From NCBI GenBank assembly GCA_037042915.1, contig CM073196.1, positions 806,001 to 870,000 of the forward strand: a DNA stretch of 64,000 nt, written 5' to 3'. Positions 1 through 64,000 of this stretch are shown here, piece by piece. The position numbers and the translations under genes are program-made. Each line of letters begins with the position of its first letter. Within the stretch, counting starts at the first letter, position 1. Below the pieces are notes generated by a model. The model was not told where the DNA came from. It saw only the letters and a list, made by a program, of their open reading frames with translations, and ran no database searches. The stretch comes from Auricularia sp. M13 (Eukaryota > Basidiomycota > Agaricomycetes > Auriculariales > Auriculariaceae).

Positions 1-2824
1 GTCGCCGGACGAGTTTTCTGAGATGTGTGCGGGGCGCGCGTGTATCGGCGCGCTTGACCTGTTCAGTTCCTACGACCAGCAGCTCGTCCATCCCGACTCG
101 CGCGACCTCACCACGTTCCAGTCGCCAGTGGGGCCGCTCCGCCTCATATCGCTGCCTCAGGGATACTCGAACGCTGTCGCAGTCCAGCAAGGAAATGTGA
201 CGTTCATACTGGCGCCAGAGATGCCAGAGCACGTCCTCGCCTTCGTGGACGACGTCACGCCTCTCGGTCCGCGATCTTACTACCTCAACGACGACGGCGA
301 CTACGAGACCGTTCCAGATAACGCTGGGATCCGCCGGTTCATTTGGGAGTACGCGTCTTCGCTAAATCGAATCCTGCGGCGTCTGCGTCACGCCGGCGCG
401 TCGATTTCCGGCAAGAAGGCTATTATATGCGCTCCTCGCGCGGTCATCGTCGGCTACGATGTCTCGTTCGAAGGACGGCGCCCGCTGCAGGGCAACGTAC
501 AGCGGGTTGTCGACTGGCCGCCTCCGCGCAACGTCTCCGAGACGCGCGCGTTCCTCGGTACCGCCGGTCTTGGACGCCTGTGGATTCGCAACTTCGCCCT
601 CATCGCGCGACCTCTCACTAACCTCGCAAAGAAGGATGTTCCTTTTGACTTTGACGCTGACTGCCACGAGGCGATGCTGCGTCTCAAGGAGGCGCTGGTC
701 GCTGCGCCCTGCATCAAGCCTGTCGACTACCGCTGCGGCCGCGACGTGATTCTGGCCGTCGATTCCTCGATTCACGGTGTCGGCTTCGTCCTACTACAGC
801 TCGGAGAGAAGAAAGAGCGCTGCATTGCACGCTTTGGCAGTATCGCATGGAACGACGTCGAGGCGCGTTACTCGCAGCCGAAGGTGGAACTCTATGGCCT
901 CTGGCGCGCGTTACGCAACATGCGGCTCTACGTCGTCGGCTTACCCGTGCTTCTCGTTGAGGTTGACGCTAAATACATCAAAGGAATGCTGAACCACCCA
1001 GACATGCAGCCCAACGCTACCATCAACCGCTGGATCGCCGGCGTGCAACTCTTCAACATCAAGCTAATACACGTCCCTGCCACGCAGCACTCGGCCGCGG
1101 ACGGCCTCTCACGACGCACGCCATCGCCGGATGACCCTGAAGAAGGCGACGATCACGAGGAATGGCTGGATCGGCACCTTGGTCTCTGGATCGCTGTCGC
1201 GCTCACGCGCGCTTCCCACTCACTTCCTCTCGCAAACAGCCATGGCGATCTCGCTCCCGCGTCTCTCCACCGCGCTGCGGAGAGCGCGATGATTCAATTA
1301 CCCCGGGAGGGACCCTTCGCGTCCACGCTTGCGGTATCGCTCGCGCGAGACGGTCCGCACACGCGCATTCCGACGCGCGACAAGAACGTACTTCCAGATG
1401 GCACCTTCCTTGTTCCCCCGCGCACAGACTCGCTCCGGCGCAAGGACGAACAGCTGAACGACTTTGAGCGGTTCCTCACCGACTTTCAGCTACCCGAGGA
1501 CTTGCAGGCCAAGCACCGGCCCTGGTTCTACCGACAAGCCGCCAAGTTTTTCGTTGCGGACAACCGACTCATGCGCCGCGATCCAGAGAAGAAGCACAAA
1601 GTCGTCATCAAGGACCCGGTGCACCGTGTCGCTATTCTCGAAGCTGCGCACGACGACACGGGACATAAAGGCGCCTTCGCGACCGATGCGCTCGTGCGCG
1701 AACGGTTCTGGTGGCCCGGCCTCGCTGAGGATGTCCGCTGGTACTGCGGTCGTGCAACGTCTGTCAGCGCCGCCAGGTCTTCAAGCTCAAGATTCCCCCG
1801 GTTGTCGCGCGCGTCGCGTCTCTGTTCCAGCGGATGCACCTCGATACGATGTGGATGCCAGCGTCGCGCGGCAAACACGCGATTCACCACGCACGCTGCG
1901 CCCTCAGTTCATGGCCGAAGCTATTCCCATCGCGAAGGAGACCGCGATTGTTCTGGCCCGCTTTATTCTCGAACTGCAGTGCCGCTTCGGGTTCCTCTAC
2001 GAGGTGCTCACTGACAACGGCGCCCCGGTGGTTGCCGCCGTGGAACTGCTCGCTGCGAAGTGGGGTATCCACCACATCCGTATCTCTGGCTACAACTCGC
2101 AGGCCAACGGCGTCATCGAGCGCAAACATTTCGATCTGCGCGAGGTACTTGTCAAGCTCTGCGACGACGCTGATCCCTCGCACTGGGTCGACGTCCTGCC
2201 ACTCGCGCTGTGGGCTGAGCGCGTCACGGTCCGCCGCACGACTGGCATGTCTCCCTACTACGTCGTACATGGCGTCGAGCCTGTGATGCCGCTGGATCTC
2301 GCAGAGGCGACGTATCTCATGCCACCGCTACAGCCTTCGCTATCAACAGAGGATCTCATCATCCTACGCGCGCGCCAACTTCAACGACGCGACGAGGATC
2401 TCGAGGCCGTCCGCGAGCGCATGCGCGCAGCGCGTTTCAAGAACGCGGAGGAGTTTATCAAGAAGCACGGCGCGTCCATTCGCGACTTCAACTTCCAACC
2501 CGGCGAGCTCGTTCTGGTGCGCAACACGCAAATCGAGAAGCACCTAGGCCAGAAGAAGATCGACGACCGCTATTACGGCCCCATGGTCGTCGTTCAGCGC
2601 CGCGGGCGAGGCTCGTATACACTCGCCGAGCTCGACGGCTCCATCTCGATCCTGCGCTGCGCGGCCTTCGCGTCATTCCGTATCTCGCGCGCTCCCGTTC
2701 TGTGTTTGACATCGAAGATATTCTGGCCAACGGCCGCGCTCAACTCGACTTAATTGACAAGTTACAGGTCGAGGAACGAGAAGACGACTACGCCGACAGC
2801 GCCGTCGACGGCCGCGTTGACTAA
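1..2824 (+). pseudogene. Degenerate Ty3/gypsy pol (RT-RNase H-integrase), 5' end outside window
   Basis: This is the 3' two thirds of a Ty3/gypsy pol. The reverse transcriptase active site is FVDD (residues 74-77 of the frame opening at 23). RNase H follows, with the first catalytic Asp in LAVDSS. The integrase zinc finger begins HDDTGHKG. The integrase core has TDNG near 2013 and IERK near 2118, spaced as in a D,D-35-E core. Three reading frames are needed: the frame changes near 1744 (inside the zinc finger), near 1910 and near 2670. The last frame ends with TAA at about 2824. The breaks look like single-base indels rather than introns, because no consensus splice sites of normal size fit. 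No LTR is visible at its left, since the window starts inside RT. It is probably not functional. Confidence 0.85.
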
Positions 2825-2879
2825 CGCGCTTCTCCTCCCCCGCTTGCGCCTCCCGTTTTGCCCCTCTCCCGTTCCGTCT

Positions 2880-3659
2880 TCACTCGAACGTTGTGCGCCG
2901 GTCGAAGAACAGCTTGCAAATCCTCATCAGGTCCCCATAATTCGCCGTTCCGCTTTCATTCTTCTCCACCATCTCCCAGACCCGTTTCCACGCTTCCTTA
3001 TCGACTTCCTGTTCGTCCAGAACGTAACCGCTCGCTAATCCGTTGATGCGCTGATCGAAGTAGTGCCCATTCTCGAGCCTCGCCGCCGCGTAGCTATATG
3101 CCGCGTCCATTATTTCGGCGCCCTTGTCGATGTCGTCGTTCAGCACCGCGCAAGGCTTCAACAAATCGAAGATGTCCTGCTAGTCGTCAGCATCCGCGCG
3201 ATGCCTGGTGTCCGACTCGCCTTGAGCGCACAAGCGTCGTCACGGTAATCGAGGAGCTCCTGTAGGGGCACGTCGGCGCGCACTTTTCTCAACCGAATGG
3301 TGTGCACGGCGACGAGCAGCTCCGCCCACAGTGCACTGGGACGCTGCCCTGCGCGCAGGAAACGGTCCATTTCCACGGTCTTCAGCGGGCGCATGGCGAA
3401 TACGCCGAGGATGAACTGAACGCAGTCTGCGAAAGTTTCCTGTCCGCACGGTCAGACGATACGGTACCACGAGCATGGGCCGCATACCGACGCTCTCGCT
3501 TTTTCCTCGGCCTCGAACAACATGGCGGTATGCTCGCGGTCTCCTCTGGGTCACGTCAGCGACGCGCGCTCGAGCCTGGTGTGGATCGTACATGTATGGA
3601 CAGCCTTCGGCGTTGTGCTCGGCGGAGCAAAATGCGCACTTCTCAAGCTGCGGGTCCAT
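2880..3659 (-). CDS. Small spliced gene with N-terminal CCHC-like knuckle, antisense to the upstream pol
   Basis: The function is not recognised. A four-exon model gives about 213 residues: exons 3659-3592, 3545-3488, 3439-3221 and 3176-2880. The introns are 46, 48 and 44 nt. The first two are GT-AG; the third uses a GC donor (GCGAGT) with TAGCAG at the acceptor. Each join restores a natural-looking frame. The N-terminus carries CAFCSAEHNAEGC, a C-X2-C-X3-H-X4-C arrangement close to a zinc knuckle. The remainder is a mixed, probably helical soluble protein ending in a Lys/Glu-rich segment. The start is the first ATG after an AT-rich stretch (3697-3706). The stop lies 56 nt from the end of the plus-strand pol, the position of env-region antisense ORFs in some plant gypsy elements. 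It may therefore be element-borne, or simply a neighbouring host gene. Confidence 0.5.
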
Positions 3660-5191
3660 CGGGAGATCGTCTGTCGCACTGGCCGGGGACGGCCAGTATT
3701 TAATTACCCCGGGAAATGACGAGCTAGAGTCATGGCGACGCCTGGAACAGGGCGCACGCCGGCGCTATATGCGCCTTCCTATTCGGGATAGAAGCCACAC
3801 CGCCACCCGCAAGCTGCCATCGCGCTCGCTCTGCACATTCCGCCCGTCGTTCGTCACCTCAAGAGCCGCAAACGCGGCGCTGGGCTCGCTTACACGGACC
3901 CTAGCCGCCGTTCGAGAATGGAGGCGCCGGAGCCGGAGCTCGACCAGCTCCATCAGCCGCCTCCTATCAGCGCCGCGGCAGCCTCTCTGGTCTCGTCTCC
4001 ACCGCTACCCGCCCCCACGCTCGTCCCTTACCCCTCGTTATACATATCATTCGCCTCGCCGCTCGATTTCCCCCATATTCCGCTTGTGAAACCCCACCGG
4101 ACTCTGTCTCCTTTCATGGCATGTGCCAGCCTGTTCTCTCTCTCTCTCACTCTGGATCGATAATCAGCATCGCATCTCGTCCTCATCATGTGTATATATA
4201 TCTCTTGTGCTCAAGGGAATGAGTCAGAATAGTTTTCCCGCCTTTTCTCTCTCGAGTTCTTGAGTCCTGAGCTCGGGGCGTCCTCAAGGGCCTCAAATCG
4301 ATCCGCTAGAGTCTGAGAGGCGGCCAACCTCCTCAGAGCTCACTCCTCACTCGTTCTCGGTGTCTATTATCGTTATCTACGGGATCTACGAGTCGTTAGT
4401 AGCGGCACGGACTAGTATTCCTACCGGGTCCCACCCGAGCTAGACGCACTCCCGCCGAACCTGCGTGTCATTACCTTGGCCATTGATAATTAATTGTGGC
4501 ACACAATGGAGACCAGTATCGGACCCCTGTCCGCATGCCAATCGATGTGCACACGACTCGGACCGTACCTGCATGACCATCACGTACACGGGGATCTGCA
4601 TTCCTTTCTGCGTAACTTCTATAAAAGCAGGTGCATGCATCGGCAAAACGAGTCCCACCCCCAAGTTGCATGCACTGCATCGTTCTCCCATTCGCCCTTC
4701 TCACTGCTACCACGACCACGCGCTTTGCAGTTGTCTGTTATAGACTACTGGAGGCCGTGTGTCGTGCAGCAGATGATGAGAGCGGATGGGACGACGGTGT
4801 GCCCTGAGCATGCGTCCTCCAGTCCTCCTTTGTCACTGCTACCACCGCGATGTGCCGTCTCAGCTGCAATTTGCAGAATTGGGGTAGCCATCGTTGTGCA
4901 GCAGATGATGAGAGCGGATTGGACGGCGCAGCTCGAATGGCACATCGGATCCTCGTAGTCACATGCGCGAGGTTTGAAAGCAGGTTTGATTTTTTTACAC
5001 CAGTCACAAAGGGAGGAACATTTACAGATAGCACGAGCAACAGATATGAGAATGGGAAGAGACACAACATCAAGGGCAAGCAACATGAATCGCCAAACTC
5101 GTATACTTGGGAAACATAATGGCACGCATAGTTTTTCTAGTCCAGCAAACCGAAGCACCTGGTCCACTTCACGAGCGCAATTGAAGAGGCC
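3660..5191. other. No confident gene; possible LTR remnant at 4190-4445
   Basis: No open frame here looks like a protein. The part from about 4190 (GTGTATATATAT, TATA-like) through a CT-rich stretch to about 4445 resembles the promoter/R/U5 part of a fungal gypsy LTR. It lies where the 3' LTR of the degenerate element at 1-2824 would be expected. No second copy is in the window, so this cannot be confirmed. Confidence 0.25.
4764..4919. repeat. 24-bp direct repeat pair
   Basis: A 24-base sequence beginning GTGCAGCAGATGATGAGAGC occurs at 4764-4787 and again at 4896-4919 without mismatch. It looks like a small local duplication in non-coding DNA. Confidence 0.8.
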
Positions 5192-5196
5192 GATGT
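5192..5196. repeat. Target site duplication GATGT (left copy)
   Basis: GATGT directly precedes the left LTR and is repeated at 15647-15651 directly after the right LTR. This is the 5-bp duplication expected of a Ty3/gypsy integrase. Confidence 0.9.
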
Positions 5197-5482
5197 TGCA
5201 GCGAACCGTTACCTCATGTACTTAGGCCCCTATGCTAACTCGTATGACCTTTCCCTTTGCATCGCCTGACCGCGGGTTCCGCAACTACCGCAGTAAGTCG
5301 CAGTTCCCCGCAGTAGCATAGCCACCTGAATGCATGTATATAATGGAGGAGCTCGGGTTAGGAGCTCCTCAGACTTCTTGAACACGGATATATTCAGCCA
5401 CTCACGACTATCGAGTGAACTGACCGCGATTTGAGAAGTTTCTTGCCGCAAGCACTACCTAGTGAAACTAGCGAAGCTTACA
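5197..5482 (+). repeat. 5' LTR
   Basis: 286 bp, TG...CA bounded, matching 15361-15646 throughout by eye. It holds a TATATAA box at 5337-5343 and an imperfect hairpin around the two GGAGCTC motifs at 5348-5372. The bases after it (TTTTTTGAGTG) do not start with TGG, so no standard tRNA primer site is apparent. Confidence 0.95.
5337..5343 (+). promoter_or_regulatory. TATA box of the LTR promoter
   Basis: TATATAA lies about mid-LTR. Transcription would start roughly 30 bp downstream, leaving a leader of about 160 nt before the gag-pol ATG at 5528. The same box occurs in the 3' LTR at 15501-15507. Confidence 0.6.
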
Positions 5483-5527
5483 TTTTTTGAGTGTTTCCTT
5501 TTCTGTGTTTCTATCCGATAACTAACT

Positions 5528-8500
5528 ATGTCGTCGTCGCAGGGAACTGATCACCCCGTGCGTATGTCGGCAGACCGAGAGATTGTCTCTCAACTCGATA
5601 GTGGAGTATTGCGTACCCGGCCGCGTGCAGCTGCCGGCCGGACGCAGCGAGCTGCGGGTCAGCCGTCTGCCTCCGGCACGCAATCAGCGGATCCATCCGC
5701 TCCCTATCCACCAACCACCACCATCTCGACGAGCGGCGATGGCGCCACGTCACCGGATGTTGACCCGCTCACGGGCACAGTCCCTGTGACACCGCGCGCA
5801 GCTTCAAGAGCCTCGCACTCGTCTCCGCCAGCGCCGTTTGTGTCTGCAGCACGCGGCCCTGGTACGTCTTCACCGTTGCCACTTAGTGTAGCGGATACTA
5901 ATGAACCTCGGGCTCCTGACGAGGAGGCCCCGTTGCAGGAATACGACTCGGATTCGACCATTATGAACTGGAAGGGTGGCCGCAGCCCACCCGAGTCGTC
6001 GACCCGTTCGGTATTGCAGCGAACGGAGGGCAAGGCACGCGTGCCTTCGCCTGATATCACCCATCCACGCGGGATGGAGGGTGCTCGAGCTGAATCGCTC
6101 GCACCTACTACATTCTTGGCCGAATCAGACCCACCGCGCGCTACCGGGGCGCGCGCGACCTGGCCGTTACCACCAACAGACCTGTCGTCGGCGTTCACAA
6201 CCCCTCCCCCTCGCACGACGACTCAATCACGCACCGAGCCACCTGCTGCTGATGCAGGTGGCTGGACTATCCTTGATTCCATACGCCGTACTATCGCATC
6301 GGGCATGGAGGCGCTGGCAACACCGCGCGCCGCTGGGACGACTGGCCCATCTCGGGGAGCCGAGATGCGCGAAGAAGTTACTACCCTTCGGGAACCGACT
6401 GCTCGACGTATGTCTACTATGAGTATCACCACGGACACCTTCTCACCGACTGCTCATTCTTCTCGCCCTCGTCCATCGGTTACTTTTGATGTTCCCGAGG
6501 ATGTATCTGACATTGAGAGTGAATATAATACTCCTACTAGAACTGCTGAGAGTGAATCAGGAAAGTCAGATAAACCTCGAGTGGCGGCTTCCGTCTTGCA
6601 ATCCCCGCCACCAGAATATGAGTATGATTCAGCCAGCTCTAATGATAGAATTCCCGTAGTGCAAGAGATCCCAGAGGAAGAAAGGGACACCTTTGCATTC
6701 TACAGTCAGTATTACAAGGGCTGGTACACTGGCTGGGGGAGACCAGTGAGTTCGAATAAGCATGGTCCTCGCCGGTCAACTACTGAGGTAGTTGAGTACC
6801 CGGTTTACGCTGTCACCGAGACGGTCGCTGATCCAGTTAAGGTGCGATCTGCGTTGCGAGAAGCTCAGGACAAGGACAAACGAGCAGTTAAGAAGGGAAA
6901 AGGCCGTGATCCTCGAGAAAGACCTAATGATAATCCTCCAAGTACTCCCGCGCGTACTGCGACAGCTAGCAGTTCGAGGCTATCTACCGTACCTATACCT
7001 TCTTCTTCGACTCCAGCAGGTGCCCGAGTCCCAGTTCCGGCTAATAGTACCATATCGGCTCTAGGTCAGATGGCGCGATTGGGGCGTAGTTTCTTTGCGC
7101 CTGCTTCACCAGCTGGAGAAATTACTCGACAAAGCTTAGTTTCCGGTCAGCCAACTGCTACTTATGTTAAGCTACCTAAGGGTACCAACGCTCCCTTACC
7201 CCCTCCAGGAGGGATCCTTCAAGGACGTTTGCAAACTGACCCGAAATCGTCCCGAACATCCTCCAAACCCCAACCTTCGTCATCTCGTATTCTGCCGTCG
7301 CATTTGACTTCTCGTGGAAGAGCAGGAGGCGGCGGTGGAGGAGGAGGAAGTGGGGGACCACCAGACGATGAGGATCCCGGAGATGATGCAGAGGACGATG
7401 ACGCTGAAGACGACGATGGGGGAGATGAGACTGGCGCCGCGGAAGGCGATGATGAAGACGACTTTGAGGAGGAAGATGAGGAAGAGCGTCAACGACGCAT
7501 TATCCGTAACATGAAACTTCCTATGCCCACGTATGATGGGGAGGAAGACCTGGATAAGTATGAGGCGTTTGTATTCGAGTGGGACGACTGGATCGAGACC
7601 AAGGAATTGAATGAGAGACGGGCCATTCGCCTCATGGGAAGGGCTCTCTCTGGTGAGGCCAAAGTTTGGTATATGAAACAGGTAGCCATGAGTGCTTACC
7701 CTTGGACTACTCGCGAAATCTACCGCGAGTTGTACGAGAACTGTTTCTCGGATGACTTCCGAGAAGCACTGAGGACTAAGCTCATGAAGTCTAAACAGAA
7801 TGGACGACCGATTAAGGACTTTGCTAAGGACTTAGAAAACTTAGCGATCAGGTACCCTGATATAGACGAGTATGCTATCCGACGCATATTCTGGGAAGGC
7901 ACTGATCATTACATTCAACTGTTCTGGGCGGAGAAAGGACGCAGCCTAGAGTATGATGATATTAGCACTCTTCTAGTATATGCTCAACGAGCCGAACGAC
8001 GCGAAAAACTGCGTCAGAAGTTGCTCAAACAAGGAGGAGCACGATCGACGGACCCTGGTGCAACCGCTAAATCTGGACCTCCGGGATCGACACGGAATAC
8101 CAAAACGGGACAGAATGCCCGCTGGCTTTCCCGAGGAGGTAGTCGTCGAGGAGGGCGAAGCTTCGCCACTCGTAAGGTTACTACGACTGAGACGGTTAAG
8201 TCTAGCGCGGCAACTTCGGGTCACCCAAGGCCTGCAAATAGACAGGTTAAATCGAATGAATTGAGGCCAGGTTCCAAACTTACTGCGCAACAAGAAGCCG
8301 AGCACCGAGCTCAAGGGCTCTGTTTTCACTGCCACAAGTCTGGGCACATGGCAAACGCATGTCCTTTGCGTCAGGAAGCCCGTAGAAGTGGTGTGAGAGT
8401 AGCTGCAGCTACGATTTCGTCATCTGGTGATCCGGGGATCGAACGAAAAGTATATAAGGCGCGAGGGAGAGTTCCTACTTCCTCAATACGCACTTCTGCT

Positions 8501-11500
8501 GTACTAGCCATGGCTGCCTTCCTCCCAGCGTCCTCCGCCTTCGACTTTAGCGACTTCAATGTCGACTACACGCTCGCGCCCGACGAGAGACTCGCTTGGG
8601 CCATCCATGTCGAGCTCCTCGACTTCTTTCCACCTGAGACGGCGTTGAGAGCAGGGCTACAAGATGCAGCGGACCGCTTTGCGGTTGCTTACCCTTGTTA
8701 CTCGCAGGGACTGCATGTTCCTCACGGGGTATTGAAGGTCGTGGATGACGTCCGCAACTGCCTGTATACGGTGGAGCGCACAGATTTCACGCCTGAGGGC
8801 ATCAACATCGCGCGCATCATCCACCAGTTCCTCGGGTTGGATGAGAATCAGCTCGACGAGAAGGTACAACTCTGCACGAGGAACGTACCTTGGTTCGCTT
8901 CTGGAGTACCCATTCGGTGTGCACTCTCGTATATCTGCGGGTACTGGGTGCCCGCGGATAATTACATCCACGCCTGGGAGTTGGGGCACCCTAGATACCA
9001 GCGGTTCCTAATTCAGACGGACGCAGTGGACCTATGGGTGCGGGATTTGGCGACAAATCTTACCTATGAAGTCAGCGCCGCTGAACTAGCCCCGGGGATC
9101 CTCATTCGCGACTTGATTCGCAAACCTGAGCTGTTGCATAAGCCAGGCGCTCTCGTACGTTACTTGCCCGCTCGCCATAATCAATGGACTAACCTGCGCA
9201 GTATAAGCGACACGACGCGTCCCGTGACTGGGAGCCAGGAGAAGACTGGACGTGCTACCGTCAGCCTACAGTCTCAACCGAACTTGAGCTCACCATTCAC
9301 CGATACTGGATCTGGAAGAATGAGTTCGAGCAATCTCGCCCGCAGGATCGAGTGGAGAAAGGAGAAAAGTCGGACGGAGAAGTCGATCGCGCGCGTCTTC
9401 GACTCGATCTCGACGATATGGACGAAGCATTGGACTCGACGGAAGAAGAGGAGCTGGACGAAGATGACGCGTCCGTGGAGGTGCCAGGTAGCCCACCATC
9501 TGAACGCGGCTCGGTGCCGTCCGCGGACAGCTTGCCCGACCTGCTGCCAGTCAGCGATTCCTCGACCGAAGATATTGGTACCGCCTCATCTCCCTCGAGC
9601 ATTGCGTCTGACAGCTCGGCGGGTGAAGTCCAATCCGTGGCCTGGGAAGAATATGTTGACCGCGGCCATGGCGCGGGTTGGTACCGCTACCATGTCAGGT
9701 TCGAACATGGCGAGCCAGTCGATGTATCGGAGGAGTACTACGACTACGAGAGCGGAGATGCCCGTAGCGCGTGAGGAAGTCTCCGCGATTCGGCGTGGCG
9801 CTGCGCGAGTCAAGAACGAAGTCAGATTGTTGCCACTACCAATCTCTGTCAAAGTAAAGATTAACGGTCAAATATGCAATGCGTTTATAGATTCAGGATG
9901 TATGACTGACATGATCTCCACTACTGTCTCCGATCAGCTGAAACTGAAGTTGAAGCCCAAAGCAAAACCGTTGGACCTGTTGCTCGCGGTCGCAGGGTCG
10001 CGATCAAAGATCAATTACGAATGTGAGACCGAGTTTTCTTACCAAGGTATCCGCGAAAAGCGTACCTGGGATGTTGCTAATATTGACATCTACGACGTTG
10101 TACTAGGTACTCCGTTCTTATGGCAGCACTCGGTGATGATTGGATTTAATCCGACTCGCGTTCACATCGGCTCTAACGAATCGAAACCCTTCGAAGGAAG
10201 GGAAATGGTAGAATTAGTAACTGCAAGAGCGAATGCAGCACAAGTAAACGAGCCAGACCTACCAAAACTTCGAAATCTGATCTTCAAGGAGGCCGCGGAC
10301 TTGTTCCTCGAAGCTGCGAAGACGCCGTTGCCACCTTTGAGGGCCATAAACCATGAAATCCCGCTGAAAGACGTCAATAAGATGTATCCCTATCGTCCGT
10401 CTCGGTGTCCGGAGGCACTGAGAATGGTGTGGGTGCAGAAAAAGCTCGATTACCTGAATACGGGGCGTTGGCGATACTCTGCAGGCGGCACGTGCTGTCC
10501 TCTGATGATCCTACCTAAGCCGAAATCGAAGGATGGTGAAATAAAGATACGCACCGTTATTGACACGCGCTCGAGAAATGAGAACACGATCAAGGTTGCG
10601 GCTCCGCTGCCGGACATTGAGGAGATTCTGCGTAACGTAGTAAAACATAAGTACCGCAGCCTCATAGATGGAAAAGACGCTTACGAGCAGATAAGAGTGA
10701 GACCTGATCATGTGTCGCGAACCATGTTCAACACGCCGGATGGGACTATGGAAAGCCTTGTCATGCAAATCGGTGACTGTAACGCGCCAGCGACGTACCA
10801 GACGCTCATGAACCACATTTTTGCGCCCTACATAGGCGTCTTCATGGATGTATACCTAGATGATATTATAGTATACTCAGATTCAGCTGAGGAACACGTT
10901 GAGCACCTGAGAAAAATATTAGCGGTGCTCCGAAGGGAGAAGTTCTTTCTCAATCCCACTAAAATGCAAATATTTGCGGAAAACCTGGAGATCCTGGGGC
11001 ATGTAATCGACCAGGAAGGAATAAAGATGGATCCTCATAAAGTAGACAAGGTAGTGAATTGGCCGGTGCCTACTACAAAAGGTCTACTTATGTCATTCAT
11101 CGGTGCCGTGGGATTCCTCGCTCACGACTGCAAAGGAATCCGAATCCCTATGGGAGTGTTAGCTCAACTGATCGGGTCTACTAAGACATTCAAATGGACG
11201 GAAACTTACCAACGCGCCTTCGAGGAAGTCAAGCAGATAGTACATGACCATAGGAACCGCCGCAGGCATGCCATCGATTATAGCCTCAAGCAGGGACCTA
11301 TTAACCTCGTCACGGACGCGTCCTTGACCGGGGCCAGTGGTTATATCAGCCAGGGAGAAGACCTAGCTAGCGCGCGCGTCGTAATTTTCTGGAGCGGCAA
11401 GTTCAACAGCGCCCAGCAGAACTACACGACGCACGAGCGCGAGTTGCTAGCTATAATCGAATCACTGAAGCGTTTCCGACCTATGTTGCATGGTGTAAAG

Positions 11501-14500
11501 TTCAGGATATGCACCGATCACAAGTCACTCGTGCATTTCATGAAGCAGAAGGAGATGTCGCCGCGACAGGCGCGCTGGCTCAATGTTCTGGGCGAGTTCG
11601 ACTTCGAAATCCAGTATATTCCAGGGGTAGATAACAAGCTGGCCGATAGTCTATCACGCATATATGAAGGAGACCAGGATGGAACCGTTCGAGCGCCAAG
11701 CGAGATGGTGCGCGACGAGTCTGACTCGTCAGATAGCGACCAGTCCAGTCGAGCGCTACTATCGGCGCCCGTATACGTGGGCAAAGCTGTCTTGGTACCA
11801 CGAGACTGCCTCGTGCAGGTCTCCGCGGCGGTCACGAGACGAGAAGGGCCGGCAGGGGATGACGAGGTAGACCGTTCGGATCGCGATGACGAGATAGCAC
11901 AGCCGCGTAGATCGCGCAGACTTCAAGGCCAGCCAGCCACGCCCGAGAAGCGTCAAAATAGGAGTAGCGGGCTCGGACAGATGCGCGACGTCTCGCCATC
12001 GTCTACCGCCTCGAGTGGAGAAGAGAGCTCGGAAAGTGAGATCCATATTTGGCGCGGAGCCAGTAAGCACCCGGAAATCATCCGGAGGGCGGGCCGAAAC
12101 CGGCAGACCCAAACTCCGGTGCGTCCTGCTGAACACGAGGCTGCCAGTACCTCCAGGCAGCCACGTTCCCCATTGTTGGGAACTGCCAATGACAATAAGG
12201 TAAACCCAGCACAAGTCAACAATGGTACAGTCTCATCCACGTCTATTGAGCAGTCTCAACAACCAGACGTCGAGGATAGAGACAATCGGACGCCAGGTCC
12301 TGGGGACAATGCAGATCCCCCACGAAATGCTAATTCTGTGAATCCCGGTCAGGGACCAGGGCTAGTCCGCGTGATATCCAGCGCCGAACCGCAAGTTCAA
12401 TTACCTCATGACTTGGCAGGGCAGTATGGGGATGATAAATTCTTCCAACGCGTGTTGGCCTCCCCGACTGCGTATCGGAACTTCTATGTTATCGGAGCAG
12501 AAGGGAAGGAAATAATTTACATCACGACGGAAGACGGAGGGCGTGATCGGCTCTGTATCCCGGATATCCAAATCGGGAACCGGAGATTACGGAACGTCCT
12601 GATTGAGCAAGCGCATTCCATTCTCGCCCACTTAGGATCGTTCAAAACATTAACATTTCTTCGCCAGGAAGTCTGGTGGAAGGAAATGAGTCAAGATGTG
12701 AAGAGCTTTATTAATAGCTGTCATATTTGTCGTACCACGAAAGACGACAACCAGAAGCCGGTCAGGCTCCTGAAAACTCTCCCGGTTCCTACGCGACCAT
12801 GGCAGGTCATAGGAATAGATTTCGTAGGACCCTTACCTAAGTCCTATACTCAGCATGCATGGTTTGATCGCATTTGCACGATAATTGATCACTTCACGTC
12901 AATGGTACATTTGGTTCCAGCGCGAACGACTTACAAAGCCCCAGACGTTGCTGAATTACTGTTCGGAACAGTCTATAAGCTTCATGGACTGCCTGAGGCT
13001 ATAGTAAGTGATCGTGATACTCTCTTTACCAGCACGTTTTGGAGACGATTGCATGAACTCACGGGTGTCCAACTTCGCATGTCCACGGCTTATCATCCAC
13101 AAACAGACGGAATGACTGAGCGAGCAAACCGGACCCTAGGACAGATGGTTCGCCAATGTGTATCTGAGGCTCAAAATGAGTGGGCCGCCAAATTACCCGC
13201 CATTGAATTTGCGATGAATAGTGCCACTTCGGCCTCTACCGGATATTCGCCGTTCTATTTAAACTCGGCTCAACAGCCTGTTTCTCTATCCTGGGAAAGG
13301 TCTACTAACTTCCCAGGCGTGCATAAGTTCGTCGAGAACCTGAAAGAGACCATGATAGCGGCACACGATTCTATCATTAGTGCACGAGTGAACCAAACTC
13401 ATCAAGCCAATAAACATCGACGAGAAGTTCATTTCCAGGTCGGACAGCTGGTCTATCTAAGCACTAAGAACCTTAAGCTTGCTAAAACTAAATCCCGTAA
13501 GCTTGTACCCAAGTACATTGGACCTTACAAGATTATAAAGGAGGTAACGCCAGGAGCGGCGTATACGTTGGAATTACCGCCCGAGCTAGTAAAGCGGAAG
13601 TTACATCCTACGTTTCATGTCAGTCTCCTTCGGGAATATATCGAGAGCGACGATTCTCGCTTTCCCGAAAGGCAAGTATCCAATCTGCTTACGTTCGGAA
13701 GCGACTCGCTTGAAAAGACCGTCAGCGAGGTAGTAGGGTACCGATGGGTCGACAATAAACCCATTTTCTACGTGAGCTGGTCAGATGGATTTACTACGGA
13801 AGAGCCGTACGAGACCGTGGCTCAGCTACAGGCTTTTGATGACTTCTGCGATGCACGAGGCATCAACCCAAACCGGAAGTTCGGAGCAATTCCTATCTCC
13901 GACTTTGATACCGCGGCGAACGCCGCGGCATCATTGATCATCCCAGTTGGGAGTTATCATAGAATGAGCACACGGTCCTCGTCCACTCTTCCCGAACACG
14001 AGTCATTACGCCATTTCCTTTGTCTGGGGTATAAAAGACCTCCTCTGACGACCCAGCGCTCCTTGCAACTATCAGTCGCATCCAGTCAGATCGTATTGAC
14101 TCGCTCTCCACTCCACTTCACTGCTATGTCTTTCATCTCGCGCTTCACTCGCCCTACCAACATGTCGGACTCGCTCTTCGCCAAGTGCGCCGACTGGGCC
14201 ACTCGCATGGACCGCGCCGTTCATGGCACGGGTGTTCTGCCGATGGAAGAGGAGCCTCTCATGTACGAGACGTTCCGTCGTTCCAACCCCACCGCCATCG
14301 ACCCTGTGCTTGCTCGATCTATGCAGCAGCATCAGCGGGAGATGATGATGGCGCGCGAGGCTAGCTCTGCCCGCGCTATGGTCAACGGCAACCCCCGCCA
14401 GGAAGGGGCGATGGTTCCCCTCCAGGCCGTGCAGGTCATGTTCGATGCTGCCCGGTCCCTGCTCACGACCTCGCAGCGAGACGCTCGCTGGCAGATGCAG

Positions 14501-15289
14501 TCAGCCATGCGACTTCTCAGTCGATCGAACGCCTCGACGCCTTTGCCCGGATTCCAACGTCGCGTCTGGAATCGTCGGCAGGCCGAATGTGCGTTCTGTT
14601 TATGCTCTAGTCATGCCGACCGACTGGTTAACTCTGGTCTTATAGATGCCCGACGCCCTCGCAACTCGATTCGCGCCGAACATGGGAACACTCATCTCCC
14701 CGTTCGGCGCGCGTACGTCGAGCGCGACGAACGCGGCGAATCTCCTCCTGCCTATCGCCGTCGCGACATCTTCCATACCCCTTCGAGCCCCGGTCGCCGT
14801 TACCGCCGTCCCGGAACCCCTCACCCTCGAACTGGTCGACGACTCGATGACATCGACCAGATCATGCGCGACGAGACTCCTGTGCCCGCGTCCGTCCAAC
14901 CAGGTGCCGACGAACCCAACCTCTTGGACTTGCAATCGCGTGCTGCTACGGTCGACAAGGATTCCGTCACCGGCTCGATCACGCCTCGTGCCCCGTCGCC
15001 AACCTCGTCCGAGGCTGCCCCTTACGTGGATCGAGAGGTGTTCGCGTTCCAGCCTCACGCCGTAATGGACGCCTTCCCAAGTTCCGTTCGCATTACACCT
15101 ACCGAGTTCCCTGAAGTCCCTCGCGCTGATCATTCGACCCCTGGTGGCGTCTCAACAATGCCGCCTGCACCTGCCAACTCCACCTATGCTACGAGCGTTG
15201 TTGATGGACTTGAGCAGCTGGACTTGGGCGCGGCGGACCATCTCCTCAACGAATTTTTGGTTAGCGAGACCGCGAACCCTTATGCTTGA
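5528..15289 (+). CDS. Gag-Pol polyprotein (single 3,253-aa frame) of the gypsy element
   Basis: Order of parts: a long low-complexity Ser/Thr/Pro-rich N-terminus; a Gly run and acidic tract (about 598-655); a retrotransposon Gag domain (about 661-804); a CCHC knuckle from Cys932 (CFHCHKSGHMANAC); an extra segment from residue 995; aspartic protease with FIDSG (Asp1455); RT with YLDD (1776-1779); RNase H with VTDAS (Asp1930); an integrase HHCC finger (about 2363-2400); the catalytic triad Asp2431, Asp2495, Glu2531 (exact D-35-E); a chromodomain-like segment (about 2731-2775, VSWSDG); and a C-terminal extension from residue 2867. The frame has no stop or shift. The ATG at 5528 is the first good start after the LTR. 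Residues about 1225-1415 are compositionally odd (basic, Cys/Trp-rich), because the same DNA encodes an exon of a nested gene in another frame. Confidence 0.93.
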   Translation: MSSSQGTDHPVRMSADREIVSQLDSGVLRTRPRAAAGRTQRAAGQPSASGTQSADPSAPYPPTTTISTSGDGATSPDVDPLTGTVPVTPRAASRASHSSPPAPFVSAARGPGTSSPLPLSVADTNEPRAPDEEAPLQEYDSDSTIMNWKGGRSPPESSTRSVLQRTEGKARVPSPDITHPRGMEGARAESLAPTTFLAESDPPRATGARATWPLPPTDLSSAFTTPPPRTTTQSRTEPPAADAGGWTILDSIRRTIASGMEALATPRAAGTTGPSRGAEMREEVTTLREPTARRMSTMSITTDTFSPTAHSSRPRPSVTFDVPEDVSDIESEYNTPTRTAESESGKSDKPRVAASVLQSPPPEYEYDSASSNDRIPVVQEIPEEERDTFAFYSQYYKGWYTGWGRPVSSNKHGPRRSTTEVVEYPVYAVTETVADPVKVRSALREAQDKDKRAVKKGKGRDPRERPNDNPPSTPARTATASSSRLSTVPIPSSSTPAGARVPVPANSTISALGQMARLGRSFFAPASPAGEITRQSLVSGQPTATYVKLPKGTNAPLPPPGGILQGRLQTDPKSSRTSSKPQPSSSRILPSHLTSRGRAGGGGGGGGSGGPPDDEDPGDDAEDDDAEDDDGGDETGAAEGDDEDDFEEEDEEERQRRIIRNMKLPMPTYDGEEDLDKYEAFVFEWDDWIETKELNERRAIRLMGRALSGEAKVWYMKQVAMSAYPWTTREIYRELYENCFSDDFREALRTKLMKSKQNGRPIKDFAKDLENLAIRYPDIDEYAIRRIFWEGTDHYIQLFWAEKGRSLEYDDISTLLVYAQRAERREKLRQKLLKQGGARSTDPGATAKSGPPGSTRNTKTGQNARWLSRGGSRRGGRSFATRKVTTTETVKSSAATSGHPRPANRQVKSNELRPGSKLTAQQEAEHRAQGLCFHCHKSGHMANACPLRQEARRSGVRVAAATISSSGDPGIERKVYKARGRVPTSSIRTSAVLAMAAFLPASSAFDFSDFNVDYTLAPDERLAWAIHVELLDFFPPETALRAGLQDAADRFAVAYPCYSQGLHVPHGVLKVVDDVRNCLYTVERTDFTPEGINIARIIHQFLGLDENQLDEKVQLCTRNVPWFASGVPIRCALSYICGYWVPADNYIHAWELGHPRYQRFLIQTDAVDLWVRDLATNLTYEVSAAELAPGILIRDLIRKPELLHKPGALVRYLPARHNQWTNLRSISDTTRPVTGSQEKTGRATVSLQSQPNLSSPFTDTGSGRMSSSNLARRIEWRKEKSRTEKSIARVFDSISTIWTKHWTRRKKRSWTKMTRPWRCQVAHHLNAARCRPRTACPTCCQSAIPRPKILVPPHLPRALRLTARRVKSNPWPGKNMLTAAMARVGTATMSGSNMASQSMYRRSTTTTRAEMPVAREEVSAIRRGAARVKNEVRLLPLPISVKVKINGQICNAFIDSGCMTDMISTTVSDQLKLKLKPKAKPLDLLLAVAGSRSKINYECETEFSYQGIREKRTWDVANIDIYDVVLGTPFLWQHSVMIGFNPTRVHIGSNESKPFEGREMVELVTARANAAQVNEPDLPKLRNLIFKEAADLFLEAAKTPLPPLRAINHEIPLKDVNKMYPYRPSRCPEALRMVWVQKKLDYLNTGRWRYSAGGTCCPLMILPKPKSKDGEIKIRTVIDTRSRNENTIKVAAPLPDIEEILRNVVKHKYRSLIDGKDAYEQIRVRPDHVSRTMFNTPDGTMESLVMQIGDCNAPATYQTLMNHIFAPYIGVFMDVYLDDIIVYSDSAEEHVEHLRKILAVLRREKFFLNPTKMQIFAENLEILGHVIDQEGIKMDPHKVDKVVNWPVPTTKGLLMSFIGAVGFLAHDCKGIRIPMGVLAQLIGSTKTFKWTETYQRAFEEVKQIVHDHRNRRRHAIDYSLKQGPINLVTDASLTGASGYISQGEDLASARVVIFWSGKFNSAQQNYTTHERELLAIIESLKRFRPMLHGVKFRICTDHKSLVHFMKQKEMSPRQARWLNVLGEFDFEIQYIPGVDNKLADSLSRIYEGDQDGTVRAPSEMVRDESDSSDSDQSSRALLSAPVYVGKAVLVPRDCLVQVSAAVTRREGPAGDDEVDRSDRDDEIAQPRRSRRLQGQPATPEKRQNRSSGLGQMRDVSPSSTASSGEESSESEIHIWRGASKHPEIIRRAGRNRQTQTPVRPAEHEAASTSRQPRSPLLGTANDNKVNPAQVNNGTVSSTSIEQSQQPDVEDRDNRTPGPGDNADPPRNANSVNPGQGPGLVRVISSAEPQVQLPHDLAGQYGDDKFFQRVLASPTAYRNFYVIGAEGKEIIYITTEDGGRDRLCIPDIQIGNRRLRNVLIEQAHSILAHLGSFKTLTFLRQEVWWKEMSQDVKSFINSCHICRTTKDDNQKPVRLLKTLPVPTRPWQVIGIDFVGPLPKSYTQHAWFDRICTIIDHFTSMVHLVPARTTYKAPDVAELLFGTVYKLHGLPEAIVSDRDTLFTSTFWRRLHELTGVQLRMSTAYHPQTDGMTERANRTLGQMVRQCVSEAQNEWAAKLPAIEFAMNSATSASTGYSPFYLNSAQQPVSLSWERSTNFPGVHKFVENLKETMIAAHDSIISARVNQTHQANKHRREVHFQVGQLVYLSTKNLKLAKTKSRKLVPKYIGPYKIIKEVTPGAAYTLELPPELVKRKLHPTFHVSLLREYIESDDSRFPERQVSNLLTFGSDSLEKTVSEVVGYRWVDNKPIFYVSWSDGFTTEEPYETVAQLQAFDDFCDARGINPNRKFGAIPISDFDTAANAAASLIIPVGSYHRMSTRSSSTLPEHESLRHFLCLGYKRPPLTTQRSLQLSVASSQIVLTRSPLHFTAMSFISRFTRPTNMSDSLFAKCADWATRMDRAVHGTGVLPMEEEPLMYETFRRSNPTAIDPVLARSMQQHQREMMMAREASSARAMVNGNPRQEGAMVPLQAVQVMFDAARSLLTTSQRDARWQMQSAMRLLSRSNASTPLPGFQRRVWNRRQAECAFCLCSSHADRLVNSGLIDARRPRNSIRAEHGNTHLPVRRAYVERDERGESPPAYRRRDIFHTPSSPGRRYRRPGTPHPRTGRRLDDIDQIMRDETPVPASVQPGADEPNLLDLQSRAATVDKDSVTGSITPRAPSPTSSEAAPYVDREVFAFQPHAVMDAFPSSVRITPTEFPEVPRADHSTPGGVSTMPPAPANSTYATSVVDGLEQLDLGAADHLLNEFLVSETANPYA
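8451..8457 (+). promoter_or_regulatory. Internal TATA box for the nested gene at 8510
   Basis: TATATAA inside the gag-pol frame, 53 bp upstream of an ATG in good context (GCCATGG). The spacing fits a short fungal leader. It implies transcription independent of the LTR. Confidence 0.5.
8510..9774 (+). CDS. Nested spliced gene A inside the gypsy element (405 aa, unknown function)
   Basis: Exon 1 is 8510-9154 and exon 2 is 9202-9774. The 47-nt intron 9155-9201 has donor GTACGT, branch-like CTAAC and acceptor GCGCAG. Removing it moves translation exactly from the gag-pol frame to the next frame, where a natural sequence continues to TGA at 9772-9774. The product has a globular N-terminal half (about 215 residues, starting MAAFLPASSAFDF, many aromatic residues) and an acidic Ser-rich C-terminal half with EEEELDEDD and a final aromatic/acidic patch (EEYYDYESG). 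It matches no family I recognise. It lies between the Gag zinc knuckle and the protease. Because exon 2 overlaps the open gag-pol frame, 9202-9774 is dual-coding. Alternatively, splicing of the LTR transcript would make a Gag-A fusion ending at 9774. Confidence 0.65.
14030..14036 (+). promoter_or_regulatory. Internal TATA box for the nested gene at 14126
   Basis: TATAAAA (in GGGGTATAAAAGACC) lies 90 bp upstream of the ATG at 14126 and follows the chromodomain region. It repeats the arrangement seen at 8451. Confidence 0.5.
14126..15289 (+). CDS. Nested gene B at the 3' end of the gypsy element (368 aa if spliced)
   Basis: The ATG at 14126 is in frame with gag-pol and follows a TATA box. A probable 57-nt intron (14589-14645; donor GTGCGT, branch-like TTAAC, acceptor TTATAG) is a multiple of three and contains no stop, so both spliced and unspliced readings stay open to the stop at 15287-15289. 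The spliced product has a helical N-terminal half rich in Met/Arg/Gln, then an Arg/Pro-rich linker and a Ser/Pro-rich acidic tail. The function is unknown. The retained intron would add a short Cys-containing stretch (CAFCLCSSH). It may be translated alone from its own promoter or as the polyprotein's C-terminal extension. Confidence 0.5.
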   Translation: MSFISRFTRPTNMSDSLFAKCADWATRMDRAVHGTGVLPMEEEPLMYETFRRSNPTAIDPVLARSMQQHQREMMMAREASSARAMVNGNPRQEGAMVPLQAVQVMFDAARSLLTTSQRDARWQMQSAMRLLSRSNASTPLPGFQRRVWNRRQAECAFCLCSSHADRLVNSGLIDARRPRNSIRAEHGNTHLPVRRAYVERDERGESPPAYRRRDIFHTPSSPGRRYRRPGTPHPRTGRRLDDIDQIMRDETPVPASVQPGADEPNLLDLQSRAATVDKDSVTGSITPRAPSPTSSEAAPYVDREVFAFQPHAVMDAFPSSVRITPTEFPEVPRADHSTPGGVSTMPPAPANSTYATSVVDGLEQLDLGAADHLLNEFLVSETANPYA

Positions 15290-15348
15290 AGAACTTTGTA
15301 TTTACTTCATCAATTGCCCCTCGCCTTCATTTCGCGATCTGCGATCGC

Positions 15349-15360
15349 GAGGAGGGCGAA
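15349..15360 (+). other. Polypurine tract
   Basis: GAGGAGGGCGAA immediately before the 3' LTR, with one interrupting C; the expected plus-strand primer site of the element. Confidence 0.65.
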
Positions 15361-15646
15361 TGCAGCGAACCGTTACCTCATGTACTTAGGCCCCTATGCT
15401 AACTCGTATGACCTTTCCCTTTGCATCGCCTGACCGCGGGTTCCGCAACTACCGCAGTAAGTCGCAGTTCCCCGCAGTAGCATAGCCACCTGAATGCATG
15501 TATATAATGGAGGAGCTCGGGTTAGGAGCTCCTCAGACTTCTTGAACACGGATATATTCAGCCACTCACGACTATCGAGTGAACTGACCGCGATTTGAGA
15601 AGTTTCTTGCCGCAAGCACTACCTAGTGAAACTAGCGAAGCTTACA
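15361..15646 (+). repeat. 3' LTR
   Basis: 286 bp, same ends and internal sequence as 5197-5482 by eye, followed by the right copy of GATGT at 15647-15651. Identity of the LTRs argues for a recent insertion. Confidence 0.95.
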
Positions 15647-15651
15647 GATGT

Positions 15652-16107
15652 GCAGGTACATTCAATGTGATGCAGCACCTCTCATCATCGCGCTGCAAGT
15701 GGGGACTGTCTATGCTTTTGTAAACGCGAAACCCAGTGGAGAGATGGGAATGGAAGAGGAGAGAGAGGGGGGGAGAGAGGTGGATGCTGTTAGACGCGTC
15801 ATCCGATGAAGAGAGCGCATCACCAGCCGGAGGTCTTGTCACCTCAGGAGAACGTTGACGGGCGCAGAGCCAGGAGCGAGCAGCGCTGCCGTTTCGAGTC
15901 CTGCCATCTCTCTCCGGATGACACTGACAGAACTGTCCCGATGGCATGCACGAGTTGCACGGCGCAGTCACGGTTCAGCGGAGTGATGCAGAATCGGCTG
16001 GTCATGGCGTGGATTTTCGACGGGACGTCTCGGCGTATGTCGCGTGAATTCTCCCTGCTGGAGGGGGCTCGACGGCCATAGTTATCGCGCTGGCTGTTGG
16101 GCGATAA
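15652..16107. other. No gene seen
   Basis: Right flank of the gypsy insertion. It has a purine-rich run (GA repeats near 15748-15780), and no frame reads like a protein. Confidence 0.5.
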
Positions 16108-16110
16108 CTA
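16079..16110. terminator. Perfect 10-bp stem-loop at the 3' end of the minus-strand gene
   Basis: TAGTTATCGC (16079-16088) and GCGATAACTA (16101-16110) form a perfect inverted repeat with a 12-nt loop. The right arm overlaps the stop codon of the gene ending at 16108. It could be a 3'-end RNA structure; the role is inferred. Confidence 0.35.
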
Positions 16111-17094
16111 GCCGATCTCCATCGCACTGCCGCCGGGAAGGACCTCGTATATGCTGAATTCGTCAATAGCATACGGGTATCGGTCCACCACGGGACCCCA
16201 GTCAGACGTGAGGAAGTCTCGCACAGCGTTGCAAAACCAGGAAGAGCAGGATTGTACCCGGTTCAAAGGAGCCCGGTCAGCCCGAGGCAGTCGCAAATCC
16301 AAGGGATCCCTGGGACAGAAGCGTCCGGAGCTCTCGTTGGGAAGGCACGGATCGAATCGTGGGTTAATAGAGGGATGAGCCCAATGGGCCGGCATCGAGT
16401 TACTCGAGATGGACTGAGCCGCAGGCGTATCTCGACTGGAGATAAACCTATCGAAGATGCTGAGAATAGCAGCGGATTCCGCCTTGACCGAGGGCAAATC
16501 AAATGAAGCCAGCTTCTTGGGGCGCCTTCCGGTTACGCGGCGCGGAGTTGAGCTCGCCCTCCGCGGAGGTGTCGTGCCATCCGAATCGGATTCCTCAGGC
16601 TTGCCCGAGGGCACAAGACGCGCCCGCTTGTGCTGGGCATCGTCATCACCTGCGACGCGCTTTCGCTTGAGGCAGGATGGTATGAAGCTCTTGATCGTGT
16701 CCCAGAGCGAGGTAGCAGGTTGCGGTTGAGGAGCAGCTGGGGTTCGCGGCCGCTCGCCGTCCACGGCGCGGTGGATATGAACAACCTGGTGCGTATGATG
16801 CTGAGCGTAATAGCGTTTGACTGCGTGCGCGGGAATGAATGCTGGGGGAGGCATCAAGGAGCGATCGTGGGCCCTCTTCCTCTTCATCTCTTCGTATGAG
16901 AGCATGACCTTCGGGGGAAGCAGCAAGCGACGCGCCCTAAGCAGGCGCAGTGCCCGCAGGTCGGCGTTCTTTGTTGACGGTTTAACGATGTATTGTGTTG
17001 GTGCAGCACATGTGTGTACGACCGGCGCGCTCGGGGGTGTGGGTGGACGCGATGTTGGGTCCCAGAAGTCCAGGCTCAATTTGCCGTCGTCCAT
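16108..17094 (-). CDS. Hypothetical basic, disordered protein (328 aa)
   Basis: A single open frame from an ATG at 17094 to TAG at 16108. The family is not recognised. The protein is rich in Pro, Arg and Ser, with several short basic clusters resembling nuclear localisation signals (for example LKRKRV and RRPKK). An Arg/Leu-rich segment (about residues 40-60) precedes these, and a C-terminal part of about 100 residues ends in an Asp/Tyr-rich stretch. There is no signal peptide or membrane span. It is the first gene right of the gypsy insertion and is transcribed toward it. The model may miss small introns. It could be a nuclear or chromatin-associated protein, but that rests only on composition. 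Confidence 0.55.
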   Translation of the reverse strand: MDDGKLSLDFWDPTSRPPTPPSAPVVHTCAAPTQYIVKPSTKNADLRALRLLRARRLLLPPKVMLSYEEMKRKRAHDRSLMPPPAFIPAHAVKRYYAQHHTHQVVHIHRAVDGERPRTPAAPQPQPATSLWDTIKSFIPSCLKRKRVAGDDDAQHKRARLVPSGKPEESDSDGTTPPRRASSTPRRVTGRRPKKLASFDLPSVKAESAAILSIFDRFISSRDTPAAQSISSNSMPAHWAHPSINPRFDPCLPNESSGRFCPRDPLDLRLPRADRAPLNRVQSCSSWFCNAVRDFLTSDWGPVVDRYPYAIDEFSIYEVLPGGSAMEIG

Positions 17095-17748
17095 TCTGCG
17101 CGACAGTCAGGTCATGAAGAGACCCAGACGCAGGACGTCTGTTCGCAGAGCACGTACACAAGAAAGGTTGTAACACGGAGTAAGTCGCGATCGACAGAGG
17201 GGTCGAAGAGAGACGCCTTGTGCGTGACGGTTGAGCCACGGCGGGAGAAAAGCATGGCAATATTGGTCAGGACAGCGCTGAGGTGCTTGGGAATGACGTG
17301 GGGAGACAAGAGATGCTATAGCCCTTATCGTCCGATGCGGGTTTCAGGTCGGGCGGGGCGGTATAAGTGGAAGGGCAGTCTTAGCCACATCCATTGTGAT
17401 CTCAACCAACGACCGGCGATTGAGCGCGGATGCAAACCGACGATTCGGCGTCGACCAAACTCGAATGCAAGCGACAATGGGCGAAGAGCAATACTGCTGG
17501 ATGGTCCATTGTTCTTGCAAGGTTGAATGCAATGTGGGAATGTCAAGTTGGAGAGGGAAGAAAAAGCGGATGATAAGATCGGTAGACTTGTGGGATTCGG
17601 AAAGTCTGAGGGCATCGCGACTTGAGGTGTTGAATGTGAGATGACCCTCGAGACAACTGATAATCGTCTTGCCAGGACAATCGACGCCTCGCAGTGCACA
17701 ACAAAGTAAATAGATGAATGTGAAGGCAATAAATATGACATTCGGCGT
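17095..17748. other. Intergenic, no confident gene
   Basis: The region lies between the start of the minus-strand gene at 17094 and the stop of the minus-strand glycosidase. A Leu/Ser-rich frame on the minus strand (17741-17325) is open but resembles no protein; part of this region must be the promoter of the gene at 17094. Confidence 0.4.
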
Positions 17749-19308
17749 TCAGTTCGTCGTGACGACTACGTTGTCGAAGCTCGCGTGTCCAGTGGGCTTG
17801 GTAGTCTGAAGGCCGACGTAGCTCTCCGCAGGGTTCAGTTCGCCGTCCGTCGCCTCCAGCACGAGCTGCCCGTTGTCAAAAAGCTGGATCTTGTTCCCGG
17901 CCACGGCAAGGCGCAGGTGGTACGTCGTACCCGCAGTAATGTCCGCTGCCGCACCGACGCCGGCGAGCTTGGTGTTGCTCCCGTTCACGAGCTTGCCGAT
18001 GGCGTACTTGTTGTTCCACGACGCGATGCCGCCGTAGTAGTAGTTCCGGCGGTCCGTGTAGCGCGTGAGGATGACGTTGTCGCGCTCGACGACGGGGAAC
18101 TCCATGGGCGTTATATCGACGGCGACAGAGTAGTCGCGCGCGCGGACGATCCTGTTGCCCTGCAGCACCTGCGGGTAGTCCTGCGGCGCGTTGCCCAGCG
18201 ACCAGGCGCGGCCGCTGCGCACCTCGAACGATGCACCGCGGGGCGCCTCGGGGCCCTGCGCCATGGCCCACTTGGACGGGTCAACGATGTCGAGGCTCTT
18301 GGACCACTTGGCCGCGTTGACGGTCTCGATCCACGCGACGGTCTTCGAGTTCTTGCAGTTGTACCACACCCAGTCCGTGCCGTTGACGTTGACGACGTAC
18401 ATGCGGTAGATCATCGCGTCCTCGACGCCGCCCGCGGGCCCGAGGTCGAGCGACATGTCGGAGCGCTTGATCTCCCACTTGATGCCATCCTTGGAGAACA
18501 GCCGGCCACCGCGTGACGGCCAGTCGGCCTGCCAGCCGAGCACGACCATCTCGTAGCTGCCGTCGGGCAGCTTGCGCGTGTTGGGGCCGCCGACGCCGAG
18601 GCTCGCCCAGCCGCCGTCGTTCATCGGGCCCAGCAGCGGGTTCGCGGGGCGCTTCTTCCACGGGCCCTTCGCCTCGGCTGCCGTGGCGTAGCAGATGAAC
18701 TCGGGCTCGCCGCCCGCGGACGCGATCTTGCCGGCCGTGTACCACATCTTCCAGATCTTTTCGGCGTCGTCGTACATGAGCGACGAGTTGTAGATGTAGT
18801 CGTCCTCCCACGCCTCCGTCGAGTCGAGCACGACGCCCGTCTTGTTCCACGGGCCATCCGGCGCACTCGCGGACGCATAGTGGATGCGGCCCTTGCCGTC
18901 GTCGCCGACGCCGAAGTAGGTCATGTGCCAGATGCCGTCGCGCAGCACGACGCTTGGCTGATTCAGCGCGCCGCGCTCGGTGTTGAGCGTCTGCGTAAGG
19001 ATCGGGTCCGCTTTCTTCGTCCACGACAGGCCGTCCTCGCTCGTCGCGTATCCGACCGCATGCAGGGTGCCGTAGAACATCTTGAAGCGCGCGCCGCCGC
19101 CCTGCTGGTATAGAATAGCGGGATCCTGCATGAGGTCCGCTTCCCAGGAGAGCGATTTGGCCATGACGACGCCCTGTCTCTCCCATCCTGGGATTGGGTC
19201 GAATGTGTCCCTGAAGACCTCCGTGGCTCGCTTTGCGGGAGCCTGAGCCAGGGAAGCACTAACCAGGGCGAGGGCGAAAGCAACGATAGAGAGCGAAGCC
19301 TGTCTCAT
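17749..19308 (-). CDS. Secreted five-bladed beta-propeller glycoside hydrolase (GH43/GH32-like) with C-terminal concanavalin-like domain
   Basis: This intronless frame encodes 519 residues. A clear signal peptide (about residues 1-22, MRQASLSIVAFALALVSASL) predicts secretion. Repeated propeller-blade patterns follow: MQDPAILY, ATSEDGLSW, LNQPSVVLRDGIWHMTYFG, HYASASAPDGPW and YNSSLMYDD. They are typical of the GH43/GH62/GH32/GH68 fold, where acidic residues in such loops act on furanosidic sugars. From about residue 390 a beta-rich domain with NKIQLFDNGQLVLEA resembles laminin-G/DUF1080-type concanavalin domains. N-glycosylation sequons are present (NKT, NSS, NGT, NGS). A role in degrading plant or microbial polysaccharide is likely. 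Substrate and exact family cannot be fixed by eye. Confidence 0.75.
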   Translation of the reverse strand: MRQASLSIVAFALALVSASLAQAPAKRATEVFRDTFDPIPGWERQGVVMAKSLSWEADLMQDPAILYQQGGGARFKMFYGTLHAVGYATSEDGLSWTKKADPILTQTLNTERGALNQPSVVLRDGIWHMTYFGVGDDGKGRIHYASASAPDGPWNKTGVVLDSTEAWEDDYIYNSSLMYDDAEKIWKMWYTAGKIASAGGEPEFICYATAAEAKGPWKKRPANPLLGPMNDGGWASLGVGGPNTRKLPDGSYEMVVLGWQADWPSRGGRLFSKDGIKWEIKRSDMSLDLGPAGGVEDAMIYRMYVVNVNGTDWVWYNCKNSKTVAWIETVNAAKWSKSLDIVDPSKWAMAQGPEAPRGASFEVRSGRAWSLGNAPQDYPQVLQGNRIVRARDYSVAVDITPMEFPVVERDNVILTRYTDRRNYYYGGIASWNNKYAIGKLVNGSNTKLAGVGAAADITAGTTYHLRLAVAGNKIQLFDNGQLVLEATDGELNPAESYVGLQTTKPTGHASFDNVVVTTN

Positions 19309-19703
19309 GGTGAGAGACGGCAGCTACGGGAAAGAAGACAGAGAAAGAAGAATGGCACGAGGGATAGGATCCATGCGCTGCTTCCATTTGTAGCAGGGAT
19401 CGCGTTGACCCCGCGTCAAAAACAGCTGTGAGGATTAGGTGACGATCAGTGTGGCGGTCCTGTTGGCATGCTGCGGATCGTCGTGGCCAGCTGGGTGATT
19501 CATCTGGGCTGGGCCTATCGTGCGCATTCGATAAAACCAGACGTACTGTAAAAGCCACATGTCGCTGACCAGCCAAGGATTCGCACAGCGGTCAGAAACA
19601 GAAATATGTCGGCTCAATCCGGTGGCGGTGAAAGCATCCGCGATGAGCAAGCATGAGCATTGCATAGCAACTCCGCCACGCGTCTTGCTTCTGGTCTTGT
19701 ACA
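19309..19703. other. Divergent intergenic region
   Basis: Separates the minus-strand glycosidase start (19308) from the plus-strand gene at 19704, so it must hold both promoters. No clear TATA box was found. Confidence 0.45.
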
Positions 19704-20440
19704 ATGCAGCTTCCGCTGTCTGAGGTCTCCATGTCTTCGAATGGTCCGCCAACGGACGTTGAGGAGGTCCTGGACAACGAGATTAAGTCCGTTTTGCCGC
19801 GGCTTTAAGTTGATTTGGGCGCTAGTGCTGACTCCGTGCAGGGAATGGCATTTCCGTGGGTCTTCTCTCAGCAACCTGAGAGGGTCAACTTAAGCCACGC
19901 AAAGATATCTATTTCCACCAGAAGAACGCACGTGAACATCAAGCCGCACTCGCCCTGCGCGACGCCGTGCTGCGTCTCCGCCGAGACGGCGCATTCGTTG
20001 CTGTTCCGTTGTGGAGGGTGAACCTGGAACCGATGGGCCCGCATCCCGCTGGCTCCTACGAGATCTGGTGTCCGAGCGAAAGCTTCGCGCAAGTGTTCTC
20101 ATACCTCACCCTACACCGCGGCGAACTCAGCGTGCTCGTGCATCCGCTCACCCGGGAGGAACGCAAGGACCACGACACCCGCCGCGTATGGATGGGTCCG
20201 GAATACAGGCTGGACCTTGATACCCTCCCGCGCCTCTCGCTGCAAGTTCCATCGCAATATCATAGCCTTCGTGGGTCCTCCATCCTAGTTGCTGTTCGCT
20301 TTCTTATATTGTGTCTTGCAGACCTTGGTTATTCGTCGACTGTAGGTCGCCCAGCGCGCGACGAACTTGCCAGGCGGGGTGCTAAGGTAGAAGAGATTCT
20401 GAAGGGTGAGAAGGAGGCAGCACCGGCTCCAAGAGATTGA
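19704..20440 (+). CDS. DOPA 4,5-dioxygenase family protein
   Basis: Four exons: 19704-19786, 19842-19855, 19905-20270 and 20322-20440. The introns are 55, 49 and 51 nt. Exon 2 is only 14 nt; together with the flanking exons it spells the family signature EWHFHIYFHQ. Further family motifs are GPHPAGSYEIW, LSVLVHPLTREER and a C-terminal LGYSS. The His residues of these motifs correspond to the metal ligands known for the family (PF08883). The product is about 172 residues, the usual size. Such enzymes cleave catecholic rings, as in betalain synthesis in Amanita and its relatives; most fungal members have unknown substrates and are probably cytosolic. A second ATG at 19731 is also possible. Confidence 0.85.
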
Positions 20441-20609
20441 ATCTACCTGCCTGCGGGTCGGCAAGTATTGCTCTCCGACCTGAAAACAGTCTGTTCATAG
20501 GGTACATAGCCAGAGGAGTATGGGCAGAGGAAGCTGTTTAGAGGTGAATGAGGGTAATCATTCTTTATATTGAATAGTCAATTAATTTGCTTAGGCCCCA
20601 ACGTAAGGA

Positions 20610-20680
20610 ACGTCCTTGGTGAAGTGGTTATCATGCTTGCCTTCCAAGCAAGCGGGCCGGGTTCGATTCCCGGAGGGCGT
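20610..20680 (+). tRNA. tRNA-Gly (TCC)
   Basis: The acceptor stem pairs ACGTCCT with AGGGCGT (one G-T pair). The D arm contains TGGTGAAGTGGTTA. The anticodon stem CTTGC/GCAAG encloses loop CTTCCAA with anticodon TCC. The T arm is CCGGG-TTCGATT-CCCGG. It has 71 nt and no intron. The box A- and box B-like promoter elements are intact. Confidence 0.9.
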
Positions 20681-20932
20681 ATGAAATTGAACGCAATGCG
20701 ATTTTTGCTTGTATCCCTGGATATCTCCGTACCATTAATTGTGGTGTACTTCTTCGTGGTAATCTGCTCTATGTGTCTTTTCTCTTTTGGAGCTGGATTG
20801 ATTCACAGTTATCTTTGCAAATCAGGCGCGGTTTCGGCCGATCGGAGAGTCTTATTTTCTGCACGTGATGCGTATCTCCGAGTCTGCTTTGCTGGTCCTG
20901 CCACCGCAACTGCCGCTGTTGCACTTGCAGGC

Positions 20933-22620
20933 ATGGCTCATGTGCGGAAGGCATCCAAAACTCTTCCGTTGACCATAGTCATCAAGCTCGGTTCGTCGTG
21001 CTGTCGCAGAGCAACCGCTTTCGCTGAACTCTGTCAGGAACATCGTCAATCGTGCACGAGAAGACGCATAAACCGCTGCTCACCACTCTGTCCAGCGTCG
21101 TAGAATGCGTGGTCCAACTGCGTGCACAGGGTCACCGCGTGGTGCTCGTCAGCTCTGGCGCTATCGGCGTTGGTCTCCAACGCATGGACCTGCCTTCGCG
21201 CCCGAAACAGCTGGCCAAAAAGCAGGCGCTGGCCGCAATTGGACAGGGACGTCTTATTGCGCTTTGGGATAACCTCTTCAGCCAGCTGGGTCAGCCTATT
21301 GCGCAAATTCTTATTACTCGGGGCGACATTGCGGATGTGGGTGCGAAGTCTACGACCGTATTCAATTGCGTAGGCGTGCTGAAGATAGGCTTGGGATGTA
21401 GCGGACACGATACCTGAATTCAGTGAATACCCTGAACGAGCTGCTGTCGATGGACGTGGTGCCCATCGTCAACGAGAACGACACGGTTTCGGTCAGCGAA
21501 ATCAAGTTCGGCGACAATGATACTCTCAGCGCTATCACCTCGTCCATGATCAAGGCCGATTATCTTTTTCTGCTGACGGACGTGGACTGTCTGTACACCA
21601 CAAATCCGCGAACAGACCCAAGTGCACGCCCCATTGAGGTCGTCTCGTCCGTGTCAGACATCCGACAGGAAGGTGTGTTCTTAGGCAGACATGCCGCCCG
21701 CTTCGTTCACCTCGGCTCATATGCAGTCCAGTGAGCACAAAGACGCTCGGCTCCCAACTTGGCACCGGTGGGATGGAGACCAAGCTCATTGCCGCAGAGA
21801 TTGCGACCGGCGCAGGCGTCGCGACCGTCATCCTCTCCTCGCAGAACGTCAGGCGCTTGCAAAACATCATAGACTACAACGCAGCTCTCCTGCACCCGAA
21901 CAACAGTACATCTTCACCAGAGGTGCCGCCGCAAGAACGCCCGCCGCATACGCTCTTCACGCCGAGTCCAGCGCCGCTGCCCGACCTCAAGCTCTGGACC
22001 GCGCACACACTCACGCCGGCGGGGTCAATCGTCATTGACCCTGGCGCGCACGCTGTTCTCGCGCGCCGCGATTCCGGCGGGCGCCTCCTGCCCGCGGGCG
22101 TGCGCGCCGTCCGTGGCGCCTTCGCATCAGGCCAGGCCGTGCGCATCCTCGTGCACCGCAACCCGAACGCCGCGGCGGCCGCCGTTGCAGGCGCGCTCCT
22201 TGCAGACTCAAACCCTGCGTCAGGCGCGCGGACGCCAGATACACCTGCGCTGGGGCCTGTCAATCTAGGCTCATTGGCGAATAGCGTGAGCACGCTCGAC
22301 CCGATGAGCCGCCAGGGCTCGTCTGGCACGCTGGACCATGCGTTCAGTATGACCCCTGCTGCCCGGCCTGTACCTGCCATTCCAGAGGAGGAGATTGACG
22401 AGGCGGACTTGCTCGAGGTCGGTCGTGGCCTGGCCAACTTCAACTCGCATGATATCGCACGCGTCAAGGGCCAGAAGAGGTATGCTTTTGCCTATCCTGA
22501 AAGGAATGTTGCTGACGAGTTGCCGTCAGTTCTGCAATTGTCCAGATCCTGGGATACGCTGACTCTGAACATGTTGTTGAGAACATCACGATCCGCATAC
22601 CGCCAGCATTGGTGCACTAA
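20933..22620 (+). CDS. PRO1: Glutamate 5-kinase (gamma-glutamyl kinase), proline biosynthesis
   Basis: Five exons: 20933-20990, 21038-21336, 21402-21672, 21732-22479 and 22530-22620. The introns are 47, 65, 59 and 50 nt, and the model gives 488 residues. The amino-acid kinase domain runs from TIVIKLGTSS through [35 protein letters not shown] and [10 protein letters not shown] to [16 protein letters not shown], covering the nucleotide- and glutamate-binding segments. The C-terminal part is a PUA domain ([11 protein letters not shown], then [17 protein letters not shown]). A Pro/Ser-rich insert within the PUA region is common in fungal members. The enzyme phosphorylates glutamate in the first, proline-feedback-inhibited step of proline synthesis, in the cytosol. 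A shorter intron choice at 21423 would delete the conserved RYLN segment, so 21402 was chosen. Confidence 0.92.
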
Positions 22621-23463
22621 ACGCGCAAGTCGGCACGGCGATGGCAGTCGGGCCTCTGCGCTACTAGATGACTCGTTCTTCATCTCGGTTTCCCGTTACA
22701 GTACGTAGACGCGACGAAAATGGAGGACTCGTTTTCGCATATAACGAAGATGTCACCAGGAGCGCAAATATTGCAGCCATCGGCGTCTTGAGTCCGCGGC
22801 CTATGCCCAAGATTTCGTCCTCCAGAAGCTACTGGGATCAGGCGGCTAGTATGATTGACTCGTTGGCGCTCCAGCATCCCCTACTGAACATCACACATCA
22901 TGTTTAAAGAACACCCAGGTCAAGACCGAACATCGAGCAAGCCCCTCGCTGGAGGAAGTCGAGGGTCGAACCTGCGTAAAGTGGGGACGTGAAATCCCCG
23001 CCAAGTCATTTACCTCCGGCCGGCTAACCCCGTATGAGCGGACTGTCCAGGTCCTATTTTAAGTCCTATGGACACTTTAAAATTCTACAAATTATGTGGA
23101 TAGCTTTTTAATTAGAGCATCTTGCCTTGCTAGGTGTCAAATCTCTGCCCTCGTTGGCGGAGGTATAGAATGACGCCAATTGTCGAACATTCAGGTGAGG
23201 GGTATGCCTCCTGAGACCTAGGAACTGTAGAGAGACTGAAAATATGTCTAATTACCGCTTTTTACGCGATGAGGTGCCGCCACCGTGGAGAAATAGAACG
23301 TGCGGTTTCGGGTTTTGCACCATACAACGGACCGACTTACGTAATCGATCAAGACCGCCAGAAAGGCAGCGGACGACCGTTTTGCGCATTAAAGGGCTTT
23401 CCTGCGTCTGTACTGCTTGGTTTAAAGTATGAAATAGATATATAGAGTCATTAAAGCTTACTC
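22621..23463. other. No gene seen; left outer inverted-repeat arm
   Basis: Left flank of the DNA transposon. No convincing frame. It contains the left arm (22981-23001) of a 21-bp inverted repeat whose partner is at 28322-28342. Confidence 0.45.
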
Positions 23464-23465
23464 TA

Positions 23466-26400
23466 CTGTACCGTATCGACCGTAAGTTCAGTAACGCGTA
23501 ACGGGGCCTCCTGAATTGAACTTACGCATAAGGGTTGTAACGTGTAACGCAGATGCATTGAACTTCGCTGGTAACGCCGGAGGTATATTCGGAGATATAT
23601 TTACTTCCGATGGTCCAGACCGTTGCCCTCTGCCACCTCGCGCTCAGCATGCGCATGTCCCCTGCGCCGCTACCCACCACTGGAGGCACACAGCCTCTAC
23701 AACACTCTCCACTCGTTCAACGCTGTGTACCAGCCAGCTGCCTTTCTTTTGCCCGACCGTTGAGGCCGTCCATTGCCAGAGTGTCCGGTCACAGCCTCCG
23801 CAGTGCCGTCGTCGCCCTGCTCTTCAATTTCATCCGCAAAGACGTCGTCAATGTGCTCGGCTTCTGCTGCTGTCTGCAGAAGAAGAGCTCCTTCAGCGTC
23901 GACCGTCAGATTGTTGTCGCCCGATACCGTGCCCAACACATGCGCAACAAGTTGCTCCGTTGGAATGGCTGGGTCATCGCCGCCATCGTCGTCAGCGTCA
24001 TCATCGTCCTCGCCTTGCGCTTCTTCAACCGCGTCCGGAATTTGCTCGCTGCCAGTGAGCTCGGACCAAAATGCTGAATTGTCCGTCTTGGTCTTCCGGA
24101 CCAGCTCGCGCACCTCGCGTTCGAGGACCTGACTTAGACTGTAACCGTTCACTTTGCAGCCTGCCCATGCCTTGCAAGAGGTAAGTTCCATAGTTCAAAG
24201 TAGGGCCATATAACTGACCTTTTTCACAAGAGCTTCGTTATTGCAGGCCTCGAACGCGCGCACCATCCAATGGACACTGCGGTCACGAAGGACAGGCAGC
24301 GTGGTGTCCAGCTTGACGGACTCGGGCTGACGTCCGTCATCTAGCTGCTCCACCGTTTCGTCGACAACATCTGCGTGAGCTGCGCGTCTGAGTGCCTGCT
24401 TCATCACGCGATTGATTCCAACATCGCAGGGCTGGAAGATTCCAGTGCAACCGCCGGGTACGAAGAAGATCATGATGCGCGGGTGCGTCGCCTTCATCCA
24501 CGCGAGGAATTCCTCGCTCTTATGCACGGTATATAGGTCGATGAGCCAACCAGCCTTCTGGTCGGGGGGATAGCCGTATTTCGCGCAGACACCATCGATG
24601 TACGGGACGAGGATATCCGTAACGTAGAGCTTGAGGGTTTCGACAGTACACCAGTACGTCTTCGTGTGCGATGAGACAAATTTGAACCCTAACTGCATCG
24701 CTCTGTCGTAGCTGCGAGCACTTGGTCGCGGTAGTGATGCGTCGCTCTTGCCCTTGTAGATAGCCTGGAACGGTAGCAACACGCCGCTCAAGGAGACGCC
24801 GACTGTAATGGTGAACGCCCTCTTCTCTTCGTGCCCGACGACGCTGACCTGGGATGCCCCACGGTCGTGCCAGGTTGACGACGTGCCGTGAGCGTACAGG
24901 CTATTGGTCTCGTCGCTGTTAATGAAGAGCTCAACCGGTATGAAATGCTCCTCGCCGTTATAGGCGAGGCGTATTAACGTCTTCATGCAGAGATCATCGG
25001 CATTGACGGGCACCTTCTGGGCCGCTCGGGTCGGACGGCGTGGTGAAAATTGAAGGTGGTTTCGCAAGAATGCCCGGACAAACTCAATTGTCAACTGGAA
25101 TCGGCTCCCATCCTTGGCAACTGTGTCGAAGACAGCTGGCGCTGTATGCAGGATCATACCGTGCATCAGGCCTCGGGCGGTGTGGACATCCAGTGGTGCG
25201 CCAGTGTTCCGAATCCCTTGCAAGGTGCGTTTGATGGAGTCAATGAGCTCTGGGTACGGGGCAAGGATTCCCACGCGTGTTGACTGCCCCCCTGGTCGAT
25301 AGAGCTTTGCGACGCGTGCCTCGCACGCATCGTTCCATCGCGGTCGGCCGGAGAGTGGTCGGTAAATCCAACGACCAACGACCTGCGACGTGAGCTTTGC
25401 AAACAGCTCTGGATCAATGCGCTTCGCGTGCCGGACGATCTCCGTGGGCCGCATATCCCATCCTGCCGCCGCCGCCGCTCGACAAATGAGAATCCACACG
25501 ATGGGACTTTGCCAATTGGTGCGTGCGACGCCCTTCTTCTCTTTCTGCATTGGGCGCCCGCCGTGCGAGGGATTCCTCTTTGTTTGAGGATCCAGCCTCT
25601 TCGGCCGTGTAAGCTCGGCCACAGTGTGTTCAGCGAGCGGGTTGGCACTTGTGCCGGCCGTATCGTTGTTGGATTCTGTGACTGTGACCTGTTCGGCTGA
25701 CGATATGGTAGCTCGTTCCAGTGGACGCTCCTCTCGGGTCTGTGCAGAGCTTAGAAGTTTATTTGCAACACTATGGTCATGTACGCACCTTCTTAGTACC
25801 CCCCGGGCTTCTCAAACCACGCGCAATTTCCTTGTTGATTCGATGCCGACGTACGCGCTCGCGCACCTGTGCCCGCTCCTTGTCGCGTTTCTCCTGTGCT
25901 TCAACCGCCAAACGATGGCGCTTTGCCTCGCGTTCATTCTCCCGCTCCTCCCTTAGTCGCTCACGCTCCTCTTCCTCGCGCTTTCGCTTCGCTGCCTTTT
26001 GTTCAGCAGAGAGTTTGACGAACTGTAGAGTTGCTTGACGTGTCTCCTTTATTGGGCGGTGCACAAACGGTGTTGGTGGGGGACGCGCGGGACGTGCAGT
26101 GGGCTGATGGTGAGAAGAACTTGACCCCAGCGATGTCGGCGACGATGACAAGGCCTGCGGTCTTGTAGACGGTGAAGATGCAAACATCTGCTCCAGCGGC
26201 GATGGAGAAGGTAATGGTATTGGAGGCGGTGAGGATGAATCCACCCTTAGCGGAGAGGATGGTGCTAGTGGAGAGGATGGAATGGGAGCCGGCGATGATG
26301 AAACGCGCAAGAATACATGCAGCAAGGAAGGGCACGTCTAGACCAATGTAAGTAGTAATCTTGAGCAAGCCATGTCATTGACTTACCGGGTCAGTCTGAG

Positions 26401-27943
26401 CTTGTAGCAGCTCCAAGACCTTGACAATACGATGGATATCGCGTGTCTGTGCAGTCCAGAGAGGAACAGTAGGGAATAGTGCGTGCTCCATCGCATTCAT
26501 CGCCGCAATGCCACAGGAGAAACCATCGTCCTGCACTCCGCATGGCAATCGCGTGACCCTGGGGTCAAGCCGCAGATTGTGCTGCGTCAACCAGGCCTTC
26601 AGTCCATCGATGAGCCCAGGCGGCACATCAAATAGCGCGCTGTCGGCAAATTGAAGCTCGGCGACGACCCGCGCATGGTTCATATTGAGTGAGGCAACTG
26701 CCCAATGGCGAAGGTAGGGAATATGATACGGAAAGATAATGCGATTGATGGTGCCGTCGGTGAGTTGGGTGCCAATAGCTCGGATAGCGTTGAACGTTCT
26801 TGCAGTGTACGGAGGCCCCGTCTTCGCGGTAAGACGAGTGAGTGTGAAGGAAAACAGGGTTGTTTCGATGAGCGTCCGTGAGTCATGTACACTGGCTTCC
26901 TGGCGGCGTCGGAGCATCAGTGCAATGTCGTCCAAGTGCGCGTTACGGAGCAAGTTGTCGCCTAGGTAGTCGACAAGGTCTATCGAAGAAAGGTGCGCCT
27001 CAGGGTATGCGAGCTTGGTACGATATGGGAGCATTTGCAGCGCGTCTTTGATGGCATCAACAGCGGGCTGGACAGGCTGGGCAGGATATTGGCGACGGAT
27101 GACTACAGAGAGCCAAGGATCGACCTGCTTCCAGCAGGACTGCGCTTCTGCAAGCGGATGCAATGCAAGCCAGAAGCCTGGAACCCAGAGCGGGAGCAGG
27201 TTGGACGCTGCAAGGGCCTCCATCTGCTTCTTTGTCGGTTTCCTGGAGTCCGATAGCACACGTGGGTCGAGAAGAAGCTGGTCATCGAGCCAGGCTTGCC
27301 GTGCCTGCACTGATAGATGTCGAAGGTGCACGATTGGAAGTAGCGGTCCTCGTAGAAGCAGCTCGGCAGTGATTGCTCGTGCTTTGCCGCGAAAGAATAA
27401 GTTCTCTGGCTGAACATTCGGTGTGAGAACTCCTAGCTCAGGAATCCCCTGCCGCTCAAGTAGCATTGAGACTGTAGTCGCATCATGATGCAGAAGTTTT
27501 GAGAACTCAGCGGGGATCCTCAGCTCCTCCATGCACTGTGCCTTGACCGGCTTCGGCACAGTGGCATAAACATGCCGTTGACCGATCCATAGCTCGCGCT
27601 GGAAGGCTGCAGGCTCGGGTCCTGGTGTATCCATGGCTGTGGACATGCTTCAGGAAGGAGAATGGTGTTGAAGGGCTGTGAGCTTAATGGACTTTGCACA
27701 CGGGGGGTCACTTCGCCGAATTCTTTGCCAGCCTTCGTTAAGTCTGAGAAAATCAGATATCTACACCCAGAATCAATGCCAGGTCGCTGACAATGGCATA
27801 TATATATAATTATGCGCTCATGGGCATGCATGAACTTAATGTTAATGGGTGTAACGCGTAACGCAGGCCCTTGAACTCAGCCCAAAATGGAAGCCAAATA
27901 TAAATAAACAAGGACAAATGAACCTACGGTCGATACGGTACAG
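23466..27943 (-). mobile_element. TA-inserting DNA transposon (Tc1/mariner-pogo superfamily type), 4.48 kb
   Basis: Terminal inverted repeats of 25 bp begin CTGTACCGTATCGACCGTA (23466-23490 and, inverted, 27919-27943) with one mismatch. Both ends are bounded by TA (23464-23465 and 27944-27945), the target duplication of Tc1/mariner-type elements. Subterminal GTAACGCGTAACG-like motifs occur near both ends (23490-23503, about 23535-23550, 27848-27868). It carries one multi-exon gene on the minus strand with a DDE catalytic core and a Ulp1-like protease. The frame and the ends are intact, so it may be autonomous. Confidence 0.88.
23697..27646 (-). CDS. Ulp1-like cysteine protease / coiled coil / DDE transposase fusion (1,267 aa)
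   Basis: Four exons, all joined in phase 0: 27646-26387, 26337-25789, 25739-24219 and 24170-23697. The introns are 48-49 nt GT-AG. Exon 1 encodes a C48/Ulp1-type protease domain with candidate catalytic His314 (HWAV), Asp335 (FADS), Gln372 and Cys378 (GVQDDGFSCG). Exon 2 is a Ser/Pro-rich linker, then a charged coiled coil (KRKREEEERERLREER). Exon 3 is the transposase core with Asp879 (NSDETN), Asp1004 (LIDLYT) and Asp1042 (QPCDVGI), a DD37D spacing; it starts with a helix-turn-helix-like region (about residues 660-720). Exon 4 adds an acidic tail. The protease could cut SUMO-like conjugates or process the fusion itself; that is inference. The TIRs at both ends support its role in moving the element. 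Confidence 0.85.
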
Positions 27944-27945
27944 TA

Positions 27946-28960
27946 AGTCCATTCTCACTACCAATATGCTTCAATGGCTCAAGGGCTGTTAATGCCTAGC
28001 AAACCTGCATTACAGTCTGGAGTTCTCAAGGGCCTGTCTCAAGTGGCTTAAGAGTTATTGAAAGCCATATTATACACGATTCATGCGTTTTAGAGTTAGA
28101 TTGGGCCAGTATGATTTTTCTAGTAGCTTGTGCAGGTCTCATGTGACACCCTTCTCCGTCAATCCTTCATCCACGGCTTAGTTATTTCATGTGAACGTAT
28201 ATTACAGGTGTATCCATCTATTCCATAAGTTATTTGAAAGGGGAATCGAAAATTTCTGGTGCTAGAGGCGAATCTAGCCAAGAAGGACTTATCCCGGCAG
28301 CGGTCGGTAACCACCGGCCTAGCGGGCATTTCACGTCCCCACGTAAAGGAGTGGTTTGTCTGCTTGGCACTGGTTTCAAAAGTCTGAAACAGGAGAATGA
28401 TATGCTTAGATCATGCATATTGAATCAACACTAAGGACTTGAAGGGTGTTGTCGCCTATGATCTTGAACGGTGTCCCACTCAGTCCTCATAGAGAACACA
28501 TTTCTCTTCCTCGCATCGTACTCCGTCATGTCGCCAGATTTTTAGGTCTAATGGTATAAAACGACTGTTGCCGATACCCGCATTGTGCTGCTCAAACTTC
28601 AGCGAAGCCCGCAAACTGCATACATATCCTCCTCTTTTCAAGGTCAATCGTTAGGACACACAGTCTTGCTCAAGAAGTGCGGACCAACGGGTATCATGAT
28701 CAGGCTCACTCTGCCCCCAGCCTCAACTCACAGGGGAATCCCAGCCAGTACTTACTCCTGCCTTTTCACGAAAAGCGTGACTTAGTCGGTACACGTGACA
28801 TCGGGCCAGGCCAAACCGTTGCTGTGCCAACTTGGAACTCAGATGCACAGCCTCCGCGATGTATTTAAACCCGAGCAACTCGGAAGCGAAAGCCGCAGCC
28901 CAATCATCCCCATACCCCAGGAAGTCGCAGCCTAATCATCCCCACACAACAAACATCCTC
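27946..28960. other. Intergenic; TATA box at 28862-28869
   Basis: Right flank of the transposon and the right arm of the outer inverted repeat (28322-28342). No gene was recognised. TATTTAAA at 28862-28869 lies about 92 bp upstream of the ATG at 28961 and probably belongs to that gene's promoter. Confidence 0.45.
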
Positions 28961-29622
28961 ATGCCTAAGGCATCTAAGCCCAAGAGAGCGCCGGCAAGCA
29001 AAGCTCCTTACACGTCGTCTCCGAACTGCACTGCTACCGCCGACGCCGACATTGATGAATCGTCATGGCGGGAGTCGGTATTTAGGGTACGTGCTGGATG
29101 GTGTTACTTGAGGTCTAGACTGATGATCTACTAGATCACCAAGAGCAACGCCATGAGGCTCTATCGGCTCAACAATAAGGACTTGAATGGTGTCGACTCT
29201 ATAGAAGTTGACACAAAGTATGCCGCCCTGACTCATAACTTAACCAGAATGCTGACATATACTATAGGACCAGAGTGCCGATAGACGGCGTGGAAGAACA
29301 AATGACGGCTTACCTGTACAATGAGCGTGACGTCGAGCGTGTGGCATGGCGCAAGCACGGCGGACCGGACGGCTGGGAAGCTCAGTAAGCCAGTCATTGA
29401 TTCTGTCCCTTCGGAGGTTGACTTGTGGAATGCCGTACCAGTCTTGCCAAACTGAAGGAACGTTGGGAGAAGCGGCAGGAATCCAAATCACCCAAAGAAC
29501 GGAAGAAGTTCCCTGAGCCGCACAAACCGCATCCGCTCTACAATCCCGATGCTGCACCGAAAGTGACGCTCACGCCCACGAAACACCCTCGTAACAAGAA
29601 GGCCGGACAAGAAGCTGAGTAA
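28961..29622 (+). CDS. XPA-C-like family protein, copy A (168 aa)
   Basis: Exons 28961-29086, 29135-29217, 29268-29384 and 29442-29622, with 48, 50 and 57 nt introns. The N-terminus MPKASKPKRAP is basic and disordered and leads to DESSWRES. Next come ITKSNAMRLYRLNNKDL and then YLYNERDVERVAWRKHGGP. A Lys-rich helix, LAKLKERWEKRQESK, ends the conserved part. This order matches the C-terminal DNA-binding domain of the nucleotide-excision-repair protein XPA/Rad14 (TK-x-x-A-x-x-Y-x-L...DL, then LY...V...W-G). No XPA zinc finger is present. Intron phases (0, 2, 2) are shared with the copies at 50912, 52448 and 60629. It lacks the long C-terminal domain of two of those copies. DNA binding is inferred. 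Confidence 0.75.
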
Positions 29623-29957
29623 TAACCGTAGCCATTGCCGTGGTGGTGAGTACTCCACGTTCATGAGCACTCCACTCCTTTGCTGACACTTTATAGTCAT
29701 CTCATCCCTCTGCTCGAGGTTGAGCCTGCATACCATAAACTTGGTATCGAATATAGAGGGGACAGCCGTCACTGACGGCATTCCGTGGTCTCCTATCCCG
29801 ATCAGGCATCTGCCCTGCCCCTTTCGGAAAGTGCGCGGAATACTTTTCTCGCAGCTGGGCGCTTCAGACTCAGACGGGCTTGCCTCTCCCTCTTTCCCAT
29901 TCGTTTCGCTTGGCTCCCTTTTGGCTCCCTCTTTACGATACGATACAAGACGCCCTA
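29623..29957. other. Intergenic, no gene seen
   Basis: 335 bp between two plus-strand genes; it holds the promoter of the gene at 29958, with no clear TATA box. Confidence 0.4.
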
Positions 29958-31654
29958 ATGTCGATGTTGCCACCGCTGCCGCCGTCCCCGATGCCCTTCC
30001 TTTCTGAACCCAACTCTGCCGCCCCTGCCCCTGTGGCTTCAGCTCCAACCCCATCTCCGACGTCGACGCGCTCGCTGTCCGTCGTGCCGACGCTGCGCAC
30101 GACGACGACGGCGCGTCAGGCACTCGTGCGTGCGGCATCGTTCACCGCGCGCCCGCAGACGACGACCCCTGTTCTCCTCGCACCGCCGCCGCCGCCCCAT
30201 ACTATGACCGTCGGGCCGCCGTCGTCCATGCTGCTGGCCGAGACGTCGCTTGAGCTGGCGCAGGCGCGGGGCGCGCTGCACGAGGCGCACGTCACGCGCG
30301 AGCGGCTCGCGCGCTCCCTCGCAGAGTACATCGCGCGCGTGCGCCAGTACGAGGAGCTTGCGCGCGCCGCCTGCGCTGACCGCGACGAGCTCGCCGTCAG
30401 CTACACGCAGCGCGTGCACCGCGTAGAGAAGGAGCGCGACGACGCCATTCGCGCGCTCGACCTGCTCCGCGCCAAGACGCGCGCGGACAGCTCTGGATCA
30501 GAGAGTTCGGCGACGCCGTCCACGCCGAACGACAGTGCCGAAGAGGTGGCCTCGCTGTTTTCACTCCTGCATCTGTGGCGCTGACGCGAAATTGTAGATC
30601 CTCAAGGGCATCGCCAACGTCACGCTAGCCACGAAGGAGGCGACGGCGATGGCATCCATGCCGACGCCCGAGACGTCGCCTGTTGTCGGGCTGTTTCCGT
30701 CGCATCTCAAAAGGGATAACCACACCCCAGAGGCCGAGTTCAAGGTGCTGCAAGTGAATGCAACATCTGCGTGCGCTGAACCTGTCGTAGGTCAATCAAC
30801 CGTCGCTGGACGACGTGTCACTCGAACGTACTCGCCTGCTTGGGAGCCTGCCCATCCCTCAAAATCTTCCGCAAGTCGAACCGGAGCCGTTCCAGATCCC
30901 AGCAGCATTTACATTCGCCGAGGTCTTCGGCCATTCGCTCGGTAACAGAGTATGTCGCTTATCGCGTCGAGTGTTGTAGTATCCTGACAGTTTGCGGAGG
31001 TCACGAGCAATGCGTGTGTGCTGGTGCCTGTACTGACTGTCCACCGTGCTGATTGTAGGCAGTTTGGCGGGCTACCAGGTGCTGCACGACGCGACGACGG
31101 TGTGGCCGGGGCAGGACATCCACGGCTACTTCTTCACTCCCGTGTTCCGCTGCTTTTCGCTCTCTGTGGCTGGCACCTTCAGGTGGTACGAGATGGACGT
31201 CAAAGGCTCGCTTGAGAAGCCAACCGAGTGCTTCTACGCGATGAAGGTGAGTGAGCTGGCAGAAAGATATGATGGCCACTGACCTATGCAGCAGGACGGA
31301 AATTGGTATTACGCTGGCGTCTACAAGGGCATCAGGATGCGCGATGTGACCCCAGCGGAGTGGATGGCCTTTCCTGCGGAGGTGCGCATTCGATGCTGCT
31401 TGCTGTTGACTGCTGGGTGCTGACTTCACGCATAGCGAAAGACGGCCATTATCGCGGAAACGCTGCGCGAACGCCGTGCGGTGGCACCGCAGCTGCAGAT
31501 GGACGTCCGTCAGATGTACGAGCTCGGCGCGTTGCGCGTTGCGTGCATCGCGCTGCAGTGCATGGGCTACAACGAGACCCTATGCGATGCCGTGTACAAG
31601 CACGTCGACCGCTGCAGCAAGGTCGGACAGTGGAAGACGGTGCCATTTGAATGA
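29958..31654 (+). CDS. Hypothetical coiled-coil protein with DUF6697-like C-terminal domain (460 aa)
   Basis: Six exons: 29958-30545, 30598-30744, 30791-30941, 31059-31246, 31292-31381 and 31436-31654. The N-terminus is Pro/Ser/Thr-rich. A long helical coiled coil spans about residues 95-175 (ELAQARGALHEAHVTRERLA). A Pro-rich linker follows. The C-terminal domain runs from GSLAGYQVLHDA through NWYYAGVYKGIRM to LRVACIALQCMGYN. This last part recalls a basidiomycete domain I know as DUF6697; the match is from memory and is tentative. The intron 30942-31058 is long for this window (117 nt) and might hide a small exon. Exon 5 has a CAGCAG acceptor that allows one-residue variation. There is no signal peptide. 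The role is unknown. Confidence 0.65.
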
Positions 31655-31941
31655 GGCTCTGCGCCCCGACACTCTTTGTTTTTTTATGCTGATAACGAAC
31701 CATGATGCCTGAGGGACAGTGCAGGGGCCTTCGAGGATAACACGCGACCAACTTTACTTTATGCTTACTTATTTGCTGCCTTTTGATTACAACAACGTTG
31801 GTTGGTTGCTGTTGCTGTGTCGCTGAAGCCCTGTATCCGCACGATTAGATTAAAAACCGAATAATCCCAGTTTGAGCTGAAAAGTCGAATAGCGAGTTGG
31901 AGTCGGAGCCAAGACAGCGAATAATGATACAAGTTGCCAGT

Positions 31942-32395
31942 CTACTTTTTGCGAGCCAATCTGCGACTCTCCGCTGTAAAATATTGTAAGTGACAAGTTG
32001 ACTGACGTGGATTTGTGCGTACCCTTGCTGCGCGCTTTGCGAGGCGTGCCCTTCCCGCGGTCCTTCTTCGCCTGGACATCGAGCAGGCGCTGCATCTCCT
32101 TCTCGTCCACCATGTTGTCCAGCGCGCCGAGCGCGACTTTCTTCATCCAGCGCAGCGGCGGCGGCGCCTTCGGGTAGTACGCGAGCATCGACGGCCCGCG
32201 CAGGCGCGCTTTCAGGTATTTTGCGCCGGTGCGGACGTTGGTTGGGTTAAAGGACGTTTGGAAGATGTTGGCGCGTACACGCAGCATTTGCTGCATGCGC
32301 GCGGCCGGCGGGATGAGCGACATGCTTTCGGCGATCGAAGCCAAAGTGCCGTCGGCTGAGTCCGAAATATCGTTGTTTTCCACAGCAGGAATCAT
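31942..32395 (-). CDS. RSM27: Mitochondrial small-subunit ribosomal protein mS33 (MRPS33/Rsm27 family)
   Basis: Two exons, 32395-32023 and 31973-31942, with a 49-nt intron; 134 residues. The central part contains the family hallmark FQTSFNPTNVRTGAKYL followed by RLRGPSM and YYPK. The spliced C-terminus ends in SRRLARKK, the basic tail usual for the family. The protein is a component of the mitochondrial ribosome small subunit, acting in the matrix. The first ATG (32395) gives an unusual acidic N-terminus of 24 residues. The ATG before SLIPPAARM would give the more typical start and may be the real one. The very short second exon (32 nt) is supported by the conserved tail. Confidence 0.87.
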
Positions 32396-33534
32396 AGACA
32401 GAAGAATATGACTCTGAGGCGGAGAACATCCCTCAGTTTACGAGTTCCTTTCTAAGGGTTGTATCAATTCTGGACTGATTTAAGGATTGCGTTTGTTGAC
32501 TTCCCGCTTTTTGCCAGGGATATCAAGGAGTGATGCCCAACAACCTACCTGAGTCGAAGGGAATATCAACAACGGCAGTTGAGGTATAGGCTGGTGACAT
32601 GTAGTGACAACTTTGGGAGCTTATCACCATTACGGCGTCTCGGAGCTTGCTCAACTTACATCTGTCAATACTAAATAGACCACGCAAACACTTTGAGAGT
32701 CGGACGTCATGCCGCCTGCCTGGATGATCCTCACTGTCAGCAGAACATATAAGGACGCGTTTCGGAGCTTCGAAGTGCTCTGTCATGCTGCGGCCTCGCG
32801 AAAGCGTGCTGGGCGCTCGGGATGCCCTGGAGCGAGCCCGGCGTGTACGTGATCATTGATGAGGGATAGCAATGGTTGAGCAATTTATGGGAGTGCATGT
32901 ACTTAGACTATTAGCCTTATTTATGTCCACAATACGATTCAGCTATCACTTGATTGGGTAGGCACCTAAGGGACGGACTAAGGGCCGTCTCGCGTGTCTG
33001 TTACTCAATAACGCGCCACCGCACGTGGCAGACCAAAATGGACGCCGAGAACGCTGACGATCGGCAACTGTTTCATATGACCAAACTTCAAGCAATGAGA
33101 ATGTGCCGGGCGTTGGCCGGGCGTCCCTCGTGGAGCCAAAACCTCGACAGATGCCCGGAGGGAACTCGAGCGTGCATCGCACGGGCCAACTCTTCTCTCG
33201 GAGGCTTTCATATATGTGAGAACGCAGCAATATCGGTTGCCTCGGTCAACACGTGGCAGGAGCAACGCCAGTCCAAAACGCCGTCTCACGACGCAAATCG
33301 CGTAGAGTGGCACATCTCAACGCATAAGAGAAGGGCTGAAACGGTTGTCGGGCAGCTGGGTCGTCATTGAAGCAATCTGCGAGATTAGATCGGGGGGCGG
33401 CAGGATCACCGGCAAGTAAGGATGCGTCCGGCGCTTCTTCGCTCTGTTCCAGTCAATTGTTGTCCCGCTCCGGACCAGAGGCCCAGCGCCGCCGCCGGGC
33501 TTGCCTTTCCCCTCTCACCATCTGCGCGCCCTCG
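32396..33534. other. Intergenic, no gene seen
   Basis: About 1.1 kb between the divergent mS33 gene and the gene at 33535. Frames here (for example 32954-33370) lack protein-like composition and motifs. Confidence 0.4.
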
Positions 33535-34322
33535 ATGTCGTCCTCCCAGCCGCGCGCGCTGACCGCGAAACAAGAGCGCAGGCTCATCACGTACCTGGAG
33601 ATGCAGTTCCTGGACATTTCACGCTCGTTCAAGAAGCGGTACGTATGCGAGTACAGCAGCCGCCACATTCCAGGGTGGCTGATTCGACGCTGCGGTTCTT
33701 GCGACGTCCAGGCACCAGCCCACGACCAATTTACCGACTCTTGAATCGTATCTTGCAGCCATACGGCCGTTGCTGTCGCTCATACTGTCCGTCACTTTCA
33801 CATCTCACAACTGACGTTTCGCTCACTTGCATGAAACGACTCAACAGTCTCATACCGCCAATCGACCCTTCGACTAATCTTCGTACGGAGCTACTTCTAC
33901 GACTCACAGGCGACGTGCTCGACGCGATACCTGCTTACCCTGCAACACGCGCCGTCTTACCCCGACTGCGCTCCGCACTCGACGAACTGGACAAAGGATG
34001 GGTTGCCGTGCTCGAGGCGCAGCTCTGGGACCCAGAATCGGGCAAGGGCAAGGATCTAATTCAGTCCCTACCCAACATGATCTTCTCGCCCACCGTCGAG
34101 GAGATCCCGCCCGGCACGCCCATATACAGCTCTACGCCTGTGTCGCAGACGGAGTCTACGCGACTCAGCAGCATGCTCGAGAACGCATGCGACCGAATTG
34201 AAGAATGGCTCGAAGGCATCGGGGAGGGCGAACACTTCCGAGACGTGTTCATGCGCCGGACCCTCAAGATCCTGGAGCCGCTTACGCCAGTCTGGAGGGC
34301 GCCGCCGCCGCCAACACCATAA
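33535..34322 (+). CDS. Conserved-looking hypothetical helical protein (217 aa)
   Basis: Three exons: 33535-33638, 33712-33786 and 33848-34322, with introns of 73 and 61 nt. The start is an ATG followed by SSSQPRALTAKQERRLITYL. The splice joins restore SFKKRHQPTTNLPTLESYL and LLSLILLIPPID. The protein is mostly helical and Leu-rich, with a DELDKGW segment near the middle and a charged helix near the C-terminus (FRDVFMRRTLKILEPL). There is no signal peptide, membrane span or catalytic motif. I do not recognise the family. The gene sits between mS33 and SUV3 with no shared function evident. The third exon is certain as a frame; the first two joins are less so. Confidence 0.6.
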
Positions 34323-34651
34323 TGTTAGGTCTATCATACCGCTGCTCCTTTCGCTTTTTGCTGCTATTACACTGTATGAGTATTCTTATGGAAATTTATG
34401 TCGACGTCTTTGGTTTCATTTGCGCTGAGCTACCACAAAACCATTGTAATATACAATCTTCGAATCAACGAGGCTTCGTCTGGGATTTCGACGTTTCGAC
34501 AGCTGCCACGGCAGAAACTCTGCTTTGCGCTGTCGCCGGAGCTTGAAACCGCGCCAACGCTTGACCGCTCACTACTTCCCGCGACGACTGCTTGGGCTAG
34601 CAGTCATAGCGTCTATCTGGATCTGCGTCTTCTCGGCTATCGCGCCGCTCG
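34323..34651. other. Intergenic, no gene seen
   Basis: 329 bp, AT-richer than its surroundings; 3' end of the gene at 33535 and promoter region of SUV3. Confidence 0.45.
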
Positions 34652-37100
34652 ATGAGCCTTTTCATATGCACTAGCTGCAAGGACGCTCTGGGCTGGCTTT
34701 CCGCTGGACGCCATTTTTCAACCTCTGTCGCGATTCTACGAGCTGGTGGTCACACGCGGAAACAGCTGAAAATCAATCGAATCAATAAGTTCAAGGGACC
34801 TTTTGTCAAACCCGACTCTAAGCCATGGCTTCCGCAATACCCGCTGGCCTGGCAAAAGCGTAAATCGGACGCGCCCGACCCTGCGTTCTCGCACCAAGCC
34901 CCGACACACTGGGAGCCCGTTCGAATATCGGAATCCACATTTCTCAACGCGGCGCGGTCTAAGTTGCACAAATGGACCAATTCGCACATTGGCGTCGCGC
35001 GACTCGTGGAGCTTGGCATCGCGGCCAAGGACGCGAAATTCTTGGTCACACAGTTCCACAAATGGGCCGCTGTGCAGCTGGCCTCCAAGTCTGCAAAGGT
35101 GTTCGAGACGTGGTACTCCGACGAGTTTGCCTGGCAGATGAAGACTGAGGCAGACCTGCCCGAAATGCTGGACCTCATGATCATGCGCCGCTTCGTCGCC
35201 TGGGCCGCCGACATGCACGCGCGGCAGCCCTCCATAGCGCCGCCGGGGCTCTCCACGCTCTCCACTCTGTACGAGGCGGCGGACATGCGCTACCCTGCCG
35301 AGCTCTTTCCCGAGCCGCGCCGCATCCGCCGCAAGATCATCATGCACGTCGGCCCCACCAACAGCGGCAAGACGTACAACGCCCTGCGCGCTCTCGCGGC
35401 GGCCAAGCGGGGCGTCTACGCGGGCCCGCTCCGGCTGCTCGCGCACGAGGTCTACACCCGGCTCAATCGTGGCGTCATCCTGCCCGCCGGCATCGAGCGC
35501 AACCCGCTCGACCCGGACAAGCTATACCCGCGCGCGTGCAACATGATCACGGGCGAGGAGAAGCGCATCGTGTCAGAGGACGCGCCGCTCACGAGCTGCA
35601 CCGTCGAGATGCTGCAGTGGATCACGCACTACAACGTCGCGGTCGTGGACGAGATCCAGATGATTGGCGATGACAAGCGCGGCGGTGCGTGGACGTCCGC
35701 CGTGCTCGGCCTGATGGCGGATGAACTGCACCTGTGCGGCGAGGCGAGCGCCGTGCCCGTCATCGAGTCGCTTGTCAAGGAGACCGGGGACGAGCTGATC
35801 GTGAACCATTACGAGCGGCTCTCCCCGCTGCAAGCGGCGAGCAGCAGCCTCGAGGGCGACTTGACCAAGCTTCGCGAAGGAGACTGCGTGGTCGCGTTTT
35901 CGCGCAAGATGATCTTCCGACTCAAGCGCGAGATCGAGCAGGCGACTCCCTTCCGCTGTGCTGTCGCCTACGGAATGCTGCCTCCCGAGCTGCGCGCGGA
36001 GCAGGCCGCGCTCTTCAACGACCCGAGCAACGAGTACGGCATCATGGTGGCCAGCGACGCAATTGGCATGGGCCTCAACTTGTGCGTGGCGCCGCCCTCA
36101 ACGCGGGCATTCTCATGCTGACTACGTCTGAACCAGGAAGATCAAGCGAATCATCTTCCATACCACTAAGAAGTGGGACGGCGAGAAGATGGTGCCCTTG
36201 TCGCTCTCGACCGTGAAGCAAATCGCGGGACGCGCGGGGCGCTTCACTCTTGGCGCTCAGCAGACCTCCGCGGGCATCGCTACGACAATGGAGCCCGACG
36301 ACCTGCCCGTAGTCCAGCTTGCCATGCGCCTGCCGACCCGCCCGCTTAAGCGCGCCGTCATCTCGCCGACCGCGGAACAGGTCCAGGCAATCTTCCAGCT
36401 GCTGCCCAGCGGGACTCGTCCATCCGCGGTGTTCAAGATCCTGCCCTGGATAACACGCGTGCCCAAGATGTTCACGCTCTTCAATTCCTCGGACGCCGTC
36501 GAACATGCGGAACTGCTCGAGAGCGTGGGAGGCGGCGAAATGTGCGTTTCGGAGTACTGGGTGCTCATGCACACGCCCGCGCCGTTCAGGTTGGTCGGCG
36601 TCGTCGACGCGATGCAGCAAATCGTGCCGACCTACAAGGACAAGCAGTCGACGGACCTTCTGTCCCTGGTACGCGCAATCGGCTTGTTCCCCGCCTATCA
36701 CGAGGCATCGAAGCTGCGGAAATTGTACGAGGCCGAGGGCAGCACTGCGCGCGAGAAGCATGGCCGTCCGCCGATCGCAGCGCATGCCCTCGCCGAACTG
36801 GAGAGCCTGCATCGCGTGCTGATCATGTACCTGTGGCTTTCGTACCGTCTGCCCGTCGCATTTTCGGAGCAGGAGCGCGCCTTTGAAATGAAGGAGGAGG
36901 TCGAGCGCTGCATCGCATTCTTCCTTCGCGAGGTACAAGCTCCAGGCGGACACAAAGACGAGAGGCCCCCTGATATCGGTTCATTCCTGAAGACTATACC
37001 GGCGGAGGATGTCGGGGATGGTGAGTTGGGTGAGGATGATGGAGATGACGAGGGCGAACTTGACGAGCCCGAGTGGATGCAGGAGGTGAATATCGCATAG
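34652..37100 (+). CDS. SUV3: Mitochondrial ATP-dependent RNA helicase SUV3
   Basis: Two exons, 34652-36081 and 36137-37100, joined by a 55-nt intron; 797 residues. The N-terminus is a probable mitochondrial targeting peptide (GRHFSTSVAILRAGG). Walker A is VGPTNSGKT, motif Ia is AGPLRLLAHEVY, and Walker B is VVDEIQMIGD. Motif IV-VI regions include VVAFSRKMIF, VASDAIGMGLNL and QIAGRAGR. The spliced junction restores GLNLKIKRIIFHTTKKWDG, which is conserved in SUV3. The C-terminal part carries the SUV3 C domain and an acidic tail. SUV3 unwinds RNA in the matrix and, with the Dss1 exonuclease, forms the yeast mitochondrial degradosome. Size and motifs match the family. Confidence 0.93.
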
Positions 37101-37393
37101 TAGACTTTCCGATGTTACTGCATTTCATAGGACATGTGTTGCACATCGGACTAAAAGTAACTTATATCATCCTTGTATAGATAACCCTCACTCTATGATC
37201 GGCCAGCAACTGTGATTTACTGTACGATGGGTGAAATTCCTCCGTACTAGTGAGTTTAGTCCGCTTCATTAACAAATAGCTACATTTGCGATAAGTCATT
37301 TGTGAACAGGCGTTATGCAAGCTCGCCTCTCACAACTGGACAGGGAGACCGTCATAGTCGGTAAACGGAATAAGGGAGGAATACAACTTCCCT

Positions 37394-37409
37394 AACTATG
37401 GAAAGCCGG
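37394..37409. repeat. LINE target site duplication (left copy)
   Basis: AACTATGGAAAGCCGG at 37394-37409 recurs at 49295-49310 directly after the poly(A) tract. The leading AA is ambiguous with the A-tail, so the duplication is 14-16 bp, typical of target-primed reverse transcription. Confidence 0.9.
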
Positions 37410-39168
37410 TGGGGGCTTTTCCCGGAACCACCACCATCGGTTCACTGCAGACTCGCAGAAAAGCAGACCAAACCCCCCCCTACCTCCATCTGAGGTGTAG
37501 AGATACTCTCGCTCGTCGTCGTGTATAGAACAGACCTCTGAGCAGCGGCAAAATAAAGAAAATGCTGAAATCACATTGAGCCCCTACAAACTACCTGCGC
37601 TGCACAGACGAGCGCGGCGTACGGCCAGGATTGATCAACAATAAATGCACCCCCTACGCGCCGCGATGAACCCGATTGCTACGCCCGTCGACGCTGGGAT
37701 ATAGGACTAGCGGACGACGCTGGGTCAGCCAACGGGCCACGCGGATTGGCTGGCTGTCAAACCACGCACCGGTCCGATTAAGCCGCAGCGCCAGGAACAG
37801 GAGGCGAGAGCACAGCGAGGAACGCGTTCGCGAACATGGTACCGATACGAGTCCACAGGCCGCTGTGAGCCCAGCAGTAGGTGAGGACGACATCCTCCGC
37901 GATGATTGGCTGCAACAGGGGCAGATACTGCACCGGAAGTGAGCAAAAACAAGGGCGGGGAGACCGCTGCGCGCACCTGAGTACAATAAGTGCATGTGCA
38001 GAGCTCCGGACGCCCGCCGCCAAGACAATGGTCGGACATGCACCGAATGGTTCGGACAATGGGCACAGCATTGCCAGCGGGGCACTTCGAAAAATCAGCA
38101 CCCACACGCGGCGACTGCACCAGCGCGCACTCACGCGGCAAGCGAGCTCAGTTTTGACGCTGAGGACGACGTCAGCAGTGGCGGAGAATGCAGATAGCGC
38201 GACGTGTACCGATAACGACCGCACATGTTGCGGGCAGATAGGGACCGTAAGTCGTGACCGCCGCTTTTGTAGCCCGCGACCCAGTAGCGCGCAACAAAGG
38301 CGAGCAGGTCGACGCGAGGACGTCTTCCATGCCAGCCGTCACCGTTCTGAATGGCTCCCAGCACGGCGTCCAACGCCTGGCACGTCGTGGGGCCTGTGAA
38401 TGCGCGCCAACAGGCCGTAGACTCTGGGCGGCGACGTATGGCAGCCTTCCCTCAGCTGGGGCGGCATCGGTCGCGAACGACGATGCAGATGCGCCCTGGT
38501 CTTGGCAACCAGAACGGCCGGGAAGCGCCCAGCCGGGATTCCAACGGACTCCACGGCTTCGCTAACATTCCACGATGTTCTGTGACGCAATTCGGGCGAG
38601 CTGCGCCCCGTCGCCCGAAAATCGGCCGACACGCCCCCGCCCGAGACGCGGACAGCATCGGCTCGCGACACTGCCCGCCCCGAGGCTGCCATCCATACGC
38701 AGCCACGTGCCCGTCCCCGCGCCTGTAGTCCTCAGCAAGCGGCCCAGTGCTGCCTGCCCGTCCTTGCTTTCTCGTCCCGGGTACAAGAGAAATAGGACGA
38801 CGCACTGAATTAACCGAAATGGCGCTCGATGTCCCGGCCGGACACGCGGACAAGCTGCACTGACACCGGGATATCCCGCAAATTGCACCCGCCCCCTCTC
38901 TTCCTCTCGCCCCGATAATTGTAAAGCCCGCCCTGGAATGTCGAAACAGGGAGAGGGCCCAGCTCAGCATGTATTCCCACCAGCCTATACTGATATATAT
39001 ATCCCGAATGCGCTCTCCCTCCCCAACCAAGCTGCGAACCGTGAACGTACGACCATGAACGCCTCGCCCTCAATGCCTGCCGCATCCAGCAGCTTACCCC
39101 CTCCTCGCTGCTGGTATGACTGAACAAAGATCTTGACGGCCAGCGAAGAGGAGAACAAGTTGCTGGAC
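37410..39168 (+). other. LINE 5' leader without recognised gene
   Basis: GC-rich, with many short overlapping frames and none protein-like. A TATATATAT run lies at 38993-39001, shortly before the zinc-finger gene, and may serve as its promoter. Confidence 0.4.
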
Positions 39169-39893
39169 ATGACAAAAAACAGGATTCGAAAGGCGCCCAA
39201 GTCAACGCTCTCGCCGACGTCAACGTCCACGTCCGCGTCTGAGCCCCTCATACGCCCCTCAGCGCCTATGCCCACCAGTACATAGAGCAGGCATGCGACG
39301 CTCAAGGGGCACAGCTCTCAACCCACATCAACCAACCCACCAGATGCAGCAGGCAGTGTCCAGAGGATGTCAGACCCCCGCCCCAAGGCAGGCAGTGGTC
39401 TCAGTCACCCAGCAGCCGTCACTGCTCGAGCAGCTATTAGCATGCGAGCCGCCAGACATAGGCCGCAGGGCCCCGCCCTCGTCGCCGACCCCGTCGTACG
39501 GGATATGGTACCTGAACAAAGGAGAGCTGGAAGACAATGGTCAGCAGAAAGACATTGCGGCGCGAACCCCTAATAACGACAAGGGCAGGTATACAGCCAG
39601 CTAAGAATCGGGACCAAGGCCGCACCAGCTCCCGCCCCAGGCTGTACTCGAAAATCGAACGAACGACGGGTGCAGGCCGGGAGGACGCAAAGACGGATGT
39701 GCCCTGCAGGGGCGGATGTGGCAAGACCTTTCGAGGAGTACGCGGAAGGGACAAGCACTGGAACGCAAACACCGCGTGCGACGAGAGGCATGCTGAGTTC
39801 GTGCGCGGAACAGCGGAGTGGGACGAGTACCAAGAATCAATGCGGAGACGCATCCGCCAGATCGGCCGTAGCACGAAGAAATCGAAGCAGTGA
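39169..39893 (+). CDS. Spliced zinc-finger ORF in the LINE 5' region (about 202 aa)
   Basis: Exons 39169-39277, 39350-39539 and 39584-39893, with introns of 72 nt (GTACAT...GCAG) and 44 nt (GTCAGC...CTAATAAC...AAG). Both joins are needed to keep a natural frame. The N-terminal part is Ser/Thr/Pro-rich; the middle part is Arg/Ala-rich. The C-terminal part carries a putative C2HC zinc finger, CRGGCGKTFRGVRGRDKHW followed by a Cys six residues after the His, then a basic tail ending STKKSKQ. It could bind nucleic acid and act as an accessory protein ahead of ORF1. The frame is also open upstream to a stop near 39120, and an ATG at 39055 lies before that stop, so the true start is uncertain. Confidence 0.5.
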
Positions 39894-40442
39894 TGTCGTA
39901 GCCCATTTCCTAGAAACAGTCATGTCGCGAGTCGTTCACTGAGTCGCCGCGAGCAGCTCCAGATGTGAGAACGCGCGAACATTTCCCCTCCGTGACCGCC
40001 GAACATGCATGCGTGCAGCGTAAACAAGTGCTGCGCGATTGATTGATTGAGGATTCACTGCGCACTCCATGATGTCGGCAAGACGTGCGCGGATGGAAAA
40101 CACCCGCGTTTTCAAACTCCGGCTCATGGCCATCCCCCACGTACGCACCGAGCCCCGGGCCGCGGCAGCTCGACCCCGAGACGCGAAGATGCGCGCACGG
40201 ACGACGGCGAGCTGCGACCCGCCGAGGGCGGTCAGCTGTCCCCCACGTCTGCCGGGTGGCGCAGAGGGCACGATCTGCAGTCAGCAGGGAGCCCATTGCG
40301 CCTGCCACCGCCCCTTCCACTTTGACAGGGAAGTCGCCCTCGCGACGTCGCCGAACGAGGCAAATGCGCAAATCGCCTTAGCGCCCTCGTCCAGTCTCTG
40401 ACCTTAAAGAGCTCGATCTCTAGTGCGTCCCAGCCTCTGGGA
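39894..40442 (+). other. LINE spacer between the zinc-finger ORF and ORF1
   Basis: 549 bp with no recognisable coding sequence; the ORF1 start at 40443 follows it. Confidence 0.4.
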
Positions 40443-42970
40443 ATGCCCCTCATCGTTTCCAACCGTTTCTCCGTTCTAGACACCGACAAAATGTTGCATT
40501 CCCCACCGACGGACGCGGGAGACGACGAAAGATCTCGCGAGGGTGGACGCCAATCCCCTGTACGCGCAGCACCCTCCGCCGGCCCCGGCCTCTACTTACT
40601 GGCGCAGCTCGCATTGGACGTCCAGGCCGCTGAACAGCGGGCGGGCACAGACGGCAGCGGCGATGAACACTCCGCCCAGCGCGGGACGATCAGAAAGCTC
40701 GTGGAACTTGAGCCGGATGGGACACCGAGAACGGAACGCGTTGTCCGCTCTGAACGCAGGAGCCGTGCTGGCGAGTCCATCCAGCGGCTGAACCTCACGG
40801 CGGCGGGAGCGCGACCCAGCAATGCGCCTCTGTCCACGGGCGGGGCGCGGGCTGGCAGCGGATCACCGGACGCCTTCGTCGCGACCACCGCCGGCGACCC
40901 CCCACTGTCCGCAACAGGCGAGGAGTCCCCGCCCAGAGCAGGTCCCGCGGCGAGTGACCCTCGCGACGAAGACAACCAGTACGCGCCGGCTTTCATCCCA
41001 GCCAGCGCGCTTCCCGGAGCCGCACAGCATGGCCCACAGCCTGACGAGACGTGGCCGTCGGTACGTCGATCCCCCGAGCGCAAGCGGCGCCCAGGCTGAC
41101 GGCTTTCCAGCTGCAGGATAGTGCCGCGTCGTCCCGCAAGCTGCAGCAAGCAAGGGCGCTGGCGAAGAGGCCAATAGCGGGAAGAGCGGGAGTCGCGCAG
41201 GCGCTGCAACCCGCGGCCGGCCCTCGCCCTCCCCCTCCGCCGCTTGGTGCGAACGTTGGACGCAAGCACGTCCCCTTCCAGCCCAAGCTTTTCAAGGCCC
41301 CGTTCCCACTGGTGCGGCCGGATGGCTACGAGGTCCAGGACGACTTTCAGGAAGCCGAGGAGGAGGAGGAGGTGTGGAAGCCGTATACCCAGACCTTCCG
41401 TACAGACGATGTGGACAGCCTCGCCCCAAGTTCTGCGATGGACGTCTCCCGCCCGCAATCGCGTAATGAAGAGGCCCGCCATACCAGACGTTCCCCACCA
41501 CCCTCACCTGTGTCGGCTTCTATCACGCAGCGCCGCCGCGACCGGCACCGTGCAACAGAAACAGCGACGTCGATCGCCCGCGCTATCGCGAACAAGGTCC
41601 AGGACGAGCAGGACTCCCGCCGCCGCTACGCACGCGAGCCTACGCCACTCCCATGGGCGCCGGACCAGGATGACGAGCAGCGTGCCCTGGAGCAGCAGCT
41701 TGGCATAGAACAGAATGCCTCTGATGGCCTGTCCGACTTCGACGACGAGGACATGTTTGTCGACGAACCCACGGGCGCCACCCCCGCGCCGGACGCTCGC
41801 TTCTCTGATGACGAAGACGACCTCGCAAACCAGGAGCCCGATGAGGACTGCCTCGCCACGGAGGAAGAACGCGCAGCCGCCGGCCAGATCGACCCAATCT
41901 TCGAGAACACGAGGATCCCCATTCGCGCCGGCCCACGCACGAACGAGGTCTTCGACGGCATGTCGGCGGGCGAGATGTGGGAGGGGGTCGACCCGAGCGT
42001 ACTCTCGGAATGGAACAAGATCCAGTCACCGAGCTTTGGTATTCGCGTGCACAGCGTGGATGGCGATACCAATATCGCGGACATCGACAAGGTACATCTG
42101 AACGTCGACCTGCAGAACACGATCCGCAACACGAGGCCTGGCAGCCAGGCTCTTCTCGCCCCAGGACGCGCCGCGCCGGGCTCTCCAGCGGTAGAGCCTG
42201 GACTCTTCCTCGCGCACGAAGTCAGCCGCGACGAAGCGAAAGCCTGGACAGCACGTCAGTTCTACCACGTAGGCCGGTACTGCCTCATAATCTTCAAACG
42301 TATCCACGGGGACTCGACATTCGTAGGAACGTGGGCAGAGTCAACGATGTCGTGCGGCGCCCTCGCTGCTGGCTTCCGTGCGCGTTTCAAGAACGCCACC
42401 AAGGTCCGCGCCGTCTTCAAGGCGCTCGAGAAGGATTTCCCGGACCAAGGGAAGCGGGCGTATCAGATGCTGCACAAGAACTTGAACGTGCGCCCCCTTT
42501 CGATCATACCCCGCAACGCCAGGGGCAACGAGGTGGTCGAATACAATGTGTACACTGGCAGCATCACGTACGAGGTCCAGCGCGACGACGGCGTCAAGGA
42601 GGTCGTCAGCCTAGCAGGCGAACGTCGACGCCAGCTTCACGAGGCGCTGCTCGAGCTCTCCATCCCGGACGCATACTTAGGCGCGGCCGTCCGACGTAAC
42701 CTCGCGCTGAAACAGTACTCGTGTCCCATCTGCAAGGCCAAGTCGCATCCGAGGGGCAAATGCCCAGCGCTGACGATTCCGACCTGGGGCAAGTCACTCC
42801 GCAAGCCCAAGGTGCCGCGCCCACCACAGGCCAAAGCGCAGCCGCCGACCGCAGCCTCCTCGCGTCGCCCTCCGCCGTCGTCGTCCCGAGACGGCCCTTC
42901 TGGTCCGCCCCCTCTGCGCCTTCATCGCCCAGCGCTGGGCGGACGTGGCCGCCCGGGAAGGGCAGGCTGA
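40443..42970 (+). CDS. LINE ORF1 protein with CCHC knuckle, intron-containing (825 aa)
   Basis: Exon 1 is 40443-41060 and exon 2 is 41111-42970. The 50-nt intron (GTACGT, then GGCTGACGG, then TTTCCAG) joins the two frames in phase 0. The start MPLIVSNRFSVLD is like other LINE ORF1 starts. The protein is disordered and Pro/Ser/Arg-rich at first, then acidic (EEEEEVWKPY), followed by a structured part around residues 480-680. It ends with CPICKAKSHPRGKC, an exact C-X2-C-X4-H-X4-C knuckle, and a Pro/Arg-rich tail. ORF1 proteins coat the element RNA. Without splicing the first frame stops at 41099 after 218 codons. A programmed frameshift in the overlap (41045-41095) is an alternative, but no canonical slippery heptamer was seen. 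Confidence 0.7.
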
Positions 42971-43823
42971 ACCTGGCCGCGCGCGAACAGCGTTGCGCAC
43001 GCCAAAACCACCCCGGTGCAAACGGTAGCTTCTCATTCTTGGACTTACGACGCGTTCCCACGCGCACCCCCCTCAGTACATATGGTCTTGTCGCGCACAC
43101 CCCCCTTGCTTCTACCGCCCCCTCTACTCTGCCCCCGTCTTCTTGATCATCAACTCTGCGTGTGTGTATAAAATCGCCCCCCCCGCACTTCTTGCTGGCA
43201 GCCCGGCCATCCCCCCCGCTCTGCCTGGAACTGTGTATAATAGGCCAGACCAGCAACACAGTCTCTTTCTAAGGTCAACAGCCACCCTCTGGTCCCATTT
43301 CTGGAACGGGCAAACACCCGCGCCTGCGCTCCGACAGCACCGCCAGCGATTTCGGCACCGGCGCACACCTGAGACTAATCCTGGAGGGGGTCACGTGAGC
43401 ACACGCCCGCCCTCCCCTGACACGTGACGCAGAACCGGCTGTGGCCGTGTCGGGTTTTACCCTCGAGCTAGCACAATCTCTTAAAGCTAGTGCACCGACG
43501 ACACCCTACGTACTGTTACGGCAGGAAGGTGAAGACGGGACAAACGGAGGCCTATTGAGGCCAAGGGCGAGCCGTGTGGCGACACTCAAGTCCTAGGCGA
43601 GGGATCTTAGCCGGCTTTTTTCCCGAACCGACAGACATAGCCCACCGTGTCAGCCGGTAGCTGACTGTGCGGCAGGGGGGCGCTGCCCCGTGCTCCGCGA
43701 GATTCTCAGCGCAACCTTTCATCCAACAACAGCAGACAACACCCAGGGAGCAAGGCAACAGGCAGGTACACACGGCCCAGCACAACAGACAGCCTGCCGC
43801 TCAGTCCGCCGTGGCAGGTATGG
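42971..43823 (+). other. LINE inter-ORF region with TATA-like motifs
   Basis: 853 bp between ORF1 and ORF2. TATAAAA at 43167-43173 and GTATAATA near 43235 are TATA-like. A frame from 43820 (MDDVVRVQAGGQG) reads naturally and may be the true N-terminus of ORF2. Confidence 0.4.
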
Positions 43824-46800
43824 ATGACGTTGTGCGGGTCCAGGCAGGCGGACAAGGTCCGACGAACCCGGCGCCGATTGGCAGCCCACGAGCAGAGGCC
43901 CGGACCCCTCAAGGCAGGGACGAGGATTTCACGTCCCCGAGCAGCTCGTTACCAACGCGGAATCTTCGCGACGTTGCCCAACAGCACGGGGCTATGGCCC
44001 CAGTCCCGCAATCACGCGCGGAAAGCATGGACGGGATCCCGCCCGATTCCCCCCCCCACCCGGGACGAAAACCGGCTCAGCATGTGTCCATCGACGCCAT
44101 CTACACACAGCGATGCACGAAGCATACGTGCCCCCACCTCGACCAGCCCCCCACGGAGCGCCACTCCGCCAGCGGCTGCACTAACGGCCCTGTCCAGCGC
44201 GAAGAAAACGAAAGCGTACCTAAACATTGCAACAGAGAATATTAGAGGCCGTGGTGCACCCCGAATTGGTCGTAGCCATAAGTGGCGACGGCTGGCCGAT
44301 GATATTAAGTCGCTCAAACTGGGCGTGATGGCCATCCAGGAGACCCACATGACGGACGAACACGTCAGCGAGGCGCAGGATCTCTATAAGCACCTCCATA
44401 TCTTTAACTCTCCGCTCCCGTCAAACCCGACGGGGGCCGGGGGAATCGCGATTGTGCTAAACAAGCTGCTCACGAATGTCCAATCTGCGAAGTCTTTTGT
44501 CGTTATTGAGGGCCGGGCGATCGTTGCCCAATTCCTTTGGCACGGTGACAGAATGCTCACCGTGCTAGCAGTGTACGCGCCCACGAATAAAGCGGAGAAC
44601 ACGGCTTTCTGGGCGAAAATCCGCCGCAAGTTAAGGGCGCCTGACGCCGGTATCCCGCGCCCTGATATCCTCCTGGGTGACTTTAACGCAGTCGAAGACC
44701 CGGTGGACAGATATCCGGCGAAGCTCTCAGCAATCGACAACCCGGACTCCCTCACGAGTCTCCGACGATGGCTGCACCTCTCTGACGGGTGGCGGGAAAC
44801 TTTCCCGAGCACCGTCGAATGGACGTGGCGCAACGCTGATAGGTCATCCATGTCGCGCATAGATAGGATCTACATGTCCACAGAATTGAATGTCTCAGCT
44901 AAGAACTGGAGTACACAGCTCACGGGCCTGACTAGAGACGATCACAGCAGAGTGACGGTCTCAATCGCCTGTCTACGGGCCCCAGACGTGGGTACGGGTA
45001 GATGGTGCATGCAGCCGACCCTGGTGAAAGACAGAACCTTCATGGACCTGGTGATTAAAAGGGGTCTGGTACTGCAGGACGCCCTGCGTTCTACGTCGAC
45101 AGAGAGTGGCCAGGGGGACAGCCCGCAACGCCTGTGGCAAGCCTTTAAGGAAGACATCGCTACGGCGGCGAGAAAGCGGTCACGTGAAGTAAACTGCGCG
45201 CGGAATTCGAAGATCGATGCTGCGGAACGCGAACGGGCGTCCAGCGCCGCACGACTGGCGGGCCTACAGGCTGGAGAAGAGCGCGATAATGCAAGACGAG
45301 AGTTGCGGGAGCTGGAAAACCAGATTGCATCTCTACGTGACGCACGAGCCAACACGCTGTTCCGGAGCAGGACGGCCAGAAACTGGATGGACAGTGAATG
45401 TATGAGCCGCAATTGGTTCAGATGGCATAAGCAGGCCCAGCCACGAGATATCATCGCAGCGCTGAGGATTCCGGGAGCCGATGGCCAGGCAGTGACGACG
45501 AGCTCGAAATTCATGGCGCGCCTGGCGCGCGATTATCACGAACAAGTGCAGCAGCTCGACCTTGACGTCGACAATGCGGCGCGCCGCGGCAGCATCGACC
45601 GCGCTCTGAGTCATGTGACGGCCGAGTGCGAACAGGACCTGCTGTCTGCCCTGGACAGTCCCGTCTCCGCCGACGACACCCTGGAAGCGCTCCGGGCATC
45701 GAAGAATGGCTCGGCGCCGGGTCTCGACGGAATAATCTACGAGTTCTGGAAGGAGTTGCACAGGCGCTTCAAAGCCGCGGGCCCTGACGCGGCCCAAGCC
45801 TTCGACGTGGTGGGCGCGTTGACCGCCGTATTCCGCGACATCGAAACGCGAGGGGTAGAGGAAGGTTCAGATTTCACCATCGGCTGGCTGTGTCCACTAT
45901 ATAAAAAAGGCGAGCGCTGCGAGATAGCGAACTACCGGCCGATTACACTGTTGAATACAGATTACAAGATATACACGAAGTACCTCGCGCTGCGCCTGGC
46001 CGCCGCTGCGCCACGTCTTATTCACCCCTCCCAGGCGGGATTTGTCAGGGGCCGGAGCATAACTGATCAGACTAAGCTGACTACGCTCATGCTTGACTAT
46101 GCAGAGGCGACGGAGCAGGACGGCGCAATAGTCGCCCTAGACCAAGAAAAAGCGTATGACCGTGTACGCCATGACTATCTCCACGAGGTCCTCATCAAAT
46201 TCGGCCTCCCGGCAAAGTTTGTCAGAATAGTGGACTCTCTCTACGCACACGCCCACACTGTAGTGATCGTTAACGGCTGTATTAGCGAAAGATACAAGGT
46301 AACGAGAGGAGTCCGTCAGGGAGACCCTCTCTCTTGCCTCCTTTTCAATCTAGCTATCGAGCCCCTGTCCGCCATGATGCGGGCGTCCTGCCTAAGAGGT
46401 TTCGAGGTACAAGGCCTACGGGAGAAACTCATCGCGACCCTGTACGCAGACGACACGACCGTATACTTGGCGGCGGATGACTCTTTCGTGACGCTTAGCG
46501 GGATCCTGGAAGACTGGTGCCGGGCGTCAGGAGCCAAGTTTAACGTGAAAAAGACGGAGATCATACCGCTTGGTAGGCCCGCGTATAGACAGCACCTAAT
46601 CGCCACGCGCAAGCTCAATGATGATGACCTGCCTTTCCCGGAACAGGTACGCATCGCCAGAGACGGGGAACCGACTCGCATCCTGGGCGCCTGGCCCGGG
46701 AATGGCGTTGGCGTAGTGAACGCATGGTCCTCGATCATGGACAAACTGGGCACGAAGTTGGCAAGCTGGGAACGCTCCCGCCCCACCCTTAACGGGCGAG

Positions 46801-49088
46801 GCATAGTATCACGCACAATTGTGGGAGGACACACTCAGTACCTTACGGCCGCGCAAGGTATGCCGCGCAACATTGAGAAGCGCCTCGACAAAATAACGGT
46901 AAACTTCTTCTGGTCGGGAGCGCGACGCCACCCTGTAAACATGGACACGCTGCGTCAGCGAATAAAGGACGGGGGCATGAACCTCTTCCACGCGGAAGAG
47001 CGCAACGAGGCACAGTATCTTTCTTGGGTCAGCGCGTACATGTCTCCACCGCCGCTACGGCCGGCATGGACGTTCCTGGCGGATGAGATCTTCAGGCGCG
47101 CGATCCTCGTAGAACATGGTGGCCGCATCGCGGCGGACCAAAGACTGAACGTCTTTATCCAAGACTGGCGCCCGAACCAGGCGAAACTACCCTTTATCCT
47201 CCGTCAGATGCTGCGTACGGCGAGAAAATACGGAGTGATGGTGGACGCACCTGTAATCCCTGCGCGGATTCGCGAGACGGCCGTCGTTTGGGCGCACCCG
47301 GCCCTTATCGATCGGGATCTACTAAAGCGTAAAAAGCGTGCGTTCAACTGCCTGCGGCTGCGCCATGAAGTCAGGACAGTTGAAGACCTTGAGGAAATCG
47401 CTGAGCTTGACGAGCCCGAGCACGTGCAGCGCCGCACGTGCTGCTGCGACAACTGTGCGTCCGACCGCCAGGCGGGTTGCAAGAACCCACACCGTTGCCA
47501 ACTTGCAGCAGAGGACCTCCTGGGGAATCTCGCCGCGAAGTGGAACACGTCCACGGTAGATGCACCCTCCACGAATGGCGTATGGGAAGCCCTACTACCG
47601 ACCAGGGCAACGGCGATTGCGGCGGGCACGCCCATCGCTTTCGACGTCCAAGAACCAACAGTACGCCGACCTGAAGACCTGTGCCGCTTCTTCGCCAATT
47701 CGCTAGCCATCCAACCGGGCAGTACGGAAGAAATATTGCGGCGACCGGCGGGAGCGCGTGAGCCGCCGCACCCTGGCACACACAGAGTCGTGGCGGTCGC
47801 GAGCGCGAGCGTCGTCAGAGCCGACAGCGGGAACGCAATGAGCGGCGTCTCCGTGCACTTCCCGCAGGAAGACGCGGCCGACTTATACCACCGTTGCGCC
47901 GGGCAGGTACAGTCGTACGCCGCAGCAGTCGCCACTGCTATCTGTGCCACAGTCAGCGAGATACCAGGCGGTACCCCGCTGCTCATTAAGCTCTCGGCAA
48001 AGGCAGTGGTGACCGCGCTTACGACGACGCGGCCCCGCCATGAAGATAACGGCTGGAAAGACTTCGGGGAGGCCGCGCTACATATGCGAACGGCAGCGGC
48101 GGCCCTGAGGTCGCGCTCAGCAGCAACCTCCCTGGTACATCTGAACCGCCGCAAGATGCGGAAGGACGCTGACTTGCGCGATAACGCACTCCGAGCGGCT
48201 ACAGCGGTCGAATGGGGCGTTCCGTACGAGGTGCAACACGAGAGGTGGTCACCGTTTGATATCCCGGGCATCAGTGCCAATATGGTCGGACAACGGGCGG
48301 CACACGAGGCGATAAAAGAAGCGAAGCGGATGGCGGCAGGCGACCGCCACACGACGGTGACGACGGTTCAGCAGGTGAAGTCGGGCGTCCATGCCGCGTG
48401 CGGATATATGCCGTCGACCAAGCAGCTCTGGGAAAACATAACGAGCCGCGACTTGTTGCGCGGCGCACGGACTTTCCTCTGGAAGGGTCTCCACGGTGCG
48501 CACAAGGTGGGCGACTATTTCAGCAAGATGCCGGACCCCTGGAAGGCGCGAGCAATCTGCCCGACATGCCAGGTAACAGAGTCCATGGAGCATGTGCTGC
48601 TGGAGTGCCCCGACTCAGGCCAAGACACGATATGGAAGCTCGTCGATAGCTTCCTGTGGCATAAGCACATCAACGTGCCCCGCTCGATGAGCGTGATATG
48701 GGGCTGCGCTAGCGTCCGTCCGACGGGCTGGCTGGGTTCACAAACACGTGGCCTGAGCCGCGCTTTTAGGATAATTACAGCCGAATCGGCCCTCCTCGCG
48801 TGGAGAATTCGGTGCGAAAAACGGATTGCACATGCGGACGAGCCGGCATGGCATCTGCCGCCGGCCCAAGTACAACTCCGCTGGAAGTCGATGTTGAAGG
48901 CACGTGTGTTGTTGGACACAAGGTTGACAGACCAGGCCAAGTTTGGCACCAGAGCCCTTGACCCCGGCCTACGGTGGGAGACCTGGCGGAATAATCAGGA
49001 CCCCGCACCTTATCTGGCACCATACCGCAAGAAAAAACCCGGAGTTTTAGTGGGTACGGGAGGTCGTAACCCCCAAGGCGTCGGTTGA
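43824..49088 (+). CDS. LINE ORF2: APE endonuclease, reverse transcriptase, RNase-H-like region, zinc motif
   Basis: One frame of 1,754 codons. The endonuclease begins near residue 139 (NIRG) and has IQETH, LGDFNAVEDPVDR, SRIDRIY and DDHSR, the conserved APE residues. The RT has GSAPGLDG, NYRPITLLNTDYKI, HPSQAGFVRGR, VALDQEKAYDRV, GVRQGDPLS and YADD at 874-877. Around residues 1320-1450 an RNase-H-like pattern is present but lacks the usual acidic residues (IKLSAKAVV where a DSK-type motif is expected). The C-terminus has C1579-X2-C1582-X7-H1590-X4-C1595. The protein nicks target DNA and primes reverse transcription there. Residues before about 125 look out of frame; a 70-nt intron (44128-44197) joining the 43820 frame is possible. 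No inactivating break was found. Confidence 0.88.
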   Translation: MTLCGSRQADKVRRTRRRLAAHEQRPGPLKAGTRISRPRAARYQRGIFATLPNSTGLWPQSRNHARKAWTGSRPIPPPTRDENRLSMCPSTPSTHSDARSIRAPTSTSPPRSATPPAAALTALSSAKKTKAYLNIATENIRGRGAPRIGRSHKWRRLADDIKSLKLGVMAIQETHMTDEHVSEAQDLYKHLHIFNSPLPSNPTGAGGIAIVLNKLLTNVQSAKSFVVIEGRAIVAQFLWHGDRMLTVLAVYAPTNKAENTAFWAKIRRKLRAPDAGIPRPDILLGDFNAVEDPVDRYPAKLSAIDNPDSLTSLRRWLHLSDGWRETFPSTVEWTWRNADRSSMSRIDRIYMSTELNVSAKNWSTQLTGLTRDDHSRVTVSIACLRAPDVGTGRWCMQPTLVKDRTFMDLVIKRGLVLQDALRSTSTESGQGDSPQRLWQAFKEDIATAARKRSREVNCARNSKIDAAERERASSAARLAGLQAGEERDNARRELRELENQIASLRDARANTLFRSRTARNWMDSECMSRNWFRWHKQAQPRDIIAALRIPGADGQAVTTSSKFMARLARDYHEQVQQLDLDVDNAARRGSIDRALSHVTAECEQDLLSALDSPVSADDTLEALRASKNGSAPGLDGIIYEFWKELHRRFKAAGPDAAQAFDVVGALTAVFRDIETRGVEEGSDFTIGWLCPLYKKGERCEIANYRPITLLNTDYKIYTKYLALRLAAAAPRLIHPSQAGFVRGRSITDQTKLTTLMLDYAEATEQDGAIVALDQEKAYDRVRHDYLHEVLIKFGLPAKFVRIVDSLYAHAHTVVIVNGCISERYKVTRGVRQGDPLSCLLFNLAIEPLSAMMRASCLRGFEVQGLREKLIATLYADDTTVYLAADDSFVTLSGILEDWCRASGAKFNVKKTEIIPLGRPAYRQHLIATRKLNDDDLPFPEQVRIARDGEPTRILGAWPGNGVGVVNAWSSIMDKLGTKLASWERSRPTLNGRGIVSRTIVGGHTQYLTAAQGMPRNIEKRLDKITVNFFWSGARRHPVNMDTLRQRIKDGGMNLFHAEERNEAQYLSWVSAYMSPPPLRPAWTFLADEIFRRAILVEHGGRIAADQRLNVFIQDWRPNQAKLPFILRQMLRTARKYGVMVDAPVIPARIRETAVVWAHPALIDRDLLKRKKRAFNCLRLRHEVRTVEDLEEIAELDEPEHVQRRTCCCDNCASDRQAGCKNPHRCQLAAEDLLGNLAAKWNTSTVDAPSTNGVWEALLPTRATAIAAGTPIAFDVQEPTVRRPEDLCRFFANSLAIQPGSTEEILRRPAGAREPPHPGTHRVVAVASASVVRADSGNAMSGVSVHFPQEDAADLYHRCAGQVQSYAAAVATAICATVSEIPGGTPLLIKLSAKAVVTALTTTRPRHEDNGWKDFGEAALHMRTAAAALRSRSAATSLVHLNRRKMRKDADLRDNALRAATAVEWGVPYEVQHERWSPFDIPGISANMVGQRAAHEAIKEAKRMAAGDRHTTVTTVQQVKSGVHAACGYMPSTKQLWENITSRDLLRGARTFLWKGLHGAHKVGDYFSKMPDPWKARAICPTCQVTESMEHVLLECPDSGQDTIWKLVDSFLWHKHINVPRSMSVIWGCASVRPTGWLGSQTRGLSRAFRIITAESALLAWRIRCEKRIAHADEPAWHLPPAQVQLRWKSMLKARVLLDTRLTDQAKFGTRALDPGLRWETWRNNQDPAPYLAPYRKKKPGVLVGTGGRNPQGVG

Positions 49089-49273
49089 GATGCCGCCCTC
49101 CAAGCCCCACACTGCCAACAGTTTGGCGTGCTAAATGCGATTTCTCCGGGCGGAGACGTCAATGCAACTCAAGCCGGCAGAGACCTGCCGGCCACACAGC
49201 TCTGACAATGCACTTTGACAGATAGGCTCGCTGCGGCAACACTATGTGATTGCAACACGGGCTGACGCTCCTC

Positions 49274-49296
49274 AAAAAAAAAAAAAAAAAAAAAAA
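49274..49296 (+). other. Poly(A) tail of the LINE
   Basis: 23 consecutive A residues, ending in the right target duplication (49295-49310); marks the 3' end of the reverse-transcribed RNA. Confidence 0.93.
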
Positions 49297-49521
49297 CTAT
49301 GGAAAGCCGGACTGACCAGCTTTGGATTTGATGCTGATTCATGCGCGAAGTCTTGGACGGTTCCCATTGCCCAGCGCGACCACGATATCGAGGTATTGAT
49401 ACAGCCCATTCAAGGCAATAGGCTTCCGTATCGTAGATTGACATAGACTTACATATTACGCAATAAAATGTAACGGGGACGATGGGGAGACAATGGGGAG
49501 AAACGTCAACACGACACTGGA

Positions 49522-50912
49522 CTAGGTGAGTCGTCCATAATGGTCAGTGAGCGGGAGAAGCGAATTGTACTCCTTGCCCAATGAACTCGTGCGATCGGGG
49601 CACCCCAGCAACGGATGTGTTGTCCGCCCGCAGAGCCACGGATTGGCATTGTCGAACCAGCGAGAATCGCGCCCGTCTTCGACATATACGACACCTCCGA
49701 TGCACTCGACATACTGCATGCGGTCAGTTGGGTCGCCGAGTGTAGGCCGTAGTGACTTTTACTTGCCTTGTCATACACTTCCCAACGCACCGTGCGCCAG
49801 CCCTCATCACCGACGCCATGCTCGCGAACGACGTCCACCAGCGCCGGAAAAAGATCTTGCAAGTAGGAATGCGACCACCAGACCGAGTAGTTGCCTTCAT
49901 AATCCTCGTCCGAGGCAATACCTTCAGGTTCTTCGCGCGAGTCAAAGTCGTCGAGTTCGTCAAAGCGGCCGCGACGCTTTGGAGCGCGAGCGAGTACCTC
50001 CCGAAGCTTGTCGGCTGACGGGGACGACGGTAAAGGATTGGAAGGACGGGGAGGATATTGCAGGTGTTGAAGCGCCAGACTGAGGATGGCCTCGCGTTGC
50101 CCGCGCCAACTAGGCGGAAATCCCAAGATGCATCCCTCTAGCATCTGATCGTCCCTCCGGTCCAGGTACTTGTTGCATGCAGTCCACACCCACGGCGTAA
50201 ACTGCTGTCTGAGGCCCAGAAGACGAGGAGTACTGGTCCAGCGTTCTTCGTCCGTGGGTGGAGGCTGAAGCTTAACGACTCTGATTATGCCGCGACCTCC
50301 AGGATCCAAGTAGGAATCGGGAGCAGCAAACGGCTTGCGGTCTGCAGGCGGTTTCTTTTCCTGCATCTTGTCATGTCGCGCTTTCAGCTTGTCCAGCCTG
50401 TTACAAGTTAGCAAGACGACCTTAACCTGAGACATGGGCGAACGTACATTTCCCTAAACCCTTGAGGGCCACCATTTTTACGCCAAGCAGCACGCTCTAC
50501 GTCGCGCTCGCGATACAAGAGCATTGGCGTAATGACTCGTTGCCCCCGGATAGTCTTCACAGTCCTTCAGGGTCTATCAGCTGTCCGTAAGACTGATAAG
50601 CCAGCGAAACATACTGCGCACGTTCAACATCTAGTCCCTCTAGATCTTCATCCTTAAGTCTGTAGAGGTCTTTCGCCTTTGTCTTATTTATCTGAAATCA
50701 AGATGTGCGTGAGCTTCCAAGTAAGCGCCTATTCGGTTGCAATGCTCGAATACCTTCTGTCCGGTCGGCAGCGTTGACTGTGGCCATGAAGATTCGTCGA
50801 CAGGCTCTGACGCAGCCTTCTTCGGGGAGCGTTTCGCCGGGGATTTGGACGGAGATGAGCTTGCCTCAGCGCGGGCTGCAGCCGTGGTCTTCGATGATGA
50901 TGCTTTCGGCAT
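49522..50912 (-). CDS. XPA-C-like family protein, copy B, long form (391 aa)
   Basis: Five exons: 50912-50754, 50691-50615, 50564-50448, 50397-49767 and 49713-49522. The introns are 62, 50, 50 and 53 nt; the last uses a GC donor (GCAAGT). The basic N-terminus MPKASSSKTT leads to DESSWPQS. The conserved domain starts INKTKAKDLYRLKDEDLEG, then MLLYRERDVERAAWRKNGG, then LDKLKARHDKMQEKK, in the order seen in the XPA/Rad14 DNA-binding domain. The long forms add about 270 residues: LLGLRQQFTPWVWTA, an acidic linker, LVDVVREHGVGDEGW and a Trp/Tyr-rich end. A paralogue (51125-52448) follows in the same orientation, so the pair is a tandem duplication. DNA binding is inferred. Confidence 0.75.
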
Positions 50913-51124
50913 GACCTTGCGGAGCAGAAAACAGTGGCGGAGTTTCCACGCTCTTCCTCAACCAATCCTCTCTGGCTCCAACTCGTTGCTGACCAGAGCG
51001 CGATGCTGCATCATTTTCTGCGGGTGCGATATGGCCAGGCTAAGGGTTTCATTATTTGAATCAGACTCGCTACAACAATCTCGCAAGCACAAAGATAAAG
51101 TACATTTCCTGTCATGCCGCGAAG

Positions 51125-52448
51125 CTAGACACGGCCGCTGATATTACCATAACGATCAGTTCTTGGGAGAAGCCTTTTATACTTGGTCCTCATCTCGGTT
51201 TCATGCTCGCCTTCCGCTGGATTCCCACGCAGCCAACGTTGGGCATCGTCATACCACCCCAAGCTGCGTCCATATCCAGAGAGTTGAATGCCCGCAATGC
51301 AATTAACGTGCTTTTGAAGCGTGAGATCGTTCCTTACTGAAGCGGTATGAGACACTCACCTTGTCATAGACTTCCCATCGAGCCGTGCTCCAACCCATGT
51401 CACCAAGGCCATGCTCCCCGACGACATCGATGAGCGCCGAATAAACTTCTTTGGTATAGTCGTCGCTCCACCGCCAAGAGGGCTCCCCTTCATGGTCGTC
51501 CTCGTTGACGATGCCAGGATATTCTCCGTAATCGCTCTCGCCCTTACGTGGGGCGCCTGCAAGGACGTCCCGCAGTTTGTTCAGCGAGACGGATGGTGGA
51601 AGAATTTCTCGTGGACGCTCGGGGTAGTCCAGTTGATTTAGCGCTATCTTGACGATTTCTTCCCGCGTCGCGCCCCAGTGACGCAACTCGCGCTTCCCAG
51701 CACAGCCGATGACAGCGTTCCACACCCAGGGCGTGAAACGCGCCTTCAGGCCAAGGAGCTCGCGTGTACCGGTCCACTCCTCGTCAAGTGTCTGCGGGCG
51801 TCTGGCCTTGATCAGGGCAGCAGCTACTCCGTGGGCCTGTAGTCCTCGACTGTTCAAGTATGACTCTGGCGCGTGGAATGGCTTGGGCTGCGCTCCCTCC
51901 TTTGCCTGCGCTTTATCATACCGAGCTTTCAGCTTATCGAGGCTGGAAGGCGTCAGCGCTCGTCATCGGCAGCGGCAAAAAGGGCTAGACGAGACGCACG
52001 AATCGTAGAAAGCGTCGCGACCTCCATGTTTACGCCAGGCTTTGTGTTCCACATCGCGCTCACGATATAGGATCATGGGCTTCACGATTCTCTGACCGTT
52101 AATAGTCTTCACGATTCTCGAGCGAATTAGTACCTTTCCAGTGCCATAATGAGGCATCACATACTCCACGCGCTCGGAGCCGACACTCGCAAGTTCTTCG
52201 TCCTTCAGCCTGTACAACTCCTTGGCTTTGGTCTTGTTGACCTTCGCTGGCTTCAGTGTTGACACAAGCGCCCGGAATGCTCGACACACCTTTCGGCCAA
52301 GAGGTACGGTTGATGCTGGCCATGAGGACTCGTCGACAGCCTCTGCCACGGGCTTTGCCTTTTTCGCCACGGGCTTTGAGGTGGCCTTCGCAGGCCTTTC
52401 AGCTGCCGAACGTGTCGCATTCTTCTTTGCTGTTCTTGCTTTCGGCAT
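51125..52448 (-). CDS. XPA-C-like family protein, copy C, long form (373 aa)
   Basis: Five exons: 52448-52290, 52241-52165, 52116-52000, 51942-51360 and 51310-51125. The introns are 48, 48, 57 and 49 nt. The second has a perfect TACTAAT branch point, and the first two are stop-free multiples of three, which makes the first three exons look like one frame. The first exon (159 nt), second (77 nt) and third (117 nt) are the same length as in copy B. Domains follow the same order: basic N-terminus, DESSWPAS, VNKTKAKELYRLKDEEL, MILYRERDVEHKAWRKHGG and LDKLKARYDKAQ. The long-form C-terminal domain begins LLGLKARFTPWVWNA and continues to LIDVVGEHGLGDMGW. Function unknown; probably nuclear. Confidence 0.75.
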
Positions 52449-52835
52449 GAGAGTACAAGGGCAAGGAGAGAGTGGCGGAGCGGCCCGACTTTAGACGGTA
52501 TCTAAGCAATCGAGACCTTTCCTCCTAGAGTCCTTATGGAGGCGACGACAGCTGCTGACAACCACACTCCCCGGCGTCCGCGCCCTACGTTCCAGGTATC
52601 GTCGTCGGAGAGTATCTCTGCCTAGCGGGAGACCGCCTGTGGGTGTAAACTGTGGCCTCGACGACTCCAGAAGCGGTGTGCTGGTAGCGGACTGTCTAAA
52701 TGCCAACAATAATCCATTCAATAAAATCATAAAGTGAGTCATATTCTGTCAGATACATTCTTCTAAATGACATAGTGGACATGGTAGATGTGTTGATTCT
52801 AGATCGTACTTACCGAAGGTGGCACCGTCATGCAC
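52449..52835. other. Intergenic, no gene seen
   Basis: 387 bp between copy C and the end of the minus-strand Cys-rich gene; nothing recognised. Confidence 0.4.
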
Positions 52836-53708
52836 TCAACGTGCGTCTCTCCCTGAAGGAGTGTATTGGTTCCACCTACGAGTGGAAACGGTTCCTGCAT
52901 AGGTACGTTGACCGTGTGGAGCATTGGAGGATCCTCTTGAGCTCGTCTGAGCCGGAGAGCGTCTCGGATCGCGGCCGCCAGGGGCGTGCCCGTCTCGCGT
53001 CGTCGGCCTTGCGTTCTCATCCCTTCTATAAGGTGCGATGGGCGGAGAACGTGGCCTCCTTGCAAAATGCTGAGAGGAATTGCTGCTAGCAGGATGGGAA
53101 GGGCCCGGGAATCGCAGATCGCGTCCTCGGAGTTGTGCAGGCAGTCGTGCAAGCCGGCCATTGTCGTTACCGGACGGCGTCCTCCCAGTATGGAACTGAG
53201 ATCCAACCCCAGGGTCTGGGCGTGCACTACCAGCGCCTTCCCGGTCGCCCTCCACTTCGCGGGCAAACAGGGTGGATTGGGCCTCGAGTGGTACCCTTTT
53301 GCTACCGGGTTGGGGGTAGGCGCTGCTCGGAGTCGGATCGGTGCGGCCAGCCTGCTGAGCGACTTGTACGTCGCTCGCTCGTTCAGATGGTTTGGATTCC
53401 GCACAGCAGGACTCGTCGCAGAAGGATGGATCCATTGGCTGTGCGCTCCCCTTGCTACATTCCTCGCAGTTTTCGACCAGGCACTCGATCGTCACGGGTT
53501 GACAATCGCAGTTTCCGGTACAGCAGACGCAGTTGGGATCATCACATGGCGCAGGAGGAGGAGGAACGCGACGTTGCTGAAGCCGAGCTGATCTACCAGA
53601 AGTCGAGTTGGCGGGAAATTTCCCGGATCCAACTGCACTGGCACGTGACCGACTGTGGGAGCTCGCAAGGGGCACAGAAGTCGCAGCTTCAGAGCGCCGG
53701 GCGTCCAT
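52836..53708 (-). CDS. Hypothetical protein with Cys-rich segment (about 290 aa)
   Basis: One open frame from the ATG at 53708, supported by a TATAAAA box on the minus strand (53757-53763) about 50 bp upstream. The N-terminus is Ser/Arg-rich. Around residues 50-105 lies a dense cysteine cluster (CDDPNCVCCTGNCDC, then CLVENCEECSKG, then FCDESCC), with at least twelve Cys in about 55 residues. The rest is Arg/Pro/Ser-rich and low in complexity. There is no signal peptide, so it is probably not a secreted Cys-knot protein. Zinc binding is possible. I do not recognise the family. Another frame (53404-52799) is also open in the C-terminal half, so an intron or a different end cannot be excluded. 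Confidence 0.45.
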   Translation of the reverse strand: MDARRSEAATSVPLASSHSRSRASAVGSGKFPANSTSGRSARLQQRRVPPPPAPCDDPNCVCCTGNCDCQPVTIECLVENCEECSKGSAQPMDPSFCDESCCAESKPSERASDVQVAQQAGRTDPTPSSAYPQPGSKRVPLEAQSTLFAREVEGDREGAGSARPDPGVGSQFHTGRTPSGNDNGRLARLPAQLRGRDLRFPGPSHPASSNSSQHFARRPRSPPIAPYRRDENARPTTRDGHAPGGRDPRRSPAQTSSRGSSNAPHGQRTYAGTVSTRRWNQYTPSGRDAR

Positions 53709-53756
53709 GAGAGAAAGGAGCGGGATACAACTGCGTGCCAGCCTCACAACTTTGCG

Positions 53757-53763
53757 TTTTATA
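53757..53763 (-). promoter_or_regulatory. TATA box of the Cys-rich gene
   Basis: TATAAAA on the minus strand, about 50 bp before the ATG at 53708. Confidence 0.5.
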
Positions 53764-54120
53764 AGACGAGGAACCACCCTGGGACCACGACGACATGAGT
53801 GGTGCCGTTGAACACAACCACCACACATCTCCGAACAAAGGATCCATAAGTCAGGCTGGATTCCAAAGAACACACTGAATCCGACTATTTGCTGATATTG
53901 TTGAGCGCAGTGACCCAGTCAACTGCAAGGGTCGAACTAGTAATAATACAGAGATATAACGAACATGAACAAAGAAACGCCAACAGGATCCATCCCAAAG
54001 CAACTCGACCCAGAAAAAAACTAGCGAGAAACGACAAAAGCAGGCTACAGACAACGATGGAAACTGTAGAGGACTGAACAGCATGAAGTGCAGGGGTTTA
54101 GAGTAGGGAGTCCAGTTAAG

Positions 54121-56939
54121 TTACTTGCGTATGCTAAAGCCGCGCACGAGCCGCCCGAACCCGCTGACGGGCGCGTTCGGCGTGGGCGTAGGCGTGAGAG
54201 GCGTCAAGGGGAGCTGCGCCTCGGCGCTCGACTCGCTCGGCCCGCGGCTCTTTGAATGGCCATGGCCGAGCGCGCTGAACGGCGAGCCCGCGCGGCTGGC
54301 GGGGCCACTACCGCTCCCGGCAATACTGACGCTCGCGCTTCGCACGCGGCGGTCCGACCCACTGGTGTCGCCGCTGCGGCGCGGCTTGCGCAGCACGCCC
54401 AGCCGCCCGCTCGCCGTGGGATCGCCGTCGGTCTCGTACGCCGTCCCGAGCGTCGAGTTCGACGTCTGGTGCGACAGCTTGCCTGGCCGGCTAGGCTTGC
54501 TCTGCCCGAAGAGGCTGCCCGAGCTGGGCTTGCGGCGCGGTCCGCCCGTTGGAGGTATGGGCGACCGCGCGGGCGTGGGCGACGCGACGCTCGCGCTGCG
54601 GCTCCGCGCGACGGCGGCGCCGCTCCCCGAGCCCGCATTGCTGCCGCCGCCGCCGGGGATGAATATCGATATCGATAGCTTGCGCTTCTTGCTCTCGCCT
54701 GCGCCCGTATGGCTCAGTATCCGCTCGCGCAGCGGGCTCCCGGGCGTCTTCTTCTTCTCGTGCAACGACTCTGCCGAGCGGACCCGCGGCGGACTGCGCA
54801 GACTCTGTTGCTGCAACGCTTGCACGGGCGCAGGTTCCAGAGCTAATCTACGTTTGAGACGGCATTGGAAGTCGTATGCCCATCCGTCGGCTTCCGTTTC
54901 CGAGTCGCTGGGAACTTCATTCGGTGCCGAGGTGCGGCCCCGGCCAGCGTGTTCTGCCCGCTGCAAGACGTGCTGCCTCCATGCGGGGTACCGCAGAGAT
55001 ATCGACAACGCAGGGTGGTCGTGATGGTAAAGCAAACTGCGATGCGTGGCATCGCCGCCGGGCTCGGCCATGGCTGCGATATCGAGCATCGTCGTAGGCC
55101 GTGCGCTTTTGCGCAGCTTCAGACTCGGGAACGGCGACATGTCACTGGTGGCTGCTGTCGTCGGCGTTGAATGAGGCGATGACGCCGAAGCCGAGGACGG
55201 CGAGGATTGATTGGATGGGACGCGCGCCGGTTTAAATATGTGAGAGGGCGCGGAGGATACGAATGTCGACGTGAGCGGCACCTTGGTATCCGCGTAGTGT
55301 AACACGCGGAGTAGGTGATTGTACGCTGCGACAGATGTCAGATTAGATGCAATCTCGCGAGCGATAGACGTACACCGCTCGTCAGGCAAACGCAAAACGA
55401 GGAGCTCGTCCTGCGGCTTGCGGGTCCGTTCAGCTTCGCTACCACTGTCGACGTGTTTCCTGTCGGCGTCGGTGCTAGCACGCGTTCTGACGCTGCCCTT
55501 GCCCGGCGAGGGTTTCGGCGCGAGGGACGATGAGCTTCCAAAGTACGGCACGCCAGCGTACATCCTTGCATCGCCGTCATTGTCCCCTCCAGGGATCTGC
55601 CGTCGCGGTGGCTGGCCCTGCTGTTGCTGAGCGGGCCGTTTGCGCGGCTCCGGGGCGGGCGGTGCAAAGCGGGCACACACGACGTGCGCGCCTAGCTCCT
55701 CTTTACACGTGCATTGCGAGGCGTCGGCGGTGCCGCAGGAGCAGGGGAAACGCAGCCCCGTGTGCTCGGGCGCGTGCAAGGCCACGAGCTGTGCGAGATC
55801 AAACGCCGCGATGGGTTCTTTGTCCTGCAACAGCACAAGAAGCTCAGTTCGGCGGCGGGACGGCGGGACGGGTGGAAGGGCAGAACGCAGAACGCACCTG
55901 TCGATCACGCCATATTGTGATGCGGTCGTCCTTTAGGACGAGGCGGCGCTCCTTCCACTGCGGCTGGCGGGATGAATGGGCGCGGCCCTTTCGCGGCGCG
56001 CGGCGTGCACGCATGTCAGGGTCGGAGGGGACGCGCACAACCGCTCCCTTAGAAGCGCGTATCGTGCCAAATCGGTTGCTGTCGGGTGTGGAGACGGTGA
56101 GGTTGGCCGCCGCCGCCGCACGCTCGTCCGACCGCTGAATCTTCAGGACGAGGAGCGGCATGTCGAAATGAGGTTTCACGTATACTCGTCGAGGGACATA
56201 TACACAGTCGTTCCGCCGTTGCAATTCCAGCAGTTCGTATGGGCGTAAGTTGTACGTCGAAATCTTGAGACCGTCCTCCAATATGTGACCCTTTTGCCAT
56301 GTTCAGCAGCAAAATGGATGCGTAGAACGCTGACTCACGTTAGAAAAGCTTATGAGACAGTACTGGGCGCTGATGCTGTCGCCGGCATTAACGTTCCGTT
56401 CTAACTGGAGCACCCGCGGTGCACGTCGCGAGCGCGCGTTTGCGTTCAGGTTGGCATGACCGTCCAGGGATAAAGCAGCATCCGTTTCAGAGTCGCTGAA
56501 GTCCTCTGAAGAGCGCACTGAAGCAAAGCCAACTGGGGAGCCTGGGCGGAAACGCGGGCCAGGTGCCATGTCGACCGGTGGCAACGTAGCAGCTTGGAAG
56601 TCGGCGTTGCACTTGGTTACAAGCCATTGCTTGACTTCTCGGACCTGTGGCAAATTAATTCAGCAGAAATTTTCACTGCAGCCACGTACAGTCCACGAAT
56701 ATTCGATGTGAGTCGTTAACCACAGGTCGGCAGGGACTGTGACACAAATTAGGCTGCAACGACCTGGAATAAGGTCAGGGCGCACCGAATCTGCATGCTA
56801 TTGGGAGCAGAGCGTGTGCCTCATCCTCGGGCGCGTCTGCCATAGTTTGAGACAGGTAAGCGGTCGCATCAATCGGACTTGGGGAGCCACTGCCGCCGCG
56901 AGCTGCAGCGGAGCTTCTTCGCAAAAAGCCAGCCAACAT
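54121..56939 (-). CDS. Large Ser-rich protein with PH-like domain, possible signalling or scaffold role
   Basis: The clear exons are about 56790-56690, 56644-56339, 56275-55898 and 55842-54121, with introns of 45, 63 and 55 nt. A 5' exon starting at the ATG 56939 (MLAGFLRRSSAAARGG) probably precedes them, but its donor is uncertain. Early motifs are VRPDLIPGRCSLICV and HIEYSWTVREVKQWL, then SDSETDAALSLDG. A segment WKERRLVLKDDRITIWRDRQ followed by LLVLLQDKEPIAAFDL reads like the start and middle of a pleckstrin-homology domain split by an intron. The last 450 residues are Ser/Pro/Arg-rich and disordered, ending GFGRLVRGFSIRK. The exons from 56644 on give 801 codons. It may bind membranes or phosphoinositides; no close family was recognised. 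Confidence 0.65.
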
Positions 56940-58822
56940 CGTGGGACAAATCGTAGATCCCGACAACGACAATCTCGAGATCTGACCTCAAGTAACACAT
57001 GCAGCCGCACAGCAACTCTCGCGCCATCTCAGGCCCAGGTACTTGTACCCAACCCAAACTCTCAAAATAAATATTTTCTCGTCCATTCACATACACACCC
57101 AACATTCAAGTCATTCACTTTTCCAAAACTTTCTCCCTAGTACATTCATCTAGCAATCAACAATCAGTTCTTTGGAGCTCCCGCACAAGGTGTTGCCCCA
57201 GCGGATCAGTTCTGCCACGATGTGAAGACCTGCCAATGCGGTGGAATGAACGGCTGTCAATGCATCCACACGGCCATGGATGGGCGGTGTCGACTGTCTG
57301 CGACAGCCCACTCGTTTCGGATCCGATCGCACGACCAACTCGAACATGCGGCTCCCGCGAGGCTCAGGATGACGGCCCTGGTTGCTTTGCACTCGGCTGC
57401 TTGACATCAATGAATTTTAAACCGACCTAAACCTTTTTCTTCGCTGCGCGGCTGACGTATTGCATGGACGCCGGTGCCGGTGGCAATGGCATGGAAACTC
57501 GTTAGAGGATCGCTGGCCAAGTTAAAGCTGCTTCGCAACGCCGTCAGAAGCCGGCATGGAACCTGGTGCCTGGAAAACAAGAATACAGTACATTTCAGTT
57601 GTGGTTTGCCGTTTCCCATACAGTACCAAGGAACGGAGAAAGGAATTGGTTGAAGGTCCCACGGTCCAGTTGGGGCATCGTCAACAAGCTTCCTTGCCCA
57701 TGATCATCATAGGCAACGGACCTTCCATCTCTGCGCTTTGACGCTTGTCCTTGCGCGAGAAGCGCAGACGGCCTTGCTACCTCATGCTGATGGTGATAAG
57801 GAACAGCTCGTGCTAATCCCTGCCAGAACGGGAAACCGAGGGTGGATGAAGAATTCAGCGTGTCAGTCGCAAGGTTGTTTATCCCCACTGGACGATGTAC
57901 AGCAGAGCAGAGCGTATCCCCTCAGAGTGAGAGTCACCGCCATTGGGCGGCCCTCCAGATGCTGCTGTCTTCTCAGGATAGCTCGGCGCGCGTGCGTTTA
58001 TTAGCTGAATTGTAAGAGCGATGCCGGTGTCCCATGCAATCGGAATGCAGCAGTGGAGGTACGTGCCGAGTACAGAACAGTCGAATCATCAGCCGCCGCA
58101 ACTTAAAGAGCAGAGGTCGAGCAGTGGATCCGAGCACAGGAATATTGCAGCGAGAAGTTGAACCCAATTGGAGACTCTGAGACCGAATCATCTGTCGCAG
58201 TCCATCGACAAGCGCAAATGCCACGAGCAAGCCCAGCTAGTAGACCGGCGTTACTGCCAGTCGCTGTTTGCGCTGACCAGGCACGGAGAATTAGTTGTTG
58301 AACTTGAAGATCATGACTGAACGTAACCGGCCGGCAGTTGAGAAAATATCGATGTTCGTAGAACGAGTGCAGGCAAGGTCACTAGATGTTGCTATATTAG
58401 AAGTCAAATTCTGTGCGATTTCTCGCGGCAGCTGCCAGCAGAAATGTCTGGTATTCCACGCCAGGCGACACGGTCACATTGAAGGTCGAGGCCGAGAATG
58501 GCGTAGATGGTGCAAAGAAAGGAAAGGAAAGGAACAAGCGGCCAAGAATGAATGGATTTGCATAGAATTCGCCATCGTGGCCCAGAGTGGAGATTGCAGG
58601 ATGCGTTGGTCAAGCGTTGGTAAAACCGTGACATCGCTGAATGACCGCACAAAGACCAGGGTATGGTACAAGAGAAATGGGACCAGCAGTTTGGCATTTT
58701 TATTTATTTTGGAAGAAGCAGTATCGTTTGAGCGCGCAGGGAGATGATGATGGTCGAAGGACAAGAGGCGTCGCGAGTTCCGAAGTCCGCCAACTTGTGT
58801 TTCGCCGTCAGCCATTGCCAAC
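56940..58822. other. Intergenic; two weak overlapping small frames near 57000-57430
   Basis: A stretch at 57141-57407 reads FCHDVKTCQCGGMNGCQC, Cys-rich, but lacks an ATG and a convincing upstream exon. A competing frame (57236-57430) can be joined to 56999-57038. Neither is strong enough to call. 57430-58822 has no protein-like frame. Confidence 0.35.
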
Positions 58823-60391
58823 ATGTCGGCCGCGCCGGACCCCTTGCTCGCCATGCGCGACGCTATCAAGACCAAGTCCGCCATTACCTACGTGGCCAAT
58901 GACATGCCGACGCCGCATTTGCAGTCTGCGACGCACATATCTATTCCGACGACCGGCGAGCCGCTGGTCATCCCAAAGAGCGCGCCGACCCGTTTTCGCA
59001 AGCCAGGCGACACCTCCAACACGGAATTCTATGCAATTGGCGCTGTGCTGGCTGCCTGGCTCTTTCGCGAGGCCGGCGCGGCCGAGTACATGCGCCAGAA
59101 TCGCGAGGCTGGCTATGCGGCCGGATTCGTCAGTGTCACCGAACGCAAGGGCATCGTCGACTGGCTTGAGGGCCGAAGAACTAGTCACGACAGGCTAGTG
59201 CCTCTGCCTGGTGCGCATATGCATTTATGAATATTTTATGGGCCATTAATTCGATCGCAGGAGAAGGCGCAACGCCGCCCGGAACCCCGAAGGCTGCTCG
59301 AGCTGGCGCACCTTCTGGAGCAGTAACCAGCGCGGACGCGCCGGTAACACCCGCCAAACGACGATACGAACCTGACAAGGCCGACGTCGAGGCGGTCAAG
59401 CGCATACGGCAAAACGAGATTGAACTGAAGGACCGCACATCCGTCTTGAGAGGCTCAAAAGCAAACGTGCGTCTGGAATTCCTTGCCTTCGGCACGATAT
59501 TGAATGGCCTCTACAGAACTTCTCAAGTGTCAAGAGTTTGGTAGCAGACAAGCTGAAAAAGATCAAGGAATCGTCGAAACCCGGCCACTCTCAGGCTGTC
59601 GCGAGTGTACCTAAACACGGTCAGCATCTTTTGCCTATGGTGCAGAACTTTACTCATTTCAGCACAGACCCCAAGATGAACAAGAAACGTGCGTCGCGGT
59701 GTGGTTTGTTTTCATCGTTTACTGAACCTCTAGCAGGCATGAATGTCCCAATCATCATCATCTCATCGTCGCCCACCTCGCTCATCACAATGCACAACGT
59801 CAAGAAATTCCTTGAAGAGGCCGTTTACGAGACGCCCGAGGAGGCGCGAGCGGCCGCCGCGGCCGCGGGGAACGCAAAAATCGAAGACGTGATCGCGGTT
59901 GACCGCAAGAAGACCGTCATTGGCCCTGGTGGAAAGGAGATCCCGTCGCAGATGCGGTACCTCGTCGTGGACAGCGTCGAAGCTATGGCCAAATTCGGCG
60001 GCGATCCCTGGTGTGTCCAGTCCCCATCTTCGCACTGCAGTGTCTAAACAGTCTGCATGTATGTGCAGGGACCGTGTGATATGCGTTATGACGACCGGTC
60101 AGGCGTGGCAGTTCAAGCCGTACAAATGGAGCGAGCCGCTGACGCTATTCCACAACGGTCCGTCTTTTCTTCTGTCTCGTCATATCCGCTCATGAAGTTG
60201 CGCGTGTAGTCAAGGGCATACACGTTACGTGGGCGAACGAGCCCGAAAATCCCAAGATCAAGGACTGGAACGTATCATATCTGCGCATCGACCAGTACCG
60301 CCGGCACATCGACAAGAGCGTTGTCGCAAGTTTCTGGAAGATGCTCGACTCATGGGTGCAGGCCAATAAACCCCACCTGATGATGCCGTAG
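58823..60391 (+). CDS. CDC73: Paf1 complex subunit CDC73 (parafibromin homologue)
   Basis: Six exons: 58823-59210, 59261-59466, 59517-59688, 59737-60010, 60069-60157 and 60210-60391. The introns are 48-58 nt, and the model gives 436 residues. The N-terminal domain begins MSAAPDPLLAMRDAI and contains NTEFYAIGAVLAAWLFR and GFVSVTERKGIVDWLEGR, conserved in CDC73. A charged linker with PAKRRYEPDKADVEAVKRIR follows. The C-terminal Ras-like domain has VPIIIISSSPTSLITMHNVK, RYLVVDSVEAMAKFGGDPW, FKPYKWSEPLTLFHNVKG and a final WVQANKPHLMMP. CDC73 helps the Paf1 complex act on elongating RNA polymerase II and histone modification in the nucleus. Size and both ends fit. The 48-nt fourth-exon junction intron is stop-free and in frame, so it is easily missed. 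Confidence 0.93.
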
Positions 60392-60628
60392 CTAAGGATC
60401 GCGCAGTTCGAATGACTGTATTTTGTAGTTTTTCTTCTTGATTACGCCGTACTCTCGAGATAGGATGGACGGCCGTGTACAATGATTGCTGTGGACCGTT
60501 TTTCTTGAGTCTGGATTGGGCTTATGGACGACTCAGAGGGTTCTAAGTTAGTCTAATCGACCTGACCGTCCAGTGCGCATATTCCGGCTCCGACGCTAGG
60601 CTCGACGAGTTTCTCCCTCTTTCCAGCC

Positions 60629-61277
60629 ATGCCGAAGACGCCATCTACGCCTCGGACCAAGAGCGCATCCTCGTCGCCTTACAAGTCGCCAAGCAGCTGG
60701 TATTCGGGTCCCATATCGTCGCCGACGCGGGTTCCGGCGCACGACCCGCCTCCGGTGCACCCAGACGAGGCTTCCTGGCCCGAGTCGACATTGTGGAAAG
60801 GCAGACGGGTACAGCACAAGGAACTTCTGTCCTCGGAGATGTTTGACACATGTCATTTGCACGCGCAGATCAAGAAGACGGATATTAAGAAATTCTACAG
60901 GCTCGACTCGGACGACGTGCAGGAGCTCGACTTTAAGACTGACGAGTAAGCAGTGTCCGGTATACCGTCAGGGTAGCTAAACCGTGCTTTATAGTCGCTG
61001 GATTGAGACGAAGAATAAGAAATGGGGGCCGAATATGATCGTCGATACCAAGCGCTACAAGGAACGCGACGTCGAGCGCATCGCGTGGAGGAAACATGGC
61101 GGACCGGAAGGGTTTAAAGCCTAGTACGCCGTGCGTCCCTTTGGAGAAGTGTGGCACTGACTGACGATCCATAGTCTGGATAACTTGAAGAAGCAGTGGG
61201 ACATAGCGCAGGAGAAGAAGCAGCCCAACGACCGCAAGCCTTTCCCGGCACCTGTTTCTTACGTTCCGCAAAGCTGA
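60629..61277 (+). CDS. XPA-C-like family protein, copy D, short form (162 aa)
   Basis: Exons 60629-60808, 60869-60945, 60995-61123 and 61175-61277, with introns of 60, 49 and 51 nt in phases 0, 2 and 2, as in copies A-C. Exon 2 is 77 nt, exactly as in copies B and C. The N-terminus MPKTPSTPRTKS is basic, Ser/Pro-rich, and followed by DEASWPES. The conserved part reads IKKTDIKKFYRLDSDDVQE, then RYKERDVERIAWRKHGGPEG, then LDNLKKQWDIAQEKKQ. It ends shortly after a Pro-rich segment and lacks the long C-terminal domain. It is transcribed in the same direction as CDC73, 237 bp downstream of it. DNA-binding function is inferred from the XPA-like pattern. Confidence 0.75.
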
Positions 61278-61355
61278 TATGTACTTTATGCTAAACCATG
61301 TACGGTCATCGTCTAATCATAGCTCATGTACGGTAGTCCTTGAATCACAGATATT

Positions 61356-61685
61356 TTAGCAAAATGATGCCCTTTGGACGCTCTTTTGTCGGTTGTCCGC
61401 GGACATACTCTCCGCGGAAACCTTCGCGCGTACTCTTGTTCGAAGCAACGGCGGCGCGTCCACTGGGGGTAAGAGCGCTGTGTTGACGGCTTCATTGTCG
61501 GGTTCCTTATCATACTTGCTTGGGCCGTCACGGGGACCATCGTCCGCAGGGTTGAACACCCGCTTCACCATAGCTGCCGGCGCCAGCAAGCTCGTCGCAT
61601 CGCCAGGCTCTGGAGTGGGCGTCGATGGCCTCCTGGGGCTGCTGGATGGCGTGGACCTTCGAGAAAGTAGGCGCTTGAGGAACAT
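61356..61685 (-). CDS. Small hypothetical protein (109 aa)
   Basis: One open frame from the ATG at 61685. The start MFLKRLLSRRSTPSSSPRR is basic and amphipathic, which could be a mitochondrial targeting peptide or merely disordered. The rest is Pro/Ser-rich with some charged residues. No family is recognised. A MITE begins 22 bp upstream of its ATG (61707), so its promoter would lie within or beyond that element. It may not be a real gene. Confidence 0.35.
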   Translation of the reverse strand: MFLKRLLSRRSTPSSSPRRPSTPTPEPGDATSLLAPAAMVKRVFNPADDGPRDGPSKYDKEPDNEAVNTALLPPVDAPPLLRTRVRAKVSAESMSADNRQKSVQRASFC

Positions 61686-61706
61686 GACTCTGCGCGAGAA
61701 GCATTA

Positions 61707-62133
61707 GGGGGTTTCACGATGGCGGTTTTTGAGCCGTTTTCCGGCCGTTTTCGAGTCTGTTTTCGAGTTGTTTTGCATTCAAAATAGCCATCAAAAGGAG
61801 AGCAAAAGTGTTTTACATCGTGAAACCCCCTTGGAAAAACCGACAGTCAGTGAGCGTTTTCCCGGCCGTCCGTAGGATATGCCCTGAACGGGGAAGGATC
61901 GGGGGTCGGAAGCCCCGACTGGAGCCGATGCCGAAAAACAGCGGGCAAAAAACGAAAGGGAAAACGAAAACGGGACGAAAAGCAGCCTCGAGGCTGCTTT
62001 GGATTTGGCCGTTTTCGGCTGAATCCGCGTTTTCCCCAACGGTTTCGGGGTCCTGTTTTTGGCAAAAACATGTTTGAAAACGGATCTGAAAACGGCCGGA
62101 AAACGGCTCGAAAACGCCCATCGTGAAACCCCC
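61707..62133. mobile_element. MITE with 46-bp terminal inverted repeats, TA target
   Basis: The ends GGGGGTTTCACGATGG (61707) and its inverted copy (ending 62133) form repeats of 46 bp with three mismatches. TA flanks both sides (61705-61706 and 62134-62135). The length is 427 bp, with no coding sequence. A third terminus-like copy lies inside at about 61819-61832, in the orientation of the right end, as if two related elements were joined or one grew by internal duplication. Confidence 0.8.
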
Positions 62134-62718
62134 TATTGCAAAGCGAGCGCAAGGAAAGACGCGCAAGTCCGGGAGACTCAGGGCTGTGCTCAGTTCGGTT
62201 GTTTGGAATGCCGCCCACGATGGAGACTTGCACAAGAATCTGCGTCAACGAGTACTGTACAGTACGAGAATTCGGGAGCTAAGCTTCTGCATGAGCCAGA
62301 AGCTCCGCTGGAGAAAGCGTGGCTGATTGTACAGTATGTTCATTTGTTATTTGCACATGTTCATCTCACCATCACCAGGACAAAACAACAAGAAGCTGCT
62401 AAAACAACAAAGAAACCCGTGTCACTGAATTGCCAAGGATAACAACAAAGATGAGAACCAGCTATATATCAAAGCCGCTGTAGGATCCATCAAATCACGA
62501 GGAACGGGCCTTCAATGCGGCATTAGAGTGCTCCTTCACTGCGGCTCGCCCAATATCAGTACCACTTCATCATCGCGTCCACGGGCTGCATGCTTACCCA
62601 CTGTGCCTGCCCATGGGTACCTGACCATGCATCCGCCGTATCCGGAACAATCCCAGAGTGGACGGGTATAAAGCGAAAGCATTGTCGCGTGAGCAGTTCC
62701 CCGCCACTCAGCTGAAGA
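62134..62718. other. Intergenic; TATA box at 62667-62672
   Basis: No gene recognised. TATAAA at 62667-62672 lies 47 bp before the ATG at 62719 and supports that start. Confidence 0.5.
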
Positions 62719-63608
62719 ATGCGCTCACTCTTGGCAATCGGCATCTACGCGCTCTCGCTGCTCACGCTCGTCACGGCAGCGCCGAGCGACCGCGAGACGG
62801 GAACCGTCAAGGTATGATTCTAGACTTGAGTCCCGTCGTCGTAGAATGCCTTGGCTAAGACTCGGACGCATGCGCAGGGCCCTCTCAAACGCAGCGATCG
62901 CGAGGTAGGCACCGTCAAACCTGATCCCAAACGGAGCGAGCGCGAGACGGGGACCGTCAAGGTCTGCAACTCTTCCTTCCGGTTGCAATGCGCGCTGCTA
63001 ATCCCAACCAACCACCAGCCGGAGAAGCGGCAAGGCGTGGACCTGTGCCCTGGCACGCCGGTGCCGCTGTACCGCGGGTACAGCAACATCTCGTACAACT
63101 TCGACCACATCTACACGCGCTGGCTCGGCGATTTCCACTTCCCCGAGAGCGAGCGCGAGCGCGACTGCTGCCGCGTGTACGACGAGAACGTGCCGGGCGC
63201 GAACGGGCTCGTCCCGCTGTACAGGCTGTATGCCGTCTTCCCCAGGGACCACTTCTACGTGCGTCGTGCACATCCGCGGGAAGAGCATTGCTGACGCAGA
63301 ATGTTGCCAGACGACGAGCGAGGCGGAGCGGCAGCACGCGCTGGACATCGACTTCCGCGACGAGGGCATTGTAGCATGGGTGCACTCGTCTCCCATCTGC
63401 GGCGCGACGCCGCTCTACAGGCTCTACTTCGATGGCCCAGTGCGCGCGCAGTTCTGGCGCGACCACTTCTACGTGCGTACAATCCAGCCTAATCGAACGC
63501 TGACCGACAGTGGCGGTTGTTCTGTTGCAGACATCTGACCCGGCGGAGCGCGACTCGGCTATCTCGCAGGGATACGTGTACGAGGGCATCGAAGGCTACG
63601 TGCGGTAA
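62719..63608 (+). CDS. Secreted DUF5648-type repeat protein (237 aa)
   Basis: Four exons, all joined in phase 0: 62719-62811, 62878-63258, 63311-63472 and 63531-63608. The introns are 66, 52 and 58 nt. A signal peptide (MRSLLAIGIYALSLLTLVTA) is followed by three short repeats, SDRETGTVK, SDREVGTVK and SERETGTVK, separated by Lys-Arg pairs that look like Kex2 sites. The main domain repeats LYRLYA or LYRLYF followed by RDHFY plus a T/S-rich start and a GYVYEGIEGYV-like end. This is the pattern I know as DUF5648, seen in fungal secreted proteins and bacterial wall-associated proteins. Two introns fall at the same point after HFY, so the repeats probably arose by duplication with their intron. 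Extracellular, possibly carbohydrate-binding; the role is unknown. Confidence 0.8.
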
Positions 63609-64000
63609 ATGGGAACCGGCAGGGGTGCATGGGCAGCACGCTTGGGCTTCTTCGGGCAGGATTGAAAGGAACAACGGGCTGGGAATCATTTACAGTAATC
63701 ATGGCGCCAGGTTACCAGGTTGACAGCAAATTGGATTCGGAAAGCCGCGGCCTGCGGAGTCGCCGTCCAGTACTGCTCGTCCAGAGCAAAAGCAAGTGTC
63801 GCGAACCTTCTGAGCGAGCATGGACAGATTAGCGAAAGCATTGTGCGTGGCGTTGGGCAAAACCTGAGCAGAACTTGGGGATCGAGCGTTGAATTCTGCA
63901 AAAGTGCAAACTCGAAGACCTCCGCCACCCGAGCAAGGCAGGCACTCGATGCTGGAGAGGAATCTGTAGTGGTTACACAATAATTGGGTTATACGGGGCG
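63609..64000. other. No gene seen to the window end
   Basis: The remaining 392 bp lack a convincing frame; the start of another gene beyond the edge cannot be excluded. Confidence 0.4.

Follow-up and report, generated by a model that had tools for sequence, protein, structure and literature searches.

The nearest precedents for the arrangement described here are the CERV product of Cer1, BARE1 and Ty1i. Cer1 is a Gypsy/Ty3 element of C. elegans, and CERV is a five-exon product of its spliced RNA: in the account given by PMC10309623, exons 1–3 lie in the gag frame and exon 4 in a different frame, the last exon is again in frame with the polyprotein, ending in the 3' ORF, and experiments have shown that CERV is required for the export of Cer1 genomic RNA. 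BARE1, a Copia element of barley, is described as having a 104-nt intron in the gag part of its single gag-pol frame, the splicing of which shifts the frame and removes Pol, with a stop three residues past Gag (PMC3735527). In EVADE and other Copia elements of Arabidopsis, a single transcription unit yields unspliced GAG-POL and a spliced short GAG (shGAG), the introns being reported as longer than host introns and coupled to premature polyadenylation (PMC8892269). Finally, in the Ty1 element of yeast, an internal promoter inside the GAG ORF gives the subgenomic Ty1i RNA, from which the shorter product p22 is made (PMC5834202).

The window, i.e., the whole 64,000-nucleotide stretch of Auricularia sp. 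M13 that was analysed, contains a Ty3/gypsy LTR retrotransposon of the fungal type at 5197–15646. Its two LTRs are 100% identical and flanked by a short target-site duplication, and its gag-pol is a single uninterrupted frame of 3255 codons, open from 5522 to 15289. The Pol domains follow the order protease–RT–RNase H–integrase (Pfam matches: protease 26–97, RVT_1 256–412, RNase H 475–609, H2C2 937–991, rve 1007–1109), the protease models and rve scoring below the curated Pfam cut-offs, as do the Gag matches to Retrotrans_gag (E 0.0019) and zf-CCHC (E 0.026). The features of the element are the following:

5197–5482, + strand: 5' LTR, 286 nt, with TATATAA at 5337; preceded by GATGT at 5192–5196
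5528–8410, + strand: Gag, from the ATG at 5528, with a long N-terminal part, a capsid-like region and a CCHC zinc knuckle at about 8318–8365
8451–8458, + strand: TATA-like box TATATAAG, a putative internal promoter, with an ATG 59 nt further on
8510–9154, + strand: exon 1, a conserved 215-codon domain read in the gag-pol frame, whose initial in-frame ATG is also present in relatives
9155–9201, + strand: candidate intron, 47 nt, phase 0, GTACGT...CTAAC...CAG; the gag-pol frame is open through it too
9202–9774, + strand: exon 2, 190 codons plus TGA, in the −1 frame, acidic and Ser-rich
9155–9757, + strand: gag-pol reading of the intron and exon 2, a basic by-product linker, its residues little constrained, depleted in stops
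9758–13900, + strand: Pol, with aspartic protease, reverse transcriptase, RNase H, integrase (H2C2, rve) and a Tf2-1-like SH3
14030–14037, + strand: second internal TATA-like box TATAAAAG, upstream of ORF3
14126–15289, + strand: ORF3, a 3' region in the gag-pol frame with an ATG start
15361–15646, + strand: 3' LTR, 286 nt; followed by GATGT at 15647–15651

The first-pass annotation had proposed that a spliced gene with its own TATA box is overprinted on this gag-pol frame, and every feature that it named is present at its position in the window copy: the TATA-like box, the ATG at 8510 in the context AGCCATGG, the intron with GTACGT at 9155, CTAAC at 9189 and a CAG ending at 9201, and an exon 2 in a frame different from gag-pol, which stays open across it. 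The by-product look attributed to the gag-pol reading over exon 2 is borne out by a net charge of +28 vs −31 in the exon-2 frame, and its richness in Cys and Trp by a W+C content of 5.8% vs 3.7%. To this we add that exon 1 itself lies in the gag-pol frame, only exon 2 being off frame, and that the layout runs from the Gag zinc knuckle through exon 1, intron and exon 2 to the protease, the stop of exon 2 coinciding with the start of the protease region. No convincing Pfam relative of exon 1 was found with the window protein and nine members (best E 0.13), nor any PDB relative by sequence (best E 0.77), while the best PDB match of an exon-1 profile was a histidine kinase (E 0.09), all three values being taken as chance. 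A single-sequence AlphaFold2 model of exon 1 was discarded (mean pLDDT 39), and a pattern search of viral contigs returned six matches, none of which was a relative.

Like Cer1, the window element belongs to Gypsy/Ty3, has a 3' ORF past pol and a candidate spliced accessory protein, and the putative leading exon lies in the gag frame, with the next one overlapping the polyprotein in a different frame. Unlike CERV as described in PMC10309623, a single intron is proposed, the internal TATA box is a putative promoter, and exon 2 runs into a stop of its own ahead of the protease; the last CERV exon is the 3' ORF, joined across pol, and the window element has an ORF3 as well. As in BARE1, a small intron lies within one gag-pol frame and its removal would shift the frame and exclude Pol; unlike in BARE1 as presented in PMC3735527, the shift would open a conserved exon overprinted on the polyprotein, and the Pol order is that of gypsy, not Copia. 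Unspliced Gag-Pol and a spliced short product from one unit are proposed here, as described for shGAG, whereas shGAG, as far as its description in PMC8892269 goes, has no overprinted exon. Likewise, the recurrence of TATA and ATG points to a candidate internal promoter within gag, as in Ty1i, but the Ty1i described in PMC5834202 involves no alternate frame.

Exon 1 matches 25 places in the genome, 21 of which adjoin RT-region matches in open frames of 199–3324 codons, and the domain is spread across deep clades. An intron of the form GTRNG...YAG, 47–59 nt long, lies at the same codon in 24 of the 25, and a long −1-frame exon, open for at least 136 codons, stands behind it in 23 of these 24 copies. 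The intron is in phase 0 with GT[AG]NG and YAG in all 24, but GTRNG, YAG and a length of 2 mod 3 were search criteria and hence are not independent findings, while its position was constrained in the search only to within about 140 nt. In ungapped terms, the GT comes directly after query residue 215 in 24/24: 16 matches end at this residue with the GT directly behind, and the other eight end at residues 207–214, with the GT correspondingly that many codons further on. As background, of 486 other Val codons in the pieces of these elements that were scanned, only 2 obey the same intron rule. CTRAY occurs 8–13 nt upstream of the acceptor in 12 of the 24 copies and was not found near it in the other 12; in the copy G76, the first YAG (49 nt) gives the wrong frame and the next one (53 nt) was used. 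Three actin introns from this genome, with limits set by eye, measure 55, 56 and 59 nt, with the 5' sites GTACGA, GTAAGG and GTAAGC. The exon-2 protein is stop-free at five other genome places (56, 44, 43, 43 and 37% identity). F39, which RT places in a sister clade, also matches exon 1 and keeps its gag frame open, yet it has no exon in the −1 frame. The first-pass annotation had named stops or frameshifts in exon 2 beside a conserved gag-pol as a pattern that would count against it; the copies have the reverse, exon 2 being open in 23 of 24 and the gag frame broken over intron or exon 2 in 8 of 24 (one stop each in A48, A50, A52, F70, D66 and D58, a shifted frame in D53 and D55). These breaks are a point against the accessory-gene reading set out below. 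The observation is confirmed and extends beyond the window copy; since its relatives in the genome keep it, the arrangement looks like a real working switch, not a chance pattern.

The two overlapping frames differ in selection. Among six pairs of copies, dN/dS is 0.09–0.33 in the exon-2 frame, i.e., purifying selection, and 0.93–2.52 in the gag-pol frame of the same DNA, without purifying selection (E67/E68: 0.09 vs 2.52; D57/D60: 0.15 vs 2.06; D57/D56: 0.18 vs 1.72; window copy/A48: 0.24 vs 0.97; A49/A52: 0.33 vs 0.93; D58/E67: 0.31 vs 1.54), dS being saturated for exon 1 of window copy/A48 and A49/A52. Moreover, the gag frame is depleted in stops over exon 2, although the Poisson values are nominal because the lineages share ancestry. 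Two stops are seen vs 22.86 expected in 12 representatives, which we chose from 22 rows to omit near-identical or broken copies (A50, A51, C61, C62, D66, D55, D56, D60, E69 and F70, of which A50, D66 and F70 hold one gag-frame stop each); five are seen vs 37.3 expected in 21 of the 22 rows, D55 with its shifted frame being omitted. None is seen vs 9.8 expected in six chosen copies from six groups, where the window copy, free of stops, stood for clade A and A48 or A52 would add one; the D58 stop sits in the intron, hence outside these counts. The third frame holds 2–11 stops over exon 2 in each of the 12 representatives. Synonymous shuffles of single copies are mostly not significant (P 0.01–0.54; for D55, whose run continues into pol, P 0.62), and only the pooled counts are. 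These results, with exon 2 conserved and the gag-pol frame avoiding stops, agree with the dual coding and the constraint to keep Pol open that had been proposed from the window alone. Re-initiation of Pol at the ATG at 9758 was also considered and rejected: among copies where the protease directly follows exon 2, only the window copy has this ATG, and Pol therefore needs an open gag frame.

In clades A and B, as well as in C64, TATAA(A/G) lies 57–66 nt ahead of an in-frame ATG, with TATAAA at the matching codons of A48, A49–A52, B59 and C64. It always uses the rarer Tyr codon TAT (14 of 50 nearby Tyr codons), which for six lineages (window copy, A48, A49–A51, A52, B59, C64) gives 0.28^6 = ~5e-4, a nominal value, as the lineages are related. 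At the matching codons there is no TATA in D53 and D55–D57 (CATAAG), D58 and E67–E69 (CTTAA(A/G)), G76 (CCTAAA) or F39, while C61–C63, D65 and D66 read GATAAA; D60 is broken upstream and F70 was left out of this count. Apart from F39, the copies without TATA have a well-conserved intron and exon 2, and LTR-driven splicing to Gag-exon1-exon2 is therefore possible. An in-frame ATG beside an SAV-like peptide is found in the 21 copies that we selected for comparison, as well as in G76 (D60 is broken at the site and F70 was not among the copies compared). ORF3 is conserved at 48% in A48 and, over part of its length, at 30% in B59, with CATAAAAG and TATAAAATC, respectively, as the box ahead of it, and has no match within the A49 stretch compared. 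Of the separate spliced accessory gene with its own TATA, the spliced accessory exon is thus supported, while the TATA is confined to three clades; its own promoter is plausible, not general.

Altogether, we consider it probable that a clade of Ty3/gypsy elements in this genome has, between nucleocapsid and protease, an accessory gene that is overprinted and contains an intron. Left unspliced, the RNA would serve as the genome and be translated in a single frame straight across intron and exon 2 into Gag-exon1-linker-Pol; the linker would be a by-product that mainly has to stay free of stops. Removal of the 47–59 nt intron would shift the frame by −1 and bring the ribosome into exon 2, where translation would end before or as the protease region begins, so that splicing would trade Pol for the exon-2 tail, acidic in the window element. 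Since both frames are open and the intron recurs, unspliced RNA could indeed encode Gag-Pol, with splicing swapping Pol for exon 2. The most likely spliced product of the window element, at about an even chance, would be a free exon1-exon2 protein of 405 residues, encoded by a short RNA initiated at the TATA box at 8451; otherwise, it may form the C-terminal end of a Pol-less Gag. Our best guess at its role, a doubtful one drawn by analogy with CERV and Cer1 RNA, is a regulator favouring unspliced genomic RNA or particle assembly. What the sequence itself shows is that both frames are open, that splice signals and ATG recur, that exon 2 is under purifying selection and gag-pol depleted in stops, and that three clades have the TATA. 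Only tentatively would we extend it to the whole clade as a retrovirus-like complex genome with one polyprotein frame, in which exon1-exon2 and ORF3 would be nested genes, each with a core promoter of its own; exon1-exon2 would be overprinted and reached by splicing only, while intron retention would make Pol and selection against stops alone would keep the frame open.

Two related readings deserve weighing. The accessory gene could be fully separate and always driven by its own TATA, the form originally proposed, which is possible but falls short of an even chance: TATATAAG lies 59 nt ahead of an ATG in good context, the box recurs at −57 to −66 in six lineages and a similar one stands at ORF3, but exon 1 belongs to the gag-pol frame as well and is conserved there, and the D53–D58, E and G76 copies have no TATA, with GATAAA in two further groups. 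Alternatively, and slightly less probably, splicing might merely control the Gag : Gag-Pol ratio, without any internal gene, an LTR-driven RNA being partly spliced to Gag-exon1-exon2, with a stop before Pol, and otherwise giving Gag-Pol, as described for BARE1 (PMC3735527) and Arabidopsis Copia (PMC8892269). TATA and ATG would then be incidental, the Met belonging to a cleavage-site-like peptide (SAVLAM / SAAVRVM); indeed, the gag-frame peptide ahead of the ATG is kept although third codon positions vary, the D53–D58, E and G76 copies keep the intron without TATA, and the unbroken gag-pol of the window element has no frameshift to set a ratio. However, a ratio switch requires only a post-splice stop, not an exon of at least 136 codons under purifying selection; clades A and B and C64 share the TATA, with a bias in Tyr codon use, and an in-frame ATG adjoins the SAV-like peptide in the 21 copies compared and in G76.

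Other explanations fare worse. Capture of a host gene with promoter and intron is very unlikely, for even though TATA, ATG, intron and stop resemble a complete small gene, the exon-1 places mostly adjoin RT-region matches in open frames, the domain spans deep clades and no convincing Pfam or PDB relative was found. Ribosomal frameshifting by −1 into exon 2, with a coincidental GT...AG, would fit the −1 position of this exon relative to gag in every copy having it, but is highly improbable. Among 12 copies scanned for slippery heptamers from the exon-1 start to 60 nt into exon 2, no X XXY YYZ lies at the junction (CCCGGGG occurs 64 nt upstream of the intron in the window copy, and another heptamer 499 nt upstream in D65). 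Furthermore, the −1 frame opens only 17–59 nt past the end of the exon-1 match in 21 of 24 intron copies, so that a shift at the exon-1 end would hit a stop (C64 and F70 open 64 nt before this end, and D53 is shifted), and the G at +5, a search criterion, is kept while the encoded residue varies between R, C and S. The open frame and the intron might both be accidental, given how frequent short GT...AG stretches are in any sequence, but recurrence, selection and stop depletion make this extremely improbable, and we regard it as refuted by E67/E68, where the same DNA gives the dN/dS contrast listed above.

LTR elements need much Gag, little Pol and unspliced genomes, all from one RNA, and introns are not expected in them; the Gag/Pol balance is otherwise solved by frameshifting or protein decay. 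If true, the accessory-gene reading would add a splice-based solution in the gypsy group alongside these two. The locus would also be a natural experiment, in which one frame is a selected protein and the other meets little beyond the demand for no stop, a contrast from which the cost of overprinting could be measured, and an accessory function of the CERV/Rev kind could be put directly to the test in fungi.

The first-pass annotation had described a spliced gene nested in a retrotransposon gag-pol frame, and its features were all recovered where it had placed them (TATATAAG at 8451, ATG at 8510, GTACGT at 9155, CTAAC at 9189 and CAG at 9201), together with an exon 2 of 190 codons running to the TGA at 9774. 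Exon 1 is read in the gag-pol frame and exon 2 in the -1 frame. The host is an LTR retrotransposon with Pol domains in the gypsy order, flanked on both sides by 5-bp duplicates (GATGT), and its single gag-pol frame extends from 5522 to 15289 (3255 codons), with a Tf2-1-like SH3 domain C-terminal to the integrase. Since its LTRs are identical, the insertion appears to be recent.

Features of the window and its element
C4:806001–870000, window, in a genome of 52 Mb and 14 contigs
5197–5482 and 15361–15646, LTRs, 286 nt each, identical to one another
14030, box upstream of ORF3 (the 3' ORF past the integrase), TATAAAAG
14126, start ATG of ORF3

About 660 residues encoded at 5528–7510 in the same frame, N-terminal to the capsid region, are Pro-, Ser- and acidic-rich by eye. 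Past the integrase, VVGYRWVDNKPIFYVSWSDGFTTEEPYETV (~13700–13830) looks chromodomain-like by eye; no Pfam match to a chromodomain was found there at E up to 1.

Matches to the exon-1 domain occur in at least 25 places of the same genome (named here by a letter for the clade and a number for the place, WIN being the window copy), and all 25 were examined. A candidate phase-0 intron (GT[AG]NG...YAG) of 47, 50, 53, 56 or 59 nt is present in 24 of them, these motifs and the length rule being the search criteria themselves, and it always lies immediately 3' of the codon matching query residue 215 (24/24). Elsewhere in the element pieces scanned, 2/486 Val codons satisfy the same rule. Three actin introns of this genome, with boundaries set by eye, measure 55–59 nt, which, together with the Tf2-1-like SH3 domain, suggests a fungal genome. 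Past the splice, the -1 frame stays open for at least 136 codons in 23/24 copies (136–273 codons, except for D60 with 343 and D55 with 564, both extending into pol); in D53, a one-base difference closes it after 34 codons. As a control, the +1 frame has a run of more than 110 codons in 5 of the 24 copies scanned for it: A49–A51, a single subfamily (145–148 codons across the junction), D53 (249 codons, a shifted copy) and F70 (broken), further downstream. F39 has the exon-1 domain and an open gag frame, with no -1 exon; the RT tree places it in a sister group (branch support 93–96/91–95), a distribution suggesting that the candidate intron originated in the stem lineage of the remaining clades. 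A further A-clade element by RT (L054, C6:1161900–1167900) is an internal deletion or a rearranged copy, exon-1 and capsid matches being absent from that stretch.

Selection differs between the two frames. For E67/E68, D57/D60, D57/D56, WIN/A48, A49/A52 and D58/E67, respectively, dN/dS is 0.09, 0.15, 0.18, 0.24, 0.33 and 0.31 in exon 2, and 2.52, 2.06, 1.72, 0.97, 0.93 and 1.54 in the gag frame of the same DNA; E67 and E68 share 89% protein identity in exon 2 vs. 63% in the gag frame. Within clade A, four-fold sites differ less in exon 2 than in exon 1 (WIN/A48: 0.44 vs. 0.68), which fits, as expected, a second frame that would also matter; this reduction was not found in the D or E pairs (exon 2 vs. 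exon 1: 0.40 vs. 0.30 for E67/E68, 0.43 vs. 0.42 for D57/D56).

Across the intron and exon 2, the gag frame is uninterrupted in 16/24 copies. Of the remaining eight, six (A48, A50, A52, F70, D66 and D58) carry a single stop, which in D58 falls inside the intron, and two (D53 and D55) have a shifted frame. Compared with expectations from synonymous-codon shuffling within exon 2, gag-frame stops are depleted: 2 vs. 22.86 in 12 chosen representatives (nominal Poisson 3e-8), 5 vs. 37.3 in 21/22 rows, and 0 vs. 9.8 in six copies from six groups (5.5e-5), or 1 if A48 or A52 stands for clade A. The third frame has 2–11 stops per copy in all 12 representatives, with the window copy close to expectation (11 vs. 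9.6) and the A49–A52 and D65 copies below it. Among copies with the protease immediately after exon 2, the start ATG at 9758 is confined to the window copy. Owing to this restriction and to the depletion of stops, the simplest interpretation is that the exon-2 region would be translated from unspliced RNA as part of Gag-Pol.

The proposal that the nested gene has its own TATA box as an internal promoter is supported for the closer kin of the window element and does not generalize. TATAA(A/G) lies 57–66 nt upstream of the in-frame ATG in WIN, A48, A49–A51, A52, B59 and C64, and its Tyr codon is TAT in 6/6 lineages, vs. 14/50 Tyr codons overall (260 nt upstream through the end of exon 1, those six excluded). 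Elsewhere, the site reads GATAAA (C61–C63, D65/D66), CATAAG (D53, D55–D57), CTTAA(A/G) (D58, E67–E69) or CCTAAA (G76). Because the gag-frame peptide encoded just before the ATG (SAVLAM, SAAVRVM) is conserved while third positions vary, that stretch is also selected as protein; it is perhaps a cleavage site.

ORF3, still in the gag-pol frame and within 14030–15289, resembles a second nested gene with its upstream box and ATG. It is 48% identical in A48, where CATAAAAG stands upstream, and partially conserved in B59 (box TATAAAATC), with no match in the A49 stretch examined.

Exon 1 has no convincing relative in Pfam or PDB by sequence and profile searches. Exon 2 of the window copy is acidic and Ser-rich, with a net charge of -31 (-31 to +1 among copies, run-on D55 excluded). 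In exon 2 of WIN, A48, A49, A52, B59 and C62, an LLxVSDSS motif, reminiscent of SUMO-interacting motifs, precedes an acidic-Ser stretch.

In a literature search covering titles and the starts of abstracts, with most subscription papers outside its coverage, the arrangement was not found described in fungi, which is weak evidence of novelty; neither “intron” nor “splic” occurs in the main text of PMC3248453, which surveys LTR elements in fungi. The nearest precedents are CERV of Cer1 (PMC10309623), BARE1 (PMC3735527), the Arabidopsis Copia shGAG (PMC8892269) and Ty1i (PMC5834202). With the intron kept, the RNA would provide Gag-Pol and the genome, and with the intron removed, a product without Pol and carrying exon 2. 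For the window element, we lean slightly towards a free protein made from a short RNA over a Gag tail, and, by analogy, our guess is that the spliced product may have a CERV-like role.
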